Of a DNA stretch of 64,000 bases, positions 1-64,000 are shown one piece after another. The notes beneath the pieces were generated by a model. That model ran no database searches, was not told the DNA's origin, and saw only the letters and a list, made by a program, of their open reading frames with translations. The DNA comes from Octadecabacter antarcticus 307 (GTDB taxonomy: Bacteria; Pseudomonadota; Alphaproteobacteria; Rhodobacterales; Rhodobacteraceae): the NCBI RefSeq assembly GCF_000155675.2, contig NC_020911.1:610501-674500 (forward strand). The letters run 5' to 3'. Made by a program: the position numbers and the translations under genes. Numbering within the stretch: position 1 is the first letter of the stretch; each line of letters opens with the position of its first letter.

Positions 1-234
1 TTCGAGGAAACGCGAAATACGATCCGTTGGCTGTGCGCCTTTGCTCAGCCAGTAGTTCACACGTTCCATGTCCATTGTGACGCGTGTTTCGTCGTCTTTG
101 GCCAGCAACGGGTTGTATGTGCCGAGCTTTTCAACGTAGCGGCCATCGCGTGGCATGCGCGAGTCTGCAGCAACGATACGATAGAACGGGCGCTTCTTGG
201 AGCCACCACGTGCGAGGCGAATTTTCATAGCCAT
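1..234 (-). CDS. rpsP: 30S ribosomal protein S16 (partial, C-terminus off window)
   Basis: The minus-strand frame begins [20 protein letters not shown], the characteristic N-terminus of ribosomal protein S16, and continues with [13 protein letters not shown] before running off the left edge after 78 codons. S16 is a small-subunit assembly protein that binds 16S rRNA. Two ATG codons lie two codons apart (234 and 228); the first is chosen because the MAMKIRLAR form is usual in this order. It is the last visible gene of a co-directional group (ffh, acetyltransferase, chorismate mutase, rpsP). In related genomes rimM, trmD and rplS usually follow, which cannot be seen here. Confidence 0.97.
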
Positions 235-247
235 GATATTGATTTCC

Positions 248-547
248 TTAAGTTTTATCTTGATGCGATTGATGGTGCTGAATGACTTCAGCGATGATGA
301 AGTTGAGAAACTTCTTGGCGAAGGCAGGGTCCAGATCGGCCTGCTTTGCCAAATCTTCTAGCCGAGCGATCTGCGCGGTTTCGCGCGCGGGATCTGACGG
401 GGGAAGGTCGTGTTCGGCTTTGAGTTTCCCCACAGCCTGTGTCTGTTTGAACCGCTCACCCAACGAATAAATCAGGATCGCATCAAGGCGATCAATGCTT
501 TCGCGGTGGTCTTTAAGCAGGTCAGCGGCGCGCAGTGAATTGGTCAT
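248..547 (-). CDS. Chorismate mutase, AroQ class (monofunctional)
   Basis: A 99-residue all-helical protein matching the AroQ chorismate mutase fold, which converts chorismate to prephenate for phenylalanine and tyrosine synthesis. Aligning by eye to the E. coli P-protein mutase domain, the active-site set appears complete: Arg15, Arg32, Lys43, Asp52, Arg55 and Glu56 correspond to Arg11, Arg28, Lys39, Asp48, Arg51 and Glu52. The start is the ATG at 547 ([10 protein letters not shown]); the frame extends 16 codons further upstream but without a plausible ribosome site. It lies 13 bases upstream of rpsP and 64 bases downstream of the acetyltransferase, consistent with one operon. Confidence 0.9.
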
Positions 548-611
548 TTTTGCCCCCAAAATGGGTGGCACACAGTGTACACCACCTGTGCACAACTTGT
601 ATGTCTGCGGA

Positions 612-1136
612 TCATACCGACACCGCCGCCGGCGAAGGATGCCGATAGAGCATGTCTATGCCCATATTGATGTTGTCATAGGTTGTTTCATAGACAGCAC
701 CAAGGCGTTCGGCCAAAGCGATTGAACGGTCATTGCCGGGAATGATGTTGCTGGTCAAAGTTTCAAAACCCATGACGCTATAGGCGTAATTGCGCGCAGC
801 GGTTGCGGCCTCAAATGCGATGCCTTGGCCTTCGGACCCATCAAACATAACCCAGCTGAGTTCGGGTTCTGGCCAGCCTTCGGGATTCCACAAGCCAACC
901 ACACCCAAGGGCGCGTTGGTGTTTTTGAAGGTGACTGTCCAGAAGCCATAGCCGTGAAGATGCCAGTGGCCGATCATGCTAGCAAACCAACGCCACGCCT
1001 GATCGCGTGGAAGCGGTCCGCCGAACCCTTTGGATCGGATCGCATCATCATAGAATGCTGCAATCGCTTCAAAGTCCGACGCGACGGGGCCGCGCAACGT
1101 GAGCCGATCTGTCTGGAGGGTTACGGCGGGTGTCAT
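612..1136 (-). CDS. GNAT-family N-acetyltransferase (RimJ/RimL type)
   Basis: This 174-residue protein has the RimJ/RimL-like GNAT layout: an N-terminal TDRLTLRGP strand typical of the family, an LGVVGLWNPEGWPEPELSWV core, and a C-terminal NDRSIALAERLGA helix that forms part of the acetyl-CoA site. GNAT enzymes move an acetyl group from acetyl-CoA to an amine; the substrate here is unknown. Its ATG overlaps the ffh stop by four bases (ATGA), so translation is probably coupled to ffh. A GNAT gene between ffh and rpsP is common in Rhodobacterales. The link to translation is positional only. Confidence 0.85.
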   Translation of the reverse strand: MTPAVTLQTDRLTLRGPVASDFEAIAAFYDDAIRSKGFGGPLPRDQAWRWFASMIGHWHLHGYGFWTVTFKNTNAPLGVVGLWNPEGWPEPELSWVMFDGSEGQGIAFEAATAARNYAYSVMGFETLTSNIIPGNDRSIALAERLGAVYETTYDNINMGIDMLYRHPSPAAVSV

Positions 1137-2641
1137 TTCTTTTTACCAAAGCCAGAGAGGCCGGGGGGCAGGGCTGCGCCGCCGCCACCAAATGGATTTG
1201 CGCCAGCCCCGAACAGGTTCGCGCCGCCGCCTGGCATTGAGCCGAGCTGTTTTGCGGCCGCTTCCATCGCTGCTGGGTCGTTCATATCAGGCGCGCCGCC
1301 TTTGCCAAACATGCCCTTCATGGCCTGTTTCAGCATGCCGCCTTTGCCCATCTTTTTCATCATGTCCGCCATTTGGCGATGCATCTTGATCAGTTGGTTC
1401 AGTTCGCGCACTTCGAGGCCGGAACCGGCGGCGATGCGCTTCTTGCGGCTGGCCTGCAAAAGCTGCGGGTTGGCGCGTTCTTTTTTGGTCATCGAATTGA
1501 TCAGGGCGATCTGGCGTTTCAGAACACTGTCGTCCATGCCGGAGTCTTCGATTTGTTTGGCGGCTTTTTTCATGCCGGGCATCATGCCCATCATGCCTTC
1601 CATGCCACCCATTTTCATCATCTGGTCAAGCTGCATGCGCATATCGTTCATGTTGAAGCGGCCCTTTTGGAGCCGTTTCATCATGCGTTCGGCTTGGTCA
1701 GCTTCAATCGTTTGTTGGGCTTTTTCGACCAGCGAAACGATGTCGCCCATGCCAAGAATCCGGCCCGCGACGCGTTCGGCGTGGAATTCTTCGATCGCGT
1801 CCATCTTTTCGCCGAGACCGACAAAACGGATGGGTTTGCCGGTGACAGCGCGCATCGACAGGGCAGCGCCACCGCGACCGTCGCCGTCCATCCGGGTCAG
1901 GACCACACCGGTGACGCCGATTTTGTCGTCGAATTCTGTTGCGACGTTGACGGCGTCTTGGCCTGTTAGACCGTCAACCACCAGCAGCGTTTCGCGGGGC
2001 TGCGCGACGTCACGCACGGCAGCAGCCTGCGCGATGAGTTCGGCGTCGATGTGCAAGCGGCCCGCAGTGTCGAGGATGTAGACATCATATCCGCCCATCG
2101 CGGCCGCTGTTTTGGCGCGCTTGGCGATCTTGACCGGGTCTTCGCCTTTGACAATCGGCAACGTGTCGACGCCGATCTGCGCGCCAAGAATTTGCAACTG
2201 TTCCATTGCGGCAGGGCGGTTCACGTCGAGCGACGCCATGAGAACCTTTTTGCCGTCACGTTCTTTTAGACGTTTCGCCAGCTTTGCGGTGGTCGTGGTT
2301 TTACCGGAACCCTGCAGGCCGACCATCAGGATCGGGGCAGGCGGGTTGTCGATTTTTAGCGCACCGGGGTCGCCGTCGCCTTGCAGAACATGCACCAATT
2401 CGTCGTGGACGATTTTGACGACTTGCTGGCCGGGGGTGACTGATTTGGTGACAGACTGGCCGGATGCCTTTTCCTGCACTGCGTTGATGAAATCACGCGC
2501 GACGGACAGGGACACGTCTGCTTCGAGCAGGGCAATCCGCACTTCGCGCAGGGCGGTCTTTACGTCGTCCGCAGACAGCGCACCCTGTTTGGTGAGGCGA
2601 TCGAATACACCCGACAGGCGATCTGATAGTGACTCGAACAT
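1133..2641 (-). CDS. ffh: Signal recognition particle protein Ffh (SRP54)
   Basis: A 502-residue SRP54 homologue, the GTPase that binds signal sequences together with 4.5S RNA and delivers nascent membrane proteins to FtsY. Visible parts in order are the N domain helices (1 to about 90), the GTPase P-loop GLQGSGKTT (108-116), DTAGRLHID (G3), TRMDGDGRGG (G4 region), and a methionine-rich M domain (from about 325) with runs such as MEGMMGMMPGMKK. The C-terminus is a Gly/Pro/Asn-rich tail (GAGANPFGGGG). Length is slightly above the usual 450-500 because of this tail. The gene heads the minus-strand operon and has its own promoter and structured leader upstream. Confidence 0.98.
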   Translation of the reverse strand: MFESLSDRLSGVFDRLTKQGALSADDVKTALREVRIALLEADVSLSVARDFINAVQEKASGQSVTKSVTPGQQVVKIVHDELVHVLQGDGDPGALKIDNPPAPILMVGLQGSGKTTTTAKLAKRLKERDGKKVLMASLDVNRPAAMEQLQILGAQIGVDTLPIVKGEDPVKIAKRAKTAAAMGGYDVYILDTAGRLHIDAELIAQAAAVRDVAQPRETLLVVDGLTGQDAVNVATEFDDKIGVTGVVLTRMDGDGRGGAALSMRAVTGKPIRFVGLGEKMDAIEEFHAERVAGRILGMGDIVSLVEKAQQTIEADQAERMMKRLQKGRFNMNDMRMQLDQMMKMGGMEGMMGMMPGMKKAAKQIEDSGMDDSVLKRQIALINSMTKKERANPQLLQASRKKRIAAGSGLEVRELNQLIKMHRQMADMMKKMGKGGMLKQAMKGMFGKGGAPDMNDPAAMEAAAKQLGSMPGGGANLFGAGANPFGGGGAALPPGLSGFGKKK

Positions 2642-2790
2642 GGGCGCATCCTTTGCGTCGTTTCATCGGTGTTCGTTATATAAGAACGAACGGTTCAAAG
2701 CAGTAGAGCCCCCGTGGGCGCAACGCGCTGACGGGGGGCGATCCTCAGTCTATCGAGGACCGGAGGGGCAATGCTCTCCGGAGTTGAGGT
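2642..2790 (-). ncRNA. Structured 5' leader of ffh (possible regulatory RNA or sRNA)
   Basis: Read on the minus strand, about 145 bases between the predicted promoter and the ffh ATG contain four consecutive stem-loops: CCGGAG/CTCCGG (2760-2781), TCCTC/GAGGA (2742-2759), a strong GCCCCCGT/ACGGGGG stem with an inner GCGC-AAC-GCGC stem (2708-2739), and TTCGTT/AACGAA (2672-2690). Such compact tandem folding is unusual for an ordinary leader. The third hairpin could act as a terminator or RNA-stability element, which would yield a small RNA of about 80 bases. I believe a structured ffh-leader RNA has been reported in alphaproteobacteria but cannot confirm identity without a covariance-model search. 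It lacks the GNAR-tetraloop core of 4.5S RNA. Confidence 0.55.
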
Positions 2791-2791
2791 G

Positions 2792-2820
2792 CGTTTAGGC
2801 GGGGGCGGGGTGCGAGTCAA
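2792..2820 (-). promoter_or_regulatory. Predicted sigma-70 type promoter of ffh
   Basis: On the minus strand TTGACT (2820-2815) is followed after exactly 17 bases by TAAACG (2797-2792). The -35 is near consensus and the spacing optimal. Transcription would start near 2785, placing the whole structured leader in the ffh mRNA. Confidence 0.6.
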
Positions 2821-2846
2821 GCGGCGGGTGTTCGGTTTCCCGCCGC
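2821..2846 (-). terminator. Hairpin after the azoR-doxX operon
   Basis: Perfect 8-bp arms GCGGCGGG and CCCGCCGC around a 10-base loop lie 12 bases past the doxX stop. Only a weak U-rich stretch follows and the ffh -35 box begins immediately after it, so terminator function is likely but not certain. Confidence 0.5.
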
Positions 2847-2858
2847 GTGACGGGGCGT

Positions 2859-3206
2859 TCAAACAGGTTTGTGCGCGATCAGAATGATGGCCGCCAAGAT
2901 GCCCAGCACAAGCGCGGGTATAAACGATGGGCCAAGCACCAGCAGATGAAACAGGACGGCGCAGATCATCGTGCAGACCAGCAGCCCCGCACCGATCCAT
3001 TGCTTGCCGGGCACCCAAATCAGGACGGCGGACCCGACTTCGATGATCCCCGTGACATAGCGGAACCACTGGCCCCAGCCGATGGCGTCAAAGGTCGCGA
3101 CCATCATCTCAACTCCGGCGAGTTTCGACAGGCCCGCCGCGCCAAAGGCGACGGTCACAAGGGCGGTGATGGCCAAGAGGCCGTATTTGCGAATAGTTGG
3201 GGTCAT
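2859..3206 (-). CDS. DoxX-family membrane protein
   Basis: A 115-residue hydrophobic protein with four predicted membrane helices and the DoxX-type N-terminus (AAGLSKLAG then a glycine-rich helix ending in GSAVLIWVPG). DoxX-like proteins are small inner-membrane proteins linked to redox stress or quinone-associated electron transfer; no reaction can be assigned. It starts 12 bases after the azoreductase stop on the same strand, so the two are probably co-transcribed and jointly controlled by the divergent LysR regulator. The conserved family motif and pairing with azoR make the family call firm, the function unknown. Confidence 0.8.
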   Translation of the reverse strand: MTPTIRKYGLLAITALVTVAFGAAGLSKLAGVEMMVATFDAIGWGQWFRYVTGIIEVGSAVLIWVPGKQWIGAGLLVCTMICAVLFHLLVLGPSFIPALVLGILAAIILIAHKPV

Positions 3207-3218
3207 GGTGGATCGTCC

Positions 3219-3770
3219 TTATGCTGCGATTGCGTGTGTGATGTCTTTGGCTTTTATGAATTCGATATCTGTGATGCCGATAAAGCCAAGGAAGAATTTC
3301 AAATGTGGTGTCAGGAAGTCTGCGGCTGACCCAATCGTGGTGCCACCGGATGCCACGGTGATAATGGCCTTTTTGCCAGTCAGCAGACCTTTGGGGCCTG
3401 TGTCGGTATAGGTGAATGTCACGCCGGGGCGTGCAACAAGGTCCATCCATGCCTTCAATGACGCAGGCGCGTTGAAGTTATAGACAGGAGTGCCGATGAC
3501 GATGGTGTCTGCGGCCTGAAGTTCAGCGATCAGCGTATCGGACAGTTCCAATCGCTTGGCGTCGTCAATGCTGCGCGTCGCGGGGTCTGTCAGGCGGGCG
3601 TCGGCCCAAGCAGCGTCCACCTGCGGCAGCGGTTCACTGGTTAGATCGCGGCGTGTCACAGAGCTGACTGAGTCTGGCCCGCCCAAATCAGCTACGATTT
3701 TTGCAGAAGCTTGGCGCGACGTTGATGTGTCAAGGTGGGCGGATGCGTCGATGTGTAGGATATGTATCAT
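3219..3770 (-). CDS. azoR: FMN-dependent NADH-azoreductase (flavodoxin-fold)
   Basis: A 183-residue flavodoxin-like oxidoreductase of the AzoR family. The N-terminus MIHILHIDASAHLDTSTSRQ carries the first beta strand and the FMN-phosphate loop, GTPVYNFNAPASLKAWMD is the family signature forming the flavin and quinone site, and ASGGTTIGSAADFLTPHL resembles the C-terminal family motif. These enzymes reduce quinones and azo compounds with NADH. The start is the ATG at 3770; a longer frame to 3875 lacks homology and would cover the divergent promoter. Downstream is doxX, and upstream, divergently, a LysR gene that is its probable regulator. Confidence 0.9.
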   Translation of the reverse strand: MIHILHIDASAHLDTSTSRQASAKIVADLGGPDSVSSVTRRDLTSEPLPQVDAAWADARLTDPATRSIDDAKRLELSDTLIAELQAADTIVIGTPVYNFNAPASLKAWMDLVARPGVTFTYTDTGPKGLLTGKKAIITVASGGTTIGSAADFLTPHLKFFLGFIGITDIEFIKAKDITHAIAA

Positions 3771-3848
3771 TTGATAACCTCGTGTTTGTGTGATGCACTC
3801 TATATTGTCTTTGCGCCTACGAACGCTATAGGTTGCTTTGAACACTTG

Positions 3849-3866
3849 GTGTGCATCCACGCACAC
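3849..3866. promoter_or_regulatory. Inverted repeat in the azoR/lysR divergent promoter region
   Basis: GTGTGC and GCACAC form perfect 6-bp arms separated by six bases, ending 20 bases before the lysR start codon. A related half, GTGTGATGCAC, lies at 3788-3798 on the azoR side. Position between the divergent genes suits a LysR-type autoregulatory site. Confidence 0.4.
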
Positions 3867-3886
3867 AAACGCCAAAAGGACAGCCG

Positions 3887-4765
3887 ATGGACAACTGGGA
3901 TGAAATCCGCACCGCGTTTCAGGTCGCGCGTATTGGCACCGTCAGCGGTGCTGCCGATGTGCTGGGCGTGCACCATGCCACTGTCATTCGACACATTGAT
4001 GGGTTGGAAAAGCGGCTGGGTGTGAAATTGTTTCAGCGCCACGCGCGCGGCTACACCGCCACAGAAGCTGGACAGGATTTAATGCAGGTGGCTGCGGCGA
4101 CTGAAGATCAATTCACCCAACTGGCTGGGCGTATTCGCGGCCACGGAGACGGTGTGTCAGGCGATCTGGTGGTGACATCATTGGTGGTGCTGTCACCAAT
4201 GTTGACGCCAATTCTGGCAAATTTTCGACGTGAAAATCCAGATATTACGGTGCGTTTTCTGACAGATGAGCGGCTGTTTCGGCTGGAGTATGGTGAGGCG
4301 CATGTGGCGATCCGTGCCGGGGAAGTCCCCAATCAGCCTGACAATGTTGTGCAGCCGTTTATGCGCCAAAAAATGCATCTCGCGGCTGCGCCAAGCTATG
4401 TCGCTGATCATGGAACACCTGACGGGATCGATGATTTGCCCAATCACTGGTTTATCGGCCATGACAACAAAGAAAACCTCGCTCCGTTCAATCGTTGGCT
4501 GACTAGACAGGTGCCAGAGAGCCGCATCGTGTTTCGCACGACCGACTACATTGCCATGTTCGATGCGGTTCTGGTGGGGGCAGGGATCGGGTTCGTCACC
4601 ACATGGGAGATGCAACAGTATCCCGATCTGATTGATGTCATCCCGAGTCAAGACGACTGGTCAGCCCCGCTGTGGCTTGTCACCCACGTCGATTTGCACC
4701 GCACCACGAAGGTGCAGACGTTCCTTGCGTTTCTGAAGAAAGAATCCGAAAGCTGGGCGTTTTAG
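3887..4765 (+). CDS. LysR-family transcriptional regulator
   Basis: A 292-residue LysR regulator. The N-terminal winged helix-turn-helix is clear (MDNWDEIRTAFQVARIGTVS, then AADVLGVHHATVIRHIDGLE), and the rest is the periplasmic-binding-like effector domain (from about 90). The start at 3887 is chosen because AAAAGGA sits 6 bases upstream and the domain begins there; the frame extends upstream without similarity. It is divergent from azoR-doxX and probably controls them, sensing a quinone-like or electrophilic compound (inference from context). Its stop overlaps the convergent arsR stop by four bases. Confidence 0.9.
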   Translation: MDNWDEIRTAFQVARIGTVSGAADVLGVHHATVIRHIDGLEKRLGVKLFQRHARGYTATEAGQDLMQVAAATEDQFTQLAGRIRGHGDGVSGDLVVTSLVVLSPMLTPILANFRRENPDITVRFLTDERLFRLEYGEAHVAIRAGEVPNQPDNVVQPFMRQKMHLAAAPSYVADHGTPDGIDDLPNHWFIGHDNKENLAPFNRWLTRQVPESRIVFRTTDYIAMFDAVLVGAGIGFVTTWEMQQYPDLIDVIPSQDDWSAPLWLVTHVDLHRTTKVQTFLAFLKKESESWAF

Positions 4766-5103
4766 TCGCTTGGGAGGGCGATTGCGGGATCTGATAGTTC
4801 TGCCGCCAAGAACCGTTCGAACGCATCAAGATTGACCGCTTCGAATTGGCCGAAGCTTTGCATCCAGATTGACGCTTCGCGCAGCGCGTCCGGTTCCAGT
4901 TTGCACCAGTTCACGCGGCCGCGTTTTTCTTGGCTGATCAGACCTGCCGCCATGAGCACGTGCAGGTGTTTGGAAATCGCGGCCAGTGACATTGTGAAGG
5001 GGTCTGCCACATCGGTCACCGCCATATCGTCTTCCAGCAACATCGCAAGGATGGCGCGGCGGGTTGGGTCGCCAAGGGCAGCAAAGACCGTATCAAGGGA
5101 CAT
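4762..5103 (-). CDS. ArsR/SmtB-family transcriptional regulator
   Basis: A 113-residue winged-helix protein with the ArsR pattern MSLDTVFAALGDPTRRAILA followed by MSLAAISKHLHVLMAAGLIS (recognition helix) and KRGRVNWCKL (wing). No paired metal-binding cysteines are visible; it resembles the subgroup that is normally next to SRPBCC/AHSA1 proteins rather than a metal sensor, but no such partner is here. ATG codons at 5109 and 5103 are both possible; 5103 is used. The gene ends inside the convergent lysR stop. A CAACCA-AA-TGGTTG palindrome upstream suggests autorepression. Confidence 0.85.
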   Translation of the reverse strand: MSLDTVFAALGDPTRRAILAMLLEDDMAVTDVADPFTMSLAAISKHLHVLMAAGLISQEKRGRVNWCKLEPDALREASIWMQSFGQFEAVNLDAFERFLAAELSDPAIALPSD

Positions 5104-5140
5104 AACCATAGCGCAATCAAACGCACAGACCCGCAAACGT

Positions 5141-5154
5141 CAACCAAATGGTTG
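5141..5154. promoter_or_regulatory. ArsR-type operator palindrome
   Basis: CAACCA and TGGTTG are perfect 6-bp arms separated by AA, located about 40 bases upstream of the arsR start. This CAACCAnnTGGTTG form resembles sites recognised by ArsR proteins of the SRPBCC-linked subgroup, so autoregulation is likely. Confidence 0.55.
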
Positions 5155-5257
5155 AATATCCTATATCCACGCTCGCATGCCCAAACACCCCACTCTCTCT
5201 TCATCTTGGTCTATACAACTCAATAAAAACAGTACCTTAGTCGCGCCATTCCCCTGC

Positions 5258-5286
5258 TTGACTCTGACCGTTCCGCATCTTAATTC
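5258..5286 (+). promoter_or_regulatory. Predicted promoter of the atp Fo operon
   Basis: TTGACT (5258-5263) and TAATTC (5281-5286) are separated by exactly 17 bases and lie 27 bases before the atpI start codon, giving a very short leader that contains the AAGGAAGGGG ribosome site. The -10 is a weaker match than the -35. Confidence 0.5.
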
Positions 5287-5312
5287 ACCCCAACCAAGGA
5301 AGGGGCTTTTCA

Positions 5313-5651
5313 ATGTCCGATCCCGACGACCACAGCGCCGCCCCCGACCGCCTCAAGGCGCTCGAGGATCGGATTGCAGCGGCCAAGGGCGAGGAGCGAA
5401 AGCCCCATTCTGAGGAACATTATTCACAAGCCAATATGGCATGGCGAATGGTGATCGAATTAGTGGCCGGTCTTGGGATCGGTTTTGGCATTGGGTACGG
5501 GTTGGACGTTTTGTTCGGGACCATACCAATCTTTATGGTGCTATTTATATTGCTTGGGTTTGCGGCTGGTATCAAAACCATGATGCGATCCGCGGCTGAG
5601 ATGCAAAACGAACAGTTGGCCAAACAGGCTGACAAGAGTGAGGGCGACTGA
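5313..5651 (+). CDS. atpI: ATP synthase protein I (Fo assembly factor)
   Basis: A 112-residue AtpI homologue with a charged N-terminal region (to about 40) and two membrane helices, [20 protein letters not shown] and [18 protein letters not shown]. AtpI assists assembly of the c-ring and magnesium/sodium handling in some species. It is first in an Fo operon atpI-B-E-F'-F, with ribosome site AAGGAAGGGG upstream; its stop overlaps the atpB start (TGATG), which indicates translational coupling. No F1 genes follow, as is usual in Rhodobacterales and related alphaproteobacteria where F1 is a separate operon. Confidence 0.92.
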
Positions 5652-6409
5652 TGGCAGAAGAAGCACACAGCGAAGGCGGAGGACTTTCTTTCCACCCGCT
5701 TGATCAGTTCGAAGTTCACCGCGTCTTCGGTGAAGGACCGATCCAATGGTTCACGATCACCAACGTAACCATGTGGATGGCGATTGCTGTTGTCTGTATT
5801 GTTTTGTTGCTGGTTATCGGCACACGCAAACGCTCCATCGTTCCGAACCGCACACAGTCTGTTGCCGAAACGCTGTATGGGTTCGTCTATACAATGGTCG
5901 AAGATGTGACTGGTAAAGACGGGATCGTATATTTCCCTTATATCTTCACGCTGTTCATCTTCATCCTGATTTCAAACTTCCTTGGCTTGCTGCCAATGGC
6001 GTTCACAACAACCAGCCATATCGCGGTCACGGCGATCCTTGCGTTTGCGGTGTTCTTCACCGTGACGATCCTTGGTTTCGTGAAGAATGGCCCAGCCTTT
6101 TTGGGCCTGTTCTGGGTTTCCAGCGCGCCATTGGCGCTGCGTCCGATCCTTGCCGTGATCGAAGTCATTTCGTATTTCGTCCGTCCGGTGAGCCATTCCA
6201 TTCGTTTGGCGGGCAATCTTATGGCCGGACACGCTGTACTTAAAGTCTTCGCGGGCTTTGCACAGGTTGGTCTGCTGGTCGCGCCCATCGCCATCCTTGG
6301 CGTTGTTGCGATCTACGCGCTTGAGGTTCTGGTGTCCGCGATCCAGGCCTATGTTTTCACAATCCTGACGTGCGTTTATCTGAAAGACGCGCTTCACCCG
6401 TCACACTAA
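5651..6409 (+). CDS. atpB: ATP synthase Fo subunit a
   Basis: A 252-residue polytopic protein matching subunit a of F-type ATP synthase, which forms the two proton half-channels against the c-ring. The hallmark helix [14 protein letters not shown] contains the essential arginine, and the last helices ([20 protein letters not shown]) carry the conserved Gln and Glu/Ala residues of the proton path. The N-terminus [13 protein letters not shown] is typical of alphaproteobacteria. It overlaps atpI by one base and is followed by a 69-base gap and atpE. Confidence 0.98.
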
Positions 6410-6478
6410 TTACTAAGAATGCTTGGTCGGGGAATAGCCCTGATTATTGCTAAACTTCCAATCGTAAGGAGATACACT

Positions 6479-6703
6479 ATGGAAGGCGAACTCGCACACA
6501 TCGGCGCTGGCTTGGCTGCAATTGGTTCCGGCGCTGCCGCAATCGGTGTTGGTCACGTGGCTGGCAACTTCCTCGCAGGGGCACTGCGTAACCCATCGGC
6601 TGCTGCCGGTCAGACTGCTACGCTGTTTATCGGCATCGCATTCGCAGAAGCACTGGGAATCTTTTCGTTCCTCGTTGCATTGCTGCTGATGTTCGCGGTC
6701 TAA
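6479..6703 (+). CDS. atpE: ATP synthase Fo subunit c
   Basis: A 74-residue hairpin of two membrane helices joined by the polar loop ARNP-like ALRNPS (Arg37-Asn38-Pro39). The proton-carrying carboxylate is Glu57 in FAEALGIF, located as usual in the middle of helix 2, and the first helix is the expected glycine/alanine-rich [19 protein letters not shown]. The start is the ATG at 6479 with AAGGAG eight bases upstream; the upstream in-frame extension is not part of the protein. Spacer regions on both sides and a stem-loop downstream may raise expression relative to the other Fo subunits, since many c copies are needed per complex. Confidence 0.98.
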
Positions 6704-6729
6704 GACACGACATCAAGATCCTTACGCTT

Positions 6730-6755
6730 AGGGGGAGATCAAACGATTTCCCCCT
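6730..6755 (+). other. Intercistronic stem-loop between atpE and atpF'
   Basis: AGGGGGA and TCCCCCT arms lie 26 bases past the atpE stop, without a U-tract. This may be an mRNA-stabilising element protecting the atpE message, or a partial attenuator; it is not a classic terminator. Confidence 0.45.
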
Positions 6756-6821
6756 GAAGTAAGACCTCCGATGCGGGCAGTTTGCCGTCATCAAATCAGA
6801 CTATCCAGAGGGATGCGATCT

Positions 6822-7349
6822 ATGGCTGACCCAGTCGAAACAGGCGCAGAAGCAGGCGGGGCAGGAATGCCGCAACTGGATTTCTCGACCTTCCCGAACC
6901 AGATTTTCTGGCTCTTGGTCACGTTGATCGTGATCTACCTTATTTTGTCCCGCGTGGCGTTGCCACGGATTGGGGCGGTTTTGGCCGAACGTTCGGGCAC
7001 CATTACAAATGACATCGGCGCTGCCGAAGAGTTGAAGATGCGCGCGATCAGGGCTGAGGCCGCTTACGACAAGGCCCTTGCGGATGCCCGTTCCGAAGCG
7101 GGCAAGATCGTCGCGCAAGCCAAGTCTGACATCCAAGCTGAATTGGATGTACAGATACAAAAGGCTGACGCCGAAATTGCCGCGCAAACCGCTGAAAGCG
7201 CAAAAGCGATTGCCGATATTCAGGCGGGTGCCACGGATGCGATCAAAGTCGTCGCCAAGGATACCGCCAAAGAGATTATTGCCGCATTCGGTGGCAAAGT
7301 GGACGCGAAGACGGTCACTGCGGCTGTCACTGCACGGATGAAAGGGTAA
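6822..7349 (+). CDS. atpF': ATP synthase Fo subunit b' (b-prime)
   Basis: A 175-residue peripheral-stalk subunit with a short N-terminal tail, one membrane helix ([20 protein letters not shown]) and a long alanine/lysine/glutamate-rich helical region from about 55. Two b-type genes in tandem (b' then b) are typical of photosynthetic and many other alphaproteobacteria, where the stalk is a heterodimer. The start at 6822 ([10 protein letters not shown]) is chosen over the ATG at 6813 and the longer frame because GAGGG lies nine bases upstream. It ends four bases before atpF. Confidence 0.93.
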
Positions 7350-7353
7350 CGAC

Positions 7354-7938
7354 ATGAAATTCTCATCTTCAATTCTTGGCGCTACCCTAATTACCCTTGC
7401 AGCATCGCCTGCGCTGGCGGCCAGCAAGAATCCGTTCTCGTCCGCCTTCTGGCGTCTGGACAACACGGACCTGATCGTCCTGATCGCGTTCGTGATCTTT
7501 GTCGGTGTGCTGATTAAGTACAAGATTCCAGCGATGTTGATGGGGCTGCTGGACAAGCGTGCCGCAGACATCAAATCCGAGATAGATGAAGCCAAGGCGT
7601 TGCGCGAAGACGCACAGACTTTGCTCGCGTCATATGAACGCAAACAGCGCGATGTTCAGGTCCAAGCTGACCGCATCGTGGAAAACGCCAAAGAAGAAGC
7701 GACCCGCGCGGGTGAGCAGGCGAAAGAAGACATCAAGTCGTCGATCGTCCGCCGTTTGGCCGCTGCGCAAGATCAGATCGCAAGCGCACAGGCATCCGCC
7801 ATTCGCGAAGTGCGCAATCAGGCTGTGAAAGTTGCTGTGGCCGCTGCACAAGACGTGATTGCCAAGCAGACAACGGCTGCTGACGCTGACAGGATGATTG
7901 ATGATGCAATTGCTGTGGTTGGTGCCAAGCTGCATTAA
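7354..7938 (+). CDS. atpF: ATP synthase Fo subunit b
   Basis: A 194-residue stalk subunit. A signal-like first segment (MKFSSSILGATLITLAASPA) precedes SAFWRLDNTDLIVLIAFVIF, the true membrane anchor, and then a long coiled helix with RAADIKSEIDEAKALREDAQ that contacts b' and F1. Last gene of the Fo operon; a strong intrinsic terminator lies 32 bases after the stop. The extra N-terminal hydrophobic segment is common in this order and may be cleaved. Confidence 0.95.
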   Translation: MKFSSSILGATLITLAASPALAASKNPFSSAFWRLDNTDLIVLIAFVIFVGVLIKYKIPAMLMGLLDKRAADIKSEIDEAKALREDAQTLLASYERKQRDVQVQADRIVENAKEEATRAGEQAKEDIKSSIVRRLAAAQDQIASAQASAIREVRNQAVKVAVAAAQDVIAKQTTAADADRMIDDAIAVVGAKLH

Positions 7939-7970
7939 TTGACAGGAAGGCAGACTAAACAACGACATGA

Positions 7971-8005
7971 AAAGCCCGATGCAGCGATGCGTCGGGCTTT
8001 CTTGT
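7971..8005 (+). terminator. Rho-independent terminator of the atp Fo operon
   Basis: A 12-bp stem (AAAGCCCGATGC with GCGTCGGGCTTT, one G-U pair) with a six-base loop is followed by CTTGTTT. The A-rich left flank means it could also act on transcripts of the convergent regulator gene. Confidence 0.85.
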
Positions 8006-8010
8006 TTAGG

Positions 8011-8778
8011 TTATCGTTCGATCTCGTGATCGAACCGTTTCTTGGCGATAGCTTCGTGACGTTCGGCCGTTTTCTGGTTGATCAGCGCGTTTTCGACGAA
8101 CCCCAAATGATGTTCAACGGCGCTGCGTGCACCGTCGGCGTCGCGCGCTTGCAAGGCGTCGTTGATCGCACGGTGCTGGTCCAGCAGCATGTCACGCGTG
8201 GTGCGTTGTTTGAACATGACCTGACGGTTGTAGAACACGCCTTCGTGCAACAGTTGGTACAGCGACCGCATCATGTGCAGCATGATGACGTTATGGCTCG
8301 CCTCGATGATGCTCAGGTGGAAATCTGCGTCTAGCGCGGCTTCTTCTGCGGGATTTCGTTTACCGTGGGCGGCTTCCATTTTCATGAAGATCGTGTCGAT
8401 GATGCTTAAATCGGTTTCACTGCCCAAAGTTGCGGTGCGGTGTGCTGCCAACCCTTCCATGTCGCGGCGAAAGTCGATGTAGTCAAAGACGGCTTCGTCG
8501 TGGCTTGAAAACAACCGCACCAGGGTATCTGAAAATGCGGAGCCTAAAACATCGCCGACATAGACACCGGACCCTGCGCGGCTTGCCAAAAGGCCGCTGT
8601 CTTGCAGATCTGCCAAGGCTTCGCGCAATGACGGGCGGGACACGCCAAGGCGCTCAGACAGTTCGCGTTCTGATGGCAGGCGTTCACCCGGTTTCAGGAT
8701 GCCGCGCAGGATCAGCTGTTCAATCTGGCGCACAACAGTTTGCGATATTTTCTCAGGATGGATGGGTTCGAACGGCAT
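8011..8778 (-). CDS. FadR-subfamily GntR transcriptional regulator
   Basis: A 255-residue GntR regulator. The N-terminal winged helix has the family signature (ILKPGERLPSERELSERLGV, then SRPSLREALADLQDSGLL), and the C-terminal all-helical FCD domain (from about 95) shows the ligand/metal histidine pattern DFHLSIIEAS ... HRAINDALQARD. This is the group containing PdhR, LldR and GlcC, which sense pyruvate, lactate or glycolate-like acids. A palindrome TTGGT-N11-ACCAA sits 17 bases upstream of its start, and the same pattern occurs only before glcD in this window, so a glycolate-responsive regulator acting on glcDEF is the favoured inference. Confidence 0.88.
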   Translation of the reverse strand: MPFEPIHPEKISQTVVRQIEQLILRGILKPGERLPSERELSERLGVSRPSLREALADLQDSGLLASRAGSGVYVGDVLGSAFSDTLVRLFSSHDEAVFDYIDFRRDMEGLAAHRTATLGSETDLSIIDTIFMKMEAAHGKRNPAEEAALDADFHLSIIEASHNVIMLHMMRSLYQLLHEGVFYNRQVMFKQRTTRDMLLDQHRAINDALQARDADGARSAVEHHLGFVENALINQKTAERHEAIAKKRFDHEIER

Positions 8779-8794
8779 ACTGCCCCCTTCAGGA

Positions 8795-8817
8795 ATTGGT
8801 CAAATGATATGACCAAA
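8795..8817. promoter_or_regulatory. Palindromic operator upstream of the FadR-type gene
   Basis: TTGGT (8796-8800) and ACCAA (8812-8816) are separated by 11 bases, and the symmetry extends inward to TTGGTCA/TGACCAA. It resembles GntR/FadR-type operators and is positioned for autoregulation. An equivalent TTGGT-N11-ACCAA site occurs before glcD at 26932-26952. Confidence 0.65.
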
Positions 8818-8872
8818 CGCCGGCAAGGGGAAGGGATGAGTTTGACTGGCCGTTGCAGCCGTGTGCCAGAAC

Positions 8873-8903
8873 AAAAAAGGCCGCCCCAAATCGGGACGGC
8901 CTT
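8873..8903 (-). terminator. Rho-independent terminator of the OmpA-like gene
   Basis: On the minus strand AAGGCCGTCCC and GGGGCGGCCTT form a long stem followed by a run of six T residues. It lies 20 bases beyond the stop of the OmpA-family gene. Confidence 0.85.
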
Positions 8904-8922
8904 GTCGTCTAAAAGAGACAGA

Positions 8923-9585
8923 TTAAACGTTTGGCGTAATCGTGATTTCGACGCGACGGTTCTGACGTTTACCTTCTTCGTTCAGGTTGGTTGCGATGGG
9001 AGCATCTTCGCCGCGACCGATGGACCGGATGCGGTTTGGTGCAACACCGGACTGGATCAAAACGGCCGACACAGCCTGCGCACGGCGCGCGGACAGGTCT
9101 TGGTTGAACGCCGCGGAGCCGTCCCAATCTGTGTGGCCGATGACGTTAACGGTCGAGTTGGGGAAGCGGTTCATCGAACCCGCAAGCGTGTTCAGATCAT
9201 TGCGCAACCCACCCGTTAGGGCGGAACTGCCTGTGTCGAACAGGATGTCTTGTGGCAGTGTCACGATAAGCTGGCTACCGGTGTTAACGATCTGCGCGCT
9301 AGAGCCCATCTCCTGACGCAGTTCGGCTTCTTGACGATCAAGGAGCGTCCCAAGACCTCCACCAACGCCCGCACCGATAAGTGCGCCCACGATTGCGCCG
9401 CGGTTGCGTTCCCCAGCGTCATCGCCGCGCGCGATGCCGATGGCGGCCCCGAGGCCAGCGCCCACAATAGCGGCCGTCTGGGCGTTGCGGTTGGGGTTGT
9501 TTGGATCGGTCACTGTTTCACAGGCAGAGAGCACCAAGACGCCTGACAGAGCAACAGCGAAGGACATTTTGGACAGGGTCATCAT
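8923..9585 (-). CDS. OmpA-family lipoprotein with glycine-zipper segment
   Basis: A 220-residue protein with a lipoprotein signal peptide (lipobox LSAC, acylated Cys22), a glycine-zipper region (AAIVGAGLGAAIGIARG and AIVGALIGAGVGGGLG, about 38-82), and a C-terminal OmpA domain (about 105-220) with NVIGHTDWDGSAAFNQDLSA and NRRVEITI, the peptidoglycan-binding signature. The layout is that of E. coli YiaD-type proteins: outer-membrane-anchored lipoproteins that tether the envelope to the cell wall. Start could be either of two adjacent ATGs (9585 or 9582). Monocistronic, with its own terminator. Confidence 0.92.
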   Translation of the reverse strand: MMTLSKMSFAVALSGVLVLSACETVTDPNNPNRNAQTAAIVGAGLGAAIGIARGDDAGERNRGAIVGALIGAGVGGGLGTLLDRQEAELRQEMGSSAQIVNTGSQLIVTLPQDILFDTGSSALTGGLRNDLNTLAGSMNRFPNSTVNVIGHTDWDGSAAFNQDLSARRAQAVSAVLIQSGVAPNRIRSIGRGEDAPIATNLNEEGKRQNRRVEITITPNV

Positions 9586-9697
9586 TTAAATTCCATTATT
9601 GGGCACCGAATGTGGTGCGCTTGGTGCATGGTATATCGATCATCGCGCCGTGTTATCCAATAACGTGGTGGGGTCTGGCAAGGTTCCGCCGATGACT

Positions 9698-9719
9698 GGA
9701 ATATTTATGTATATAAAGC
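9698..9719 (+). repeat. Degenerate member of the GGGATATTT dispersed repeat family
   Basis: GGAATATTTATGTATATAAAG resembles the GGGATATTTATGAGACAAAG core seen at 25419 and 32925. It sits just past the end of the ada-like gene. The match is partial, so membership is tentative. Confidence 0.3.
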
Positions 9720-9725
9720 GGTTAT

Positions 9726-10568
9726 TTATCCTGCGTCCTCGCGCGCGCTTTCCCATGCGAGCAGGGCGCGTTTGACGGGTAGGCCCCAGTGGTAGCCACC
9801 CAATGCGCCAGATTTGCGCAAGGCGCGGTGGCAGGGAATCAGCCAGCTGACAGGATTGCGCCCAACAGCGGTGCCGACCGCCCGCACAGCACGCGGCGCA
9901 CCGATTGTCTGCGCAATCTCAGAATAGGTGGTGACGTGGCCTGACGGGATTGACAGCAACGCCTCCCATACCTTGAGCTGGAACGGCGCCCCGATCAGAT
10001 AAAGTGGCGCTTTGTCGGGGGTGGGGGTGACGCCGAATGCGGTGTCGACCCATGGCTTCAGACGGGCTGGATTTTGCGCAAACGTCGCATGGGGCCAACG
10101 GCGCAGCAGGTCTTGCATCGCGGCGTCCGCGCCCATTTCATCGGCAAAGCCAAGGCCGCAAATGCCTTTGTCGGTGCCCATAACGATTGATGGCCCAAAG
10201 GGACTTTCAAACCAGCCCCAAAAGATGTGCAGCCCCGCGCCGCCTTTGGCGTAATCGCCCGGGCTCATGGCTTCCCATTTCAGAAACAGATCGTGCAGGC
10301 GGCCAGACCCTGACAGCCCGACTGCGTCGGCGGTGGCCAGCGTGGTAAATTTTTCGGCCAGCATGGTTTTGGCATGATCAAGGCGCAAGTATTGCTGATA
10401 GCGTTTGGGTGACACACCGACCCAGCGGCTAAAAACCCGCTGGAAGTGGGCGGGCGACATATCCATCGCTGCGGCCAGCCCATCGAGCGTGAGCGGCGTT
10501 TCCGATTGATCAATCGCGTCCAATGCGCGGCGGATGACGTGGTAATGATATCGGTCTGACTGTTCCAT
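9726..10568 (-). CDS. Ada-like protein: AraC domain fused to O6-methylguanine-DNA methyltransferase
   Basis: A 280-residue fusion. The N-terminal AraC-type helix-turn-helix pair (about 10-110, MSPAHFQRVFSRWVGVSPKR) is followed by the alkyltransferase domain with the active-site motif NPVSWLIPCHRALRKSG; Cys246 is the methyl acceptor, and GHVTTYSEIAQTIGAPRAVR is the DNA-binding helix-turn-helix. The N-terminal zinc/phosphotriester-accepting domain of E. coli Ada is absent, so methyl-phosphotriester sensing is not expected; this matches the shorter Ada-like proteins common in alphaproteobacteria. Role: repair of alkylated DNA, possibly also regulation. Divergent from nth. Confidence 0.92.
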   Translation of the reverse strand: MEQSDRYHYHVIRRALDAIDQSETPLTLDGLAAAMDMSPAHFQRVFSRWVGVSPKRYQQYLRLDHAKTMLAEKFTTLATADAVGLSGSGRLHDLFLKWEAMSPGDYAKGGAGLHIFWGWFESPFGPSIVMGTDKGICGLGFADEMGADAAMQDLLRRWPHATFAQNPARLKPWVDTAFGVTPTPDKAPLYLIGAPFQLKVWEALLSIPSGHVTTYSEIAQTIGAPRAVRAVGTAVGRNPVSWLIPCHRALRKSGALGGYHWGLPVKRALLAWESAREDAG

Positions 10569-10653
10569 GGCTTGAAAGTAACGGTGCGCGACCTGCGGCG
10601 CGACCCGATTGTTGCGCCTTGTTCATTGGGGTGGGTTTCGGCAAAAGGGATGC

Positions 10654-11298
10654 ATGGCCATGCAATTAGATTATCACACGATCCGAGAGATTTTTACCCG
10701 CTTTCAGGCGGGCGAACCGGAACCCTTGGGGGAATTGGATCACGTCAACGCCTATACGTTGGTCGTTGCGGTGGCGCTGTCGGCGCAGGCGACCGACAAA
10801 GGTGTGAACAAAGCCACGGCGGCGCTGTTCAAGATCGCTGATACGCCGCAAAAGATGCTGGATTTGGGCGAACAGGGTGTGATTGATCACATCAGAACCA
10901 TTGGGCTGTTTCGCAACAAAGCCAAGAACGTCATCAAGATGAGCCAGCTTTTGGTCGATGATTATGGCGGCGTCGTGCCGAATTCCCGCGCGGCTTTGCA
11001 ATCACTGCCCGGTGTTGGGCGTAAAACGGCGAATGTTGTGCTCAATATGTGGTGGGGCCAGCCGGCGCAGGCGGTGGACACGCATATTTTCCGGCTCGGC
11101 AATCGCAGTGGCATTGCACCGGGCAAGAATGTCGACGCCGTTGAACGCGCGATTGAGGATAATATCCCAGCGGATTTCCAACTGCACGCCCACCACTGGA
11201 TGATTTTGCATGGCCGGTATATCTGCGTCGCGCGCAAACCTAAATGTCAGGCCTGTCACATCCGTGACCTATGCCAGTTTGAGGATAAAACAGAATGA
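10654..11298 (+). CDS. nth: Endonuclease III (DNA glycosylase/AP lyase)
   Basis: A 214-residue Nth. The helix-hairpin-helix LPGVGRKTANVV contains the catalytic Lys124, VDTHIFRLGNR contains the catalytic Asp142, and four cysteines in the C-X6-C-X2-C-X5-C pattern (191, 198, 201, 207) bind the [4Fe-4S] cluster. It removes oxidised pyrimidines in base-excision repair. The start ATG at 10654 has AAAAGGGA four bases upstream. Its stop overlaps the next gene's start by four bases, so it is translationally coupled to the PfkB-family kinase. Confidence 0.97.
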   Translation: MAMQLDYHTIREIFTRFQAGEPEPLGELDHVNAYTLVVAVALSAQATDKGVNKATAALFKIADTPQKMLDLGEQGVIDHIRTIGLFRNKAKNVIKMSQLLVDDYGGVVPNSRAALQSLPGVGRKTANVVLNMWWGQPAQAVDTHIFRLGNRSGIAPGKNVDAVERAIEDNIPADFQLHAHHWMILHGRYICVARKPKCQACHIRDLCQFEDKTE

Positions 11299-12284
11299 GC
11301 AATGCCAAGAACTATGATGTCATCGGTATCGGGAACGCAATTGTTGATGTGATTTCCCCCGGCAGCGATACGTTTCTCGATCAGATGGGCATCACCAAGG
11401 GCATAATGCAGTTGATCGAACGTGAGCGCGCCGAGTTATTGTATGCGTCGATGGAGCGCCGTGTCGAGGCACCCGGTGGATCGGTTGGAAATACGATTGC
11501 GGGCATTGGTGAGTTGGGATTGCAGACGGCGTTTATCGGCAAGGTGAAGGACGACGCGCTTGGATCGTTTTATGCAGATGCCCTGCGCAAGGCAGGCACT
11601 GCGTTTCCATTGCCGCCCCAAAACGTGGAACTGCCCACATCGCGGTCGATGATTTTTGTGTCCCCTGACGGTGAGCGGTCGATGAACACATACCTTGGTG
11701 CGGGGGCGGATATTTCGTCTGTCGATGTGCCCGATGTGTTTGGCACTGGTCTGCTGTTCCTTGAGGGGTATTTGTTCGACAAAGACGAAGGCAAAACCGC
11801 GTTTTCTGAGGCGGCGGCCAAGATGAAGGCAGCGGGCGGGCGGTCTGTCATTACGATTTCAGATCCGTTTTGTGCCGAGCGCCACCGGACCGATTTTAAG
11901 CGCCTGATTGCCGACGACATGGACATTGCCATCGGCAACGCCGCCGAATGGATGACGTTGTATGAAACCGATGATCTGGACAAGGCGTTGCACATGGCGG
12001 CTGAGGTTTGTGACATCGTCGCCTGTACGCGGTCCGGTGATGCGGTTTGGGTCCAGCAAGGCGCGCAGCGTTTTACGGCGGATGTGACGGCGGTGACGCC
12101 TTTGGACGCCACGGGTGCTGGCGATCAGTTCGCGGCTGGATTCCTGTATGGCGTGTCGACGGGGCGCAGCTTGGATATTGCGGCGCAAATGGGTGTGTTA
12201 TGCGCAGCAGAAGTGATTGCGCATATCGGGCCACGGCCTGAAATCAGCATGGCAAAGGTGTTCAGTGAACATGGGCTGATTTAA
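11295..12284 (+). CDS. PfkB-family carbohydrate/nucleoside kinase (adenosine-kinase-like)
   Basis: A 329-residue ribokinase-fold protein. The N-terminal part has the substrate-binding GGSVGNTIAGIGELGL pattern, and the C-terminus has the family signature DATGAGDQFAAGF whose Asp is the catalytic base. GIGNAIVDVISPGSDTFLDQ is characteristic of the alphaproteobacterial group annotated as adenosine kinase; this substrate is inferred from family, not shown by sequence. It overlaps nth by four bases (ATGA), a pairing seen widely in Rhodobacterales. Confidence 0.88.
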   Translation: MSNAKNYDVIGIGNAIVDVISPGSDTFLDQMGITKGIMQLIERERAELLYASMERRVEAPGGSVGNTIAGIGELGLQTAFIGKVKDDALGSFYADALRKAGTAFPLPPQNVELPTSRSMIFVSPDGERSMNTYLGAGADISSVDVPDVFGTGLLFLEGYLFDKDEGKTAFSEAAAKMKAAGGRSVITISDPFCAERHRTDFKRLIADDMDIAIGNAAEWMTLYETDDLDKALHMAAEVCDIVACTRSGDAVWVQQGAQRFTADVTAVTPLDATGAGDQFAAGFLYGVSTGRSLDIAAQMGVLCAAEVIAHIGPRPEISMAKVFSEHGLI

Positions 12285-12287
12285 CCG

Positions 12288-12980
12288 CTACGCCGCAAGG
12301 GTCGCCAGCCATGCGGCGTCAATTTCATCGATGATGTCTGTGTCGAACCGGCCTTCTTCTTTCCAGTATTTACCGGATGCCACCATGTAGCCTGCGTCTG
12401 TTTCCAGACGCAGGGCGTGGTTGATTGCGTCTTGGTTCAGGTCTGGCTGCGCCACAAGATCTTGTGGGTTCCCGCGCGCAAAAATGAGGCGGCTGGGATC
12501 AGACGACAGGTTCACGCAAGCGCAGTCTTGTCGGTGGGCCATCGCCTGAAGCCGCGCTGATTTCGCCTCAAGTGAACGCAATGTCACGTCGGCGCGCAAC
12601 GGGTCAGCGGTGCCTTGGCCGTAGAAATGGCTTGGCGTTGCTTGATAGGTCATGTCGCAACCCAAGTAGGCCATGACGGTTGGTTTGAGGGTATGCAGAG
12701 CCCAATAGCTGGCGGTGAAGGTCATCGTGCCGCCACCATAGACAAATCCACCCAGTGCATTTTGGGCAGGGACGTAGTCGTGGTGGGTGATTGTCCGTTG
12801 GCCACGCGACAGCACAAGCGGCTGACGATCTGGTGGGAAATCGGACGGATGCACGAGATAGTCCCAATCGGTCCGCACGCGCCACGCGTTGTTGATGGCG
12901 ACGATCAGATCGAAAGGCGCGCGCGGCCAAACTGCGGCTTGGGTCACGTTGGGGCCGCTGCCGAGGATCAGAATTTTCAT
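12288..12980 (-). CDS. Protein of unknown function (Rossmann-like N-terminus)
   Basis: A 230-residue protein starting MKILILGSGPNVTQ, which looks like a nucleotide-binding beta strand and glycine loop, followed by AINNAWRVRTDWDYLVHPSD. The motif pattern (AYLGCDMTYQ, HFYGQGTADPLR) recalls proteins found in surface-polysaccharide loci that read or handle sugar-linked substrates, but no enzyme family can be assigned. The start at 12980 is preferred over the upstream frame. It is convergent with the kinase (four bases apart) and upstream of it on the same strand are a secreted protein and a sulfotransferase, consistent with a polysaccharide-related neighbourhood. Confidence 0.75.
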   Translation of the reverse strand: MKILILGSGPNVTQAAVWPRAPFDLIVAINNAWRVRTDWDYLVHPSDFPPDRQPLVLSRGQRTITHHDYVPAQNALGGFVYGGGTMTFTASYWALHTLKPTVMAYLGCDMTYQATPSHFYGQGTADPLRADVTLRSLEAKSARLQAMAHRQDCACVNLSSDPSRLIFARGNPQDLVAQPDLNQDAINHALRLETDAGYMVASGKYWKEEGRFDTDIIDEIDAAWLATLAA

Positions 12981-13033
12981 GATGTCACTTCGTTGTATCA
13001 CCCTAACTTAGTCGCCCGAAACAGTTTGACCAG

Positions 13034-13756
13034 TTATTGCGCGACTTCTGGCGCGACGCGGGGCACGACAAACCAAAGGGTCACGGACCGTGTGTCGTTG
13101 TCGACCCCACAGGTCAACTGTGCCAGCGCGGGATCTTCGTCGAGATCATATAGAAGTTGTGTCTCTGTGACGGCGCAGTCGCGCAGCAAATCGAACAAAG
13201 CCGGATCAAATTCGTCAGGCCCGGAGAGGGCGGTGCCAACCCGCCGCATGGGGGCAGCTGCGCGGGTGGCTTGCAGCGTATTTTCCATGCGCAGCGTGAT
13301 GTCGTTTAAGGAGAGGGAGTAGATCTTGCCGTAGAAGTCCAGCGTCAGCCCGTCCTGCGTGAATGTGGTATAGGTGTCGGTGCGGGGCGCATAGCTGGCA
13401 ATTGGCCAAGCACCGAAATCAGCAAACAGCGCGTGGGGATTTATTGGAGCGGCGACAGGTAACAATTCGACGCGCGGTTCAGTGAAGGTCCCATGGTCAA
13501 TCACGCGGGCCACGATCTGAAAGCCACGATCGTCACCACCAATCAAGGACCGAGACACCACAAGCGTGTCCGTTTGTTGGATCGAATGCATGCCATGGTT
13601 GTCTTGCACTGTGCGCAGCAGAAATAACGTGTCGTCGGTCCGCGCAAAAAGCGCGTCTTTGACCGTTATGACCTGCGGCGGTGTGGCGGCTGCTTGGGTG
13701 GCCGCCAATGCTAAGGCAATTGCGAATTTAGACGCCCAGTTTTGCATGGACTTCAT
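13034..13756 (-). CDS. Secreted protein of unknown function
   Basis: A 240-residue protein with a signal peptide (SKFAIALALAATQAAA, cleavage probably after ATQAAA) and no membrane helix afterwards, so it is probably periplasmic. Two cysteines near the C-terminus (CAVTETQ and TCGVDNDT) could form a disulphide. No family was recognised. Its 5' end overlaps the 3' end of the upstream sulfotransferase gene by 29 bases, so the two are likely translated from one transcript. ATG at 13756 is used; 13747 is equally possible and would leave a tighter signal peptide. Confidence 0.7.
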   Translation of the reverse strand: MKSMQNWASKFAIALALAATQAAATPPQVITVKDALFARTDDTLFLLRTVQDNHGMHSIQQTDTLVVSRSLIGGDDRGFQIVARVIDHGTFTEPRVELLPVAAPINPHALFADFGAWPIASYAPRTDTYTTFTQDGLTLDFYGKIYSLSLNDITLRMENTLQATRAAAPMRRVGTALSGPDEFDPALFDLLRDCAVTETQLLYDLDEDPALAQLTCGVDNDTRSVTLWFVVPRVAPEVAQ

Positions 13757-14546
13757 CTAGATCAATGTCGCCGGTTGGCATCTTGTTTCCAGGGTTTTCA
13801 AAGTCGTACTTGAACAGATCGAAGTCTTTCTTGTAGATTTCATACATCATGTGCATCGAAAGCTCGTCAAAGTAGTCTTCAACCGGATGGGCACGTTTTG
13901 GGCCGTGGCCTTCTGATTCGTTGAAGCGGGGGATTGTCGACAGATCGATGGGATTTGGTGTTTTTATCCCGTTGAGGACGTCCTGCATGCCGTCATTGAA
14001 TTGTTCCGTCCAAAGAATTTTGTCGTAGCGCCCACCGTTGATGATGAACGTGCTGATATGGCCGGACACGGCGGACCAGTGGATGTCGGGGTCCATGGGG
14101 CGGCGGTATTTGATTGTGTCGCGCGCAAACAACAAGAATCGGCGGAATGATTTGATCTGGTCGAATTCGAACCGGTCGTCGGGCGATCCAACCTCAATCC
14201 CGTATTTTTGGATCAACAATGGTACAAGATTGCCGCGGTAGCGTTTGCCGTTTCGCTGGATGCCGCAAATTTTGTCAAAGAACGATGACAGGATGCGGGT
14301 GTAGGGATTGCGCACGCAGGTAAACGTATAACTGGTATGGTTCTTGACGTTCGCAGTGATAAACGGCTGGCTGTCTTCCATCGCCCATTTGTGCATGCCG
14401 CCTTGCGCGTCATGGATGTCGCCATCGAAAAATTTGCCGTGATCGGAATAATACATGATCTGGCCGATGGTTGAACAGGCGCATTTGGGCACCACGCGGT
14501 ACACCACGCTTTCAGTTTCGGTCATCCAAATGCCGGGGAAACCCAT
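13728..14546 (-). CDS. Sulfotransferase family 2 protein (carbohydrate-type)
   Basis: A 272-residue protein with both PAPS-binding motifs of Golgi-type carbohydrate sulfotransferases: the 5'-phosphosulfate loop VVPKCACSTIGQIMYY (residues about 18-33) and the 3'-phosphate motif FTCVRNPYTRILSSFFDK (about 75-92). It would transfer sulfate from PAPS to a saccharide hydroxyl. No signal peptide or membrane helix is visible, so it is probably cytoplasmic. It is divergent from a GT14-type glycosyltransferase with 154 A/T-rich bases between, suggesting joint work on an extracellular or envelope glycan (inference). Confidence 0.85.
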   Translation of the reverse strand: MGFPGIWMTETESVVYRVVPKCACSTIGQIMYYSDHGKFFDGDIHDAQGGMHKWAMEDSQPFITANVKNHTSYTFTCVRNPYTRILSSFFDKICGIQRNGKRYRGNLVPLLIQKYGIEVGSPDDRFEFDQIKSFRRFLLFARDTIKYRRPMDPDIHWSAVSGHISTFIINGGRYDKILWTEQFNDGMQDVLNGIKTPNPIDLSTIPRFNESEGHGPKRAHPVEDYFDELSMHMMYEIYKKDFDLFKYDFENPGNKMPTGDIDLDEVHAKLGV

Positions 14547-14700
14547 GTGCTCGTCCTTATTATCGCGCGTTGCTGATTACGTCAGCAAAGCTTTTGCGTA
14601 AAAAAGCAAATAATTCTTGTTTATTCAATGCGTCTTCACGTTTACACAAGAAAAACATAACCGAACACAATTCGGCCCATAGGGGAATACTGTTTCCAAA
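14547..14700. promoter_or_regulatory. A/T-rich divergent promoter region, sulfotransferase/glycosyltransferase
   Basis: This 154-base interval is clearly richer in A/T than its flanks and carries a TTGCTGA/TCAGCAA inverted repeat (7-bp arms, 5-base spacer, 14570-14588) plus A-tracts near 14596. No clear -35/-10 pair could be fixed. The inverted repeat is a candidate operator or hairpin. Confidence 0.4.
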
Positions 14701-16278
14701 ATGGCAGACATCGCCTTCATCTTGCTGTGTCATAAAGACCCTGAGGCCATCGTGCAGCAGGCACAACAACTGACGGCGGTGGGTGACTACATCGCGATCC
14801 ATTTTGATGCCAGCTCTCCGAAGGAGGCATTTGCCTTTATTTATGACGCTTTGGGCAGCAATCCAAACATTGTATTCGCTAAAAAGCGGATAAAATGCGG
14901 GTGGGGTGAATGGTCTTTGGTGCGGGCGATGTTGCACGCGGTCGAGGCTGCGGTTGATGCGTTCCCGCAGGCCACGCATTTTTATATGGTGTCGGGCGAT
15001 TGCATGGCCATCAAATCCGCGCACCACGCCAAGGCGTTGCTAGACGGGGATGATTGCGATTACATCGAAAGCTTTGATTTCTTCGAGAGCGACTGGATCA
15101 AGACTGGCATGAGAGAAGAACGGCTGATTTACCGCCACTTCTTTAACGAGCGCAAAAACAAAAAATTGTTCTACAATTCATGGTGGATGCAGCGAAAGCT
15201 GGGGCTGGAACGCGAAATTCCTGCGGATCTGCAAATCATGATCGGGTCGCAGTGGTGGTGCCTGCGCCGCCGCACGATCGAGTGGATCTTGGACATGACA
15301 AAGTCCCGCCCCGACGTGATGAAGTTCTTCAGCACCACCTGGATTCCCGATGAGACGTTTTTCCAGACTCTGGTGCGCCATCTGGTGCCGGAACCGGAGA
15401 TTCGCAATCGAACGCTGACGTTCTTGATGTTCACGGACTATGGGATGCCGGTGACGTTTTACAATGACCACTACAATTTGCTTCTGAGCCAGGATTTTCT
15501 GTTCGCGCGCAAAATCTCGCCCGAGGCCGCAGAGCTAAAGGATAGGTTGGGTTTGTTGTACGCGTCCGGTCGCGATGATTTCAAAATCTCGGATGAGGGG
15601 CAAAAACTGTTCGGGTTCCTGACCGGACGTGGCCGCATCGGGAGCCGATTCGCGCCGCGGTTCTGGGAGAAAGAAGCAACGTTGGGACGCGAGTGTGAAT
15701 TGCTGATTATTGTCTGTAAAAAATGGCATGTCGCCAAGCGGCTTGTCGGGTCGATCAAACACCATCTCAACATTCCGGCGATAGATTATCTGTTTAACGA
15801 AGAAGACACCGACCTGCCCAATTTGGGCGGCATCCAATCGACGTTGGAAAAGCGCACACGCCACCGTCGCGCATTAATGCGAATGTTGTTTGACTACTAT
15901 GAAACGGACCGGATGATCATTTGTCTGGACACCGCCAACCTTGATCTGATGCAGGATTTCTTTTTGGCTCGATCGACGACGCGGCTTTTGGAACTGGAAT
16001 GTGATTTCACCGATGACTTCTTGATCGGCCATGCCAAACGGGCTGGATTGGCGGGTGAACTCACCACGGACGAGACAATGCAGCAGCTTTTGCCGACGAT
16101 CCGATATGATGTGGCCTATGAAAGCGACCGTATTCGCGATGCGGGCTTTATCAACCATCTGCGTGTGCGCGAATTGGCAAGCCCGGACGAAAACGTGCGG
16201 CCGATCGCCGAATTTCTCAGCGTGTCTGAAGATGTTGCACGCGGGATTTCCCGGACCCCCAATTTGTTTGCTGACTAA
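14701..16278 (+). CDS. GT14-like (core-2/I-branching) glycosyltransferase with DUF5928-like C-terminus
   Basis: A 525-residue two-part protein. The N-terminal half (about 1-300) resembles core-2/I-branching beta-1,6-N-acetylglucosaminyltransferases (IAFILLCHKDPEAIVQQAQQ, HFYMVSGDCMAI, IGSQWWCLRR, then WIPDETFFQTL with the conserved acidic residue). The C-terminal half (about 320-525, LLIIVCKKWHVAKRLVGSIK onwards) fits the DUF5928 tail found fused to such enzymes in Rhodobacterales; its function is unknown. No signal peptide. Divergent from the sulfotransferase; together they may build and sulfate a branched surface glycan. Acceptor and donor cannot be read from the sequence. Confidence 0.82.
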   Translation: MADIAFILLCHKDPEAIVQQAQQLTAVGDYIAIHFDASSPKEAFAFIYDALGSNPNIVFAKKRIKCGWGEWSLVRAMLHAVEAAVDAFPQATHFYMVSGDCMAIKSAHHAKALLDGDDCDYIESFDFFESDWIKTGMREERLIYRHFFNERKNKKLFYNSWWMQRKLGLEREIPADLQIMIGSQWWCLRRRTIEWILDMTKSRPDVMKFFSTTWIPDETFFQTLVRHLVPEPEIRNRTLTFLMFTDYGMPVTFYNDHYNLLLSQDFLFARKISPEAAELKDRLGLLYASGRDDFKISDEGQKLFGFLTGRGRIGSRFAPRFWEKEATLGRECELLIIVCKKWHVAKRLVGSIKHHLNIPAIDYLFNEEDTDLPNLGGIQSTLEKRTRHRRALMRMLFDYYETDRMIICLDTANLDLMQDFFLARSTTRLLELECDFTDDFLIGHAKRAGLAGELTTDETMQQLLPTIRYDVAYESDRIRDAGFINHLRVRELASPDENVRPIAEFLSVSEDVARGISRTPNLFAD

Positions 16279-16289
16279 CGAGGTTTTCG

Positions 16290-16652
16290 ATGGAATTCGT
16301 GTATGATGACCAGAACATTTTCGCCAAAATCCTGCGCGGCGAGATTCCGAACCAGACGGTGTTTGAAAATGAACATGCGCTGGCGTTTCGCGACATCAAC
16401 GCGCAGGCGCCCGTGCATGTCCTGGTGATCCCCAAAGGGCCGTACATGAGCCTTGATCATTTTGCGCGCGATGGATCGGGCGATGAACAGGTCGGGTTCA
16501 TGAAAGCGGTGGCCGAAGTGTGCCGCCTTGAGGGTGTCGATGCAGGTTTCAGGGCCGTGGCCAACGCCCGCGAGGATGGCGTACAAGATGTGCCGCATTA
16601 CCACCTGCACATTCTTGCGGGACGCAACCTTGGGCCGATGTTGGCAAATTGA
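16290..16652 (+). CDS. HIT-family (histidine triad) nucleotide-binding protein
   Basis: A 120-residue HIT protein of the HINT/PKCI branch. The triad HYHLHIL provides His103, His105 and His107, and the N-terminal FAKILRGEIPNQTVFENEHA is typical of HINT purine nucleoside phosphoramidases. Substrates are usually AMP-lysine or related phosphoramidates. It starts 12 bases after the glycosyltransferase stop and may be co-transcribed, though HIT genes are often independent. A hairpin and a dispersed repeat follow. Confidence 0.93.
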   Translation: MEFVYDDQNIFAKILRGEIPNQTVFENEHALAFRDINAQAPVHVLVIPKGPYMSLDHFARDGSGDEQVGFMKAVAEVCRLEGVDAGFRAVANAREDGVQDVPHYHLHILAGRNLGPMLAN

Positions 16653-16689
16653 GGCTTGTTTCGAATTTGGCGATGCCAAATCCGATCTG

Positions 16690-16740
16690 CTGGAGGGCCA
16701 GCCCTCCAGATCTCCCGTGGTATTTTAGAACCAAAGAAGC
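16690..16740 (+). repeat. Dispersed repeat copy A: GC hairpin plus TGGTATTTTAGAACCAAAG tail
   Basis: CTGGAGGGC and GCCCTCCAG arms (16690-16709) around CA are followed by CCCG and a 23-base tail (16718-16740) that is identical to the minus-strand tail of copy B at 30022-30044. It lies between the convergent HIT and ABC genes, where the hairpin may also terminate transcription from both sides. Confidence 0.65.
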
Positions 16741-16767
16741 GGTAAGGTGCGCTTTATGCGGGCCGTG

Positions 16768-17709
16768 TTAGCTGCGGGTCAGGTTCAGGAACACGTCTTC
16801 TAGGTCGGGGTCTTCGGTGCGCACGTCTTTGATGGTGATTCCTGCGTTATGGATCAAAGACAAGACTTGATCGGCGCGGGTTTGCGATGTTTTGTAGGTA
16901 AACGCGAGCGTGCCGTTGGTGCGTTTCTGGCCTTCGATTTCGGCTGGAAGGTCGGGCAGGTCGGCGGGGGTATCCGGTGTAATCACGATGGTTTTGGCGT
17001 CGAGCTGGCCAAGCAGGTTTGCTGTTGTGTCATTGGCAACAACCGCACCGTGGTTGATGATGGCGATCTGGTCGCACATCTGTTCGGCCTCTTCGAGGTA
17101 GTGGGTTGTCAGAATGATTGTCATGCCTTCGTCGTTTAGGCGGCGGATGTGTTGCCACAGCATGTTGCGCAATTCGATGTCGACGCCAGCCGTGGGTTCA
17201 TCAAGCACCAGGATTTGCGGCGAATGAACCAGCGCTTTGCCCAAAAGCAGGCGGCGACGCATCCCCCCAGACAGCGATCGTGCGTAGGCTTCCGCTTTGT
17301 CGGTGAGGCCGGTGAGTTCCAGCAGTTCTTCGGTGCGGCGTTGCGATTTTGGCACGCCGTAAAGCCCTGCTTGCACGTCCAGCGACCCGCGCGGAGAAAA
17401 GAATGGGTCAAGATTCGGTTCCTGCGGCATGATGCCAATGGATGCACGCGATTGGCGCGGGTTTTCGTCCTGATCGAACCCCCAAATGCGCACTGAACCG
17501 CTGGTTTTGGTCACGAGCCCCGCGAGGATGTTGATCAGAGTGGATTTGCCCGCGCCGTTCGGCCCCAAAAGACCGAAAATCGAGCCGCGCGGTACCGCCA
17601 GATCGACGCCAAGCAGGGCGTCTTTGGCGGGGCTGCGTTTGCTGGCCGCGTAGGTTTTGCGCAGGCCGGTGATTTCCAATGCATTCGCATGGTTTTCGGT
17701 CCTTGGCAT
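16768..17709 (-). CDS. ABC-2 type transporter ATP-binding protein (orphan)
   Basis: A 313-residue ABC ATPase of the DrrA/CcmA-like class. Walker [10 protein letters not shown] (49-57), signature LSGGMRRRL (146-154), Walker [13 protein letters not shown] (166-177) and the switch TTHYLEEAE are all intact. The C-terminal 80 residues form the extension typical of ABC-2 exporters ([15 protein letters not shown]). The start at 17709 has AGGAAA upstream; a 30-codon upstream extension lacks similarity. No permease gene is adjacent on either side within the window, so its membrane partner is elsewhere or lost. Confidence 0.93.
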
Positions 17710-17803
17710 CTGCAATTTTCCTGACTTGTTCGCTGCGCTGGGATCGCTATTGTGCACCCCGTTACATCCGCACCTAGCGTGCCCCCAGCCCAGAGGCAAT
17801 TAC

Positions 17804-17989
17804 ATGACACCACCTGTGACGACTGGCGCCCCAGAAACCAAGATCGTGAATGAGTGGCGGGTTGCCTGTGACGGTGGAGGCGCGCTCGGCCATCCCCGGG
17901 TTTGGCTGCAAATTGCCAAAGACACAGGCTGGGTTGAATGTAAGTATTGCGATTGCAAATTTGTGCATGAGTCTACTGTCGACGGCTAA
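17804..17989 (+). CDS. Zinc-finger CHCC protein (NDUFS6-like)
   Basis: A 61-residue protein with the CHCC zinc-finger pattern: Cys in VACDGGG, His in ALGHPRVWL, and two Cys in [11 protein letters not shown], matching zf-CHCC domains. The same fold occurs in the NDUFS6 subunit of mitochondrial complex I, and free-standing alphaproteobacterial versions are thought to be complex I-associated. Divergent from the ABC ATPase gene. The start at 17804 fits the family length; the frame extends upstream without similarity. Confidence 0.88.
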
Positions 17990-18330
17990 TTTGCGCAGCT
18001 TTTGGATCGCCGCGGCGTGGTGCGGTATGATTTTCCTGGGGTCCAAACCATAAGGACCCGACCAATGAAATATCTAGGAATGACGATGCGAGACACCGAC
18101 ATGTTGCGACAGGGCGGTGAAAACCCGTGCCGCCGTTTTTTGCGACAAATCCCCAAAGGTGCCGCCTATTTAATTTTTGGCGCATAAGCCGTTTGCGACG
18201 AAGCAGCCCTATTCGGAAATCGGACCGATATTTATCTGCGCGGATTACGTGCGACTAGGGTTCGCTTGCGGCTGGAACGTGGCTGCGGTTCGTGTCACAT
18301 CTGGCGGGGCTGCAAAAAGGGGTTCTGCAC
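17990..18330. other. 341-base interval between zf-CHCC gene and polA
   Basis: No conserved gene is evident. It holds GGGTCC/GGACCC arms at 18039-18059, a GGCGG/CCGCC stem followed by GTTTTTT (18113-18141), which could terminate the zf-CHCC transcript or end a small RNA, and a short open frame described separately (18065-18187). No convincing polA promoter was identified. Confidence 0.4.
18065..18187 (+). CDS. Possible 40-residue small protein
   Basis: A short frame starting MKYLGMTMRDTDMLRQGGEN and ending in IPKGAAYLIFGA. The argument for it is a good AAGGA eight bases before the ATG in an otherwise empty interval; the argument against is that a possible terminator hairpin (18113-18141) lies inside it and no family is recognised. 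Codon use is not strongly informative at this length. Treat as a candidate only. Confidence 0.25.
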   Translation: MKYLGMTMRDTDMLRQGGENPCRRFLRQIPKGAAYLIFGA

Positions 18331-21117
18331 ATGGCATTTGGCAAAGGCTGTCACCTACATCTGATCGACGGGTCGGCGTTTATTTTTCGCGCGTATCATG
18401 CGTTGCCGCCCCTGACGCGCAAATCCGATGGACTGCCTGTGGGCGCGGTGTCGGGGTTTTGCAACATGTTGCAGCGCTATGTTGAGGGCAATGTCGGTGG
18501 CGATGTGACCCATGTGGCGGTGATTTTCGACAAAGGGAGCCATACGTTTCGCAATGACATGTATGACCAATACAAAGCCAACCGCGAAGCTATGCCCGAA
18601 GATTTGCGCCCGCAGATGCCGCTGACCCGCGATGCGACAAAGGCGTTCAATATCGCCTGTGAGGAGATCGAGGGTTTTGAGGCGGACGACATCATTGCCA
18701 CGCTTGCCGTACAGGCACGCGATGCTGGCGGTCGTTGCACGATCATTTCCAGTGACAAAGATATGATGCAGCTCGTTGGGGGGGGCGTCGTGATGATGGA
18801 CGCGATGAAGGGCAACAAGATCATTGATGTTGAGGACGTTGAGGAGAAGTTCGGCGTTGGCCCAAACCGTGTGATTGATGTGCAGGCGCTTGCGGGGGAT
18901 ACCGCAGACAACGTGCCAGGTGCGCCGGGAATCGGGATTAAGACCGCCGCGTTGCTGATCAACGAATACGGCGATCTGGAAACATTGCTGGACCGCGCCG
19001 GTGAAATTACGCAGCCGAAACGCCGCCAGACGTTGATCGACCACCGCGCGCAGATTGAATTGTCAAAACGGCTGGTGACGCTGGATGACAAGATGGACCT
19101 GCCATTCACGCTGGACGATCTTGAGGTGCGCGATCCCGAGCCTGACGTGCTGTTGGAATTTCTAAGCCAGATGGAATTCCGCACGATGACGAAGCGAATT
19201 TCGGACAAGCTGGGGGTTGCGGCGCCAGCGGTGGCTGACGTGGCTGTGGCAGCCGATGCGCCTGAACAGCCCGCGTTTGACGCTGAGAAATACGAATGGG
19301 TCAAAGACGCTGCCGCATTGCAGGTCTGGATTGATCAGATTTATGCGCGTGGCTATGTCGCCGTGGATACCGAAACGACGTCGCTAAACGAAATGCGCGC
19401 AGAGCTGGTTGGCGTGTCGTTATGCGTGACGGCTGGGGAGGCCTGCTATATCCCGCTGACCCATAAAAGTGGCGCCGCCGACGATCTGTTTGGTGATGAT
19501 GCCTTGGCCGAAGGGCAGATGGATTTCGAGGAATGTTTGGCGATTCTCAAGCCGATGCTGGAAGACGACAGCATCCTGAAAATCGGCCAGAATATGAAAT
19601 ACGACGCCAAGATTTTTAAGCGTGTCGGCATCGACGTGGACCCGATTGATGACACGATGTTGATGTCTTATGCGATGAACGCTGGGCTGCATCGTCACGG
19701 TATGGACGTGCTGTCAGAACAGTATCTGGGCCACACGCCGATCCCGATTAAACCGCTGTTGGGGGCGGGAAAGTCGGCCAAAACGTTTAATCGTGTGCCC
19801 GTCGAAGACGCAGTGCGATATGCCGCCGAAGACGCAGATATCACGCTACGCCTTTGGGAGGTTTTCAAGCCGCAATTGCACCGCAAACAGGTGACGTCGG
19901 TCTATGAAACCATGGAACGCCCGTTGGTGCCTGTGCTGGCAAAGATGGAAATGCATGGGATCAAGGTGGATCGTGACACGTTAAGCAGGATGTCCAATGC
20001 GTTTGCGCAAAAGATGGCAGGGCTTGAGGACGAATTGTACGAACTCGCGGGGGGTAAATTCAACGTCGGATCGCCCGCGCAGGTCGGTGAAATCCTGTTT
20101 GACCAGATGGGCCTTGAGGGCGGCAAGAAAGGTAAGAACGGCAAATACGCGACGGGGGCTGATGTTCTTGAAGACCTCGCGACGGAACATGATTTACCGG
20201 GTCGCGTCCTGGATTGGCGGCAGCTGTCGAAGTTGAAATCGACCTATACGGACGCGCTGCAAACCCACATTAACGCTGAAACGGGGCGTGTGCATACGTC
20301 GTATTCTATCACGGGGGCGAACACGGGACGGCTGTCATCCACCGATCCGAACCTGCAAAATATCCCGATCCGCACCGACGAGGGGCGCAAAATCCGTGAG
20401 GCGTTTATTGCCGACGAGGGCAAGGTTCTGGTGGCGCTGGACTATAGCCAGATTGAGCTGCGGATTTTGGCACACGTCGCCAATATCGATGCACTGAAAC
20501 AGGCATTTCGCGATGGCCACGACATCCACGCGATGACTGCGAGCGAGATGTTCAATGTGCCACTGGATGAGATGACGCCAGACGTGCGCCGACAGGCCAA
20601 GGCGATTAACTTTGGCGTGATTTACGGGATTTCAGGCTTTGGTTTGGCGCGCAACCTGCGGATTCCACGCGCTGAGGCGCAGGGGTTCATCGACCGCTAT
20701 TTCGAACGCTTCCCCGGAATCAGAACCTACATGGACGACACGGTGGCATTCGCGAAAGAACACAATCGCGTCGAGACGCTGTTTGGCCGTAAAATTCACA
20801 CGCCTGAGATCAATGCCAAAGGGCCAGGTGCGGGATTTGCCAAACGCGCGGCGATCAATGCGCCAATCCAAGGCACGGCGGCAGATGTGATCCGGCGCGC
20901 GATGATCCGGATGGACGACGCAATCGCGCATTTGCCCGCCAAGATGCTGTTGCAGGTCCACGATGAATTGGTGTTCGAGGTGGACAAGGATGCGGCCGAA
21001 GATTTGATTGCTGCTGCCCGCGACGTCATGGAAAACGCGGCCAATCCGGTGGTCAAATTCGATGTGCCACTGGTTGTGGATGCTGGCATCGGCGCGACGT
21101 GGGCGGAGGCGCATTAA
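18331..21117 (+). CDS. polA: DNA polymerase I
   Basis: A 928-residue PolA with all three domains. The 5'-3' exonuclease (1 to about 290) shows HLIDGSAFIFRAYHALPP, IEGFEADDIIATLA and GDTADNVPGAPGIG. The 3'-5' exonuclease domain keeps the metal-binding DTE (346-348), NMKYDAKI and the YAAEDADITLRL motif, so proofreading is probably active. The polymerase domain has DYSQIELR (704-711), the O-helix RRQAKAINFGVIYG and HDE (877-879) of motif C. The start at 18331 (MAFGKGCHLHLI) has AAAAAGGGG upstream. It fills gaps in repair and lagging-strand synthesis. A hairpin with ACGGAC/GTCCGT arms follows the stop. Confidence 0.98.
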   Translation: MAFGKGCHLHLIDGSAFIFRAYHALPPLTRKSDGLPVGAVSGFCNMLQRYVEGNVGGDVTHVAVIFDKGSHTFRNDMYDQYKANREAMPEDLRPQMPLTRDATKAFNIACEEIEGFEADDIIATLAVQARDAGGRCTIISSDKDMMQLVGGGVVMMDAMKGNKIIDVEDVEEKFGVGPNRVIDVQALAGDTADNVPGAPGIGIKTAALLINEYGDLETLLDRAGEITQPKRRQTLIDHRAQIELSKRLVTLDDKMDLPFTLDDLEVRDPEPDVLLEFLSQMEFRTMTKRISDKLGVAAPAVADVAVAADAPEQPAFDAEKYEWVKDAAALQVWIDQIYARGYVAVDTETTSLNEMRAELVGVSLCVTAGEACYIPLTHKSGAADDLFGDDALAEGQMDFEECLAILKPMLEDDSILKIGQNMKYDAKIFKRVGIDVDPIDDTMLMSYAMNAGLHRHGMDVLSEQYLGHTPIPIKPLLGAGKSAKTFNRVPVEDAVRYAAEDADITLRLWEVFKPQLHRKQVTSVYETMERPLVPVLAKMEMHGIKVDRDTLSRMSNAFAQKMAGLEDELYELAGGKFNVGSPAQVGEILFDQMGLEGGKKGKNGKYATGADVLEDLATEHDLPGRVLDWRQLSKLKSTYTDALQTHINAETGRVHTSYSITGANTGRLSSTDPNLQNIPIRTDEGRKIREAFIADEGKVLVALDYSQIELRILAHVANIDALKQAFRDGHDIHAMTASEMFNVPLDEMTPDVRRQAKAINFGVIYGISGFGLARNLRIPRAEAQGFIDRYFERFPGIRTYMDDTVAFAKEHNRVETLFGRKIHTPEINAKGPGAGFAKRAAINAPIQGTAADVIRRAMIRMDDAIAHLPAKMLLQVHDELVFEVDKDAAEDLIAAARDVMENAANPVVKFDVPLVVDAGIGATWAEAH

Positions 21118-21123
21118 ACGCAA

Positions 21124-21156
21124 AACGGACACACTGAGGGGGGCAGCGCGTCCGTT
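21124..21156 (+). terminator. Possible weak terminator after polA
   Basis: AACGGAC and GTCCGTT form 7-bp arms across a 19-base loop, followed by CCTTCG rather than a T-run. It lies between the convergent polA and hsp20 genes. Function as a terminator is uncertain. Confidence 0.35.
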
Positions 21157-21176
21157 CCTTCGCGTGTTCGTAGGGT

Positions 21177-21644
21177 TTAGGTTGCTTTTTCAGCCTCGAT
21201 CACATCCGTTTCTTTGGATGCTGTTTTGGCAATTTCTATTCGGCGGGGTTTCAACGCCTCTGGCACTTCGCGGATCAGATCAATGTGCAGCATGCCGTTT
21301 TCATGGGATGCGCCAGTGATCTTGACGTGGTCGGCCAAATGGAACCGGCGGTTGAACGCGCGGGTGGCGATGCCGCGATGGACATAATTCCGCTCTGTGT
21401 CGTCCTCGGACCTGTTTGCGGTGACATGCAGCGCGTTTTCTTTGACTTCGACGTTTAGGTCTTCGTCTGAAAAACCAGCCACAGCGATGGAAATGCGCCA
21501 ACTGTCATCAGCGGTTTTTTCAATGTTATATGGGGGGTAGGTTTGGTTGTTGGTATCATTTGACATGATGCGGTCCATCATATCGGTGATCTGGTCGAAA
21601 CCAACGGTTGCGCGGTGCAGTGGTGCTAGATTCAAAGTTCGCAT
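21177..21644 (-). CDS. ibpA: Small heat-shock protein, Hsp20 (IbpA-like)
   Basis: A 155-residue alpha-crystallin chaperone of the IbpA/HspH class that binds unfolding proteins and holds them for DnaK/ClpB. The N-terminus PLHRATVGFDQITDMMDRI is the standard class A start; the crystallin domain (about 38-125) contains YNIEKTADDSWRISIAVAGF and the terminal motif GMLHIDLIREVPE, and the C-terminal tail has the IXI-like PRRIEIAK. Heat control is visible twice: a sigma-32-like promoter and an RNA-thermometer-like hairpin that covers the ribosome site. Confidence 0.96.
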   Translation of the reverse strand: MRTLNLAPLHRATVGFDQITDMMDRIMSNDTNNQTYPPYNIEKTADDSWRISIAVAGFSDEDLNVEVKENALHVTANRSEDDTERNYVHRGIATRAFNRRFHLADHVKITGASHENGMLHIDLIREVPEALKPRRIEIAKTASKETDVIEAEKAT

Positions 21645-21730
21645 GGGGTTATCCTTTTCAAAGCGATAAGTGTGTGCCTTCCCGAACGGGCAAGGCGGAT
21701 GGTTCAGGACCCAAGTTTGGCATCCCTATA
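21645..21730 (-). ncRNA. ROSE-like RNA thermometer in the hsp20 5' leader
   Basis: On the minus strand, the bases just before the ATG fold into UUAUC-(bulged G)-CUU-UGA-AAG-GAUAA (21669-21649), in which the ribosome site AAGGAU is fully paired. The 5' arm contains UCGCU, matching the U(U/C)GCU element that pairs with the Shine-Dalgarno in ROSE thermometers, including the single unpaired G. A second hairpin with GCCTT/AAGGC and CCCG/CGGG pairs lies upstream (21696-21676). ROSE elements control small heat-shock genes in alphaproteobacteria. Predicted leader length is about 85 bases. Confidence 0.8.
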
Positions 21731-21736
21731 CAGATT

Positions 21737-21764
21737 ATTTGGGGGGCTTTGCGTAGGTTTCAAG
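21737..21764 (-). promoter_or_regulatory. Sigma-32 (RpoH) type heat-shock promoter
   Basis: Minus strand CTTGAAA (21764-21758) followed 12 bases later by CCCCCAAAT (21745-21737) matches the RpoH consensus CTTGAAA-N11-15-CCCCATNT closely. It would place the start of transcription near 21730. Confidence 0.75.
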
Positions 21765-21781
21765 ACCTACCAAACGGCTAA

Positions 21782-22594
21782 CTATGGGCGCACGAACCGC
21801 GCGCCTGTGTCAGCGCGTTCGCTATGGCGGATCACCCGCGCGGTTGTAGGCGGGGTTGAAAACAACCCGCGCCCCTGTTCCAGCGCCAATCGTAAAATGG
21901 CGATCGGTTCCGCAAGGTCCATGCCAAGTGCGACCTTCTCGCCATCAATTTCTGCCATGCCCGACACCACCGAGACCAAGCGCGGCACGCCGTTTTCAGT
22001 CCGGAATATTGGTGCACCGGACGCGCCAAAATCAACGTCACAATCCATGATCAGGACGCCGTCTTGTTGGCCCAACACGTTGCAGATTTCTTGCAGTGAT
22101 GGCGCGTCTGCGCGGTCTTGTGCGTAGGACACCATGGTGATTTCTGTGCCACTGTGGAGGGATGTTGACACCGCAAACGGTTGCACGTGGCTGGACCGGA
22201 TTGGGTGTGCGAGTTTTAGCAGTGCCACATCAAAGCGGACCTGATCGGTGGTTGCTTCGCCGGTATGTGCGTAGGACGGGTGGACGGCGGCGCTACGCAC
22301 ATCGCGCGACGCTTCTGGACGGCCCCCGCGCAAACCCGCGAGAAACTGGATGCGCGATGGATCAATGGCTGCGCCGTCGGCCCTATCATACATGCAGTGG
22401 GCGGCGGTGAGGACCAGATCAGGGGCGATCAATGCACCCGTACAAAAGCCTTTGCCTTCGATGTCTAAGCGGCCCACAGCCTCCCAGCCGCGGGCATCAT
22501 TTCCGGTTTCCAGCAGCTGTAGGGCGCTGGTCTGGGCCTGCGCCGACAGGGACGTCAGGGCCAAAAAGACCAATGAAATAAAGGAAACGCGCAT
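21782..22594 (-). CDS. Secreted trypsin-like serine protease
   Basis: A 270-residue chymotrypsin-fold protease with signal peptide MRVSFISLVFLALTSLSAQA (cleavage about residue 20-21). The triad is His66 in LTAAHC, Asp122 in FDVALLKLAH, and Ser192 in FGASGAPIF. Note GASGA rather than the usual GDSGG: the Asp before Ser is replaced by Ala, seen in some bacterial trypsin-like proteins. It is thus probably active in the periplasm or exported. The start at 22594 is chosen because the signal peptide begins there; the frame extends 60 codons upstream without similarity. Neighbouring glcF ends 55 bases away and reads the same direction. Confidence 0.88.
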   Translation of the reverse strand: MRVSFISLVFLALTSLSAQAQTSALQLLETGNDARGWEAVGRLDIEGKGFCTGALIAPDLVLTAAHCMYDRADGAAIDPSRIQFLAGLRGGRPEASRDVRSAAVHPSYAHTGEATTDQVRFDVALLKLAHPIRSSHVQPFAVSTSLHSGTEITMVSYAQDRADAPSLQEICNVLGQQDGVLIMDCDVDFGASGAPIFRTENGVPRLVSVVSGMAEIDGEKVALGMDLAEPIAILRLALEQGRGLFSTPPTTARVIRHSERADTGARFVRP

Positions 22595-22649
22595 GGTCCA
22601 CCCGATTGTTTCCAAACATCTACCAACCCTGTGGGGCAGAAATGTGACG

Positions 22650-23981
22650 CTAGCGCAGAATCGGGACCTGTGGTGCCCGTTTGCCAGGCGCCGTGAGGGC
22701 GGGCGGTTTCGGGCCCCCTGTCGCCCAATCCAGCAATTCAACGGTGTGAACAATCGGAATGTCCGTACCGCCACCGATCTGCATCATACAACCGATGTTT
22801 CCGGCAGCAATTATGTCAGGTTTGACGGCCTCAAGGGTTTGAACCTTGAGGGTTTTCAGCTGTTTGGAAATCTCAGGCTGCATCAGGTTGTAGGTGCCCG
22901 CGGACCCGCAACACAGATGGCTGTCGGCGGGTTCGGCCACTTTGAAGCCCGCTTTTTTCAGCAGGTCTTTTGGAAAAGTTTTAATCTGCTGGCCGTGTTG
23001 CAGGGAACAGGCCGCGTGGTAGGCGACGGTCAGGTCGGGCCCGATATTTTGCGCACCGCCTTCGGGCAGGTCGAGTTTCATCAGAATTTCGGACACGTCC
23101 ATGGCGATGCCTGCCACTGCCGCCGCATCTTCAGCCAGATCGGTTTCGCGGAACATATGGCCGTAGTCCTTGATCGTCGTGCCGCAGCCGGATGTGTTGA
23201 TGACGATGGCATCAAGCCCGCCGGTCTTCATCTCAACGCTCCAGGCGCGGATGTTTTTGGCCGCCGTTGCGTGGGACTCGGATGTCTTGCCCATGTGATG
23301 GGTTAGCGCACCACAGCAGCCCGCGCCTTCAGCCACGACAACCTCAGCGCCCAAACGGGTCAGCAGGCGGATCGTCGCATCGTTGATATCAGTGTTCAGC
23401 GCCTTTTGCGCACAGCCCGTCATCAGCGCGACGCGCATTGTTTTGTTTTGCGCCGGAAAGGTCTGCGGATCATCGTTGCGCGACACCGGCGGAATGGTTT
23501 TTGGGGCCATTTCCAGCATCGCCCGCAGGCGTGCGTCGGGGATCAGTCGTGCAAAGGGCCGCCCGATCTTGGCACCCAGAAGCGCCACGCGGAATCGCAT
23601 CGGGTAGGGCAGGATTTTCGCCAGAACCCAACGCAACACGCGGTCGGATAAGGGGCGTTTGTAAGTGTTTTCAATATATTCACGCGCGTGATCCACAAGG
23701 TGCATGTAATGCACACCGGACGGGCACGTGGTCATGCAGGCCAGACACGAAAGGCAACGGTCAATGTGTTTGACGGTTTTTTCATCTGGAACACGTTCGT
23801 TTTCGAGCATGTCTTTGATCAGGTAAATACGCCCGCGCGGGCTGTCGAGTTCATCGCCCAAAATCTGATAGGTCGGGCAGGTGGCGGTGCAAAACCCGCA
23901 ATGCACGCAGGTGCGCAGAATGTCATTCGACATTTTTGTTGCGGGATCGCGCAACTGGTCTTCGGTGAAGGTGGTTTGCAT
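22650..23981 (-). CDS. glcF: Glycolate oxidase iron-sulfur subunit
   Basis: A 443-residue GlcF. Two ferredoxin-type clusters, CVHCGFCTATCP and CLSCLACMTTCP (about residues 24-90), bind two [4Fe-4S] centres, followed by two CCG domains (GCCGALTHH and CCGSAGTYN) that complete the family layout. It passes electrons from the GlcD/GlcE flavoprotein to the membrane quinone pool while glycolate becomes glyoxylate. The start is ATG 23981 with GGGAG upstream; a TTG five codons earlier is unlikely. Last gene of glcD-glcE-small membrane protein-glcF. Confidence 0.97.
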   Translation of the reverse strand: MQTTFTEDQLRDPATKMSNDILRTCVHCGFCTATCPTYQILGDELDSPRGRIYLIKDMLENERVPDEKTVKHIDRCLSCLACMTTCPSGVHYMHLVDHAREYIENTYKRPLSDRVLRWVLAKILPYPMRFRVALLGAKIGRPFARLIPDARLRAMLEMAPKTIPPVSRNDDPQTFPAQNKTMRVALMTGCAQKALNTDINDATIRLLTRLGAEVVVAEGAGCCGALTHHMGKTSESHATAAKNIRAWSVEMKTGGLDAIVINTSGCGTTIKDYGHMFRETDLAEDAAAVAGIAMDVSEILMKLDLPEGGAQNIGPDLTVAYHAACSLQHGQQIKTFPKDLLKKAGFKVAEPADSHLCCGSAGTYNLMQPEISKQLKTLKVQTLEAVKPDIIAAGNIGCMMQIGGGTDIPIVHTVELLDWATGGPKPPALTAPGKRAPQVPILR

Positions 23982-23982
23982 A

Positions 23983-24306
23983 TCAGACGCTCCCAACGGT
24001 CAAGATGAGGTGAAGGTAGTGCACACTAAATGCGGCGAGCATCGCGATGGTCATCCGTGTCCATATTGCCGTTGTTGGCCGGATCAACAGCACAACAACC
24101 AAAGCAAGTGAGCCTACCGCAACCCCTGAAATAATCGACGACCCGAACAGGCGGACCGCGTTAGGCATCAGAGGTGCGATAAATAACAGCCCGATTGCGC
24201 CGCAGGCCGTCGCAGCGGCAAGACGCCAATCAAACAGAAACAGGCCCGCAGTCACGGCAGCAATGCAGGGCAGAATGACGAAGACAAAGCTCGTGTTGCT
24301 GGTCAT
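23983..24306 (-). CDS. Small membrane protein inserted between glcE and glcF
   Basis: A 107-residue protein with three to four predicted membrane helices (FVFVILPCIAAVTAGLFLF, TACGAIGLLFIAPL, GVAVGSLALVVVLLI, AMLAAFSVHYLHLIL). No family was recognised. It overlaps the glcE stop by four bases (ATGA) and ends one base before the glcF start, so it is translated with the glycolate oxidase operon. Its position and hydrophobicity suggest a membrane anchor or quinone-docking subunit for GlcDEF, but this is inference. Confidence 0.75.
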   Translation of the reverse strand: MTSNTSFVFVILPCIAAVTAGLFLFDWRLAAATACGAIGLLFIAPLMPNAVRLFGSSIISGVAVGSLALVVVLLIRPTTAIWTRMTIAMLAAFSVHYLHLILTVGSV

Positions 24307-25415
24307 CCCATCAGCCCCGGATTTAGGATACCACGCGGGTCAAATTTTGTGCGTATCCCTTGGGATAGGGTTTTTATTGTTGGGTTTTCGGGTTGAAACG
24401 CGCACAGATTGGCGCGGGTTTTCGGGTCTGCGAGGATCAGGGTCGCGTGACCAGTCGCGGACAGTGTCGCGCGCAGATCAGTTCCCGCCGGTGTTTGCGC
24501 CCAGATCAGCCCGCCACCCCAGTCCATCATGGTTTCAGTTCCTGCAGGGAGGGCGGCGATTGTGGCGGGCGCGTCGCTCGGCTTAGTAGAAATGCGCCAA
24601 ATGTCGCCGCTTGTGGGTGCGAAGGCTGCGACGTTGGTGATGTCGGTCCAGATCGCCTGCGATGCCTGCGTGTCCGTGACCGCCGTCATATCGCCAAAGC
24701 CACCAAGCAGCGATTGCAATTGCGCCAATCGGTAGGCGACCGACGCCGCAAACCCTTCGATGCGAATGAGGGTGTCGTCACTGCGGGCGGCACCCGTGAC
24801 CTCAAAAGGGGAGCCGAGGGCAATTGACAGTGCGTCAACTGCTTGGGTGTCCGTCAGGCCGTGAAGTTTCAGCGTTGCGCTGGTTTCCGGCTTTGGCAGC
24901 ACCTTCAGCGACACTTCGGACAGCACACCTAACGTGCCATAAGACCCCGCCAGCAGTTTGACCAAATCGTAGCCGGTGACGTTCTTCATAACACGGCCCC
25001 CGTTCTTGAGGGTTGTGCCCACGCCATCCACGAACCGCACACCAAGCAGATGATCGCGACAGGCCCCCACGGCGATACGACGTGATCCACTGGCGTTGGT
25101 GGCAACAACGCCGCCGATTGTGGGCGTGCCACTGGTGCCAAGCAACCTGCGATGGTCCGTCGGTTCAAATGCAAGGCGCTGGTTTTCGGTGTCCAAAGCC
25201 GCCTCAATCTCAGCCACGGGGGTGCCAGCTTGTGCGACGATTGTCAGCGCTCCGGGCTCATACAGCGTGATGCCCGTCAGCGCAGAAGTGCTGAGCGCTT
25301 CGCCAACAACTGGATTGCCAATGTCGCGCGTGCCACCGCCGATGATGCGCAGCGGGCTTTTGGCGCTGGCAATCGCTTCGGCGAGGTCTTGTTCGGTCTG
25401 TGGTGTCATAGTCAT
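24303..25415 (-). CDS. glcE: Glycolate oxidase FAD-binding subunit
   Basis: A 370-residue FAD-binding (PCMH-type) protein of the GlcE family. PLRIIGGGTRDIGNPV and GTPTIGGVVATNASGSRR are the FAD-binding loops, and GGRVMKNVTGYDLVKLLAGSYGTLGVLSEVSLKV is diagnostic of GlcE (shown as two segments: GGRVMKNVTGYDLVKL and LAGSYGTLGVLSEVSL). GlcE pairs with GlcD to bind flavin. It is separated from glcD by 60 bases that hold a dispersed repeat, and overlaps the small membrane protein gene downstream. Confidence 0.95.
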   Translation of the reverse strand: MTMTPQTEQDLAEAIASAKSPLRIIGGGTRDIGNPVVGEALSTSALTGITLYEPGALTIVAQAGTPVAEIEAALDTENQRLAFEPTDHRRLLGTSGTPTIGGVVATNASGSRRIAVGACRDHLLGVRFVDGVGTTLKNGGRVMKNVTGYDLVKLLAGSYGTLGVLSEVSLKVLPKPETSATLKLHGLTDTQAVDALSIALGSPFEVTGAARSDDTLIRIEGFAASVAYRLAQLQSLLGGFGDMTAVTDTQASQAIWTDITNVAAFAPTSGDIWRISTKPSDAPATIAALPAGTETMMDWGGGLIWAQTPAGTDLRATLSATGHATLILADPKTRANLCAFQPENPTIKTLSQGIRTKFDPRGILNPGLMG

Positions 25416-25418
25416 AAT

Positions 25419-25458
25419 TGTCTTTGTCTCATAAATATCCCGTGGGAGGCCGAAGGCC
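25419..25458 (-). repeat. Dispersed repeat copy D between glcD and glcE
   Basis: On the minus strand a GGCC-TTC-GGCC hairpin precedes CGGGATATTTATGAGACAAA..., and its 24-base tail (25419-25442) is identical to the plus-strand tail of copy C (32925-32948). It fills nearly the entire glcD-glcE spacer, so it is transcribed within the operon. Confidence 0.7.
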
Positions 25459-25475
25459 GATGGCAGCGCCGCTTA

Positions 25476-26915
25476 TTACTCTGCCGCAATGCGCCGCGAT
25501 TGGCTGGCGTTCAGCGGGAACACCTTGGCAGGGTTTAGCAGCCATGTTGGATCAAACACGTCCTTTACGGCCATTTGAATTTCGAGGTCTTGCGGCGCGA
25601 ATTGGTGGGTCATCAGGTCGCGCTTTTCGATGCCGACGCCGTGTTCGCCTGTCAGACAGCCCCCTGCATCAACGCAGAGTTTCAAGATTTCCGCGCCCAT
25701 CGCTTCGCAGAGTTCCAGATCACCCGGCTTGTTGGCGTCATAGCAAATCAGCGGGTGCATATTGCCGTCGCCTGCGTGAAACACGTTGCCGACGCGCAGC
25801 CCGTATTCTGCGCTCAACTCGCCGATCCGGCGCAGCACCATTGGCAGGGACGACACGGGGATTGTCCCGTCCAGACACATGTAGTCGCTGATTTGGCCAA
25901 TTGCGCCAAAGGCGGATTTGCGACCAAGCCAGATGCGTGCAGCTTCGTCGGCGTCTTTTGCTTCGCGCAGTTCAACGGGGTCGTGTTTGCGCGCAATGGC
26001 AAGGATCACGGCCAACTGTTCGTCGATTTCAGCGGGCGATCCTTCGACCTCAACGATCAACAAAGCCTCACAGTCGGGATAGCCCGCTTGCGCGTATTTC
26101 TCAGATGTTTCGATGCACAGGCGGTCCATGAATTCGATCGCGACTGGCAGCACGCCGGCCTTGATGATGTCGGCCACGCAGGCGCCTGCCACCTCGTTGT
26201 CGTTAAACGCCATAAGAACGGGCCGCGCGCCTTCGGGTTTGCGCAAGATGCGCAGCGTGGCTTCGGTGACGACGCCAAGTTGACCTTCGGATCCACAAAT
26301 CAAACCCAGCAGATCAAGACCCGGGGCATCCAGATGTGCGCCGCCGATTTCGGTGATCGTGCCATCCATCAGCACCATTTTGACGCCCAGCAGGTTGTTC
26401 GTGGTGACGCCATATTTCAGGCAATGTGCACCGCCGGAATTCATCGCGATATTGCCGGCAATCGCACAGGCCAGCTGACTGGATGGGTCGGGGGCGTAAA
26501 AGAAACCCTCCGCCTCGACAGCGCCTGTCACGGACAGGTTGGTGCGCCCTGACTGCACGCGGATGTAGCGATCATCGTAGTTGGTTTCCAACACCCCGTT
26601 CAGACGCGCCACACCAAGGATCACGCAATCAGCCGTCGGTAATGCGCCCCCTGCCAGCGACGTGCCCGACCCGCGCGGCACAACGGGCACGCCCATCTCA
26701 TGACAGACGCGCAAGGAGGCCGCGACTTCTTCGGTTGATGTGGGCAGGACCGCGCACAGGGGCGGGCATCTGTAGGCCGACAGGGCGTCACATTCGTATG
26801 CGCGGACCTCAGATTCGGCATGGATGACGGCGTTTTTGGGTAGAACGCTTTGCAAACGCGCAACAATCTCGGCTTTGCGCGATAAAATGGATAGGTCTGG
26901 TGATGGCATGTCCAT
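25476..26915 (-). CDS. glcD: Glycolate oxidase subunit GlcD (FAD-linked)
   Basis: A 479-residue flavoprotein. The PCMH-type FAD site shows GVPVVPRGSGTSLAGGALPT (P-loop-like) and SGGAHCLKYGVTTNNLLGV; the C-terminal half has the substrate/flavin motif RVGNVFHAGDGNMHPLICYD and GGCLTGEHGVGIEKRDLM with its conserved histidines. It oxidises glycolate to glyoxylate. The start is ATG 26915 (GAGG nine bases upstream), not the TTG at 26921. The palindrome TTGGT-N11-ACCAA lies 17-37 bases upstream of this start, placing it over the probable promoter. Confidence 0.96.
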   Translation of the reverse strand: MDMPSPDLSILSRKAEIVARLQSVLPKNAVIHAESEVRAYECDALSAYRCPPLCAVLPTSTEEVAASLRVCHEMGVPVVPRGSGTSLAGGALPTADCVILGVARLNGVLETNYDDRYIRVQSGRTNLSVTGAVEAEGFFYAPDPSSQLACAIAGNIAMNSGGAHCLKYGVTTNNLLGVKMVLMDGTITEIGGAHLDAPGLDLLGLICGSEGQLGVVTEATLRILRKPEGARPVLMAFNDNEVAGACVADIIKAGVLPVAIEFMDRLCIETSEKYAQAGYPDCEALLIVEVEGSPAEIDEQLAVILAIARKHDPVELREAKDADEAARIWLGRKSAFGAIGQISDYMCLDGTIPVSSLPMVLRRIGELSAEYGLRVGNVFHAGDGNMHPLICYDANKPGDLELCEAMGAEILKLCVDAGGCLTGEHGVGIEKRDLMTHQFAPQDLEIQMAVKDVFDPTWLLNPAKVFPLNASQSRRIAAE

Positions 26916-26930
26916 GGGCAATATCCTCTG

Positions 26931-26953
26931 ATTGGTAAGTATTTATAACCAAT
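26931..26953. promoter_or_regulatory. Palindromic operator upstream of glcD
   Basis: ATTGGT (26931-26936) and ACCAAT (26948-26953) are perfect arms separated by 11 bases. The same TTGGT-N11-ACCAA geometry occurs before the FadR-type regulator gene (8796-8816). It sits immediately before the glcD ribosome site, in a position to block transcription. Confidence 0.65.
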
Positions 26954-26997
26954 TTGACCCCGTGTCTATCGCCATCTTTGCGGCTAGGGTGCGGCGT

Positions 26998-27717
26998 ATG
27001 GACTTTATGACAGAATTTGGCAGCCTAGGCAGGCTTGATGGGGTGGCCGTCGCCGTGCTGGTTGCTGTCTGGCTGGGGCTGAGTTGGTGGATTGAACATC
27101 CGACAGCGAAGCGCCCGTCGGTGAGTGTGGTTATGTCAGAATACCGTCGTCAATGGATGCAGGTGATGATCAGCCGTGACCCACGCATTTTTGATGCGCA
27201 AGTCATGGCAAGCCTGCGCCAAGGCACATCGTTTTTCGCGTCGACATGTCTGTTGGCCACTGGTGGTGTATTGGCGCTGATCGGCAATGTGGACCCGTTG
27301 CGCGGCGTGGCCGAAGATATCGCGATGACCGCAAGCCCGGCGGTGATCTGGCAGATCAAGCTGGGGCTGGTTTTGGTGCTGCTGAGCAATGCGTTCCTGA
27401 AATTCGTCTGGGCAAACCGCGTGTTTGGTTATTGCAGCGTGATGATGGCGGCGGTCCCGAATGACCCCGATGACCCGATGGCGCAGCCCATGGCGGCAAA
27501 GGCGGGAGAGTTGAATGTCCGCGCGGCGATGAATTTCAATCGCGGTCTGCGGTCAATGTATTTCGCGCTTGGGGCTGTCGCGTGGCTGGCGGGGCCGGTG
27601 CCATTGATGGCGGCTGTCGCTGTGACGGCGTGGGTTGTCTGGAGCCGCGAATTCTGGTCCGTGCCAAGGGCGATCATCATGGACGAGAAGCCCGTTCAGC
27701 CTGACCCCAAACTGTGA
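26998..27717 (+). CDS. DUF599-family membrane protein
   Basis: A 239-residue polytopic protein with about four membrane helices and the DUF599 pattern (YRRQWMQVMISRDPRIFDAQ, SLRQGTSFFASTCLLATGG, IKLGLVLVLLSNAFLKFVWA). The conserved cytoplasmic arginine-rich segment is present. Function of the family is unknown. Start chosen at 26998; the ATG at 27007 is an alternative. It is divergent from glcD; the shared region contains the glcD operator, so the two could share control. Confidence 0.85.
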   Translation: MDFMTEFGSLGRLDGVAVAVLVAVWLGLSWWIEHPTAKRPSVSVVMSEYRRQWMQVMISRDPRIFDAQVMASLRQGTSFFASTCLLATGGVLALIGNVDPLRGVAEDIAMTASPAVIWQIKLGLVLVLLSNAFLKFVWANRVFGYCSVMMAAVPNDPDDPMAQPMAAKAGELNVRAAMNFNRGLRSMYFALGAVAWLAGPVPLMAAVAVTAWVVWSREFWSVPRAIIMDEKPVQPDPKL

Positions 27718-27746
27718 CGTGGCCGCACCGCTGGACAGGCCACCGG

Positions 27747-27902
27747 ATGCTCATAAAATATCTCATACCCCTGCTGTTCGCCGCATCACCCGTTAGCGCA
27801 GATGCCCCGGTCGCATCCCGATATCGCCGCCCTTTAGAGGGTTTTCCGTCCGGAAAAACCAACAACAACAGCAATAATGCGCATGGTGGCCGCCGTTTGT
27901 AA
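27747..27902 (+). CDS. Possible small secreted peptide
   Basis: A 51-residue frame with a convincing signal peptide (MLIKYLIPLLFAASPVSA, then DAPV) and a short polar tail with an Asn/Ser stretch. It starts 29 bases after the DUF599 stop and ends 33 bases before the convergent gene. No family was recognised and there is no clear ribosome site, so its status rests mainly on the signal peptide. Confidence 0.4.
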   Translation: MLIKYLIPLLFAASPVSADAPVASRYRRPLEGFPSGKTNNNSNNAHGGRRL

Positions 27903-27935
27903 AAACGATGAGAGCGTCTGATCGGGGACGTTGCC

Positions 27936-30008
27936 CTAACGCCGCCCCTCGCGCAGCCATGCGCCAATCACCAAGAACCCAGCAAGTAGCAATGCGGCCC
28001 AAGCGGGCAGCAGCGCTGTGACGGTGACATCAGCGGTGCGATACGCGTCGCGCGGGGTGATGCCTATCCATCCGCGACCGAACGCGGGGCGCCCGCTGCG
28101 CACGGCACGCAAAGACGGCAGGCCATCGGTCATTGTCACAATGCCCCCGTTGGTTGACGCCACGAGATCTGCCAGCAAATCCCCGTCTGCAATGGTCTGT
28201 TCAAATTCACGCGGCGCAGCAGGGCCGAGGGCAATAACGGTTTCGACGTCCCTGTCGGCCAGCCGGTAAAGCCCGACTTCGGGCGCTTCCCAGAGCAGTT
28301 CATAACGCCCTGGCGTCACTTCGTCCAAGGTCAAAATCGTTTCCACCCCGTCGGGATGGATGATTGTCACATCGCCGGTTTCTTCATCCAGCGTGCGCCG
28401 GATGATGCGCATGGTCAGCCCATTCGGTTCAACCCACAGGGTTTCTTCCTCAAGCTCGGGTTCTTTCATCATCCAGTGTGCGAGACGACGCAGCAGTTCC
28501 AATTGTGGTCCGCCGCCTTCAAAACCGCGATCCCACAGCCATGTCTGATCCGACGCCATCAGTGCGACGCGCCCTTCGCCGACGCGTTCCAGCATCAGCA
28601 GCGGTTGCTCGTTTATGCCGGACATAACCACGGTGGCATTTTCGGTTGGTTCGACTTCAATCTGGCGGAACCAACGGCCCCAACCGGGGGTGCCATCGTC
28701 GGTCTGGTTCGGTGAAAATGCCTCAAGCCCTGTCGTCACTGGGTGGCGCTGGCCAATGTCGGTGATTATCGGTGTGAAGCCTTCTTCATAGACCCGCGCA
28801 GTTGGGCGACCGGGCAAGACCGACCCCAGCGGTGATCGGTAGATGCTGTCGGCTGACGCGTAATCAGGGCCAGCGGAAATCAAAACTGCACCGCCGTTTC
28901 GTACATAGTTGCCAATATTTTCAAGGTAGGCCGACGGCAAAATCCCGCGCCGTTTGTAGCGATCAAAGATGATTAGATCGAATTCGTCGACCTTTTCGAG
29001 GAATAGTTCGCGGGTCGGGAACGCGATGAGGGACAGTTCGTTTACGGGCACGCCGTCCTGTTTTTCCGGTGGGCGCAGAATGGTGAAATGCACCAAATCT
29101 ACGGAACTGTCGGATTTCAGTAGATTGCGCCATGTGCGTTCGCCTGCATGGGGTTCGCCGGACACCAACAGCACCCGCAAACGGTCGCGCACGCCGTTGA
29201 TTTGCACGACGGCTTCGTTGTTACGATCTGTCAGTTCGCCGTCCATGGCAGGGGTGGAAAATTGCATCACGTTCATGCCGCCATGGGGCAGTTCGATGGG
29301 CAATTCGACGTCGTTATTCACGGGGATTTGGAACGCCAGTGGTGGGCCGCCGTCGATTGCGATTGTCAGATCTACAAAGCCCGCGTCTGGTGCAGCGCCC
29401 TGATCCTCAACCCGCAGCGTCAGCGTGACGGGTTCGCCCAGAATGGCAAATGCAGGCGCGTTGCGGATCACAAGGCGGCGATCCCAATCGTCGGCCCGGC
29501 CTGTCAGCAGCACATGCAGTGGGGCGGGCAATGTTGTCGGCGCAGCGGGCAGGTCGTGGACGCGCCCGTCGGTGATCAGAACCATGCCCGCGACGCGCGC
29601 TTGCGGTTTTTCAGACAGCGCCTCGGACAGCGCCGTCATCAGTTCGGTGCCGGCATCATCAATGCCGTCACCCAAGGTCAGGACACGCAGTTCGGTGTTT
29701 GGACGCCGCGCAACCTCGGCTTGCAGATTGGCCAGCGCTTGGGCGGATTGATCTGGACGATCCGAAAGCCGCTGGCTGGCGCTTTCATCAACAACAGCGA
29801 GCACGATGTCAGACAACTGCGCACGGTCTTCTTGTTGCAAGGACGGGTTGGCGATCGCGCCGAGGATGACAATAGCCGCGAGGGTCCGCAATGCCCAACC
29901 CAGCAGCCGTCGCCAAACTGCAAAGATCAATCCGATGGCGGCCATTGCGACCAGCACATACAACGCCACTAGCGGCACCAGCGGATCAAGAATGACGGTC
30001 CCGATCAT
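27936..30008 (-). CDS. Large membrane protein, GATase-1-like/VWA-like domain, last gene of MoxR operon
   Basis: A 690-residue protein with two N-terminal membrane helices (PLVALYVLVAMAAIGLIFAV and WALRTLAAIVILGAIANP) and one C-terminal helix. The middle includes a VWA-like segment (DIVLAVVDESASQRLSDRPD; the metal site is degenerate, with DESAS in place of the canonical DxSxS) and a glutamine-amidotransferase-like fold (VLLVSGEPHAGERTW, NGGAVLISAGPDYA) without visible catalytic Cys. Such proteins follow BatA/DUF4159 proteins in MoxR operons in this order. Function unknown, possibly an envelope-associated complex with the MoxR ATPase. Confidence 0.82.
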   Translation of the reverse strand: MIGTVILDPLVPLVALYVLVAMAAIGLIFAVWRRLLGWALRTLAAIVILGAIANPSLQQEDRAQLSDIVLAVVDESASQRLSDRPDQSAQALANLQAEVARRPNTELRVLTLGDGIDDAGTELMTALSEALSEKPQARVAGMVLITDGRVHDLPAAPTTLPAPLHVLLTGRADDWDRRLVIRNAPAFAILGEPVTLTLRVEDQGAAPDAGFVDLTIAIDGGPPLAFQIPVNNDVELPIELPHGGMNVMQFSTPAMDGELTDRNNEAVVQINGVRDRLRVLLVSGEPHAGERTWRNLLKSDSSVDLVHFTILRPPEKQDGVPVNELSLIAFPTRELFLEKVDEFDLIIFDRYKRRGILPSAYLENIGNYVRNGGAVLISAGPDYASADSIYRSPLGSVLPGRPTARVYEEGFTPIITDIGQRHPVTTGLEAFSPNQTDDGTPGWGRWFRQIEVEPTENATVVMSGINEQPLLMLERVGEGRVALMASDQTWLWDRGFEGGGPQLELLRRLAHWMMKEPELEEETLWVEPNGLTMRIIRRTLDEETGDVTIIHPDGVETILTLDEVTPGRYELLWEAPEVGLYRLADRDVETVIALGPAAPREFEQTIADGDLLADLVASTNGGIVTMTDGLPSLRAVRSGRPAFGRGWIGITPRDAYRTADVTVTALLPAWAALLLAGFLVIGAWLREGRR

Positions 30009-30021
30009 GGGGCATCCCCCA

Positions 30022-30060
30022 GCTTCTTTGGTTCTAAAATACCATCCCCGAAGGGGCTGG
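30022..30060 (-). repeat. Dispersed repeat copy B between two MoxR-operon genes
   Basis: On the minus strand a CCCC-TTC-GGGG hairpin (30056-30046) precedes a 23-base tail (30044-30022) identical to the tail of copy A at 16718-16740. It occupies the 76-base gap between the DUF4159 gene and the last operon gene and is transcribed within the operon. Confidence 0.65.
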
Positions 30061-30084
30061 TTTCACCACAGCGTTCGCACAAAA

Positions 30085-32853
30085 TCATTGGCCCAACCGA
30101 TCCAGCAGTGCAGGCACATGGACCTGATCTGACTTATAATTGCCGGTCAGCACATGCATGATCAGGTTGACACCAAAGCGCAGTGCGATTTCGCGTTGAC
30201 GTTCACCAGCCATGCCGCGCCCGATGGGGACCAGCGGGTTGCCTTGGCGGTCGGTGGCCCAGGCAGCGGCCCAATCGTTGCCGCCAACGACCACCGGTGT
30301 CACACCATCGTTCAGGTCACGAAATGGCATTCCATCAGAAATTTCAGCGCCAGCAGGGGCGGCTTCGACCCAGACGTCACGGCTGGGATGGCGGCCGGGA
30401 AAGTCCTGCAATAGATAAAACGTGCGCGTCAGAACATGGTCTTGCGGGATCGGCTCGAGGGCTGGAATATCGAGACCGCGTGCGATCGCCTGTAACTTAC
30501 GCCCCTCGGGGGACGACGAGCCAAAGCGCGCCAAGTCCGCATCGCGGGTGTCAAACAGGATCATCCCACCAGAGCGCAAATAGCGGTTCAGTTTGGCATA
30601 GGCCTCGCGTGTGGGCAGCTGCTGGTCGGCGGTGATGGGCCAGTAGATGAACGGGAAGAACGCCAATTCGTCGGTTTCAAGATCAATGCCAACGGGAAAC
30701 GACGGTTCGATCGACGTGCGCTGGAACAGCGTGTTGGACAAGCCGTAAAGCCCCGCGTCCGACATGTCATCAACGCGAGGGATTCCCGTTAAAACATAGG
30801 CCAGCACCACGTCGGCTGTTGCGGCGATGGCGAAACTGTCGTCTTGCGCCGGATTTTGGGCGTCGGCCTGTGGCGCGATCATGAGTGCGATCAGAACGGT
30901 TGCCACGGCAGCGGCGCGTGGCCCACGCAGGCGACCCGATAACGCCAATGATGCAATGATATCAATGGTCAGCAGGACCAGCGCCGCCGCCAGAAGCCAG
31001 CCTTTTAGAAGCGTTTCACGCACCACATCAAGTGCTTCGACCGCAATGCGTGCGGGCCATGTTGTGGTTGTCAGCGTGTCATCGTGGCCAATGACGTTGA
31101 GCGCGATGCGGCGGTCTTCGCCCGCGTAAAGTCCGGGTGGCATAAGTGCTGAGGGTGTGGCCGTCGCAAGGGCTTCGCCGTCGACACCAGGTAAAGTGTC
31201 GGCGCGGGCTAGGTCGCCAAACGCATCCAAAACGTCTTCGGGCATCCAAGAGGTTCCTATCAAGTCTTCGGCGGTGGGGGCGGATGGGCGGGTCGACACC
31301 GCGAGGCGTTCCAGCATTTGTACGAACAGGCCTGACAGCGGCAGGGTCGACCATTCGGCATTTGCCGTCACATGAAACAGCACGATTGATCCGGTTCCGG
31401 CAGTTTTGCGGGTGACCAGCGGCGTGCCGTCGGCCAATTGCGCGATGACGCGCTGCGCCAATGTCGGGTCGGGTTGCGCCATGACCTGCGCTGTGATTGC
31501 GACATCGTCGGGGATGCTCAGACCAAAGAACGGGCTGCTGATCGGGAATGGCGCGAGCACTTTAGGCTCCCCCCACGACATGGCACCGCCGATGGAACGG
31601 CCCCCAATGCGTAGGCGAACCGGCATCAACGGGTCTTCGTCAATCCGGCTGATATCGCTTGCGGCAAGGCGCGGGCCCGCAAACCGAACGAGGAGGCCAC
31701 CGTTTTCGACCCACTCAAGCATTGTGTCCGCCTCAATCGCCGTGAGTGTGGCAACATCGGCGAGGATAATGACGTCAGGATTGGCGAGAAGCACGTCTTG
31801 CAGGGTGCCATCAATCAGGTCCGCCGTCGGGATCAGGGCCTGTTCAAGGTAGTGTAGGGGTGACAAAAGGTCTATGCTTTCCCGGTAGTTGGCACCCGCG
31901 AGAAGTGCCACTTCGCGACGTTTCAAGGCATCGTCGGTGAGGGTTACAGCCCCCGCGGAGCGCAGGCCCAGAATTTCGAAACGTGTGACGCGGTTGCGCA
32001 GTTCTGGTGGCAGATCAAAGGTCGCGGTCGCTTGCGTGATGGTTGCATCAAACGTCGCGATTGCGCTGGAAAGGTGGCGTTCGACACCCGCAGGATCAAG
32101 GCCGATGGCGGTGATTGTTGCTTCCGTTTCGATCCCCGATGCGGCGCGTAGGGCGGTCACGGTGACGTCGCTGTCCTCAAACTGTGCCGCGCGCAGACCC
32201 AAGACAGGGCGCGGCGATTCAAAGGCGGTGACGGTGCCACGCTGTTCAAGTGCGGCCAAAAGCGTATCGCGGCTGTCGCGGTCAAGACCGTCCGATATCC
32301 AGAAGGTGTCGAATTGTCCGATCAGGCTGTCGGCCCAGTCGTTCAGCGCGTCTGCGTCCGGGGCATATGGGCGGGGTTGCAGTGCGGGGAGGCGTTGTTG
32401 AACCGCCTGCGCATCTTGAAAGACCGGTGATCCTGGTGGCAGATCGGTAAGTGTCACCAGCGCTGCGGTGCGCCCATCGCGGGCGGCTTCGGCCAATGCT
32501 GCATCAATGCGATCGACGCGGCGCTGCCAATCCCGCGCATCGGCCCATGTGCCGTCAACAAGGATCAACAGCGGCCCGTTGCCCGAGGTTTCTTCGTTCG
32601 GGTTGAGGACGGGGCCCGCAAACGCAGTGATGATTGCGGCAACGGCAAGCAGACGCAATAGCAGAAGCCACCACGGTGTGCGGTCGGTTTGGCTGGTGTC
32701 GTCACTCAGGCCAAGCAGCAGGGCAACACCGGGAAAGCGGCGCCGGATCGGTGCGGGCGGGACAGCGCGCAGCAGCAGCCACAAGATCGGCAGGATCAGC
32801 AGGCCGAGCAGCAGCCACGGTGTTGCGAACGCGATTGGGCCGAGATTTAACAT
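30085..32853 (-). CDS. BatA/DUF4159 membrane protein
   Basis: A 922-residue protein. The N-terminal 90 residues have the BatA/aerotolerance-type hydrophobic pair (AFATPWLLLGLLILPILWLL, WWLLLLRLLAVAAIITAFAG), then a VWA-like region (GPLLILVDGTWADARDWQRR), a membrane helix near 655-680, and a C-terminal DUF4159 domain (about 715-922) with LDIPALEPIPQDHVLTRTFY-type sequence and the GGMILFDTRDADLARFG motif. It is the third gene of a MoxR–DUF58–DUF4159 operon, a layout widespread in proteobacteria whose role (envelope or metal-protein maturation) is unproven. Confidence 0.88.
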   Translation of the reverse strand: MLNLGPIAFATPWLLLGLLILPILWLLLRAVPPAPIRRRFPGVALLLGLSDDTSQTDRTPWWLLLLRLLAVAAIITAFAGPVLNPNEETSGNGPLLILVDGTWADARDWQRRVDRIDAALAEAARDGRTAALVTLTDLPPGSPVFQDAQAVQQRLPALQPRPYAPDADALNDWADSLIGQFDTFWISDGLDRDSRDTLLAALEQRGTVTAFESPRPVLGLRAAQFEDSDVTVTALRAASGIETEATITAIGLDPAGVERHLSSAIATFDATITQATATFDLPPELRNRVTRFEILGLRSAGAVTLTDDALKRREVALLAGANYRESIDLLSPLHYLEQALIPTADLIDGTLQDVLLANPDVIILADVATLTAIEADTMLEWVENGGLLVRFAGPRLAASDISRIDEDPLMPVRLRIGGRSIGGAMSWGEPKVLAPFPISSPFFGLSIPDDVAITAQVMAQPDPTLAQRVIAQLADGTPLVTRKTAGTGSIVLFHVTANAEWSTLPLSGLFVQMLERLAVSTRPSAPTAEDLIGTSWMPEDVLDAFGDLARADTLPGVDGEALATATPSALMPPGLYAGEDRRIALNVIGHDDTLTTTTWPARIAVEALDVVRETLLKGWLLAAALVLLTIDIIASLALSGRLRGPRAAAVATVLIALMIAPQADAQNPAQDDSFAIAATADVVLAYVLTGIPRVDDMSDAGLYGLSNTLFQRTSIEPSFPVGIDLETDELAFFPFIYWPITADQQLPTREAYAKLNRYLRSGGMILFDTRDADLARFGSSSPEGRKLQAIARGLDIPALEPIPQDHVLTRTFYLLQDFPGRHPSRDVWVEAAPAGAEISDGMPFRDLNDGVTPVVVGGNDWAAAWATDRQGNPLVPIGRGMAGERQREIALRFGVNLIMHVLTGNYKSDQVHVPALLDRLGQ

Positions 32854-32901
32854 TGCTGATGCTTTTTGTTATATCGAATTTGCGGTGCAAATCCGACCAG
32901 G

Positions 32902-32948
32902 GTGGGGGCCAGCCCCCACGCCCCCGGGATATTTATGAGACAAAGACA
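32902..32948 (+). repeat. Dispersed repeat copy C, hairpin plus GGGATATTTATGAGACAAAG tail
   Basis: GTGGGGGC and GCCCCCAC arms around CA (32902-32919) are followed by CCCCC and a 24-base tail (32925-32948) identical to copy D at 25419-25442. It lies in the 97-base gap between the DUF58 and DUF4159 genes, but in the opposite orientation to them. Confidence 0.7.
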
Positions 32949-32950
32949 CA

Positions 32951-33826
32951 TCATGCGCGGCGTTCTAACGCGGTGTAGATCCAGAGCAAGGCGGACGCTG
33001 CGGGCGTGCCGGTGTGGTGGGTGTGAAATTGCCAGTCAGTTGCGCTCGCAAGGGTCGCGAGGCGGTCTTTGCGTTGTGCGAGACGATCAAGATAGCGGCT
33101 GCGCAGATCGCGGGCTTTGAGGGTTTCATGGCGCAATGTGCCGGACATGGATTCAAAGATGGTGCGTCCGTCAAAGGGAAATGCTTCCTCAGACGGGTCA
33201 AGTATTTGGACAAGCGCGCCGCGCACGTCGCGGTCAGCGGCTTTGGCCATCGCGGTTTCAACGCCCGTGAGGTCACCCATGAAATCCGACACGAACAGTG
33301 CGCGCGAATGGGACAACATGCCGGTCGCATCAGGGGTGCCGAAGTCGTCAGTGTTATCTTGTGACAACAGGGCGGCCATCTGCGCAACTTGGACTTCGCC
33401 GCGCCGTGGTGGCAGCTGGTTTCCGGTAAGGCCGACCCGTTCACCGCCCCGCAAAAGTAAAATGGCGGTGGCCAGTGCCAATGTGCGGGCGCGCGTCCGC
33501 TTCGTGGTGCCGTCTTTAAGGGATGTGAACGACATGGACGCGGATTGGTCGACCCATAGCAGGATCGACTGCGCGATCTGCCATTCTTTATCTTGGATGA
33601 ACTGTGCATCTGAGCGCGCGGAGCGACGCCAATCAATGCTGCGCATTTCGTCGTGGTTTTGCGCAGGTCGATATTGCCAGAAGGTATCGCCAACGCCGGC
33701 ACGCCGCCGTCCGTGATCGCCGACCATGACGGTTGAGGCGAGGTGTTCAGCCTCGGCCAGCAGGGGCGGGAAGGGTCCTGCGAGGGCTTCGGACGCTGAC
33801 CTTAAAGAGAGGGGCGCGTCCGTCAT
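32951..33826 (-). CDS. DUF58-family protein
   Basis: A 291-residue DUF58 protein. The diagnostic core RSIDWRRSARSDAQFIQDKE and ILLWVDQSASMSF (DQSAS is the VWA metal-site motif) is present at about 60-110. No signal peptide or membrane helix. It is the second gene of the MoxR operon, overlapping the moxR stop by four bases. DUF58 proteins work with MoxR ATPases, probably as adaptors or substrate-handling partners; the substrate is unknown. Confidence 0.92.
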   Translation of the reverse strand: MTDAPLSLRSASEALAGPFPPLLAEAEHLASTVMVGDHGRRRAGVGDTFWQYRPAQNHDEMRSIDWRRSARSDAQFIQDKEWQIAQSILLWVDQSASMSFTSLKDGTTKRTRARTLALATAILLLRGGERVGLTGNQLPPRRGEVQVAQMAALLSQDNTDDFGTPDATGMLSHSRALFVSDFMGDLTGVETAMAKAADRDVRGALVQILDPSEEAFPFDGRTIFESMSGTLRHETLKARDLRSRYLDRLAQRKDRLATLASATDWQFHTHHTGTPAASALLWIYTALERRA

Positions 33827-34854
33827 GCGGCGGCGGAAACGCTGGTGATTTGGGTTGCGACCTGATCGATGAGCGAGGCGAGGCTGGTCCCGCGTGCGCG
33901 GGCGGCGAACGACAGCGCCATGCGGTGCGTCAGAACAGGGGCGGCCATGGCGCGTACATCTTCGGCGGAGGGAACAAGGCGGCCATCCAGCAAAGCGGAG
34001 GCGCGGACGGTGAGCATCAGCGCCTGTGCTGCACGCGGGCCGGGGCCCCAGCTGACGGTGTTTTGGACAAGGTCGGACGCTGTGGTGTCATCAGGGCGAC
34101 AGGCGCGGACCAGATCGAGGATCATTTCAACAATGGCATCCCCGACTGGCATGCGGCGCAGCAGGACCTGTGCGGCAAGCAGTTCATCGGCGGTGAAAAC
34201 GGCTGTGGCGTCTTCTTCGGTGGCGCCAGTGGTTGCGATGAGAATGTCGCGTTCGGTGCCACGGTCCGGATAAGGGACGTCGATTTGCACTAGAAAGCGG
34301 TCAAGCTGGGCTTCTGGCAGGGGATAAGTGCCTTCTTGTTCAATGGGGTTTTGTGTCGCCAGAACGTGGAACGGCACACCAAGTTTGCGATGTTCGCCCG
34401 CGATTGTGACCTCTTTTTCCTGCATGGCCTGCAAAAGTGCCGATTGCGTACGCGGCGAGGCGCGGTTGATTTCATCTGCCATCAAAAGCTGACAGAAAAC
34501 CGGGCCTTCGATAAAGCGGAAATCGCGGCTGCCGTCAGTCGCAGTTTCCAGAACTTCGGAGCCAAGAATATCGGCGGGCATCAGATCGGGGGTGAACTGG
34601 ATGCGGTTGCCATGCAGCCCCATGACAGTAGACAGCGTATCTACCAGCCGAGTTTTGCCCAGACCCGGCAGACCGATCAGCAAGGCATGCCCACCGCACA
34701 GCAAGGATGCCAACGTCAGATCGACCACTGTGTCCTGACCGATAAACCGTTTTGCAATGGACGCTCGGGCCTGCGCCAGTTTACCGCTGAGGGTTTCGAT
34801 CTGGGTCACAAGCACTGCGTCGTCCTGAACTGTTGGCGGAACTTCGGGGGGCAT
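33823..34854 (-). CDS. moxR: MoxR-family AAA+ ATPase
   Basis: A 343-residue AAA+ ATPase of the MoxR proper clade. Walker A GLPGLGKT, Walker B LLMADEINRA, sensor ATQNPIEQEGTYPLPEAQLD and the arginine-finger region DRFLVQIDVPYP are intact. MoxR proteins act with VWA partners in activation or metal insertion of enzymes. The ATG at 34854 is used since AAAGAGA precedes it; the ATG at 34878 is possible. First gene of the operon with DUF58, DUF4159 and a large membrane protein. Divergent from a DUF1285 gene 66 bases away. Confidence 0.93.
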   Translation of the reverse strand: MPPEVPPTVQDDAVLVTQIETLSGKLAQARASIAKRFIGQDTVVDLTLASLLCGGHALLIGLPGLGKTRLVDTLSTVMGLHGNRIQFTPDLMPADILGSEVLETATDGSRDFRFIEGPVFCQLLMADEINRASPRTQSALLQAMQEKEVTIAGEHRKLGVPFHVLATQNPIEQEGTYPLPEAQLDRFLVQIDVPYPDRGTERDILIATTGATEEDATAVFTADELLAAQVLLRRMPVGDAIVEMILDLVRACRPDDTTASDLVQNTVSWGPGPRAAQALMLTVRASALLDGRLVPSAEDVRAMAAPVLTHRMALSFAARARGTSLASLIDQVATQITSVSAAA

Positions 34855-34920
34855 GGAAATCTCTTTCTTAAGGGGCATATAGTCTTAGAATGAGTTGAAC
34901 AGATATCGCAGGTAAGCCCA

Positions 34921-35514
34921 ATGGCAAAAACAAACCAAAGTGATGGCACTGTTACAGTGTCGGCGGAAAGTCTCGCATCGTCTGCGCGAGCAGTAGGAAA
35001 AGGGTGCGGATTGCCGCCCGTGGACAGGTGGAATCCGCCGTTTTGCGGTGATCTGGACATGCGGATCGCGCGGGATGGAACGTGGTTTTATCTGGGCACT
35101 CCGATTGGACGGTCCGAACTGGTGAAGCTGTTTTCGACGATTATTCGCAAAGACGGGGACGATTATTTTCTTGTGACGCCGGTTGAAAAGGTTGGCATCA
35201 CAGTGGATGACGCGCCGTTTGTGGCGGTTGATTTTGAGCGCGTTGATGCGGGGCTGCGATTTGAGACCAACGTTGGTGACATTGCTGTTGCGGGGCCGGA
35301 TCACCCGATCCGCGTTGTGCGGGACAGTGAAACCGGTGAGCCACGCCCCTATGTATTGATCCGCCGCAACCTTGAGGCCTTGATCGATCGCAAGTCGTTC
35401 TACCGGCTGGTGGATATCGGTGAGACCGCCAAGCACGACGGTGTGGATTGGTTCGGTATTCGGTCTGGTGGTGCGTTCTTTCCGATCATTCTGGCCGCCG
35501 ATCTGAATGTATAG
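34921..35514 (+). CDS. DUF1285-family protein
   Basis: A 197-residue cytoplasmic protein matching DUF1285: CGLPPVDRWNPPFCGDLDMR, ARDGTWFYLGTPIGRSELVK, LFSTIIRKDGDDYFLVTPVE and VGITVDDAPFVA are the conserved blocks. The biochemical role is unknown. In related genomes it neighbours moxR, as here (divergent), which hints at a shared function with the MoxR system. No signal peptide. Confidence 0.92.
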   Translation: MAKTNQSDGTVTVSAESLASSARAVGKGCGLPPVDRWNPPFCGDLDMRIARDGTWFYLGTPIGRSELVKLFSTIIRKDGDDYFLVTPVEKVGITVDDAPFVAVDFERVDAGLRFETNVGDIAVAGPDHPIRVVRDSETGEPRPYVLIRRNLEALIDRKSFYRLVDIGETAKHDGVDWFGIRSGGAFFPIILAADLNV

Positions 35515-35755
35515 GTCAATTTGTTTTGAGCAGGAAACGCAAAAAGCTGCCGCGCGCCGTAGCCTCGAACACGGTCAGTGTTAAGCGCGTGTTTTTGTAA
35601 AAGCAGAGTGAAAAATGCCGAGGTTTTGCGCGAATATCACCCCGCTGGCCGGACGAGCGAAAATCTTTCTTGGATTAGCTGACATGATGCTGACAGTATG
35701 CTGTCAGCAGGGGTGTGTCAGGGAGGGCCTATCGACATGCAAAGGAGTAACAACC
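35515..35755 (+). promoter_or_regulatory. Upstream region of the VOC/WYL operon with perfect palindrome
   Basis: TGCTGACAG (35688-35696) and CTGTCAGCA (35701-35709) are perfect 9-bp arms around TATG, and a further GCTGACA half-site occurs 11 bases upstream at 35678-35684. A possible -35 TTGGAT (35672-35677) puts a -10 inside the palindrome. The region is otherwise empty. The probable binder is the WYL-domain regulator encoded downstream, which would then autorepress the operon. Confidence 0.6.
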
Positions 35756-36124
35756 ATGACCGATAGACCCACAGTTATTTGGACCGAAATTCCGGTAACA
35801 GACCTCGACGCGGCGAAGAAATTCTATTCAGAAGTCTTCGGCTGGACGATGGTTCGCGACGAAAGCGGCCCGAACCCGATCGAAAACTATTCCAACAATT
35901 TTTCTGGGGTTGGTGGCCATCTCTACTCTGGCAAACCCGGAGACGGGAATGGTCCGACGCTGCATTTGGCATTGCCTGATAAGATCGAAGCTGGTGCGGC
36001 GCGGGCGGTGATCGCTGGCGCGACTTTGCTTGGCCCTGTGATCGACATTCCACCGGGGCGTTTTCAATATGCGACTGATCCGGACGGTAATTCCATCGGG
36101 TTGTTTGAACCCAAAGCTGCCTAA
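35756..36124 (+). CDS. VOC-family (glyoxalase/bleomycin-resistance-like) protein
   Basis: A 122-residue VOC-superfamily protein of the YafY-linked type. PTVIWTEIPVTDLDAAKKFY, SEVFGWTMV and the end FATDPDGNSIGLFEP-like segment (here FQYATDPDGNSIGLFEP) are characteristic; the conserved metal-ligand-type Glu in the last strand is present, but the His of classical glyoxalase I is not obvious. The start at 35756 has AAAGGAG nine bases upstream. Function is unknown; it is co-transcribed with the WYL regulator 17 bases downstream. Confidence 0.88.
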   Translation: MTDRPTVIWTEIPVTDLDAAKKFYSEVFGWTMVRDESGPNPIENYSNNFSGVGGHLYSGKPGDGNGPTLHLALPDKIEAGAARAVIAGATLLGPVIDIPPGRFQYATDPDGNSIGLFEPKAA

Positions 36125-36141
36125 ATGAAGCGGTTTTCACA

Positions 36142-36831
36142 ATGAGACGGGCCGATCGCCTTTTCCAGATTGTGCAGTATCTGCGGGGTGGTCGGCTGCT
36201 TACAGCGGCGAAACTGGCCGAACGGTTGGAGGTCACGAAGCGTACGATTTATCGCGATGTGGCGGATTTGATCGGGTCTGGTGTGCCCATCGAGGGCGAG
36301 GCTGGCGTCGGCTATGTGATGCGGGCGGGCTATGATCTGCCGCCGCTAATGTTCAATTCGGATGAGATTGTGGCGCTAGTCGCGGGTGCGCGTATGATAC
36401 GGGCGTGGGGCGGGGCGCAGATGGCCGCGGCTGCCGAAGAAGCGCTGGTAAAAATCGAAGCGGTATTGCCGGATGATGCCCGCGCGCGCGCGGCGTCCGT
36501 GCCGATCCATGCGTTCCAGATGGGTGATATGACAGACGCAGTTCGGGCGCGGATTGACCGCATTGAGGCGGCATCAGATGGGCGCATTCGACTCGATCTG
36601 AAGTATGGTGATCAGCATGGCGGTGCGTCGCGCCGCGTGATCCGCCCGCTTGGTCTGTGGTTTTGGGGTAAGGTCTGGACCGTTGTCGGGTGGTGCGAAT
36701 TGCGCAATGACTTCCGCATGTTCCGCCTTGATCGCATCAGGGACATGGAAGAAGTTGGGCCATTCAAGGTCGAGAAGGGCCAGAGTTTGCGTGATTTCTA
36801 TGCCTCACCTGACTGTCGCGGGGGGCGGTGA
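36142..36831 (+). CDS. WYL-domain helix-turn-helix regulator (YafY family)
   Basis: A 229-residue regulator with an N-terminal HTH_11 domain (RRADRLFQIVQYLRGGRLLT, AAKLAERLEVTKRTIYRDVA) and a WYL effector domain from about 140 (here FWGKVWTVVGWCELRNDFRM, where the WYL triad is WTVVGW-like). WYL proteins respond to nucleotides or single-stranded DNA in some cases; the ligand here is unknown. In operon with the VOC protein; the palindrome at 35688-35709 is its probable operator. Confidence 0.9.
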   Translation: MRRADRLFQIVQYLRGGRLLTAAKLAERLEVTKRTIYRDVADLIGSGVPIEGEAGVGYVMRAGYDLPPLMFNSDEIVALVAGARMIRAWGGAQMAAAAEEALVKIEAVLPDDARARAASVPIHAFQMGDMTDAVRARIDRIEAASDGRIRLDLKYGDQHGGASRRVIRPLGLWFWGKVWTVVGWCELRNDFRMFRLDRIRDMEEVGPFKVEKGQSLRDFYASPDCRGGR

Positions 36832-36895
36832 AATGAGCGCTACCGCGCATTGTTTGAGTTTGATGGCGAGAGGCGATTGGACTTTTAAAGGCTGT

Positions 36896-36924
36896 GCCGG
36901 AGGCTGTGTTGTGCAGCCTCTGGC
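36896..36924. terminator. Bidirectional hairpin between convergent WYL and VWA genes
   Basis: GCCGGAGGCTG and CAGCCTCTGGC form an 11-bp stem (one G-U pair) with a 7-base loop, in the 150-base gap between convergent genes. There is no T-run, so termination is plausible but unproven. A weak repeat-like stretch GAGACAAAGG follows at 36968-36977. Confidence 0.5.
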
Positions 36925-36981
36925 GGGGGAGGTCGTTTGAGCCCGAAACGGGTGGAGCCCAGATGTTGAGACAAAGGCAAA

Positions 36982-39006
36982 TTAGTTACTGAGGGATTGG
37001 GCGAGGCGCATGAGTTGGACGGCTTCGGTGCGGTAGCCGAATTGGTCGATGCCGCGGTTTTCTGAGGCCAAGGCAATGGCGTCGTCCCAACCCCAATCAC
37101 CAAGGTAGGTATCGTTCCGCAACAATTGACCAAAGCCTGCCATTGACGCTGCGAACAGGGCCTCTGTTCCGGGGGTGCCGGATGCGGCGAAGGGCGTTTC
37201 GATTAATTGGCTGACAGATTCGCCCGGGGCTTTGTAGCGCAGGCGCAGGAAGCCGAGTTCGTCTGAGCCTGATGCGGGCTCACTGGCTTGATACCGCAGT
37301 GGATCGCTGAGTTGTGCCGGGGAGCCGACGGGCGTGATTTCATAGATCGCTGTCACTGTATGGCCCGCGCCAAGTTCACCGGCGTCTACCGCGTCGTTGT
37401 TGAAATCTTCGCGGTTCAGGCTTCGGGTTTCATAGCCGATCAGACGGTATTCTGCGATGGTTGCTGGATTGAATTCGACCTGGATTTTAACGTCGTTTGC
37501 GATCGGGAATAGCGCGCCTGTCAGGTTATCGACGAGGACTTTCTGCGCCTCTGACAATGTGTCGATGTAGGCGGCGGTGCCATTGCCGTTTTGGGCCAGA
37601 CTTTGCATTGTTGCGTCTTGCAGATTGCCGCGTCCGAAGCCGAGCACGCTGAGGTAGGTGCCCCCGGTTTGTTGGGCGTCGTCACGTTTGTCTTCGATGT
37701 AGGCTTGCAGACCGCGCGGATCGCTGAGGCCGACGTTGAAATCGCCGTCCGTGGCGAGGATGACGCGGGACACATCGCCTGCTGTTTTCATGGTTTCTGC
37801 CAGTGCATAGGCTTGTTCCAGTCCGCCCTGGCCATTGGTCGACCCACCTGCATTCAGGGCGTTCAGCGCCGCGATAATTGTTGCACGTTCAGAGGCTTGC
37901 GTCGGTTCGAGTGCGATACTTGTTGACCCTGCGTAGGTGACGATTGCGACCTCATCTTCAGGGCGCAGGTTGTCGAGCATCAGGCGGAACGACTGGCGCA
38001 ACAGCGGTAACTTGTCGGCGCTTTCCATCGAACCGGATGTGTCGATCAGGAACACGAGGTTCAGCGGTGGGCGGTCTTCAATAGCGGGCATTTCGCCTTG
38101 GATACCAATGTGAACCAGTTGGGTGTCGGCGTTCCACGGGGTTTCGAAGACGTTGATGGTCGGGCGGAACGGTGCTTCGCCCTCTGGTGCGGGGTAGGCG
38201 TAGGGGAAATAGTTGATCATTTCTTCAATGCGCACGGCGTCAGTAGGGGGGAGCTGGCCGCGTGTGAGGGAGGAGCGGATGAGCGCATAGGCGGCGGTGT
38301 CCACGTCGATTGAGAACGTCGATACGGGTTCATCGCTGGTGATTTTCAGCGGGTTGGGCGTGTCGTTGGCGAAGGTTTCGTCGTATTCTTCATAAAAGGT
38401 CGAGCCGTCCCTTAAGACATGAACGAAGCCGTCATTTGAGGGTTCTGCCATGCTTCTGAGGTTACCGGCCATGTCGTTGCCAGCCGGCGCGGCGCGGGTC
38501 AGTTGTTGGGGCGCGGGTGCGGCTTGTGGTACTAGGGTGGCGTCTTCGTCGCGAATGTGGGTAGCGGTTTCCTCCATCACGACGGCGGGTGCCATTTCCA
38601 TGATAGGATCGCTCATCTCTCCTTCGTCAGCTTGCCGCGCTGCAACGGAAACTGAATCCGAAGGGGCCACGACGATCGCGACGGGCGTTTCAGGCGTGGC
38701 AAGTTTCGCGGTTGGCGCAAGATTCAAAATATCGCGCCCTTGGGGAGTGCCGATCATAAAGCCGCAGGCGACGATGGCGGTGGTGAACGTGAGGCCAGCG
38801 CGGGATGTGAGGGTGTTTAGCATAGTCTTAACTCCAGTCCATGTGTTGGGTCTGGTAGTGGGACGCGCCGCATTACGCGATCCTTGGAGATCGACGAAAT
38901 TTTTCTGGGCGAGGGCGATGTTGTCTATGCGGCGCTGGGCATCCGGCGCGGGGGTTGTGGTGTTCATCGCGGACTTGAGGTCGTCGAGATCGAAATCATC
39001 ACTCAT
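36982..39006 (-). CDS. YfbK-like VWA-domain protein, single-pass membrane
   Basis: A 674-residue protein. A cytoplasmic N-terminal stretch (to about 68) is followed by one membrane helix (AGLTFTTAIVACGFMIG, about 70-86), a Pro/Ala-rich linker (95-175), a VWF_N domain (about 195-300), a VWA domain with intact MIDAS DTSGSME (322-328) and the supporting ATDGDFNVGL, and a C-terminal DUF3520-like region. This is the E. coli YfbK architecture. Its start overlaps the stop of the ECF sigma factor by four bases, so the two are made together; the cytoplasmic N-terminus could act as an anti-sigma-like region (inference). Confidence 0.92.
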   Translation of the reverse strand: MSDDFDLDDLKSAMNTTTPAPDAQRRIDNIALAQKNFVDLQGSRNAARPTTRPNTWTGVKTMLNTLTSRAGLTFTTAIVACGFMIGTPQGRDILNLAPTAKLATPETPVAIVVAPSDSVSVAARQADEGEMSDPIMEMAPAVVMEETATHIRDEDATLVPQAAPAPQQLTRAAPAGNDMAGNLRSMAEPSNDGFVHVLRDGSTFYEEYDETFANDTPNPLKITSDEPVSTFSIDVDTAAYALIRSSLTRGQLPPTDAVRIEEMINYFPYAYPAPEGEAPFRPTINVFETPWNADTQLVHIGIQGEMPAIEDRPPLNLVFLIDTSGSMESADKLPLLRQSFRLMLDNLRPEDEVAIVTYAGSTSIALEPTQASERATIIAALNALNAGGSTNGQGGLEQAYALAETMKTAGDVSRVILATDGDFNVGLSDPRGLQAYIEDKRDDAQQTGGTYLSVLGFGRGNLQDATMQSLAQNGNGTAAYIDTLSEAQKVLVDNLTGALFPIANDVKIQVEFNPATIAEYRLIGYETRSLNREDFNNDAVDAGELGAGHTVTAIYEITPVGSPAQLSDPLRYQASEPASGSDELGFLRLRYKAPGESVSQLIETPFAASGTPGTEALFAASMAGFGQLLRNDTYLGDWGWDDAIALASENRGIDQFGYRTEAVQLMRLAQSLSN

Positions 39007-39545
39007 AACACGCCCTCCTTTTCCTTAAGTGATTTCAGATGTTTGCGGGCCTCGGATAGGCGCCATGACACGGTGCCTTCTGAAATGCCCAAGATGTTGC
39101 CTGCGTCGGCGTGGGTCATGTCATCGAGCACGAGGGCCAGCGTGTCACGCAGGTCAGGGGAGAGCGACGCCATAGCGGTCGTCAACCAATCAGTACGGGT
39201 CTGGGTTTCGTCAATCACTGCTTGGCGGTTGAGTTCCCAGTCGCCCCAGCCGTTCGCCGCGCGTCCATAGGTTGCCTGTTTGCGGCGGCGATCGTGGGCG
39301 GCGTTGACAGCGACACGGTAGAGCCATGTGGTGACTTTTGATTGCCGTTTGTAGCTTGATAATTTCGCGGGCAGGGCGGCGCAGATGTCTTGGGTCAGGT
39401 CTTCAGCCTCGTGCTTGGATCCGGTCAGGCGGAAACAGAGACGGAACAGGCGGTCGTATTGACGGGCGATCAGGCTGGCGAATGCCTGCCCGTCACCGTT
39501 TTGGGCCGCCAAGGCCATATCTTCATCACTGACTGTCATGCGCAT
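39003..39545 (-). CDS. ECF-family RNA polymerase sigma factor
   Basis: A 180-residue sigma-70 family protein with region 2 (FASLIARQYDRLFRLCFRLT, then EDLTQDICAALPAKLSSYK and TWLYRVAVNAAHDRRRK) and region 4 (LSPDLRDTLALVLDDMTHAD, AGNILGISEGTVSWRLSEAR). No regions 1 or 3 are evident, so it is an ECF factor. The start is one of two close ATGs (39545 or 39539); the longer TTG start is rejected. It is translationally coupled to the downstream VWA protein, which in several proteobacteria is the fixed partner of such a sigma factor. Its target promoters are unknown. Confidence 0.92.
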   Translation of the reverse strand: MRMTVSDEDMALAAQNGDGQAFASLIARQYDRLFRLCFRLTGSKHEAEDLTQDICAALPAKLSSYKRQSKVTTWLYRVAVNAAHDRRRKQATYGRAANGWGDWELNRQAVIDETQTRTDWLTTAMASLSPDLRDTLALVLDDMTHADAGNILGISEGTVSWRLSEARKHLKSLKEKEGVL

Positions 39546-39625
39546 CACTAGGGTATGACGTGGGCAGTTCGTCAATCCTTGGCAGAAAGTTTAGAAAGGT
39601 TTGAAGTTGGCGATAAGCGCAAACC

Positions 39626-40051
39626 CTAAAAAGGTTTGACGACCACGACCCAGAGGATGGCGATCACCCCGACGACACTGATTTCGTTGAAGACCCGCAG
39701 GTAGAAATCGCTTTCGTTAAAGGTGCCACGGCGCGCCCGCATCACCATGCCGCCAGTCATCATGTAGTGCGCCACCAGCAGGGACACGAGGGCGAGTTTG
39801 ACGATCACCCATGTGTCGAACGCCCAAACGGCCGCGCCGAGCCAGATGCCTGTGATCAGCGCAAGGACCATGAGGCCAGCCGAGAAGCGATAAAGGCGGT
39901 AGGTGAGATCGCCTATTTGACTGATTTGGTGTTCTTTTTCGCCTGTGTTGGCGAAATCGCGTTTCCAATAGATCAGTGCGCGTGGAACGGCGAAGATCGA
40001 CGTCATCCAGCCCATGACGCTGAGAATATGTATGATTTTTAACCAGTCCAT
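39626..40051 (-). CDS. HemJ/CopD-like membrane protein
   Basis: A 141-residue four-helix protein. The first helix MDWLKIIHILSVMGWMTSIF then PRALIYWKRD follows the HemJ/UPF0093 pattern (W-K-x-x-H-I ... W-M-x-x-x-F-x-x-P-R), and later helices have LYRFSAGLMVLALITGIWLG and KLALVSLLVAHYMM. HemJ is a haem-dependent protoporphyrinogen IX oxidase; the CopD-related members are of uncertain function. The conserved His in the first helix is present. Whether it is the true HemJ of this organism is uncertain. The start at 40051 removes an unlikely upstream extension. Confidence 0.8.
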   Translation of the reverse strand: MDWLKIIHILSVMGWMTSIFAVPRALIYWKRDFANTGEKEHQISQIGDLTYRLYRFSAGLMVLALITGIWLGAAVWAFDTWVIVKLALVSLLVAHYMMTGGMVMRARRGTFNESDFYLRVFNEISVVGVIAILWVVVVKPF

Positions 40052-40149
40052 GGCGGATAAATGCCTGATGATTTGAAAAGGGTCAATCGGGGGAGACGGA
40101 ACGGCGCAGGGTTTGAATATAAAGGGGATGCATATCTCAGGTGAGAACG

Positions 40150-40377
40150 ATGAAAACTGCAGTTCCGCAGACAATCGCCACATTGACCGTTGCCGCGCTG
40201 ACCCCTGCATTTGCCCAGAACCGTGGCGTGACGGAGGCCGACCTTAGTAGGTTGGGCACCGTGGTTGTTATGGCTGAAATTCGCGCCGATGATTGGTTCG
40301 CCATGTCCGTCGATGGCGCACCATTGCATGGAAACAGCACGGCCACCAAAGGCCATCTGATGGTCTCCAGTATGATT
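40150..40377 (+). pseudogene. 5' fragment of a secreted-protein gene
   Basis: The frame begins MKTAVPQTIATLTVAALTPAFA, a clear signal peptide, and continues AQNRGVTEADLSRLGTVVVM with gene-like codon use. After about 75 codons it enters a region with direct repeats TTTTGTCCCA (40389-40398 and 40411-40420) and then runs antisense through the gabD gene, where it cannot be real. This looks like a gene that has lost its 3' end, perhaps through a past insertion or deletion event. Confidence 0.45.
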
Positions 40378-40467
40378 GACTGGTCCCATTTTGTCCCAAT
40401 AGTAACGATGTTTTGTCCCAGTAAGAGGATTCCAAAGCTTGTAAATCCCCTTATTTTTTTGGATATC

Positions 40468-41946
40468 TTACACGCTCATGCAGATGTATTTCATTTCCAT
40501 GTAGTCATCCATTCCGTGGCGCGACCCTTCGCGGCCCAGACCGGATTGTTTGACGCCGCCAAACGGCGCGACTTCGGTGGAAATGATACCTGTGTTGACG
40601 CCGACGATGCCGTATTCCAGTGCCTCGGCCACTTTGGTCACACGGCTCAGGTCCTTGGCGTAGAAATAGCTTGCGAGGCCGAAGATCGTGTCGTTGGCTT
40701 TGGCGATCACGTCGTCTTCGTCGTCAAATTTGAACAGCGGCGCGAAGGGGCCGAATGTTTCGTCTGTGCTGACCATCATGTCTTGCGTCGCGTTGGTGAC
40801 AATTGTTGGCTGAAAGAACAGCCCGCCCAGATCGTGCGGTTTGCCGCCCGTGAGGATTGTGCCGCCCTTGGACAGAGCATCCGCGAGGTGTTCTTGCACC
40901 TTGTCTATCGCCGAAGGTTCAATCAGTGGGCCAAGTTGGGTGTCGTCGTTCAGGCCATCGCCGATTTTGAGCGCCTCAACCGCGACCTTTAGTTTTGCGG
41001 CAAAATCGTCGTAGACGCCTGCCTGCACATAGATGCGGTTGGCGCAGACACAGGTCTGGCCGTTGTTGCGGAATTTGCAGGCGATGGCGCCTTTGACGGC
41101 TTCGTCGAGGTCTGCGTCGTCAAACACGATAAACGGTGCGTTGCCGCCCAGTTCCATGGAACATTTCATGACTTGGTCGGCGGCCTGTTTCAGCAAGATG
41201 CGGCCCACCTCGGTTGATCCGGTGAAGGTCAGTTTGCGCACAAGTGGGTTTTTGCAGAATTCTTTGCCAGCCTCAGACGACGACGTTGTGGTGAGCACGC
41301 TGAACAGGCCTTCTGGGATGCCTGCTTCTTCGGCCAGTTTGCCCATGGCGAGCGCCGATAGTGGTGTCAGCGACGCAGGGCGGACGACAAACCCACAACC
41401 AGCGGCCAGCGCGGGGGCGACTTTGCGCGCGATCATCGCGTTGGGAAAATTCCACGGCGTGATAGCTGCGGCGACGCCGATGGGTTGCTTGATGACCGTG
41501 AGGCGCAGGTTTGGCTGGTGGCCCGGGATCGTTTCGCCGTAGTTGCGTTTTGCTTCCTCGGCGAACCATTCCACGAAAGACGCGCCGTAGGCGATTTCAC
41601 CGCGCGATTCGACCATCGGTTTGCCCTGTTCGGCGGTCATAATGATCGCGAGGTCTTCTTGATTGGCCATCATCAGATCGAACCATTTGCGCAGGACATT
41701 GGCGCGATCTTTACCGGTGCGTTTGGCCCATGCGTGGCGGGCTTTTTCTGCCGCATCAATGCCTTGCGCGATTTCGGCGCGGCTCAGGTCGGTGACTTTT
41801 GCGATCACGTCACCGCGGGCGGGGTTGGTGACATCAAATGTTTTGCCGTCCTTGGCCTGCACCCATTTACCGCCCAGAAAGGCGTCCGTGCACAAAAGAT
41901 CGGGGCGTGTCAGCATGGACTTTAGGTCTGTCGTGGAATCAAGCAT
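40468..41946 (-). CDS. gabD: NAD(P)-dependent succinate-semialdehyde dehydrogenase
   Basis: A 492-residue ALDH-superfamily enzyme of the GabD clade. The catalytic Cys is in NGQTCVCANR, the general base Glu in SMELGGNAPFIV, and the oxyanion Asn in ITPWNFPNAM; EYGIVGVNTGIISTEVAPFG (end of the substrate pocket) is characteristic of succinate-semialdehyde dehydrogenases. It oxidises succinate semialdehyde to succinate in the GABA shunt. The start at 41946 has GGAGAACACC upstream; the longer frame is discarded. It is divergent from an alpha/beta hydrolase 68 bases away. Confidence 0.93.
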   Translation of the reverse strand: MLDSTTDLKSMLTRPDLLCTDAFLGGKWVQAKDGKTFDVTNPARGDVIAKVTDLSRAEIAQGIDAAEKARHAWAKRTGKDRANVLRKWFDLMMANQEDLAIIMTAEQGKPMVESRGEIAYGASFVEWFAEEAKRNYGETIPGHQPNLRLTVIKQPIGVAAAITPWNFPNAMIARKVAPALAAGCGFVVRPASLTPLSALAMGKLAEEAGIPEGLFSVLTTTSSSEAGKEFCKNPLVRKLTFTGSTEVGRILLKQAADQVMKCSMELGGNAPFIVFDDADLDEAVKGAIACKFRNNGQTCVCANRIYVQAGVYDDFAAKLKVAVEALKIGDGLNDDTQLGPLIEPSAIDKVQEHLADALSKGGTILTGGKPHDLGGLFFQPTIVTNATQDMMVSTDETFGPFAPLFKFDDEDDVIAKANDTIFGLASYFYAKDLSRVTKVAEALEYGIVGVNTGIISTEVAPFGGVKQSGLGREGSRHGMDDYMEMKYICMSV

Positions 41947-42014
41947 GGTGTTCTCCAGATTGGGCGTTGGGCCACAGTTACGCCTGATAAACGCATTGTC
42001 CAAGAGGGGCCAAC

Positions 42015-42803
42015 ATGACACCCACAGAAGTCACTGATCAAGCCTATGCCAATTCCGCCTATATCCCGGGTGGGCACAGCTATTTCGCGCGCTGGGCGGA
42101 TCAAGCGGCGTCATTTCGCAGTGTCCATCGGCATGCTGAATTGGGCGTACCTTATGGCGATGGCGCGCGCCAGAGTTATGATATCTTTCACCCATTGGGT
42201 AGCGCCAAAGGCACGGTTATCTTTGTGCACGGCGGGTATTGGCTAGCCGGCGGCCCCCGCGATTTTTCGCACCTCGCTGCAGGCGCTGAGACGGCGGGCT
42301 ATGCCTGTGCCATGCCGTCTTATACTTTGGCGCCCGAGGCGCGGATTGCGGATATTACGCGCGACATCGCGGCAGCGATTGGCACGATTGCGTGGCGCAC
42401 AACAGGGCCAATCTATTTGGTGGGTCATTCGGCTGGCGGGCATTTGGTGGCGCGGATGGCTTGCGTGGATATGGTCGCTGACTGGTCGCACCGCGTCGCG
42501 CGGGTCATGGCGATTTCGCCGATCAGCGATCTGGCCCCGTTGATGGAGACGTCGATGAATGCGATGTTGGGGATTGATGCGACGGAGGCGCTGACCGAAA
42601 GCCCCGTCCACCTTACGCAACAGAACATGGCCGTTACGGCTTGGGTCGGCGGTGCGGAGCGGCCTGCGTTTTTGGATCAGGCGCAGTGGCTAAGGACCGC
42701 CTGGGATTGTGATCTGACGATAGAGGCGGATTTGCACCATTTCGACGTGATAGAGGGATTGGAAACACCGCACAGCGCCATGATGCGGGCGCTTTTGCGG
42801 TGA
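42015..42803 (+). CDS. Alpha/beta hydrolase, kynurenine-formamidase-like
   Basis: A 262-residue alpha/beta hydrolase. The oxyanion motif HGGYW (72-76), the nucleophile elbow GHSAG with Ser139, and a C-terminal HHFDVIEG supplying the catalytic His (241 or 242) match the carboxylesterase/formamidase branch that includes the alpha/beta type kynurenine formamidase (AFMID). N-formylkynurenine hydrolysis is plausible, and a kynureninase gene is 20 kb away, but the substrate is not shown by sequence. It is divergent from gabD and convergent with a possible pseudogene. Confidence 0.82.
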   Translation: MTPTEVTDQAYANSAYIPGGHSYFARWADQAASFRSVHRHAELGVPYGDGARQSYDIFHPLGSAKGTVIFVHGGYWLAGGPRDFSHLAAGAETAGYACAMPSYTLAPEARIADITRDIAAAIGTIAWRTTGPIYLVGHSAGGHLVARMACVDMVADWSHRVARVMAISPISDLAPLMETSMNAMLGIDATEALTESPVHLTQQNMAVTAWVGGAERPAFLDQAQWLRTAWDCDLTIEADLHHFDVIEGLETPHSAMMRALLR

Positions 42804-43088
42804 CGTCAAAGGCCCCCGCATAGCGCTGCATCGGCGTGTCGTTCAGGGAATAGGGCAAACCGCCAAACGCGGCCTCTGCGATCAGGACCAGCGTGTTGTC
42901 GAATCTGATTTCGGTGAACAGGTCTTCGGTGTACTGGATCAGCATCGGGACAGCGCCATCAATGCGCGCCGTTCCAAAGATAACTCCAACCTTGGCCGTG
43001 TTGATTATTGCGTCATGCAGATCACGGGTAAGGGGCTCGCGTGCGGTGGCGTGGCGCTGTCGGACAGCTTTTTGGGCACGGCTAAACT
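42801..43088 (-). pseudogene. Possible gene remnant on minus strand
   Basis: On the minus strand a stop-free stretch with strong third-position G/C bias reads ...RDLHDAIINTAKVGVIFGTA... and ...AEAAFGGLPYSLNDTPMQRY..., which looks like protein-coding sequence, but no start codon with a ribosome site is found at its upstream end and it continues without a plausible stop into the antisense of the hydrolase 3' end. The 310-base gap is otherwise empty. It may be the remains of a deleted gene; the family is not recognised. Confidence 0.35.
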
Positions 43089-43113
43089 GAGAACACTTCT
43101 GACAAAGGAAAAA

Positions 43114-43476
43114 TCAGATTGACGGCTTTGATGCTGGGGGACGATCACTGTCGCCTGAATTAGGCTCTCCGGTGGGTTCAATCAGCAGCACTTTGGCCTC
43201 GGACACGGCACGTGGGCGGTGCATCATGCCTTTGGGCACGACGCAGAGTTCGCCCACGCCTAAGGTCACGGCGTCGCCGTTTTCACCGTCCAACGTGACC
43301 TCGCCTTCGAGGATCAGGAAAAAGTCGTCGGTGGTGTCGTGTTTGTGGAACGGAAATTCGCCGGTGAATTTGACGACCATCACATCATTGCCGTTATAAT
43401 TGGCAACAACGTGCGGGTCCCAATGGCTGTCAAACATCGCGAGTTTCTTGGAGAGATTGATTTTCTTCAACGTCAT
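43114..43476 (-). CDS. Cupin-domain protein
   Basis: A 120-residue single-cupin protein. The metal-site motifs GEFPFHKHDTTDDFFLILEG (HxH ... E) and GELCVVPKGMMHRPRA (C-terminal His motif) are intact, giving the usual 3-His/1-Glu site. Such small cupins are often metal-dependent enzymes or sensors in sugar or amino-acid pathways; the role here is unknown. It lies ten bases after the SDR stop on the same strand, so the pair is likely an operon. Confidence 0.88.
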   Translation of the reverse strand: MTLKKINLSKKLAMFDSHWDPHVVANYNGNDVMVVKFTGEFPFHKHDTTDDFFLILEGEVTLDGENGDAVTLGVGELCVVPKGMMHRPRAVSEAKVLLIEPTGEPNSGDSDRPPASKPSI

Positions 43477-43486
43477 TTACCAACCC

Positions 43487-44215
43487 TTAAATACATCTGC
43501 CGCCGTCAACTTCCATGGCGACACCGGTGATCATGCTGGCGTCATCGCTGCACAAAAACGCCGCCGCCGCACCCATATCTTCGGGGGTGGAAAAGCGGCC
43601 CAGCGGGATCGTGGACAGGAATTTGGCGCGGATTTCTGGCGTGTCCTCACCCATGAAGGTTTTCAACAGGGGTGTTTCGCCTGCAACGGGATTGAGCGCA
43701 TTTACACGGATGCCAAACGGGGCAAGTTCAACGGCCATCGTCTTGGTTGCCGTGATCATCCAGCCTTTGGACGCGTTGTACCAATTCAGGTTCGGGCGCG
43801 GGCTGATGCCGGCGGTCGATGCGATATTCAGGATTGCACCGGAACCGCGCGTCTTCATCATGGGTACGAAATGGCGCGACATCAGGAAGACGGATTTCAT
43901 ATTTACGCGAAAAACCTGGTCAAAGTCTTCGTCACTGACGTCTTCCAGCGGTTGTGGCAAATGGGTAACGCCAGCGTTGTTCACGATAATATCGGGATTG
44001 GGCATCTTTCCCGCCATGCGCCGCACTGACGTGTTGTTGGACACATCGACCACCCACGGGATGGCCTTGATGCGCGCGGCCACTTCGTTTGCTGCGTCAC
44101 CGTTAATGTCAGCCACCAAAACGCGCGCGCCTTCGTCGACAAAACGCTGGGCGATGCCAGCCCCAAATCCGGAGCCTGCGCCGGTTACGATTGCGGTTTT
44201 TCCTGAGAGTCTCAT
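43487..44215 (-). CDS. SDR-family NAD(P)-dependent oxidoreductase
   Basis: A 242-residue classical short-chain dehydrogenase. The cofactor motif TGAGSGFG (11-18), structural NNAG (79-82), and the active site Ser133, Tyr146, Lys150 (YNASK) are all present, and the acidic residue after the second strand (VADIN) suggests NAD preference. This resembles the glucose 1-dehydrogenase/3-oxoacyl-reductase-like group; the substrate is unknown. It is the first gene of a two-gene unit with the cupin. Confidence 0.9.
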   Translation of the reverse strand: MRLSGKTAIVTGAGSGFGAGIAQRFVDEGARVLVADINGDAANEVAARIKAIPWVVDVSNNTSVRRMAGKMPNPDIIVNNAGVTHLPQPLEDVSDEDFDQVFRVNMKSVFLMSRHFVPMMKTRGSGAILNIASTAGISPRPNLNWYNASKGWMITATKTMAVELAPFGIRVNALNPVAGETPLLKTFMGEDTPEIRAKFLSTIPLGRFSTPEDMGAAAAFLCSDDASMITGVAMEVDGGRCI

Positions 44216-44356
44216 GAGGCCAACATGGGTGTCGGCGACGCAGATTCCCAGAGAATTATTGCACGCGCGAGATTGAAAGGGAGTTCGGGCTAGTTTTGCG
44301 CGGGTTTCGCCTGCTAAGGTTTAGAAATTCAATACATACTGGGGGCAAATATGTAG

Positions 44357-45133
44357 ATGAAAACATACCTTAGTGCCTTGCGCACTGCCATTGTAGGCAG
44401 CGCACTTGCACTTCTTGCCGCCTGCGGGTCGCAAGAGGTGATTGGCGAGGTTCCTGTTGTGGAGATCGTCGAGGGCTACGGGCCTCTTGAGGATGGCGAC
44501 TACATACTGCCGCCAATCCCTGCGGAGTATCTGCAAGGCGTCAATCAGCGCACGGTGGTGGATTATAATGGCCCCGAAAGTGCGGGCACCCTTGTGGTCG
44601 ATATCCACGCCAAACTGCTTTATTTTGTTGAAGAAGGTGGCCAAGCGCGCCGCTATCCGATCGCCGTTGGTCGCCAAGGATTGAGCCTGAACCGCCCGAC
44701 TGTTGTCCAGCTAAAGCGGGAATGGCCCGGTTGGACGCCGACGCAAAATATGCTGCGCACCCAACCTGAAGTTTACGGACCCTTTGCGCGGGGCGTTGAA
44801 GGTGGTCTTGCCAGCCCACTTGGCGCGCGCGCACTTTATCTGTTCCAAAACGGTCGCGACACGCATTTCCGCATCCACGGCACGAACGATTTGTCGTCTA
44901 TCGGTAATTCCGGTTCAGCTGGCTGCATCCGCATGTTCAACCACGACATCATTGATCTGTATCCGCGGGTGCCAAATGGTACCCGCGTCGTGATCTGGTC
45001 CTATGACGCATCGGTGGAATTGGTGGGCGAGGAGCTTGCCATTCGTGGTGTGATCCTTCAGCCAAACATCATTGATCCAGACCTGATTTATGGCACGGGC
45101 GATGAAGCAAAAACTGCCGACGCCGATACCTGA
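44357..45133 (+). CDS. L,D-transpeptidase lipoprotein (YkuD)
   Basis: A 258-residue protein with a lipoprotein signal (LLAAC, acylated Cys23) and a YkuD domain (about 78-215). The catalytic motif has HGTND (His174) and SAGCIRM (nucleophile Cys190, Arg192). It would form 3-3 cross-links in peptidoglycan or attach proteins to it, anchored to a membrane by lipid. The start ATG at 44357 follows a GGGGG stretch. Monocistronic; a hairpin (45163-45180) follows the stop. Confidence 0.94.
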   Translation: MKTYLSALRTAIVGSALALLAACGSQEVIGEVPVVEIVEGYGPLEDGDYILPPIPAEYLQGVNQRTVVDYNGPESAGTLVVDIHAKLLYFVEEGGQARRYPIAVGRQGLSLNRPTVVQLKREWPGWTPTQNMLRTQPEVYGPFARGVEGGLASPLGARALYLFQNGRDTHFRIHGTNDLSSIGNSGSAGCIRMFNHDIIDLYPRVPNGTRVVIWSYDASVELVGEELAIRGVILQPNIIDPDLIYGTGDEAKTADADT

Positions 45134-45162
45134 GTTGGCGTCAAGATGAAGTCGCACGAAAT

Positions 45163-45240
45163 GCCTGACACGGGTCAGGCGATCTATGGCAGTTTTTACC
45201 TATTCGGGCCATGAATTTTCGTTATGATTGCATACATAAC
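45163..45240 (+). promoter_or_regulatory. Terminator hairpin and palindrome upstream of the 45-53 kb gene cluster
   Basis: GCCTGAC and GTCAGGC arms (45163-45180) form a hairpin that probably ends the L,D-transpeptidase transcript. Nearer the cluster, GTTATG (45221-45226) and CATAAC (45235-45240) are perfect arms eight bases apart, about 30 bases before the first gene's start codon. No clear -35 was found. The palindrome is a candidate operator for the cluster. Confidence 0.45.
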
Positions 45241-45270
45241 CACCTACACATTATCGCAGTGAGGACCAAT

Positions 45271-46347
45271 ATGGCCGATTTTGACGCGCAAATTCGTGAA
45301 TCCCAGACCCAAGTGCAAGAAGCGCAATTCAAGATTTCAGAACTGACCAGCCGGATTGAAACTGCGCGTCAGAAAATGGCGACGGGGACGGATATCTCTG
45401 TTGATATCGAAAATGCGTCCCTTGAAGATGTGCATGCGCACACTGAATTGATGAACGCGAACATTGCGGAACTGATCATGGGGCTGGACGATGTGACGTC
45501 AGGTTTTCAGCAGGATTTCGATGAAATGCGCTCCAAAACTGGATGGGAAAGCTTTGTTGGGTTCTTTTCCAGTGGCAAATCGGATTCCATGCGCGAAGAA
45601 CGTATGCGCAGCGCGTCGGTTGACGACAAACTGCAAGACCTGATTTCAAAGTCTGATGTCATCACCAAGCTGCTGGAAAACCAACTTCTGATCCTCGAAG
45701 AACAGAAAACCAAGGTCGAAGACAATCTTGGCGCGACGTTGCAGGAACGTGAAACCACCGTTGGCGAACTTGAAGCTGTGCGTGCTGAGATTTTGGACAT
45801 GGATCCTGCGATCATCACGCTTGAGAACAAAATCTCAGTCGAACAGGACGCCGCCGCGCGCACCAAGCTGGAAACAGAATTGGCGGGCATGAACGGTGCC
45901 TATAATGAGGTGGTTCAGCAAGAACAGGTCAAGCTGGCGAAGTCGCAAACGCTGGAACGCTACATCGAGAAGGGTAAGACTTGGATCGACAGTTTGCAGA
46001 ACCAAGCGGCGACGCAGATGGTGCTGATTAACAAGCTGCAAACGGACACCAAGCAGCGGGTTGTGCTGTATGATGCGTTGACCAAATCGCTCAAGACCGC
46101 GCAACAACAAGATGTTGCGCACCGGATTAACGAGATTGGTGTAAAGACGGACCAAGAGGCGCAGACAGCAATGGCCGCAATTGGTTCGGCGACGAACGCG
46201 CGCATGGCCGAGATGATGGAAAAGCACGAGGACCACATGGTGTTCGCGCGCGAAGTGCTGGAGCAAAAGGCCAAGGCGGATGAGCGGTTCATGCGCCGCT
46301 TTGCGAAGATCGTGGAGAAGCACGACAGCAATGAATATGGGGCCTGA
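45271..46347 (+). CDS. Coiled-coil protein, weakly TelA-like; first gene of AAA+ cluster
   Basis: A 358-residue, highly charged, almost entirely helical protein with long coiled-coil stretches (about 5-45, 130-230, 280-345) and no signal peptide or membrane helix. Overall layout recalls TelA/toxic-anion-resistance proteins, but I cannot confirm this by motif. The start at 45271 has GAGG seven bases upstream; a 20-codon extension upstream is not supported. It probably supplies a scaffold or effector for the downstream AAA+ ATPase. The next gene begins at the base after its stop. Confidence 0.75.
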   Translation: MADFDAQIRESQTQVQEAQFKISELTSRIETARQKMATGTDISVDIENASLEDVHAHTELMNANIAELIMGLDDVTSGFQQDFDEMRSKTGWESFVGFFSSGKSDSMREERMRSASVDDKLQDLISKSDVITKLLENQLLILEEQKTKVEDNLGATLQERETTVGELEAVRAEILDMDPAIITLENKISVEQDAAARTKLETELAGMNGAYNEVVQQEQVKLAKSQTLERYIEKGKTWIDSLQNQAATQMVLINKLQTDTKQRVVLYDALTKSLKTAQQQDVAHRINEIGVKTDQEAQTAMAAIGSATNARMAEMMEKHEDHMVFAREVLEQKAKADERFMRRFAKIVEKHDSNEYGA

Positions 46348-46608
46348 TTGAAGTTATTGTCGACACTCCTTAATTTTGCAGTTTGGTTTGCGATTAGGGC
46401 CCTATTCATCGTGGCCCTTTTCGGGGGCATTGGGTTTTTGGCGCAATCTACTTTGGAGCCGGCAACTTCCGAGCGTCAGGAACTAATTAACTATGCCGTT
46501 GGAGCCTTAGTTGCATCGATGACGGTGTGGTTGTTTATTTCTTTGATTAGAATTGTGATTGATGCCAGCTCGTCGTTTCGTCAGGGGCTACAGGAAGGGC
46601 GAAAATGA
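46348..46608 (+). CDS. Small two-helix membrane protein of the AAA+ cluster
   Basis: An 86-residue protein with two membrane helices (VWFAIRALFIVALFGGIGFL and YAVGALVASMTVWLFISLIR). It has a TTG start immediately after the previous stop and overlaps the next gene by four bases (ATGA). It is clearly richer in A/T than its neighbours. No family was recognised. It may anchor the complex to the inner membrane. Confidence 0.6.
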   Translation: MKLLSTLLNFAVWFAIRALFIVALFGGIGFLAQSTLEPATSERQELINYAVGALVASMTVWLFISLIRIVIDASSSFRQGLQEGRK

Positions 46609-47723
46609 CTGACACCGCCTACGACCATTTCCAGCTTGAAGACACCCGCGTCACGCGGCGCTATTTTGGTAAGTTTGAAGCGATTATTGGGCATCTGGGC
46701 CGTGTTGCCGCGACGCTTGAGGCGGAGAACCGTCTGTCTAAGCGTGACGTCGAAGTGATGACGCGCTATATTGTTGGGCTGAATTACACGTTCAAAGCGC
46801 TGGCGCACAAATACCATTTTAGCGGGCGCTTTACCCATGCGGGTAAGCTGACGTTTGACCGTGTTGAATCCGGCTTTCCGGTTTATTCTGAACTGCTGAC
46901 CATGGCGAATGACGCGGCACAAGCGTCGCGGCACCTGCAAGGGATGCGGTCGGTTGAGGAGTTAAAACAGGACATGGTGCGGGTGATCCTGAACGAACAG
47001 GAAACCCCGACAAAGCTGCAATATGCGCTGAGCCAACGGCTGTATTACGAAGAGCTTTCCAAGGGGGAGTTGTTCTGGGCGCGCAATGATCCGCAGGCGG
47101 TTTGGCTGGGCAATAAGGCGCAGATGCGCCGCGAATTCATGGTGCATTGGGCGGTCTATGACAGCCAGATCAACCTGCCGACGATCTACATGATGGAACT
47201 TGAAGACACCGGTAAGGTCGGCCTGCCGAAAGATGATCGCCGCTGGCCCGAAGTGCAGGCGCATCTGATGGCGCAAAGCCTTGGTGGGTTGAAGTTGCTG
47301 ACCATCGCCAAAGGGTTCGATGAGGATTTTGACGACCTGCACCCCAAACGCCTGCGCCGATTTCACGTTGGCCCGATGTACAGCCATGCGTTCACCCGTC
47401 AGGCTGGACCGCTGCGCGAAGTTCTCGAAGTTGCGCGGTCTCCCGTGGGGGAGGACTGGGCGTTGGTCTGGACGCAAGAAGAATTGCTATCCGAGGCAAC
47501 GCGCACAGAAAAGTCTGGCTGGTTCGGGACGGTTGAGCGACAGACATTCGCGCTTGATCCGTTCGCTGGTCGCGGAGCGGAAACCGGCGCCACCAAGGTT
47601 GAGCGCAGCATTATTTTGCCCCAGCGCCCCTATCAGGCCTTGGAAGAACGCAAGCCCGCGGGGTTTGATAATGTGCGCAAGTTTGTGGTTTCGCCGAGTG
47701 GAAGCGTGTTGAGTTATAAATAG
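46605..47723 (+). CDS. Protein of unknown function in the AAA+ cluster
   Basis: A 372-residue soluble protein with mixed helical and beta content and no signal peptide. Recurrent features are an N-terminal VTRRYFGKFEAIIGHLG stretch, a central YYEELSKGELFWARNDPQAV and a C-terminal basic segment ending FVVSPSGSVLSYK. No known domain was recognised. It sits between the small membrane protein (four-base overlap) and the AAA+ gene (46 bases downstream), so it is likely a component of the same system. Confidence 0.75.
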   Translation: MTDTAYDHFQLEDTRVTRRYFGKFEAIIGHLGRVAATLEAENRLSKRDVEVMTRYIVGLNYTFKALAHKYHFSGRFTHAGKLTFDRVESGFPVYSELLTMANDAAQASRHLQGMRSVEELKQDMVRVILNEQETPTKLQYALSQRLYYEELSKGELFWARNDPQAVWLGNKAQMRREFMVHWAVYDSQINLPTIYMMELEDTGKVGLPKDDRRWPEVQAHLMAQSLGGLKLLTIAKGFDEDFDDLHPKRLRRFHVGPMYSHAFTRQAGPLREVLEVARSPVGEDWALVWTQEELLSEATRTEKSGWFGTVERQTFALDPFAGRGAETGATKVERSIILPQRPYQALEERKPAGFDNVRKFVVSPSGSVLSYK

Positions 47724-47740
47724 ATGTTGGATTTTGAGTT

Positions 47741-47758
47741 GTATTTGCCAAGATGAAG
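47741..47758 (+). repeat. Remnant of the GTATTT-GCCAAGATGAAG repeat
   Basis: GTATTTGCCAAGATGAAG, upstream of the AAA+ gene, matches a sequence that recurs in intergenic spacers of many Rhodobacterales genomes (GTATTTTTGCCAAGATGAAG). It is in the 46-base gap and contributes to the ribosome-site region of the ATPase gene. Confidence 0.5.
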
Positions 47759-47769
47759 GTCGAAGTGAG

Positions 47770-49716
47770 ATGAGCCAGACAAGCGACACGATGGAGCTGC
47801 GCGAAGAGGACATTCGCAAGCATTATGACGCTGCCACCGCGATGGTGCAGGGGTTTGATCACACGCCGCGCATTGGGGCGGCCAAGGACGCGCCCGTGGC
47901 GGAAAAGTCGAGCGGTATTGGCACGCGGCGGCGGTTTCGAACGACGACGCCGGGGTTGGTGACGTGGTCGACGGCGCGCAGTGAAGGCGTGCAATTGTTG
48001 GCGCGGATTGAAGGTGCGGGCACGGATAACCTTGGCGGTGACGGGCTGACGTCACCCACGCAAGCGACGGTGCTGCACGGGCTGCGGCGTGCCGTAGCGA
48101 TTGCGCTGGCGGTGGCTGAACAATACGGGATGCGCACGGGGCTGGCGGACCTGAAACGCGCCAACCTTGAAGGATCGCTGGCGGCTGGCAAAAGAACGGA
48201 ATTTTCGGAACTTCTGACCGCCGAGGCGCTGGTCACGATGTATGTTTTCGCCAACGCCACCGCGTTCCTGATGTCATCGCACGCGGGCGAAGACACCGTC
48301 GAAATCGGTGAGGTAGAGGAGGTTTTGACCGACAACGCGACCTTGGCGTTGCACGGTGTTTTGTGGGAGCTTGACCAAGACATCGGGTTGTTTGCCGACA
48401 CCGAACCCAAGCTGGTCGCGACGGTTCTTGCCTACGCCGAAGCGTTGATGGCCAAGGCCGCAGCGCGCGCCACCACCGCCGGACGTTTGGAACCGTTTGT
48501 GGCAGCGTCTTGGAAGGTCGAGGAAGACGGGTTGACCATTCGTGGGTTCACCCCTGCGCGGGCCGCAAAATCGACTACGCTGACGATAAGTTTCAAGAAG
48601 CCGAATGAGGTCGTGGGCAACCACATCGCCAAATATCAGTCGATGAAGCTGGCCAAAATGGTTATGGCCTATGATTTTGAACGTAAGCTGAACCCGTTCG
48701 CCGAACTTGGCGGCTTCATCTTTACGTTCATGGGCGACGGCGCACCGGGGACAGGCAAAACCACGCTGATTCAGATGATGGCGGGGCTGATTTCGGAGTA
48801 TTGCCAGGTTGCTGGCTATCCGTTCCGCTACCAGAACTTGAGCACCGATAATATTGACAGCTACCAGGGTAAATCGGGCCAGAACGCTAAGGCGTTTATC
48901 AATAACGTGATTGATCCGAGCGTGATTGGTTTTGGCACGATTGACGATATTGACCAATTGGCGGGCAAACGTGGGGATCGCCAAAGTTCGGCGGGTCAAT
49001 TGGAAATTACCGCTGTTCTAATGGAGAGCTTTGCGGGTGCGAACACAGTCGTGCGTGGCAATTGCACGTTTGGGATGTTCAGCAACTATCCCGAAAATGT
49101 CGATGATGCGCTGCGCCAACGTGCGGGCGCGCGGTTCTTAGTGGACGGGCCGCAGACGCGGGATGATTACATCGATATTCTGTATCTCTTGATGGGCAAG
49201 AACCACGATATTCCGGTGGGTGATCATGAGGTGTTTTCTGCGCAAGAGATTAAGAAGGCGGTTGCGGCGTCGTTTGAAGGGCATTCAAAACCCCATGAAC
49301 CGGGGTTGATGAATGTGTTTGATCGCGTGAGCGCGACCATTGGTGAGCTGGATACGATTGCGAAGATCGGCACCTATTTGAAGGGTATTCAGGAGGCCGA
49401 TCCGCGCTTTACGGGTCGCGCGATCAAGAACATCACCGACGCCGTTAAGGTCCGCGCGATGGACTTTGAATTGCCGGACGAATGGATGGAAAGGCCTGAC
49501 CTGTTCATGGCGAAGGATTACGACACCAAGCTGGCGATGATTGAGGATCTGCGAAAGCCGATCACGGTCGAAATGGTTATTCAGGAAATCAATCGCTTCG
49601 CCGATTCAGAATTCCGCTATGCGGACAAGTCGGATGAAGTGGCGATTGACGGGCTGGTGCGCGATTTTGAACGGTCCGAGGAAGCCAATCGGCGGTATTT
49701 GGAGAGTAAAGGGTGA
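47770..49716 (+). CDS. AAA+ family ATPase of the nine-gene cluster
   Basis: A 648-residue protein. The N-terminal half (1 to about 280) is helical with no recognised domain. The AAA+ module (about 300-500) has Walker A GDGAPGTGKT (322-331), Walker B GFGTIDDIDQ (388-396, with Asp-Asp in place of Asp-Glu), a sensor-1 Asn in FSNYPENVDD and an arginine-finger segment LRQRAGARF, so ATP hydrolysis is likely. A C-terminal helical region (520-648) follows. It does not resemble FtsH, Clp, MoxR or RuvB closely. It overlaps the next gene by four bases and is probably the motor of the system. Confidence 0.85.
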   Translation: MSQTSDTMELREEDIRKHYDAATAMVQGFDHTPRIGAAKDAPVAEKSSGIGTRRRFRTTTPGLVTWSTARSEGVQLLARIEGAGTDNLGGDGLTSPTQATVLHGLRRAVAIALAVAEQYGMRTGLADLKRANLEGSLAAGKRTEFSELLTAEALVTMYVFANATAFLMSSHAGEDTVEIGEVEEVLTDNATLALHGVLWELDQDIGLFADTEPKLVATVLAYAEALMAKAAARATTAGRLEPFVAASWKVEEDGLTIRGFTPARAAKSTTLTISFKKPNEVVGNHIAKYQSMKLAKMVMAYDFERKLNPFAELGGFIFTFMGDGAPGTGKTTLIQMMAGLISEYCQVAGYPFRYQNLSTDNIDSYQGKSGQNAKAFINNVIDPSVIGFGTIDDIDQLAGKRGDRQSSAGQLEITAVLMESFAGANTVVRGNCTFGMFSNYPENVDDALRQRAGARFLVDGPQTRDDYIDILYLLMGKNHDIPVGDHEVFSAQEIKKAVAASFEGHSKPHEPGLMNVFDRVSATIGELDTIAKIGTYLKGIQEADPRFTGRAIKNITDAVKVRAMDFELPDEWMERPDLFMAKDYDTKLAMIEDLRKPITVEMVIQEINRFADSEFRYADKSDEVAIDGLVRDFERSEEANRRYLESKG

Positions 49717-50057
49717 CGGCAGCCTTCGCCAACGGCCTAATTTTGCCTGCGATCTGTCTGGCCGCGCTGGGCTGGACCGTGCCGCGTGTGCTGGCGATTT
49801 TTTGGCCCGAGGGGGTCAAATGGCTGATGGGATTGGCGTTGGTGTCGACGATCATCATGGCGCTGTGCGGGGCGGGGTTTTTCGCCGTGCTGTATACGAG
49901 CCAAGGGGTGAACATAGATGATTTGTATGCCACGGGCGGGCTATCGGTGCCGCTGCACTTCGCCAAACTGAGTTTGATTTCGGCGCTGCTGTGGGCGCCG
50001 TTGATGGTATTGTCACTGGCGGGTGTGCCGAAGAATTGGGTGAAGGAGGTTTGGTGA
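49713..50057 (+). CDS. Three-helix membrane protein of the AAA+ cluster
   Basis: A 114-residue membrane protein (GTG start overlapping the ATPase stop by four bases) with about three membrane helices: LILPAICLAALGWTVPRVLA, LMGLALVSTIIMALCGAGFF and HFAKLSLISALLWAPLMVLS. A short basic tail (PKNWVKEVW) ends it. No family was recognised. Coupled translation with the ATPase suggests a direct partnership. Confidence 0.65.
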   Translation: MTAAFANGLILPAICLAALGWTVPRVLAIFWPEGVKWLMGLALVSTIIMALCGAGFFAVLYTSQGVNIDDLYATGGLSVPLHFAKLSLISALLWAPLMVLSLAGVPKNWVKEVW

Positions 50058-50506
50058 TGGAAGTGACCAAGTTAAAATATTCAGTTTTGATGTTCATTGT
50101 TGGCCAAGGTGCGTGGGCTGACGTGGTCTCAGATGGTCGGCTTGCCCATGGTGCGTGGGAATGTGCCGCGAAAGCCGGCGTATCAGAATCTTATGTCGAA
50201 CAGTCGGAAGGTCTATTTGACCTAGGCTACAACATTTTGAGTCGAATTATTTCAGAAGCCAAGTCAGGGGAAACCCCCGAGGAAGAATTAGATGATTTGC
50301 CAGTCGGCATAACTTGGCGGATATCGGGCGGTCCATCCACTGATTTCCAACTAGGTGCACTTTGGACCCACTATACAATTGATGCTTACGATGAGACTTG
50401 GCCAGATATCGTAGGAGCAGCATTCGATGTACAAGAGAATTTGCAGATGAAAGCGGCGGATGCAGACTTTCAAACCAAGAACTGTGAATTTTTGGTGCCT
50501 CAATGA
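50057..50506 (+). CDS. Predicted secreted or periplasmic protein of the AAA+ cluster
   Basis: A 149-residue protein with a hydrophobic N-terminus (LKYSVLMFIVGQGAWA, probable signal peptide cleaved about residue 20) and one Cys near the middle and one near the C-terminus (CAAKAG and NCEFLVPQ). Its DNA is noticeably richer in A/T than the large neighbours. It overlaps the preceding stop by one base and the next start by four. No family was recognised; it may be the periplasmic part of the system. Confidence 0.6.
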   Translation: MEVTKLKYSVLMFIVGQGAWADVVSDGRLAHGAWECAAKAGVSESYVEQSEGLFDLGYNILSRIISEAKSGETPEEELDDLPVGITWRISGGPSTDFQLGALWTHYTIDAYDETWPDIVGAAFDVQENLQMKAADADFQTKNCEFLVPQ

Positions 50507-51855
50507 AACGCCTAATCTCTCGCGGTCTGATGTTTGGTAATCTTATCCCCGTGGTCAGTCCTATTTTGGTGGAGCGCTACAACCGTGCCCTGAAGCGGTT
50601 GACCGGCAAGCAAACTGCGCTGCAGGATTTTCACATCGATATTTCGGGCTATTCTCCCGAGATCGGGGATGAGTTGGGGGATGATTTATACCTCAACCAC
50701 CGTGGGGTGAACCGGCAGTTTATTTTGCTGACGACGGAACAGAAAACGGCGCCTTTGTTGAACGCGAAATTCTCGACCTCTCGTGGTATTCTGCGCCAGT
50801 TTATTGTGGCGAACGAGGCGCAGTTGTTTGCGCTGACCGCGCGCGACGGGGTCGCGGGGGAGTTGGTGAATTCTGTCTATGCGTTGGACACACCTGCGCG
50901 CCTGTTCGACATCGGCCGTGTGACGATTGAGGCGGATACGACGGATGGTGCTGTGGCGTCGGCGGCCAAGCTGGGTGGGATGATTGACCAGTTCATGCGC
51001 GACGACGGCGCGTGGTTTGATGATGTTCTGATTGGCAATATGATCGGGCTGGCCAAAGACACAGGCGACATCACCCGCAATCCGGTGCAACTGGCCGATA
51101 TGACGTTCGATCAGGACAATTTCTGGACTGCGCATTTGGGCGGGCTTTATTTGTTTCGCGGGGTGGACGAGCCAGCGGCGATTACGATGGGTGACAAGAC
51201 CGCGTTGGGTGAATTGCCAATTGAAACGGTGTTGCAAGGCGATGAACGATCCGCGATTGCGCAGTTTCTGAAGGTTAATAATCTGGCAGAACCGATTGTC
51301 GACGCGCGTGGCATCGATAGTGCTGCGATCCTGCGCCAAAAAATGGATTTCATCGTGGCGGATGTGGCTGCGGGTCTTGGTGAAGACCTTGCCGGGGCGA
51401 CGCGCCGCGACCTGCGCGCCATGGGGCGGCGGTATTTTGATAAGCTGCCAGCGGCGTGGCGTGCCCTTGCAGATCTGGTGCGCTGGGCAGAAGATGGTGG
51501 CGCATGGCCGCACATCGACAGCGAACATCCCGCGTATTTCTACACGCTGCGGGCCAAGGCGCACAAAGACGCCGATTTGGTGAATATGCTACTGGCCGAA
51601 CTGTCCCCGATGGACGTGCGACAGCTGTTCATTTGTCACAAAGAAGCGTTTTACAGTGCCTATATGGGCTGGACGGACGAAAAGAAGGACTATGTGGCAC
51701 AATTCCTGTCAACCGAGTATCAGGTAGATAAGGCAGGCACGCGCGACGCGTTGTTTGGTTTTGAGGCGGCGATGAGTGAACCAAGCGGCCCGCCACCTTT
51801 GCCCGGTCTGATTGAACGGGTCGGGCCATGGGGCGCGGTGCGGCGGCGTGATTAA
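50503..51855 (+). CDS. DUF6638-like protein of the AAA+ cluster
   Basis: A 450-residue soluble protein beginning MKRLISRGLMFGNLIPVVSP and reading LVERYNRALKRLTGK, DELGDDLYLNHRGVNRQFIL and, at the C-terminus, GPPPLPGLIERVGPWGAVRR. From memory this resembles the DUF6638 family found in Rhodobacterales beside AAA ATPases; I cannot confirm it by search. No catalytic motif was recognised. Its start overlaps the preceding stop by four bases. Confidence 0.72.
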   Translation: MKRLISRGLMFGNLIPVVSPILVERYNRALKRLTGKQTALQDFHIDISGYSPEIGDELGDDLYLNHRGVNRQFILLTTEQKTAPLLNAKFSTSRGILRQFIVANEAQLFALTARDGVAGELVNSVYALDTPARLFDIGRVTIEADTTDGAVASAAKLGGMIDQFMRDDGAWFDDVLIGNMIGLAKDTGDITRNPVQLADMTFDQDNFWTAHLGGLYLFRGVDEPAAITMGDKTALGELPIETVLQGDERSAIAQFLKVNNLAEPIVDARGIDSAAILRQKMDFIVADVAAGLGEDLAGATRRDLRAMGRRYFDKLPAAWRALADLVRWAEDGGAWPHIDSEHPAYFYTLRAKAHKDADLVNMLLAELSPMDVRQLFICHKEAFYSAYMGWTDEKKDYVAQFLSTEYQVDKAGTRDALFGFEAAMSEPSGPPPLPGLIERVGPWGAVRRRD

Positions 51856-51890
51856 GAACGGCGTGATTAAGCCAAGGACGGGGGCAGGAT

Positions 51891-52151
51891 ATGGGTTTTG
51901 TTAGATTGGTCTTAGGCGGTTTCGTTATTCTGGGTGTCGTATATATCTGCGTCACGCTGTATTCACGGTCGGTGCGGCGCGAAAAATTGGAAGGCTGGTG
52001 GGACGAGGAACCGGTTGAGGCGATGACCCGAGAAGCCTATATCGCCGATGGGATGGCAAAGTATGAAAACGGGCTGCGCAAGCGGCTTATCTTACTGGTC
52101 TTTATCATTCCGCCAATCATTGTCGGTACTATTATTTATTTCATTAACTGA
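51891..52151 (+). CDS. Small two-helix membrane protein of the AAA+ cluster
   Basis: An 86-residue protein with an N-terminal helix (FVRLVLGGFVILGVVYICVT), a charged middle (RREKLEGWWDEEPVEAMTRE) and a C-terminal helix (LILLVFIIPPIIVGTIIYFI). The topology resembles a membrane-tethered adaptor. It is 35 bases after the DUF6638-like gene and 11 bases before the DUF1523 gene. No family was recognised. Confidence 0.65.
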   Translation: MGFVRLVLGGFVILGVVYICVTLYSRSVRREKLEGWWDEEPVEAMTREAYIADGMAKYENGLRKRLILLVFIIPPIIVGTIIYFIN

Positions 52152-52162
52152 AAGCTGAAGTC

Positions 52163-52840
52163 ATGCGCAATATCCGTCGAGTTTTCCGTGTCATACTGTT
52201 CCTGATCGTCGCATCATGGTTGCATTATGTAATGCCGCAGCAGGACACAGTCCGGATGACAGGTATTTCTGACCGGAATGAAACGCTGTCAAGTATGCAA
52301 CGACTGTTCTTTGCACAGGTAGATAGCGGCACGACAGAAGGCACTTTTCGTGACTTGCGTCTTATCAATACACAAAAACAACGGACCTATCTTCTTGGCC
52401 TTATCCATCGCGGCAGTGAGGAGACGATGGTCTATCGCAATGAAGATACAGGCTGGATTTACCCGCCGTATTTCAAATTCGACAGTTCTAACCTGGAGGC
52501 AGAAGCCGAGGATATGTTGTCCACATCGGCGTCGCCAATATGGGTTGAAATCACGCACTACGGCTGGCGGAATGAATGGTTGTCCATCTATCCAAACGCC
52601 GTGTCAATCCGCCCCGCCCCGAGCGAAGACTATCGCCCGTTTCCATGGGTGAACCTGATTATCTTTGTCGTCATGATTGGTGGATTGCTGTTCTTGCGCG
52701 CCATGTGGCGGCAATTTCGTGAGCGCACAATCGACCCGCTGGCCGACAAGGTCGGGGATCAGATGGATCACGTAAATGCGGATCTGTCAGAACGAAAGGG
52801 GCGTGTTTCCCGTTGGCTTGGGACGTGGCGCAAGAAGTAG
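52163..52840 (+). CDS. DUF1523-family membrane protein
   Basis: A 225-residue protein matching DUF1523: one N-terminal membrane helix (VFRVILFLIVASWLHYVMP), a periplasmic domain with DTGWIYPPYFKFDSSNLEAE and ITHYGWRNEWLSIYPNA, a second helix (VNLIIFVVMIGGLLFL) and a basic cytoplasmic tail. The family is restricted mainly to alphaproteobacteria and has no known function. It is the last gene of the nine-gene unit; a hairpin with a dispersed repeat follows. Confidence 0.88.
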   Translation: MRNIRRVFRVILFLIVASWLHYVMPQQDTVRMTGISDRNETLSSMQRLFFAQVDSGTTEGTFRDLRLINTQKQRTYLLGLIHRGSEETMVYRNEDTGWIYPPYFKFDSSNLEAEAEDMLSTSASPIWVEITHYGWRNEWLSIYPNAVSIRPAPSEDYRPFPWVNLIIFVVMIGGLLFLRAMWRQFRERTIDPLADKVGDQMDHVNADLSERKGRVSRWLGTWRKK

Positions 52841-52864
52841 GGATGTGCGCGTGCCTTGAGCGTG

Positions 52865-52923
52865 GACGGGGGCCAAGCCCCGTCGCATGCGCGACTCCCC
52901 CGGGATATTTTCAAAACAAAGAC
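52865..52923 (+). repeat. Dispersed repeat copy E after DUF1523
   Basis: GACGGGG and CCCCGTC arms (52865-52884) are followed by CCCCCGGGATATTTTCAAAA and then ACAAAGAC (52897-52923), the same design as copies A-D. It lies between the convergent DUF1523 and ALDH16 genes, where the hairpin could terminate both. Confidence 0.65.
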
Positions 52924-52939
52924 GGGTTGAGACGGGACG

Positions 52940-55258
52940 CTATTCGCCGTAGGGAATCCAGATTGTTTTAATCGCGGTTGATTGGGCGCGCCAAATGGTG
53001 GACGGCCAGTCGCGGTGTGTGGCGTGGTTGACCCATGTGCGTTTGAGGTTGGACGTCGATTTGGTTTCGATGACTTTGGACACATCGGCTGTGGAAAAAG
53101 ACCAAACAGCATCGATGTTGGCGTGCGCAGCCATGTGTGGCGCAAGTTCAGTGTGGCGTCCGGTTAGAATATTGGCGACGCCTGCGGGCAGGTCTGATGT
53201 TTCCAACACTTGGTAAAAATCTGTTGCGGCGAGCGGGAAGGCTTGCGATGCGACGGCCGTCACGCGGTTGCCCATGGCGAGCGCGGGGGCCAGTGGTTCG
53301 ATCAGCCCCATCAACGGGCGTGTATCGTCCGTGAGGATGGCGATATTGCCGACGGGTTCGTGCATGCCAAGTGCGACACCACGGATTGGCACGCCCTTGG
53401 CCGCGCCATCGTGTTTGTCGGCCCAAGCCGCCCATGTAAACAGCCACGATATCGCGTCGTCGACTTCTTTGCTGCCCGTACGCCCGCCTGTCAGCTGGTT
53501 GATCCGCGTGGCAAATTCTTGCGCGCGGGCGGACAGGTTTTCGCCGATGTAATAGAGAATTTGCGCCCGCAGGTGGCCTGTGGATTTCGACCAGCCTTTG
53601 GCCGCTGCGTTCGATTCAACCGCGTTGCGAAGGTCTTTGCGATTTGCGGTGCTGGCATGGCCCAACAGTTTGCCGGATTTGTCGAAGATGGGTTGCGTGT
53701 AGCCACTGTCGGGGCGCACCTGTTTGCCGCCGATATAGAGCTTTGCCGTTCGATCTAGCGGGTCCGCAGGTGTGCCGTCTTGGGTGGTAAATGGCATCGG
53801 TGCGGTGATTTTGGCGGTCTTGCCTTTTGGTTTTGTATAGCCCATCAGGCCTTCCCAGCCTCCCTCGCGCCCGAAGCCGGACTCTCGCACGCCGCCGAAT
53901 CCAGCCGCCGCGTCCATCAGGTTTGTGGCGTTGACCCACACGATGCCGGCGATCAATTTGGGTGCGATATCCAGCGCGAGATTGATGTTTTCGGTCCACA
54001 CCGACGCGGCCAGCCCGTAGCGGGTGTTGTTGGCGATTTCTACAGCTTCGGCGGGGGTGCGGAAGGTGCAGGCGACCAGCACAGGACCAAAGATTTCTTC
54101 CTGCATCAGCGTATCGGACGGGGCGAGGCCGGTGATCAGGGTTGGTGGATAAAAACATCCCTCAGGCGCGGCGCACTGATAGGTTTCGCCTGCGGTGTTT
54201 GCATCCACCATTGCTTTGATTTGCGCCAGTTGTTCAGGGTCTACAATGGCACCTAAGTCGATGCATTTGTCCATGGGATCGCCAATGCGCAACCCATCCA
54301 TGCGGCGTCTTAGTTTGGCGTAAAAGCGATCTGCGATACCTTCTTGCACCAGCAGCCGTGATCCGGCGCAGCAAACTTGGCCGCTGTTAAACCAGATTGC
54401 GTCTACCAACCCTTCGATAGCGCTATCGATGTCGGCATCTTCAAACACGATGTAGGGGGACTTGCCGCCCAGTTCCAATGACAGCGCCTTGCCGGATCCA
54501 GCCGTCTGTTCACGGATGATGCGCCCCACAGAGGTGGAGCCTGTGAAGGCGACTTTATCAACGTCGGCATCGACAAGCGCGGCCCCCGTTTCACCATCAC
54601 CTGTGATGATGTTGACGACACCGGGGGGGACGCCTGCGGCTGTGCAAATTTCGGAAAAGACCATCGAGGACAGCGACGTGTATTCGGCGGGTTTCAACAC
54701 AACTGTATTGCCCATCGCCAGCGCAGGCGCGATTTTCCAAGCGAGCATCAGGAGCGGGAAGTTCCATGGTATGATCTGGCCGCATACGCCAAGCGGTTCG
54801 ACATCGGGCATTTCAGCGTCCATCAGCTGGGCGAAGCCCGCGTGGTGGTAGAAATGGCGAATGGCGAGCGGGATATCGATATCACGGCTTTCGCGGATCG
54901 GTTTGCCGTTGTCGAGGGTTTCCATCACCGCCAACAGTCGCGCGTTCTTTTGCATCAGACGCGCGATGCCATAGAGGACGCGGGCCCGCGCTGCGCCGTC
55001 TTTTGCCCATTTGGGTTGCGCTTTGCGGGCGGCTGCTACGGCTTTGGCAACCTCATCTGCGGTGCCTTTGGTGACGCCTGCCAGTTTTTCGCCCGTTGCC
55101 GGATTGTTAGACGGGAAGTCATCGCGCAAGGCGTCCCATTTGCCATTGATGTAATGGCCCGCGATCCCGCCGCGATCTGCCAGCCATGCAAGCGCCTCGG
55201 CGCTGCTTTCGGGGGCGGGGCCGTAGTCCATGGAGTCGAAGATTTCTTTGACGGTCAT
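52940..55258 (-). CDS. ALDH16-type aldehyde dehydrogenase (two ALDH domains)
   Basis: A 772-residue protein consisting of a complete ALDH catalytic domain and a second, inactive ALDH-like domain. In the first, the oxyanion Asn166 (IPWNFP), cofactor Lys189 (VVLKPAEYTS), general base Glu262 (LELGGKSPYI) and catalytic Cys296 or Cys297 (NSGQVCCAGSR) are present. The second domain (about 510-772) lacks the Cys and Glu. This is the ALDH16 family; a Loktanella enzyme of this type has been characterised as active. The start at 55258 trims an unsupported extension. It is four bases from deoC, and may oxidise acetaldehyde released by it. Confidence 0.93.
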   Translation of the reverse strand: MTVKEIFDSMDYGPAPESSAEALAWLADRGGIAGHYINGKWDALRDDFPSNNPATGEKLAGVTKGTADEVAKAVAAARKAQPKWAKDGAARARVLYGIARLMQKNARLLAVMETLDNGKPIRESRDIDIPLAIRHFYHHAGFAQLMDAEMPDVEPLGVCGQIIPWNFPLLMLAWKIAPALAMGNTVVLKPAEYTSLSSMVFSEICTAAGVPPGVVNIITGDGETGAALVDADVDKVAFTGSTSVGRIIREQTAGSGKALSLELGGKSPYIVFEDADIDSAIEGLVDAIWFNSGQVCCAGSRLLVQEGIADRFYAKLRRRMDGLRIGDPMDKCIDLGAIVDPEQLAQIKAMVDANTAGETYQCAAPEGCFYPPTLITGLAPSDTLMQEEIFGPVLVACTFRTPAEAVEIANNTRYGLAASVWTENINLALDIAPKLIAGIVWVNATNLMDAAAGFGGVRESGFGREGGWEGLMGYTKPKGKTAKITAPMPFTTQDGTPADPLDRTAKLYIGGKQVRPDSGYTQPIFDKSGKLLGHASTANRKDLRNAVESNAAAKGWSKSTGHLRAQILYYIGENLSARAQEFATRINQLTGGRTGSKEVDDAISWLFTWAAWADKHDGAAKGVPIRGVALGMHEPVGNIAILTDDTRPLMGLIEPLAPALAMGNRVTAVASQAFPLAATDFYQVLETSDLPAGVANILTGRHTELAPHMAAHANIDAVWSFSTADVSKVIETKSTSNLKRTWVNHATHRDWPSTIWRAQSTAIKTIWIPYGE

Positions 55259-55262
55259 GTCG

Positions 55263-56228
55263 TTATCCAATCGCGTGACGCCAACCGGCGGAATAGCCGC
55301 CCGTGACGTGATGTTCGAGTTGCCGTTCAATGTCGCCCAGTAAAGACGACGCACCAAAGCGAAACAGGTCCGGCTGCAACCAGCGGTCGCCGAGTTCGTC
55401 TTTGATCATGGCGAGGTACACCAAGGCATCCTTGGCCTTGCTGATGCCGCCCGCAGGTTTGTAGCCAATACGAAAGCCCGTGCGTTCGTGGTATTCGCGG
55501 ATCGTGCGGATCATGGTCAGGGTCACGGGCAGCGTTGCGTTGACGCTTTCTTTGCCCGTCGACGTTTTGATGAAATCCGCACCGGCCATCATGCAGACCA
55601 CGGACGCGCGGGCGACATTGCGCAGCGAACCCAGTTCGCCCGTCGCGAGGATCGCCTTTACATGGGCCTGTCCGCAGGCGGCGCGCATTTCAGTCATTTC
55701 ATCGTACAAGGCTTGCCAATTGCCCTGCAAAACGTGGCGTCGAGTGATGACGATGTCGATTTCGTCTGCGCCTGCATTCACGCTTTCGCCAATTTCGGCG
55801 ATGCGGAATTTGAACGGCGACAGGCCTGCTGGAAATCCAGTGGACACGGCTGCGACGGGGATGTTGGTGCCGCGCAGTGCGTCCACGGCGGTTTCGACCA
55901 TGTCGTGGTACACACAGATGGCGCCGGTGGTCAGCCCCTCCATTCCGAGGGTCTTGAGCAGATCGGGGCGTACAGGTTGGCGTGCCTTGGCGCAAAGTCT
56001 GCGCACACGGCCTTCGGTATCGTCGCCCGACAGCGTCGTAAGGTCCATCAGACTAATGGCTTTGCACAGCCACGCCGCCTGATAATCCTTTTTGACAGAC
56101 CGTCGCCCAGGCAGGGTCGCCGCGCGGCGTTCAATGGCAGATGTGTTCGCCTGAACGGACTTAACCCATGATAAATCCAAAGGAATCCCGTTGTTGCGCG
56201 GTTCCTGGATTGTTGGAAGATGAGTCAT
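55263..56228 (-). CDS. deoC: Deoxyribose-phosphate aldolase
   Basis: A 321-residue DeoC, of the longer type found in alphaproteobacteria and animals rather than the 259-residue E. coli type. Schiff-base Lys221 is in FIKTSTGKESVNAT, the second lysine Lys257 in RIGYKPAGGISK, and the Asp pair in DEIDIVITR. It splits 2-deoxyribose-5-phosphate to acetaldehyde and glyceraldehyde-3-phosphate. The ATG at 56228 is used; 56249 is possible. It is upstream of the ALDH16 gene, with only four bases between, so acetaldehyde handling by the pair is likely, and downstream of an AraC regulator. Confidence 0.94.
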   Translation of the reverse strand: MTHLPTIQEPRNNGIPLDLSWVKSVQANTSAIERRAATLPGRRSVKKDYQAAWLCKAISLMDLTTLSGDDTEGRVRRLCAKARQPVRPDLLKTLGMEGLTTGAICVYHDMVETAVDALRGTNIPVAAVSTGFPAGLSPFKFRIAEIGESVNAGADEIDIVITRRHVLQGNWQALYDEMTEMRAACGQAHVKAILATGELGSLRNVARASVVCMMAGADFIKTSTGKESVNATLPVTLTMIRTIREYHERTGFRIGYKPAGGISKAKDALVYLAMIKDELGDRWLQPDLFRFGASSLLGDIERQLEHHVTGGYSAGWRHAIG

Positions 56229-56329
56229 TGTGGGGTGGATAGTTTGCATCGCTCGCACCGTGTTGTGAGGGAAAATAGTGCCATGTGAGGCGGGCATTGG
56301 CAAGCGGCGACGCAGCGGTAGGCCGCACG

Positions 56330-57202
56330 TTAGGATCTCGGCTGGATTAGGTCCTGTTGGCGTGCGCGGCGATAGCGCTGCGGTGTTTCGCCATGCGCCG
56401 CAAGGAACAGTTTGTGGAAGTGTGACAGGTTGGGAAGCCCGCAATCGGTCGCGATTTCAGCAAGCGGATCTGACGTTCCGGTCAGGCGGCGGGCGGCGTA
56501 GTCCATACGTTGGGTGTTGACATAATCTGACGGCGTCACACCTAGGAACCGTCGCATTGTGCGTGCCACATGTGGGTGCGCAAGTCCTGTTGCGGCCACG
56601 AGACCAGCGGCACCGTTGCGAAAGACATCAAGGGTCTGGGCGGCGGCGCAGGCTGTGATCAACCAAGTTGGCGCATCTTGCGACATTCCCTCAGGTGGGC
56701 GATCCAGAGAGACCAAAAGCGGCATCAAAAACGCCTCAAGGTATAGTTTCCGACGCGGGCTACGTTCTAATTTTAGCGCCGAATGGTTCAACGCCGCAAG
56801 CTGGCGCATATCGCGGTGCGTGACCAATGGGCCAGTGTCTTCGCCCCAGAATGCGACGCCGCGCAGGTCACCATGGCGATTGCCAATCGACTTTATCACA
56901 CCGGGGCGAATGGCAAGCGAGACCACCATTGCAGGTTCGGTGTGTTCTGACGCCCCTTTCGGGTGACGCCCTTGCAAGCCATGCAACTGACCCGGCGAAA
57001 TAAACAGCAAATCGCCTTCGGTGAGGTCGCGTCGACCACCATTCAAATGCAGACGCACGGTGCCATTTTGAACCCAGATCAGTTCATAAAAATCCTGATT
57101 ATGCAAAAGCGGGGGACGGCGGGTGTCAAGTTCAGCGCGGCTGAATTCAAAGGCGTCTTGCGGTCCGAATGCGTCACTGGCGGAAAGGGCAATATGATCC
57201 AT
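56330..57202 (-). CDS. AraC-family transcriptional regulator
   Basis: A 290-residue regulator with an N-terminal cupin-like effector domain ([36 protein letters not shown]; about 1-150) and a C-terminal AraC helix-turn-helix pair (about 190-285: [19 protein letters not shown] and [20 protein letters not shown]). It lies 101 bases upstream of deoC on the same strand and is the likely activator of the deoC-ALDH16 operon, with a sugar or nucleoside-derived effector (inference). Divergent from rpe. Confidence 0.9.
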
Positions 57203-57341
57203 GGGATCAAATTACCATGCTGTGGGGTGGATTGCACGACGGATTGCATTTGGCTTAAAAAACGGTGATTGGCGACAAATCGGGCCCGTGACAACGCCCG
57301 CGCTGCGCGATAGTCATTGTGCGAAACAACGAGGTGCAGAC

Positions 57342-58031
57342 ATGCCATTCGACCGTTCCATCAAAATTGCGCCGTCCATCTTATCGGCAGACTTCGCCAA
57401 TCTTGGTGCTGAAATTCAAGCGATTGAAGCGCAAGGTGCGGATTGGATCCACGTTGACCCGATGGACGGACATTTCGTGCCGAACCTGACAATTGGGCCA
57501 AACGTTGTGGCGGCCATTCGCCCCCACGTGACGACGTTCATGGACGTGCATTTGATGATATCACCAGCTGATCCGTATATCGGTGCGTTCGCCAAAGCGG
57601 GCAGCGATATGATTACGGTTCACGCCGAGGCAGGGCCGCATTTGCATCGGTCGCTTCAATCGGTTCGCGCCGAAGGTAAGATGGCAGGTGTCGCGCTAAA
57701 TATGACAACGCCGCTGGATCACGTCGTCGATATTCTGGATGACATCGATATGATTCTGATCATGACGATCAATCCCGGTTTTGGTGGGCAGAAGTTTACC
57801 CACGCGATGATTGACAAAGTGGCCCGTTGCCGCGCGATGATTGGCGATCGCCCGATTCATATTCAGGTCGATGGTGGCATTGATTCAACAACAGCACCCT
57901 TGGTTGCGAAGGCTGGTGCCAACGTATTGGTCGCGGGTTCTGCGGTGTTTCGGGGTGGGTCTGTTGCGCAGCCTGACGTTTACGGCGACAATATCCGCGC
58001 AATCCGCGATGCGGCGCAAAGTGTGCTTTAG
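57342..58031 (+). CDS. rpe: Ribulose-phosphate 3-epimerase
   Basis: A 229-residue Rpe. [20 protein letters not shown], the metal and catalytic site [16 protein letters not shown] (first Asp), MDVHLMI and the second Asp in QVDGGID are all present. It interconverts ribulose-5-phosphate and xylulose-5-phosphate in the pentose-phosphate pathway. The start at 57342 has GAGG upstream; the frame extension is not part of the protein. It lies between the AraC regulator (divergent) and the convergent epimerase gene, and its substrate links to the deoxyribose locus only loosely. Confidence 0.96.
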
Positions 58032-58066
58032 GCGCTGCGCAAGCGAGCACCGCGCGCGGGTATCAT

Positions 58067-58984
58067 CTAAGGGTTCATGACCTTTTTGGTCAGAAACGAC
58101 GGCAGCTTTTTGGCCCCAGTCTGGGCACCCGATGCCGTCTCTGCGGCACTTGCCAGTGCATTGATCCCTGCCACGCCGCTTTCGCCCAACGGTACGGTTG
58201 CGAATGGCCCGCCAAGATACAATTGCGCACGATCCGACGGGTCGGCCGGTGGTGCGGATGCAAGCAGGCTGTCGGCCCAGTTTTCGGCGTTGTCTTTTGG
58301 CCGGAACCCTAAAAACGTCGCTTTGGCATTGTTCACAGGTGCGCGGTCATTGTTGGAAATACCAAACACAACTGTAAAGCCTGTCGTCGTCGCAGTGACC
58401 GCGCGGTCGACCAAATGGCGCAGGTCGCCGTAGCTTAGCCATGTGCGCAACGCGCGGGCGTTTTGGGGTGCTTCGGTGCAAGAGAAAATGCGCAAGTGAA
58501 CAGATTCCATCCCGCGCTTGGCCCAGTACAGTTTGCCGAGGTCTTCGGCGAAACATTTCGCCAACCCGTAAAACGTGTCCGGCGCGTGGTCCGCATCGGC
58601 ATCAATTCCAGCGGCGTTTTCATGCATGCCAACCGCATGGACGGACGATGCGTAGATGATACGCTGAACGCCGTGTTGATGGCCCGCTTCCCAGACGTTG
58701 TAAGACGACATGAAATTCGGGCCAAGCAGGTCTTCGAACGGGCGTTCATCGGGAATGGAGGCGAAATGCACGGCCATATTGGCACCCTCCATCAGCGGTA
58801 GGACGTCATCGAATTTTGCGCAATCGGCCTTTACGAATACCTCGTTATCCAGCAATGTTGTGGGGGCCTGCGCAATGTCGACTGACACCAATTGATCCGC
58901 CAATGCCGCAAGCGTCGCGCGGATTTCCATTCCGAGGGCCCCACAAGCCCCTGTGAGAACGATTTTCTTGTGCAGTTTGGCCAT
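58067..58984 (-). CDS. Uronate-dehydrogenase-like NAD-dependent epimerase/dehydratase
   Basis: A 305-residue Rossmann-fold extended SDR. The cofactor motif LTGACGALG is near residue 12, DIAQAPTT follows, and the active site is YGLAKCFAEDLG (Tyr-x-x-x-Lys). VYSSV-like ASSVHAVGMH and the family-specific AVHFASIPDERPFEDL suggest NAD-dependent uronate dehydrogenase (galacturonate/glucuronate to the aldaro-lactone). This is a family-level inference. The ATG at 58984 has GAAGGACG upstream; 58999 is possible. Convergent with rpe. Confidence 0.83.
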   Translation of the reverse strand: MAKLHKKIVLTGACGALGMEIRATLAALADQLVSVDIAQAPTTLLDNEVFVKADCAKFDDVLPLMEGANMAVHFASIPDERPFEDLLGPNFMSSYNVWEAGHQHGVQRIIYASSVHAVGMHENAAGIDADADHAPDTFYGLAKCFAEDLGKLYWAKRGMESVHLRIFSCTEAPQNARALRTWLSYGDLRHLVDRAVTATTTGFTVVFGISNNDRAPVNNAKATFLGFRPKDNAENWADSLLASAPPADPSDRAQLYLGGPFATVPLGESGVAGINALASAAETASGAQTGAKKLPSFLTKKVMNP

Positions 58985-59047
58985 GACGACGTCCTTCATT
59001 TTTCGATCAGCACGCTCGTCCGTTGGCGGGCAAACGTCAAGGGTGGG

Positions 59048-59386
59048 TCAGGCCAAGATGTTGCATGCCGCGCAGATTTTTGAGTCTTGCGATGGGGTCA
59101 AATAGCTGGGTTTATGGGTGGCTAGAATGTCCATTGTGCAGATTTTGGCGCGGGCCCATGCATCCTGCGCGCCCGCCTCGGCCCATGTGCGGGGCTGTTC
59201 GCGGTCTGCCAGTGTCGGGCAATGATAATCCCGTTCTATCGCGTTGAAGATGTGATTTGACCCCAGAAAATGCCCATCGCCCAAAATAGCGGCGCGGATT
59301 GCATCAAAGCCGAGGTTTTCTTCTCTGACTTCAATGCCGTACATGCCATCGTCCAGAACGAATGCTTCAAAACTTGCTCTGAGCAT
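59048..59386 (-). pseudogene. Truncated trimethylamine-methyltransferase (MttB-like) gene, 3' end only
   Basis: A frame encoding SFEAFVLDDGMYGIEVREEN, then LGFDAIRAAILGDGHFLGSN, RDYHCPTLADREQPRTWAEA and DILATHKPSYLTPSQD, matching the C-terminal end of MttB-family proteins. The first roughly 400 residues of the usual 500 are missing: similarity stops at the junction near 59386. It shows normal codon bias, so loss is recent. The junction with the lysR fragment is nearly seamless. Confidence 0.8.
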
Positions 59387-59396
59387 CCGCGCGGTG

Positions 59397-59660
59397 GATT
59401 TGATGCTTGCTGTAGATACGGTTGCGCAGGCTGATTGGGTTGAACAGCATCCGGTTTTGCGCGATCCGTTTATTCCGGTGACAGCGCTGCAGATGGACGA
59501 TGCTCCTGATCAGAATGCACTAAAGGCCCGCCCGTTTGTGCGTTGCGCAACGGATTTTCAGATTGGTCGCCAAATTGAAGCGCAGCTGCACCGATCAGGG
59601 ATGCAACCCGTGCGGGGCTTCGAATTCTCGACCAATCAGGCGCTGTTTGCAGATGGCTGA
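59397..59660 (+). pseudogene. Truncated LysR gene, 3' end only
   Basis: An 87-codon frame reading DLMLAVDTVAQADWVEQHPV, then LRDPFIPV, KARPFVRCATDFQIGRQIEA, QLHRSGMQPVRGFEFST. These blocks correspond to the last third of the LysR effector domain (RPFIRYS...GRQI...FEF.T). The helix-turn-helix half is missing. It faces away from the mttB fragment, so the two were probably a divergent regulator/target pair whose promoter and 5' halves were deleted in one event. Confidence 0.75.
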
Positions 59661-59797
59661 GGCGCGATTTCCCTTTCTAAGCGTCGGATTTCAGATACTT
59701 TATTAAAACAAAATCATAGATTCTTTGATGTTCTGCCCAATTGCGCTGCTCCTTGTAATCTGGTCAGGTTTGCTGTGCATATTGCGAAGAACACGCC
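59661..59797 (+). promoter_or_regulatory. Upstream region of the flavoprotein-kynU genes
   Basis: 137 A/T-rich bases between the lysR fragment and the next gene, with A-rich stretch TATTAAAACAAAATCATAG. No clear promoter hexamers or repeats could be fixed. The spacing suits a promoter for the dehydrogenase-kynU pair. Confidence 0.3.
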
Positions 59798-62224
59798 ATG
59801 AAAACCCTGACCAGGGCCGTTGTCATCGGGGGCGGCATCGCCGGCTGTTCAACCCTGTATCACCTGACGCAAGAGGGCTGGACAGACGTGGTGCTGGTCG
59901 AACGTGATGAGTTGACCAGCGGCACGACATGGCATTCCGCAGCGCAGGTTACAAATTTTGGAATGAACCAGACGATGGTGGGGCTCAAGACCCATTCTAT
60001 CAACCTTTACAAAGAACTGCGTGATGATCCCGACTACCCCGTTAGCTATAATCACGGTGATGGCGGTATCCGTTTGGCCAACACTGACGCGCAGATGGAC
60101 GGCTATCGCCATTTCGCATCCATGGCGCGTGGCATGGATGTTGAATACGAAATTCTGGACGCGGCGGAATGCGCGCGCCGTCACCCACTGATTTCAACCG
60201 ACAACCTGTTGGGTGGCCTGTGGGATGAGAATGACGGTGATATCGACCCTGCCAGCCTGTGTCAGGCATTGGCGCAGCGGGCCCGCAAAGCGGGGGCAGA
60301 GGTCTACCGCAACACGCCCGTCACATCCTTGACCCAACTGGCAGACGACACGTGGATCGTGCACACGAACAAGGGCAACATCGCCTGCGAGATCGTGATC
60401 AATGCCTGCGGCTACCGCGTCAACGAAGTCGGTGCGATGATGGGCGTCCACCACCCTGTCGTGTCGATGGAACATCAATACATGGTCACCGAAGACATCC
60501 CAGCGATTGCTGATGCAGGCCACCGTATGCCGCTGCTGCGTTGCCCGATTTCGGATTATTACTGCCGACAAGAAAAGAACGGCTTGCTGGTCGGGTTCTA
60601 CGAACAGGATTGTAAAACATGGGGGATGGACGGGATTGATCCGCATTTCGCCAACGCGTTGTGCCCCGATGATCTGGACCGCGTGATGGACGTGTTGGAA
60701 GGCGCGTTTGAACGCATGCCCGCGCTGATGGATGTTGGCATCAAGACCATCGTTAACGGCCCGATCACCTATACAATTGACGGAGCACCCCTGGTTGGCC
60801 CGATCCCGGGAAAGCGCAATGCGTTTTGTATCATCGGATTGCGGGCCGGTCTGGGTGAGGGCGGCGGCTACGGCTGGATGCTGGCGCAACAGATCGTCCA
60901 TGGTGAAGCGTGTTATGACACATGGTGCATCGATCCGCGCCGATTTAGTGGCCACACGAATGTGGAATTGACCGCGTTGAAGGCAATTGAGGATTACCAA
61001 AACGAATTCCGCTTTCATTTCCCTAACGAACATCGCCCCGCTGGTCGGAATGCCAAGACAACGCCTTTGACGCCCGTCCTGGCCGCTGAAGGTGCTGAGT
61101 TCACCACCGTGAACGGCTGGGAACGGGTTGAATTCATCAAACCAACGCCCGACTTCCACGTGACCCACGGGTTTGGCTTTGATGAGAGTTTTAATCACGT
61201 CGCCGCCGAAGTTGACGCCGTGCAAAACGCTGTCGGTCTGTGTGAAGTCAACGGGTTCAATCGCTTTGAAATCACCGGAATGGATCGCCACATATTTCTT
61301 GATCGCATGACCTGCGGGCGGTTGAACCGTCGCGAGGGGCGGATCGGTCTTTCGTATCTGCTCAACCATCACGGGATGCTGAAATCTGAGGCAACCATCG
61401 CGAATATTCCCGCGTCGGATCGCGGCGCCGATCGGGTTTGGTACGGGTCTGCGGCGGCTGCGGAATTCCATGATATGGACTGGCTCACGGCGCATATTGG
61501 GCAAGATGACGTGCAAATCCGTTCGCTCACCAACGATCAGACCATCCTTGTTGTGGCGGGTCCCAAGGCCCGCGCGGTTATACAAACGGTCAGCCGTGAA
61601 GACTGGTCCGCTAAGGCATTCCCGTGGTTATCCCTGCGCGAATGTTTCATAGGGTTTTCGCCAGCGACTGTTATGGGTGTTAGTTTTTCGGGTGAACTGG
61701 CCTATGAAATCCACGTGCCCAATGCGTCGCTTTTTGCGGCCTATTCCGCCTTGCGCGAGGCTGGAAAAATCCATGGTATGAAATTGTTTGGTGGGCTGGC
61801 AGTTGACTCAATGCGGCTCGAAAAAGGCTTCCTGCATTGGAAAGCTGATATCCTGACAGAATTTGATCCGTTTGAGACGAGTTTGGATCGCTTTGTCAGC
61901 CTCGATAAACCTGACTTTATTGGACGTGACGCATTGCTGAAACGCAAAACGCCAGCGAAGCGTCTTGTGACGTTGCAAGTGGACTATGATAAAGCGCCTG
62001 CACATGGCGGCGCATCGGTTATGTTTGGCCGCGAAGTTGTTGGCACTGTGACGTCGGGTGGATGGGGGCATCGGACCGGGATAAATCTTGCCTATGCTTT
62101 TGTCGTCCCGGAATTTTCGAATGCTGGATTTGTACTCGAGCTTGACCTCTGCGGCACCAGCGTCGCGGCGAAAGTCATCGCAACCAGCCCCTACGATCCG
62201 GACTACTCGCGGATGCGAAGTTGA
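59798..62224 (+). CDS. Dimethylglycine/sarcosine-dehydrogenase-like FAD protein (DAO + GcvT)
   Basis: An 808-residue protein with an N-terminal DAO-type FAD domain (VVIGGGIAGCSTLYHL at 8-23; SGTTWHSAAQ with His46 at the site where some family members bind FAD covalently) and, after a FAO_M linker (about 370-420), a C-terminal GcvT-like tetrahydrofolate domain (about 430-805) with RFEITGMDRHIFLDRM, GLAVDSMRLEKGF and GVSFSGELAYEIHVP. It probably oxidises an N-methylated glycine derivative, passing the methylene group to tetrahydrofolate. The exact substrate cannot be read. Upstream is the mttB/lysR scar, which is also methylamine-related. Confidence 0.9.
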   Translation: MKTLTRAVVIGGGIAGCSTLYHLTQEGWTDVVLVERDELTSGTTWHSAAQVTNFGMNQTMVGLKTHSINLYKELRDDPDYPVSYNHGDGGIRLANTDAQMDGYRHFASMARGMDVEYEILDAAECARRHPLISTDNLLGGLWDENDGDIDPASLCQALAQRARKAGAEVYRNTPVTSLTQLADDTWIVHTNKGNIACEIVINACGYRVNEVGAMMGVHHPVVSMEHQYMVTEDIPAIADAGHRMPLLRCPISDYYCRQEKNGLLVGFYEQDCKTWGMDGIDPHFANALCPDDLDRVMDVLEGAFERMPALMDVGIKTIVNGPITYTIDGAPLVGPIPGKRNAFCIIGLRAGLGEGGGYGWMLAQQIVHGEACYDTWCIDPRRFSGHTNVELTALKAIEDYQNEFRFHFPNEHRPAGRNAKTTPLTPVLAAEGAEFTTVNGWERVEFIKPTPDFHVTHGFGFDESFNHVAAEVDAVQNAVGLCEVNGFNRFEITGMDRHIFLDRMTCGRLNRREGRIGLSYLLNHHGMLKSEATIANIPASDRGADRVWYGSAAAAEFHDMDWLTAHIGQDDVQIRSLTNDQTILVVAGPKARAVIQTVSREDWSAKAFPWLSLRECFIGFSPATVMGVSFSGELAYEIHVPNASLFAAYSALREAGKIHGMKLFGGLAVDSMRLEKGFLHWKADILTEFDPFETSLDRFVSLDKPDFIGRDALLKRKTPAKRLVTLQVDYDKAPAHGGASVMFGREVVGTVTSGGWGHRTGINLAYAFVVPEFSNAGFVLELDLCGTSVAAKVIATSPYDPDYSRMRS

Positions 62225-62262
62225 GGTAGAGACGGCACAACATATCAAAGGATGCCCAAAAG

Positions 62263-63459
62263 ATGACCAGCGTGACATTGCCCCGCAAAGACCTGTTCGA
62301 ATTGCCGGACGGCATGATCTACCTCGACGGTAATTCATTGGGGCCATTGCCGAAATCTGTGAACGCGGCGCTGTCATCCATGGTCACGGACCAATGGGGC
62401 GCGCATTTGATCAAAGGCTGGAATGTCGATGATTGGATGGGCCAGCCGATGCGGGTTGGTAATATGGTGGGTAAGCTGATTGGCGCTGCCGAAAATTCAG
62501 TCACCATGGGTGATACCCTGTCTGTGAAGGTTTATCAGGCGCTGTCAGCCGCCGTGCAAATGCGCCCTGAGCGCAAGGTTATCCTGTCCGATAGTGGCAA
62601 TTTCCCGTCTGATTTGTACATGGCGCAGGGGTTGATTGCGCAATTGGATCAAGGCCACGAGTTGCGGATTGTTGACCCGCTGGACGTGATGGAGGCCATA
62701 ACAGACGATGTCGCCGTGGTGATGATTACACAGGTGGATTATCGATCCGGTCGGATGCACGATATGACGGCAATGACCGCCAAAGCGCACGGCGTCGGTG
62801 CGGTGATGATCTGGGATCTGGCCCATTCGGCTGGGGCGGTTCCCGTTGATCTGGCAGGCTGCAACTGTGAATTCGCTGTCGGCTGCACCTACAAATACCT
62901 GAACGGTGGGCCGGGCGCGCCTGCGTTTATTTACGTGCGACCTGACGTTGTCGAAACGATCAAACCCGCGTTGTCCGGCTGGCTTGGCCACGACGCGCCG
63001 TTTGCGTTCGAGCAAGGCTATCGACCTGCCATGGGAATTGAACGGATGCGTGTCGGAACGCCGCCTGTCTTGCAGTTGACGGCATTGGAATCCGCGCTGG
63101 CAGTTTGGGACGGCGTGGATATGGCCGACATCCGTGCGGCGTCAATCCGCCTGACCGATTTGTTCATCGCGCAGGTCGAAGATCGCTGTCCTTCGTTGAC
63201 GTTGTTTTCGCCACGTGACGGTGTGGAACGCGGCAGCCAAGTGTCATTTGCGTCCGACAACGGATATGCCGTTATGCAGGCGCTGATTGCCCGCGATGTG
63301 ATCGGCGATTTCCGCGCGCCAAACCTGATCCGCTTCGGGTTCACGCCGCTTTATATTGACGAGGGCGATGTCATTGCGGCCGTGGATATTCTGGCCGATG
63401 TGCTGGACAATCGGCTTTGGGACGATCCGGCATACAAAGCAAAAGGTCGCGTCACTTAA
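62263..63459 (+). CDS. kynU: Kynureninase
   Basis: A 398-residue PLP enzyme. The Schiff-base Lys211 is in GCTYKYLNGGPGAPAF; Asp185 and His188 are in IWDLAHSAGAVPVDLAG; YLDGNSLGPLP and FPSDLYMAQGL are family motifs. It converts kynurenine to anthranilate plus alanine in tryptophan degradation. It begins 38 bases after the flavoprotein and may be co-transcribed. Tryptophan 2,3-dioxygenase is not in the window; a formamidase-like hydrolase is 20 kb away. Its stop overlaps the convergent sulfatase frame. Confidence 0.96.
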   Translation: MTSVTLPRKDLFELPDGMIYLDGNSLGPLPKSVNAALSSMVTDQWGAHLIKGWNVDDWMGQPMRVGNMVGKLIGAAENSVTMGDTLSVKVYQALSAAVQMRPERKVILSDSGNFPSDLYMAQGLIAQLDQGHELRIVDPLDVMEAITDDVAVVMITQVDYRSGRMHDMTAMTAKAHGVGAVMIWDLAHSAGAVPVDLAGCNCEFAVGCTYKYLNGGPGAPAFIYVRPDVVETIKPALSGWLGHDAPFAFEQGYRPAMGIERMRVGTPPVLQLTALESALAVWDGVDMADIRAASIRLTDLFIAQVEDRCPSLTLFSPRDGVERGSQVSFASDNGYAVMQALIARDVIGDFRAPNLIRFGFTPLYIDEGDVIAAVDILADVLDNRLWDDPAYKAKGRVT

Positions 63460-64000
63460 CGGCGCGGCGGGACCTTACCCAGATATGTCGTGGCCGCGCG
63501 CGCGGTTACGTCGTCTTGGTCATAAACGCCCAAACTGACGCCGGTGTCGCCACCATGGTCGCGTTGATGAATGATCTCGGTATCCGAAATCGTGATGCGC
63601 TAGGACATCCGCAGGCCCCAACCGTGTAGATGACCATACATCGCCGCACGTTGGGCGGTGTATGCTGGATCGCGGCCAAGATCGCACAGTTCATCAGGGT
63701 CGTTCAAAAGATCAAACAACATAGGGGGAAAGCCATCTTCGGCATGGATCAGTTTCCAGTCGTGGGTTGCGACCATGAACAGACGTGCATCGCGCGGCGT
63801 GGTGCCAAGGGCGCTGCACACAGGATGTTTGGAATAGTCATATTCGCTGATCGCAAAGCTGCGTGGCTGGGCTGGCACACGCCCCGCAAGATAGGGCAGC
63901 AATGTGCGCCCCTCAACGATGTGTTCAGGAACCTCACCACCGGATGCGTCAATGATGGTTGCCGTGACGTCGATCGCTTCGACCAAGGCATCACAAGTGG
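63456..64000 (-). pseudogene. Sulfatase/phosphonate-monoester-hydrolase-like gene (5' end off window), with in-frame amber near C-terminus
   Basis: The minus-strand frame reads ...ALVEAIDVTATIIDASGGEV, then PRSFAISEYDYS, LFMVATHDWKLIHAED, GFPPMLFDLLNDPDELCDLG and LHGWGLRMS, matching the end of arylsulfatase/PMH proteins. A TAG at 63602-63600 follows LRMS, but the frame continues RITISDTEIIHQRDHG ... GVSLGVYDQDDV for 47 more codons to TAA at 63458-63456 with good codon bias. Homologues usually continue RMSQR here, so a CAG-to-TAG mutation of Gln is the simplest reading. The truncated protein might still fold. The start is beyond the right edge. Confidence 0.75.

Follow-up and report, generated by a model that had tools for sequence, protein, structure and literature searches.

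A slowly changing four-gene AAA+ ATPase module with two fast-turnover cassette slots in marine and some soil bacteria

We identified a four-gene module, g1, g3, g4 and g7, that was shown to be one evolutionary unit, found or missing together, and to enclose two cassette slots whose gene content is replaced very rapidly against a slowly changing core. The swapping of slot content even between close relatives hints at a role in conflict, for example in defence against viruses. The known distribution of the four-protein module covers many marine and some soil bacteria. The window, the whole stretch of 64,000 nucleotides from Octadecabacter antarcticus 307 that we analysed, carries the module within nine co-directional open reading frames, found at 45271–52840 (+) exactly where the first-pass annotation had placed them:

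g1, 45271..46347, +, coiled-coil protein, all-helical, 358 aa; core gene
g2, 46348..46608, +, small 2-TM protein with TTG start; cargo of slot S1
g3, 46605..47723, +, 372 aa, helical N domain (14–153) and alpha/beta C domain (160–372); core gene
g4, 47770..49716, +, AAA+ ATPase of the classical AAA clade, 648 aa; core gene
g5, 49713..50057, +, 3-TM protein, 114 aa; slot S2
g6, 50057..50506, +, 149 aa, N terminus signal-peptide-like by eye; orphan cargo of slot S2
g7, 50503..51855, +, DUF6638 protein (PF20343, 768 bits), 450 aa; core gene
g8, 51891..52151, +, small 2-TM protein paired with g9 as host neighbour
g9, 52163..52840, +, DUF1523 membrane protein (PF07509, 196 bits); host neighbour
slot S1, 46348..46604, no strand, hypervariable g1–g3 interval; gap −4 to 780 bp, n = 77
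slot S2, 49717..50502, no strand, hypervariable g4–g7 interval; gap 34 to 2382 bp, n = 76

The tight overlaps reported between these genes are present (g2/g3 −4, g4/g5 −4 with GTGA, g5/g6 −1 with TGATG, g6/g7 −4 with ATGA), and the remaining junctions measure 0 bp (g1/g2), +46 (g3/g4), +35 (g7/g8) and +11 (g8/g9); g5 starts with GTG. The small genes had been described as A/T-richer, which holds for g2, g6 and g8 (47–48% G+C vs. 57% in g3, g4 and g7) but not for g5 (59%). Among the nine proteins, g4, g7 and g9 alone pass a Pfam cut-off, and the latter two bear out the DUF6638 and DUF1523 labels that they had been given. Promoter and terminator scans gave counts near those of shuffled sequences (4 vs. 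4.8 and 12 vs. 9.6). The genes flanking the cluster in the window are metabolic, with no defence island.

The limits of the module emerge from its distribution. The genes g1, g4 and g7 are common to the same 31 of 51 genomes, namely those positive for g3, and the core is missing from 20 of the 51 relatives, a set in which 50 genomes are at least 90% complete. This set omits the g3-positive genomes G126, G142, G158 and G174 as well as 8 of the 18 same-genus genomes (61–89% complete); g3 was detected in four of these eight, twice by partial matches, and not in the other four. Across 74 loci, distance correlations are 0.82–0.87 within the core and 0.54–0.65 between the core and g8 or g9. The expectation that gene order is kept past close relatives was borne out, the core order being the same in Mesorhizobium-type, Sinorhizobium and Vibrio records; what lies after the core in the examined records of Vibrio and Sinorhizobium is mfd or DUF2333 in place of g8–g9. 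Genome G109 we take to be gammaproteobacterial. The mean column identity of g1 is 85% (48 rows), the Vibrio g1 being 35% identical, and one locus (L197) is an empty site retaining four of the five upstream neighbours of the window.

The downstream genes follow another pattern. The DUF1523 gene g9 is found in 48 of the 51 genomes, 17 of the 20 core-less ones included, and g8 lies directly upstream of g9 in 12 of the 17 core-negative loci examined. In 5 of these 17 loci a g5 homologue stands upstream of g8, alongside g9, and no core gene was found there; in core-positive genomes g5 sits between g4 and g7, and its family (cluster c0, the window protein plus 18 from other loci) is the most common slot-2 content. 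The pair g8–g9, sometimes with g5, is thus a set of host neighbours persisting without the core. The description of the locus as a single nine-gene unit does not survive these observations: core-free g8–g9 pairs exist, only some loci have g5, and g2 and g6 lack relatives in the slots examined.

Turnover within the slots was assessed in close locus pairs, defined by g4 at least 95% identical, with DNA counted as alignable when over half of the shorter copy aligned. Slot S1 was alignable in 7 of 97 such pairs and slot S2 in 8 of 101, in comparison with 66 of 101 for g8 and 40 of 101 for the 300 bp upstream of g1 in the same pairs; the 101 pairs come from 27 loci, mainly of a single clade (Ruegeria), and cannot be treated as independent. 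The 80 named loci were chosen as those most similar in g4, and the sample is therefore biased to relatives; one of them (L027) was excluded from the slot counts for a miscalled g4 start. The frame whose TGA overlaps the g7 start stays open for at least 60 codons in 47 of 76 loci; for the remaining two frames before g7 the counts are 3 and 7. Pieces of core-gene ends are duplicated in the slots of 4 of 79 loci (139 slots scanned), as C-terminal end pieces of g4 in S2 (L076 and L077) and as g3 start pieces in S1 (L046 and L061, the former with an additional g1-end piece); L089 is a further case. These duplicated ends resemble scars of exchange.

The slots mostly contain small proteins with 1–4 membrane stretches and sometimes soluble Abi/PIN-like ones. 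In the window, g2, with two hydrophobic stretches, is a singleton among the 185 slot ORFs, which are mechanical calls, and its match to YLATT is weak (E 0.0016, 18.7 bits vs. a cut-off of 26.7); for g6 the sole match among 5.8 billion proteins is its own sequence (18 candidates scored). The slot-family scan covered 57 of 62 slot-1 proteins and, once doubtful ORFs and members of recurring families had been set aside, 75 of 99 slot-2 proteins. Only 5 of the 75 slot-2 proteins carry a Pfam domain at E ≤ 0.001, the families being putAbiC, AbiJ_NTD4, PIN_10, DUF433 and DUF2971, the last overlapping a PADLOC match to PDC-S31. We take putAbiC, AbiJ_NTD4 and the PIN_10/DUF433 pair to be conflict-type by name or role, and the few recognisable slot-2 domains are mostly of this type. 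The G+C content of slot ORFs is offset by −0.075 and −0.066, which is not telling because the host gene g8 is equally low (−0.063). With one member searched for each of the slot families c1, c4 and c9, plasmids gave one partial match for c1, matches at 42% on four Leptospira plasmids for c9 and none for c4.

The ATPase g4 matches PF00004 (E 9e-12, 46 bits vs. the Pfam cut-off of 21.2), and its N-terminal region of ~300 aa matches no family found. It shows the classical AAA features, with a family profile above cut-off, Walker A at 322–331, pore loop 1 (a like segment at Y365-Q-G367) and the SRH arginines R449, R451 and R455; the last, together with sensor-1 N439, confirm the earlier sensor and arginine-finger assignments, as the position of Walker A was confirmed too. 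GDGxPGTGKT, YQG and the three arginines are invariant across 14 alignment rows, and the alignment includes a sensor-2-like G-R. The Walker B motif, previously called intact, reads F-G-T-I-D-D-I-D, with Asp393 at the position of the catalytic Glu; in a PDB profile comparison this residue pairs with the E of the 5ubv segment FIDEL, and it is invariant in 14 of 14 rows, rhizobia and Vibrio included, so the motif with its invariant Asp for Glu is not intact. Single-sequence PDB matches of g4 begin with an i-AAA domain and then include FIGNL1, Vps4 and katanin among others; profile matches are i-AAA, VCP-like and Rpt4. That no named AAA+ system is matched, as first reported, agrees with our searches of Pfam, NCBIfam and PDB sequences, PADLOC giving weak generic AAA matches for g4. 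No phage homologue of g4 was found among 50,697 records, and no hydrophobic stretch by a simple hydropathy rule.

We favour, tentatively and short of an even chance, a reading in which the core is an AAA+ chassis operating exchangeable cassettes, likely in conflict. In this model g4 would form a hexameric ring that threads or remodels a substrate via the Y-Q-G pore loop, its D-D Walker B probably making it slow. The likeliest substrate or scaffold would be g1, with its long coiled coil, and g3 and the DUF6638 protein g7 may act as adaptors; with these roles the core would be a constant sensor or remodeller. The slot genes, presumably co-translated with the core, would serve as interchangeable outputs or specificity elements, kept in check or assembled by the core. 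Conflict with phages, mobile elements or kin accounts for the turnover pattern better than a plain housekeeping role does. Against conflict stand the scarcity of Pfam domains in slot-2 proteins (5 of 75), the status of the commonest slot-2 family, g5, as also a core-free host gene, a core that evolves slowly and is widespread in one family, as might also be true of a housekeeping system, metabolic flanks in the window and the lack of a convincing PADLOC match for any core protein. The bolder proposal of a new bacterial conflict class, with a conserved four-protein chassis bearing a D-D Walker B and with interchangeable in-frame effector/immunity cassettes loaded into two fixed slots by recombination at core-gene ends, is less likely than not.

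A serious though doubtful alternative is an AAA+ machine with a housekeeping or stress function in the cytosol or inner membrane, in which two intergenic positions tolerate insertions and the slot genes are passengers. The slow, coherent evolution of the core and the usual slot content of small membrane proteins with no known domain are consistent with it, and PMC10250203 reports defence hotspots with conserved flanks in other genera. Passengers sit less well with inserts that are in frame with the g7 start and overlap it, with insertions limited to two of five gaps (save g3–g4 gaps of up to 472 bp) and with the absence of the core from 20 relatives in a set of 51, all but one of which are at least 90% complete.

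The structure of g1 bears on a second alternative, a bacterial device like Vps4/ESCRT-III or Ter/TelA in which g1 would assemble into polymers on membranes for g4 to take apart. The g1 AF2 model is all helix (pLDDT 68), and its Foldseek matches are generic coiled coils, none at E ≤ 0.001, with the Vipp1 filament at rank 16 (E 0.097). This weak match, the long coiled coil, the pore loop and sensor-2-like G-R of g4 and its FIGNL1, Vps4 and katanin matches, which follow i-AAA, point towards such a device. However, hhalign comparisons of g1 with TelA (P 0.12–0.73) and with PspA (P 0.096; 12 PspA rows) are not significant, and PspA compared with TelA itself gives 0.043, so that such P values mean little. 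Window g1 has no Pfam match at E ≤ 1 to TelA (PF05816) or PspA_IM30, nor is TelA among the 25 of 46 Pfam families listed for 18 g1 members, and we consider this device improbable. The genome's own TelA is encoded elsewhere. For g3, an N domain suspected by eye to be TerB-like was rejected, Pfam support being absent in 32 members; its C domain, compared with T-fold enzymes, is at most a candidate fold match; and PDB sequence-profile searches of g1, g3, g7 and g9 gave no convincing match. The first reading, in which nine proteins build a membrane-spanning complex that includes a periplasmic part, has the tight overlaps in its favour but is very improbable and was rejected on the co-occurrence and slot data, as other slots lack g2 or g6 relatives, and g8–g9 occur without the core and do not follow it in the Vibrio and Sinorhizobium records examined, contradicting g2, g6, g8 and g9 as obligatory parts.

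If the slots of the proposed chassis hold effectors or specificity factors, they would amount to a large natural collection of membrane effectors that can be swapped on one constant ATPase and are open to testing in tractable marine bacteria. Even otherwise, the boundary of four co-inherited families is now defined, with an empty site and a first good fold (g3) known, which lets deletion and binding tests target the right four genes. We found no Pfam entry for g1 or g3, no publication on DUF6638 and no description of the cluster among the titles and abstract beginnings of the matches listed.

Among known systems, FtsH/i-AAA provides the best PDB match of g4 by both sequence and profile but differs in its M41 peptidase, for which g4 has no match at E ≤ 1, and in that g4 has no hydrophobic stretch. 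TRIP13/Pch2, which acts with HORMA in CBASS thresholding, is likewise a classical AAA remodeller with a weak PADLOC TRIP13 match in g4 (24 bits), and we take the sensor-2-like G-R of g4 to resemble it; however, HORMA and CD-NTase domains are absent from the nine proteins at E ≤ 1, and g4 has its N-terminal region of no family. PADLOC assigned the core to no system model, g4 giving only weak TRIP13, IetA and Cas5d matches, and its g1 matches, REase_II at 18 bits and NsnC at 12 bits, we took as spurious coiled-coil noise. Polymorphic toxin/immunity loci with displaced cassettes also stack cassettes parted by core-gene remnants, but no toxin scaffold was seen here and the core is an AAA+ module. 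MoxR–vWA "ternary" conflict systems (eLife 2020, PMC7159879) combine an AAA+ chaperone core with variable effectors, similar to the AAA+ core plus variable genes found here, but g4 matches PF00004, not a MoxR family, and none of the nine proteins has a MoxR, vWA or STAND match at E ≤ 1. Core defence hotspots (PMC10250203) share the arrangement of variable genes flanked by conserved ones, whereas the slots here lie in frame inside an operon, hold one to few genes and in some loci bear core-gene scars.

Nine ORFs occupy the plus strand at 45271-52840, with junction overlaps as the first-pass annotation had described them. They can be divided as follows:

45271-52840, + strand: nine ORFs, g1 to g9
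Core: g1 (coiled-coil protein), g3 (372 aa), g4 (AAA+ ATPase) and g7 (DUF6638)
Slot 1, the g1-g3 gap: g2
Slot 2, the g4-g7 gap: g5 and g6
Host neighbours: g8 (small, two TM helices) and g9 (DUF1523)

Pfam assigns three of the nine, g4 (AAA, PF00004), g7 (DUF6638) and g9 (DUF1523), and gives g2 only a sub-threshold YLATT match; NCBIfam and PADLOC searches of the nine proteins added nothing specific. The closest named relatives of g4 belong to Octadecabacter and Pseudooctadecabacter. Elsewhere in the source genome (G000; 4.88 Mb, two contigs) lies a TelA gene (C2:1443649-1444635); a PspA_IM30 match was not found there, and 13 of the 26 genomes searched have one.

The comparison set was the 80 named loci most similar in g4. 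Of these, 75 have g1, g3, g4, g7, g8 and g9, all six always in the same order and strand. Four of the five exceptions are truncated at contig ends and one, L037, is a full-length locus without g7-g9. The g7-g8 (-10 to 15 bp) and g8-g9 (7 to 31 bp) gaps are fixed and the g3-g4 gap is short (15 to 472 bp, median 69), while slot 1 ranges from -4 to 780 bp (n = 77) and slot 2 from 34 to 2382 bp (n = 76). Mechanical calling gave 185 slot ORFs, 64 in slot 1 and 121 in slot 2, three being the window's own g2, g5 and g6; they form 112 clusters, 87 of them singletons. No relatives of g6 were found among 5.8 billion proteins.

The slots differ even between close relatives. We took pairs of loci sharing at least 95% g4 identity, which are mostly Ruegeria and mutually non-independent. 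DNA alignable across half the length of the shorter copy was present in 7 of 97 pairs for slot 1 (any match in 8) and in 8 of 101 for slot 2 (any match in 20). The corresponding control numbers were 66 of 101 (any match in 77) for g8, similar in length to slot 1, and 40 of 101 (any match in all 101) for the 300 bp upstream of g1. The two loci of a pair had any protein family in common in 8/97 cases for slot 1 and 14/101 for slot 2. In eight inspected pairs, the DNA of all four core genes was 79-92% identical; slot 1 showed no similarity in seven and was too short in one. In slot 2, four pairs lacked similarity, one had a 35-bp match and three had alignable sequence, all three with the g5 family.

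The commonest slot contents are three-TM proteins of the g5 family (18 loci plus the window) and a two-TM family of about 280 aa (11 ORFs), with no named domain in the members scanned. A Pfam scan (E <= 0.001) of 75 slot 2 proteins identified one protein each with putAbiC (L057, after a broken-looking two-TM-family member), PIN_10, DUF433, AbiJ_NTD4 (L073) and DUF2971 (L081). The DUF433 and PIN_10 proteins are encoded by overlapping ORFs between g4 and g7 (L072:11947-13091), an arrangement resembling a toxin-antitoxin pair. PADLOC matched PDC-S31 in L081 and, in slot 2 proteins not assigned to single loci, AbiP and CARF/HEPN models. Slot 2 contains a DUF559 endonuclease in a rhizobial locus (L151), and an IS and a gene annotated with an endonuclease domain in a Sinorhizobium record; among 57 slot 1 proteins, the sole clear match was DUF4279 (L042). 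By raw counts, domains classed as conflict-type by name or known role make up most of the recognisable contents and a small minority of all. Slot 2 family c9 (L024:11932-12642) has weak HEPN/DUF4145 hints and shares 42% identity with hypothetical proteins encoded by plasmids of Leptospira interrogans (L223, L224), which suggests transfer across phyla.

Slot 2 inserts run into g7: of 76 loci, 47 have at least 60 open codons in the frame ending in the TGA that overlaps the g7 start, against 3 and 7 for the two remaining frames. At the g4 end, 40 of 74 loci have a called ORF whose start codon overlaps the g4 stop, a softer count given the mechanical start calls and the frequent GTGA or ATGA ending of g4 (61/80). 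Core-gene ends are duplicated inside the adjoining slot in 4 of 79 loci (139 slots scanned): the g4 C-terminal end in slot 2 of L076 (60 residues) and L077 (36 residues), and the g3 start in slot 1 of L046 (26 residues, along with a piece of the g1 end) and L061 (23 residues). In L046, L061 and L076 the fragment lies between two inserts, as if a new cassette had come with its flanks while the old one stayed. In L089 (genome G008) the g3 start is repeated within the slot, 426 bp upstream of the first copy. Slot ORFs fall below the core genes of their own locus in G+C (mean difference -0.075 for 61 slot 1 and -0.066 for 109 slot 2 ORFs), by itself no proof of foreign origin, as g8 is equally low (-0.063).

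The core has its own boundaries. In 51 genomes (the source, 10 of its genus and 40 of its family), g1, g4 and g7 each occur in the same 31, which are the g3-positive ones, and two genera (g49, g50) include both core-positive and core-negative genomes. DUF1523 is found in 48, including 17 of the 20 core-negative genomes; at these 17 loci g8 lies upstream of it in 12, and in 5 a homologue of g5 precedes g8. L197 is an empty site: it keeps the window's neighbours (semialdehyde dehydrogenase, esterase, SDR, YkuD; the cupin gene was sought and not found there), followed by g5-g8-g9 without the core genes. In genomes that have the core, g5 is flanked by g4 and g7; the core quartet was therefore gained or lost jointly, on both sides of g5. 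Distance correlations (r 0.82-0.87 within the core, 0.54-0.65 from core to g8/g9 and 0.74 for g8-g9) agree with such movement as a unit. The genomic site varies, positive loci having the dehydrogenase in 43/80, YkuD in 19/80 and the downstream aldehyde dehydrogenase in 21/80 within 10 kb. The DUF6638 frame is split or has an in-frame stop in G007 (C11:46604-47921) and G242 (C1:119476-120756), possibly through g7 decay or sequencing error.

Farther afield, a phylum-wide draw of 398 genomes contained 26 with g3. In the class of G109, G109 itself was the one positive among 274 genomes, and of 72,556 plasmid records 10 carry the gene (Vibrio, Sinorhizobium, Rhizobium, Shinella). The order g1-g3-g4-g7 is kept in family f33 (Mesorhizobium-type by names), one Sinorhizobium meliloti record and 2 of 4 Vibrio records. 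Downstream of the core lies DUF2333 in the Sinorhizobium record and L156, and mfd in Vibrio, directly 3' of the four genes in two 0.9 Mb records labelled 'plasmid' (L184, L185). Rhizobium leguminosarum pSK03 (L222:8794-11148) has a lone diverged g1-like protein (25% identity) adjoining DUF2333, among the same thymidine kinase/DUF2333/fhs neighbours as the full-core Sinorhizobium record; loss of the other core genes may let g1 diverge quickly.

A constant AAA+ remodelling core whose co-translated cassettes are swapped fast has the look of a chassis that carries exchangeable outputs. Nearly as likely, the same loci represent a housekeeping machine with two insertion-tolerant points. The membrane-spanning nine-part machine of the first-pass annotation is, unlike these two, improbable, as g2, g5 and g6 are slot contents and g8 and DUF1523 occur without the core. 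A chassis with exchangeable outputs has a counterpart in the MoxR-vWA conflict systems, for which PMC7159879 describes similar logic; the parts are different.
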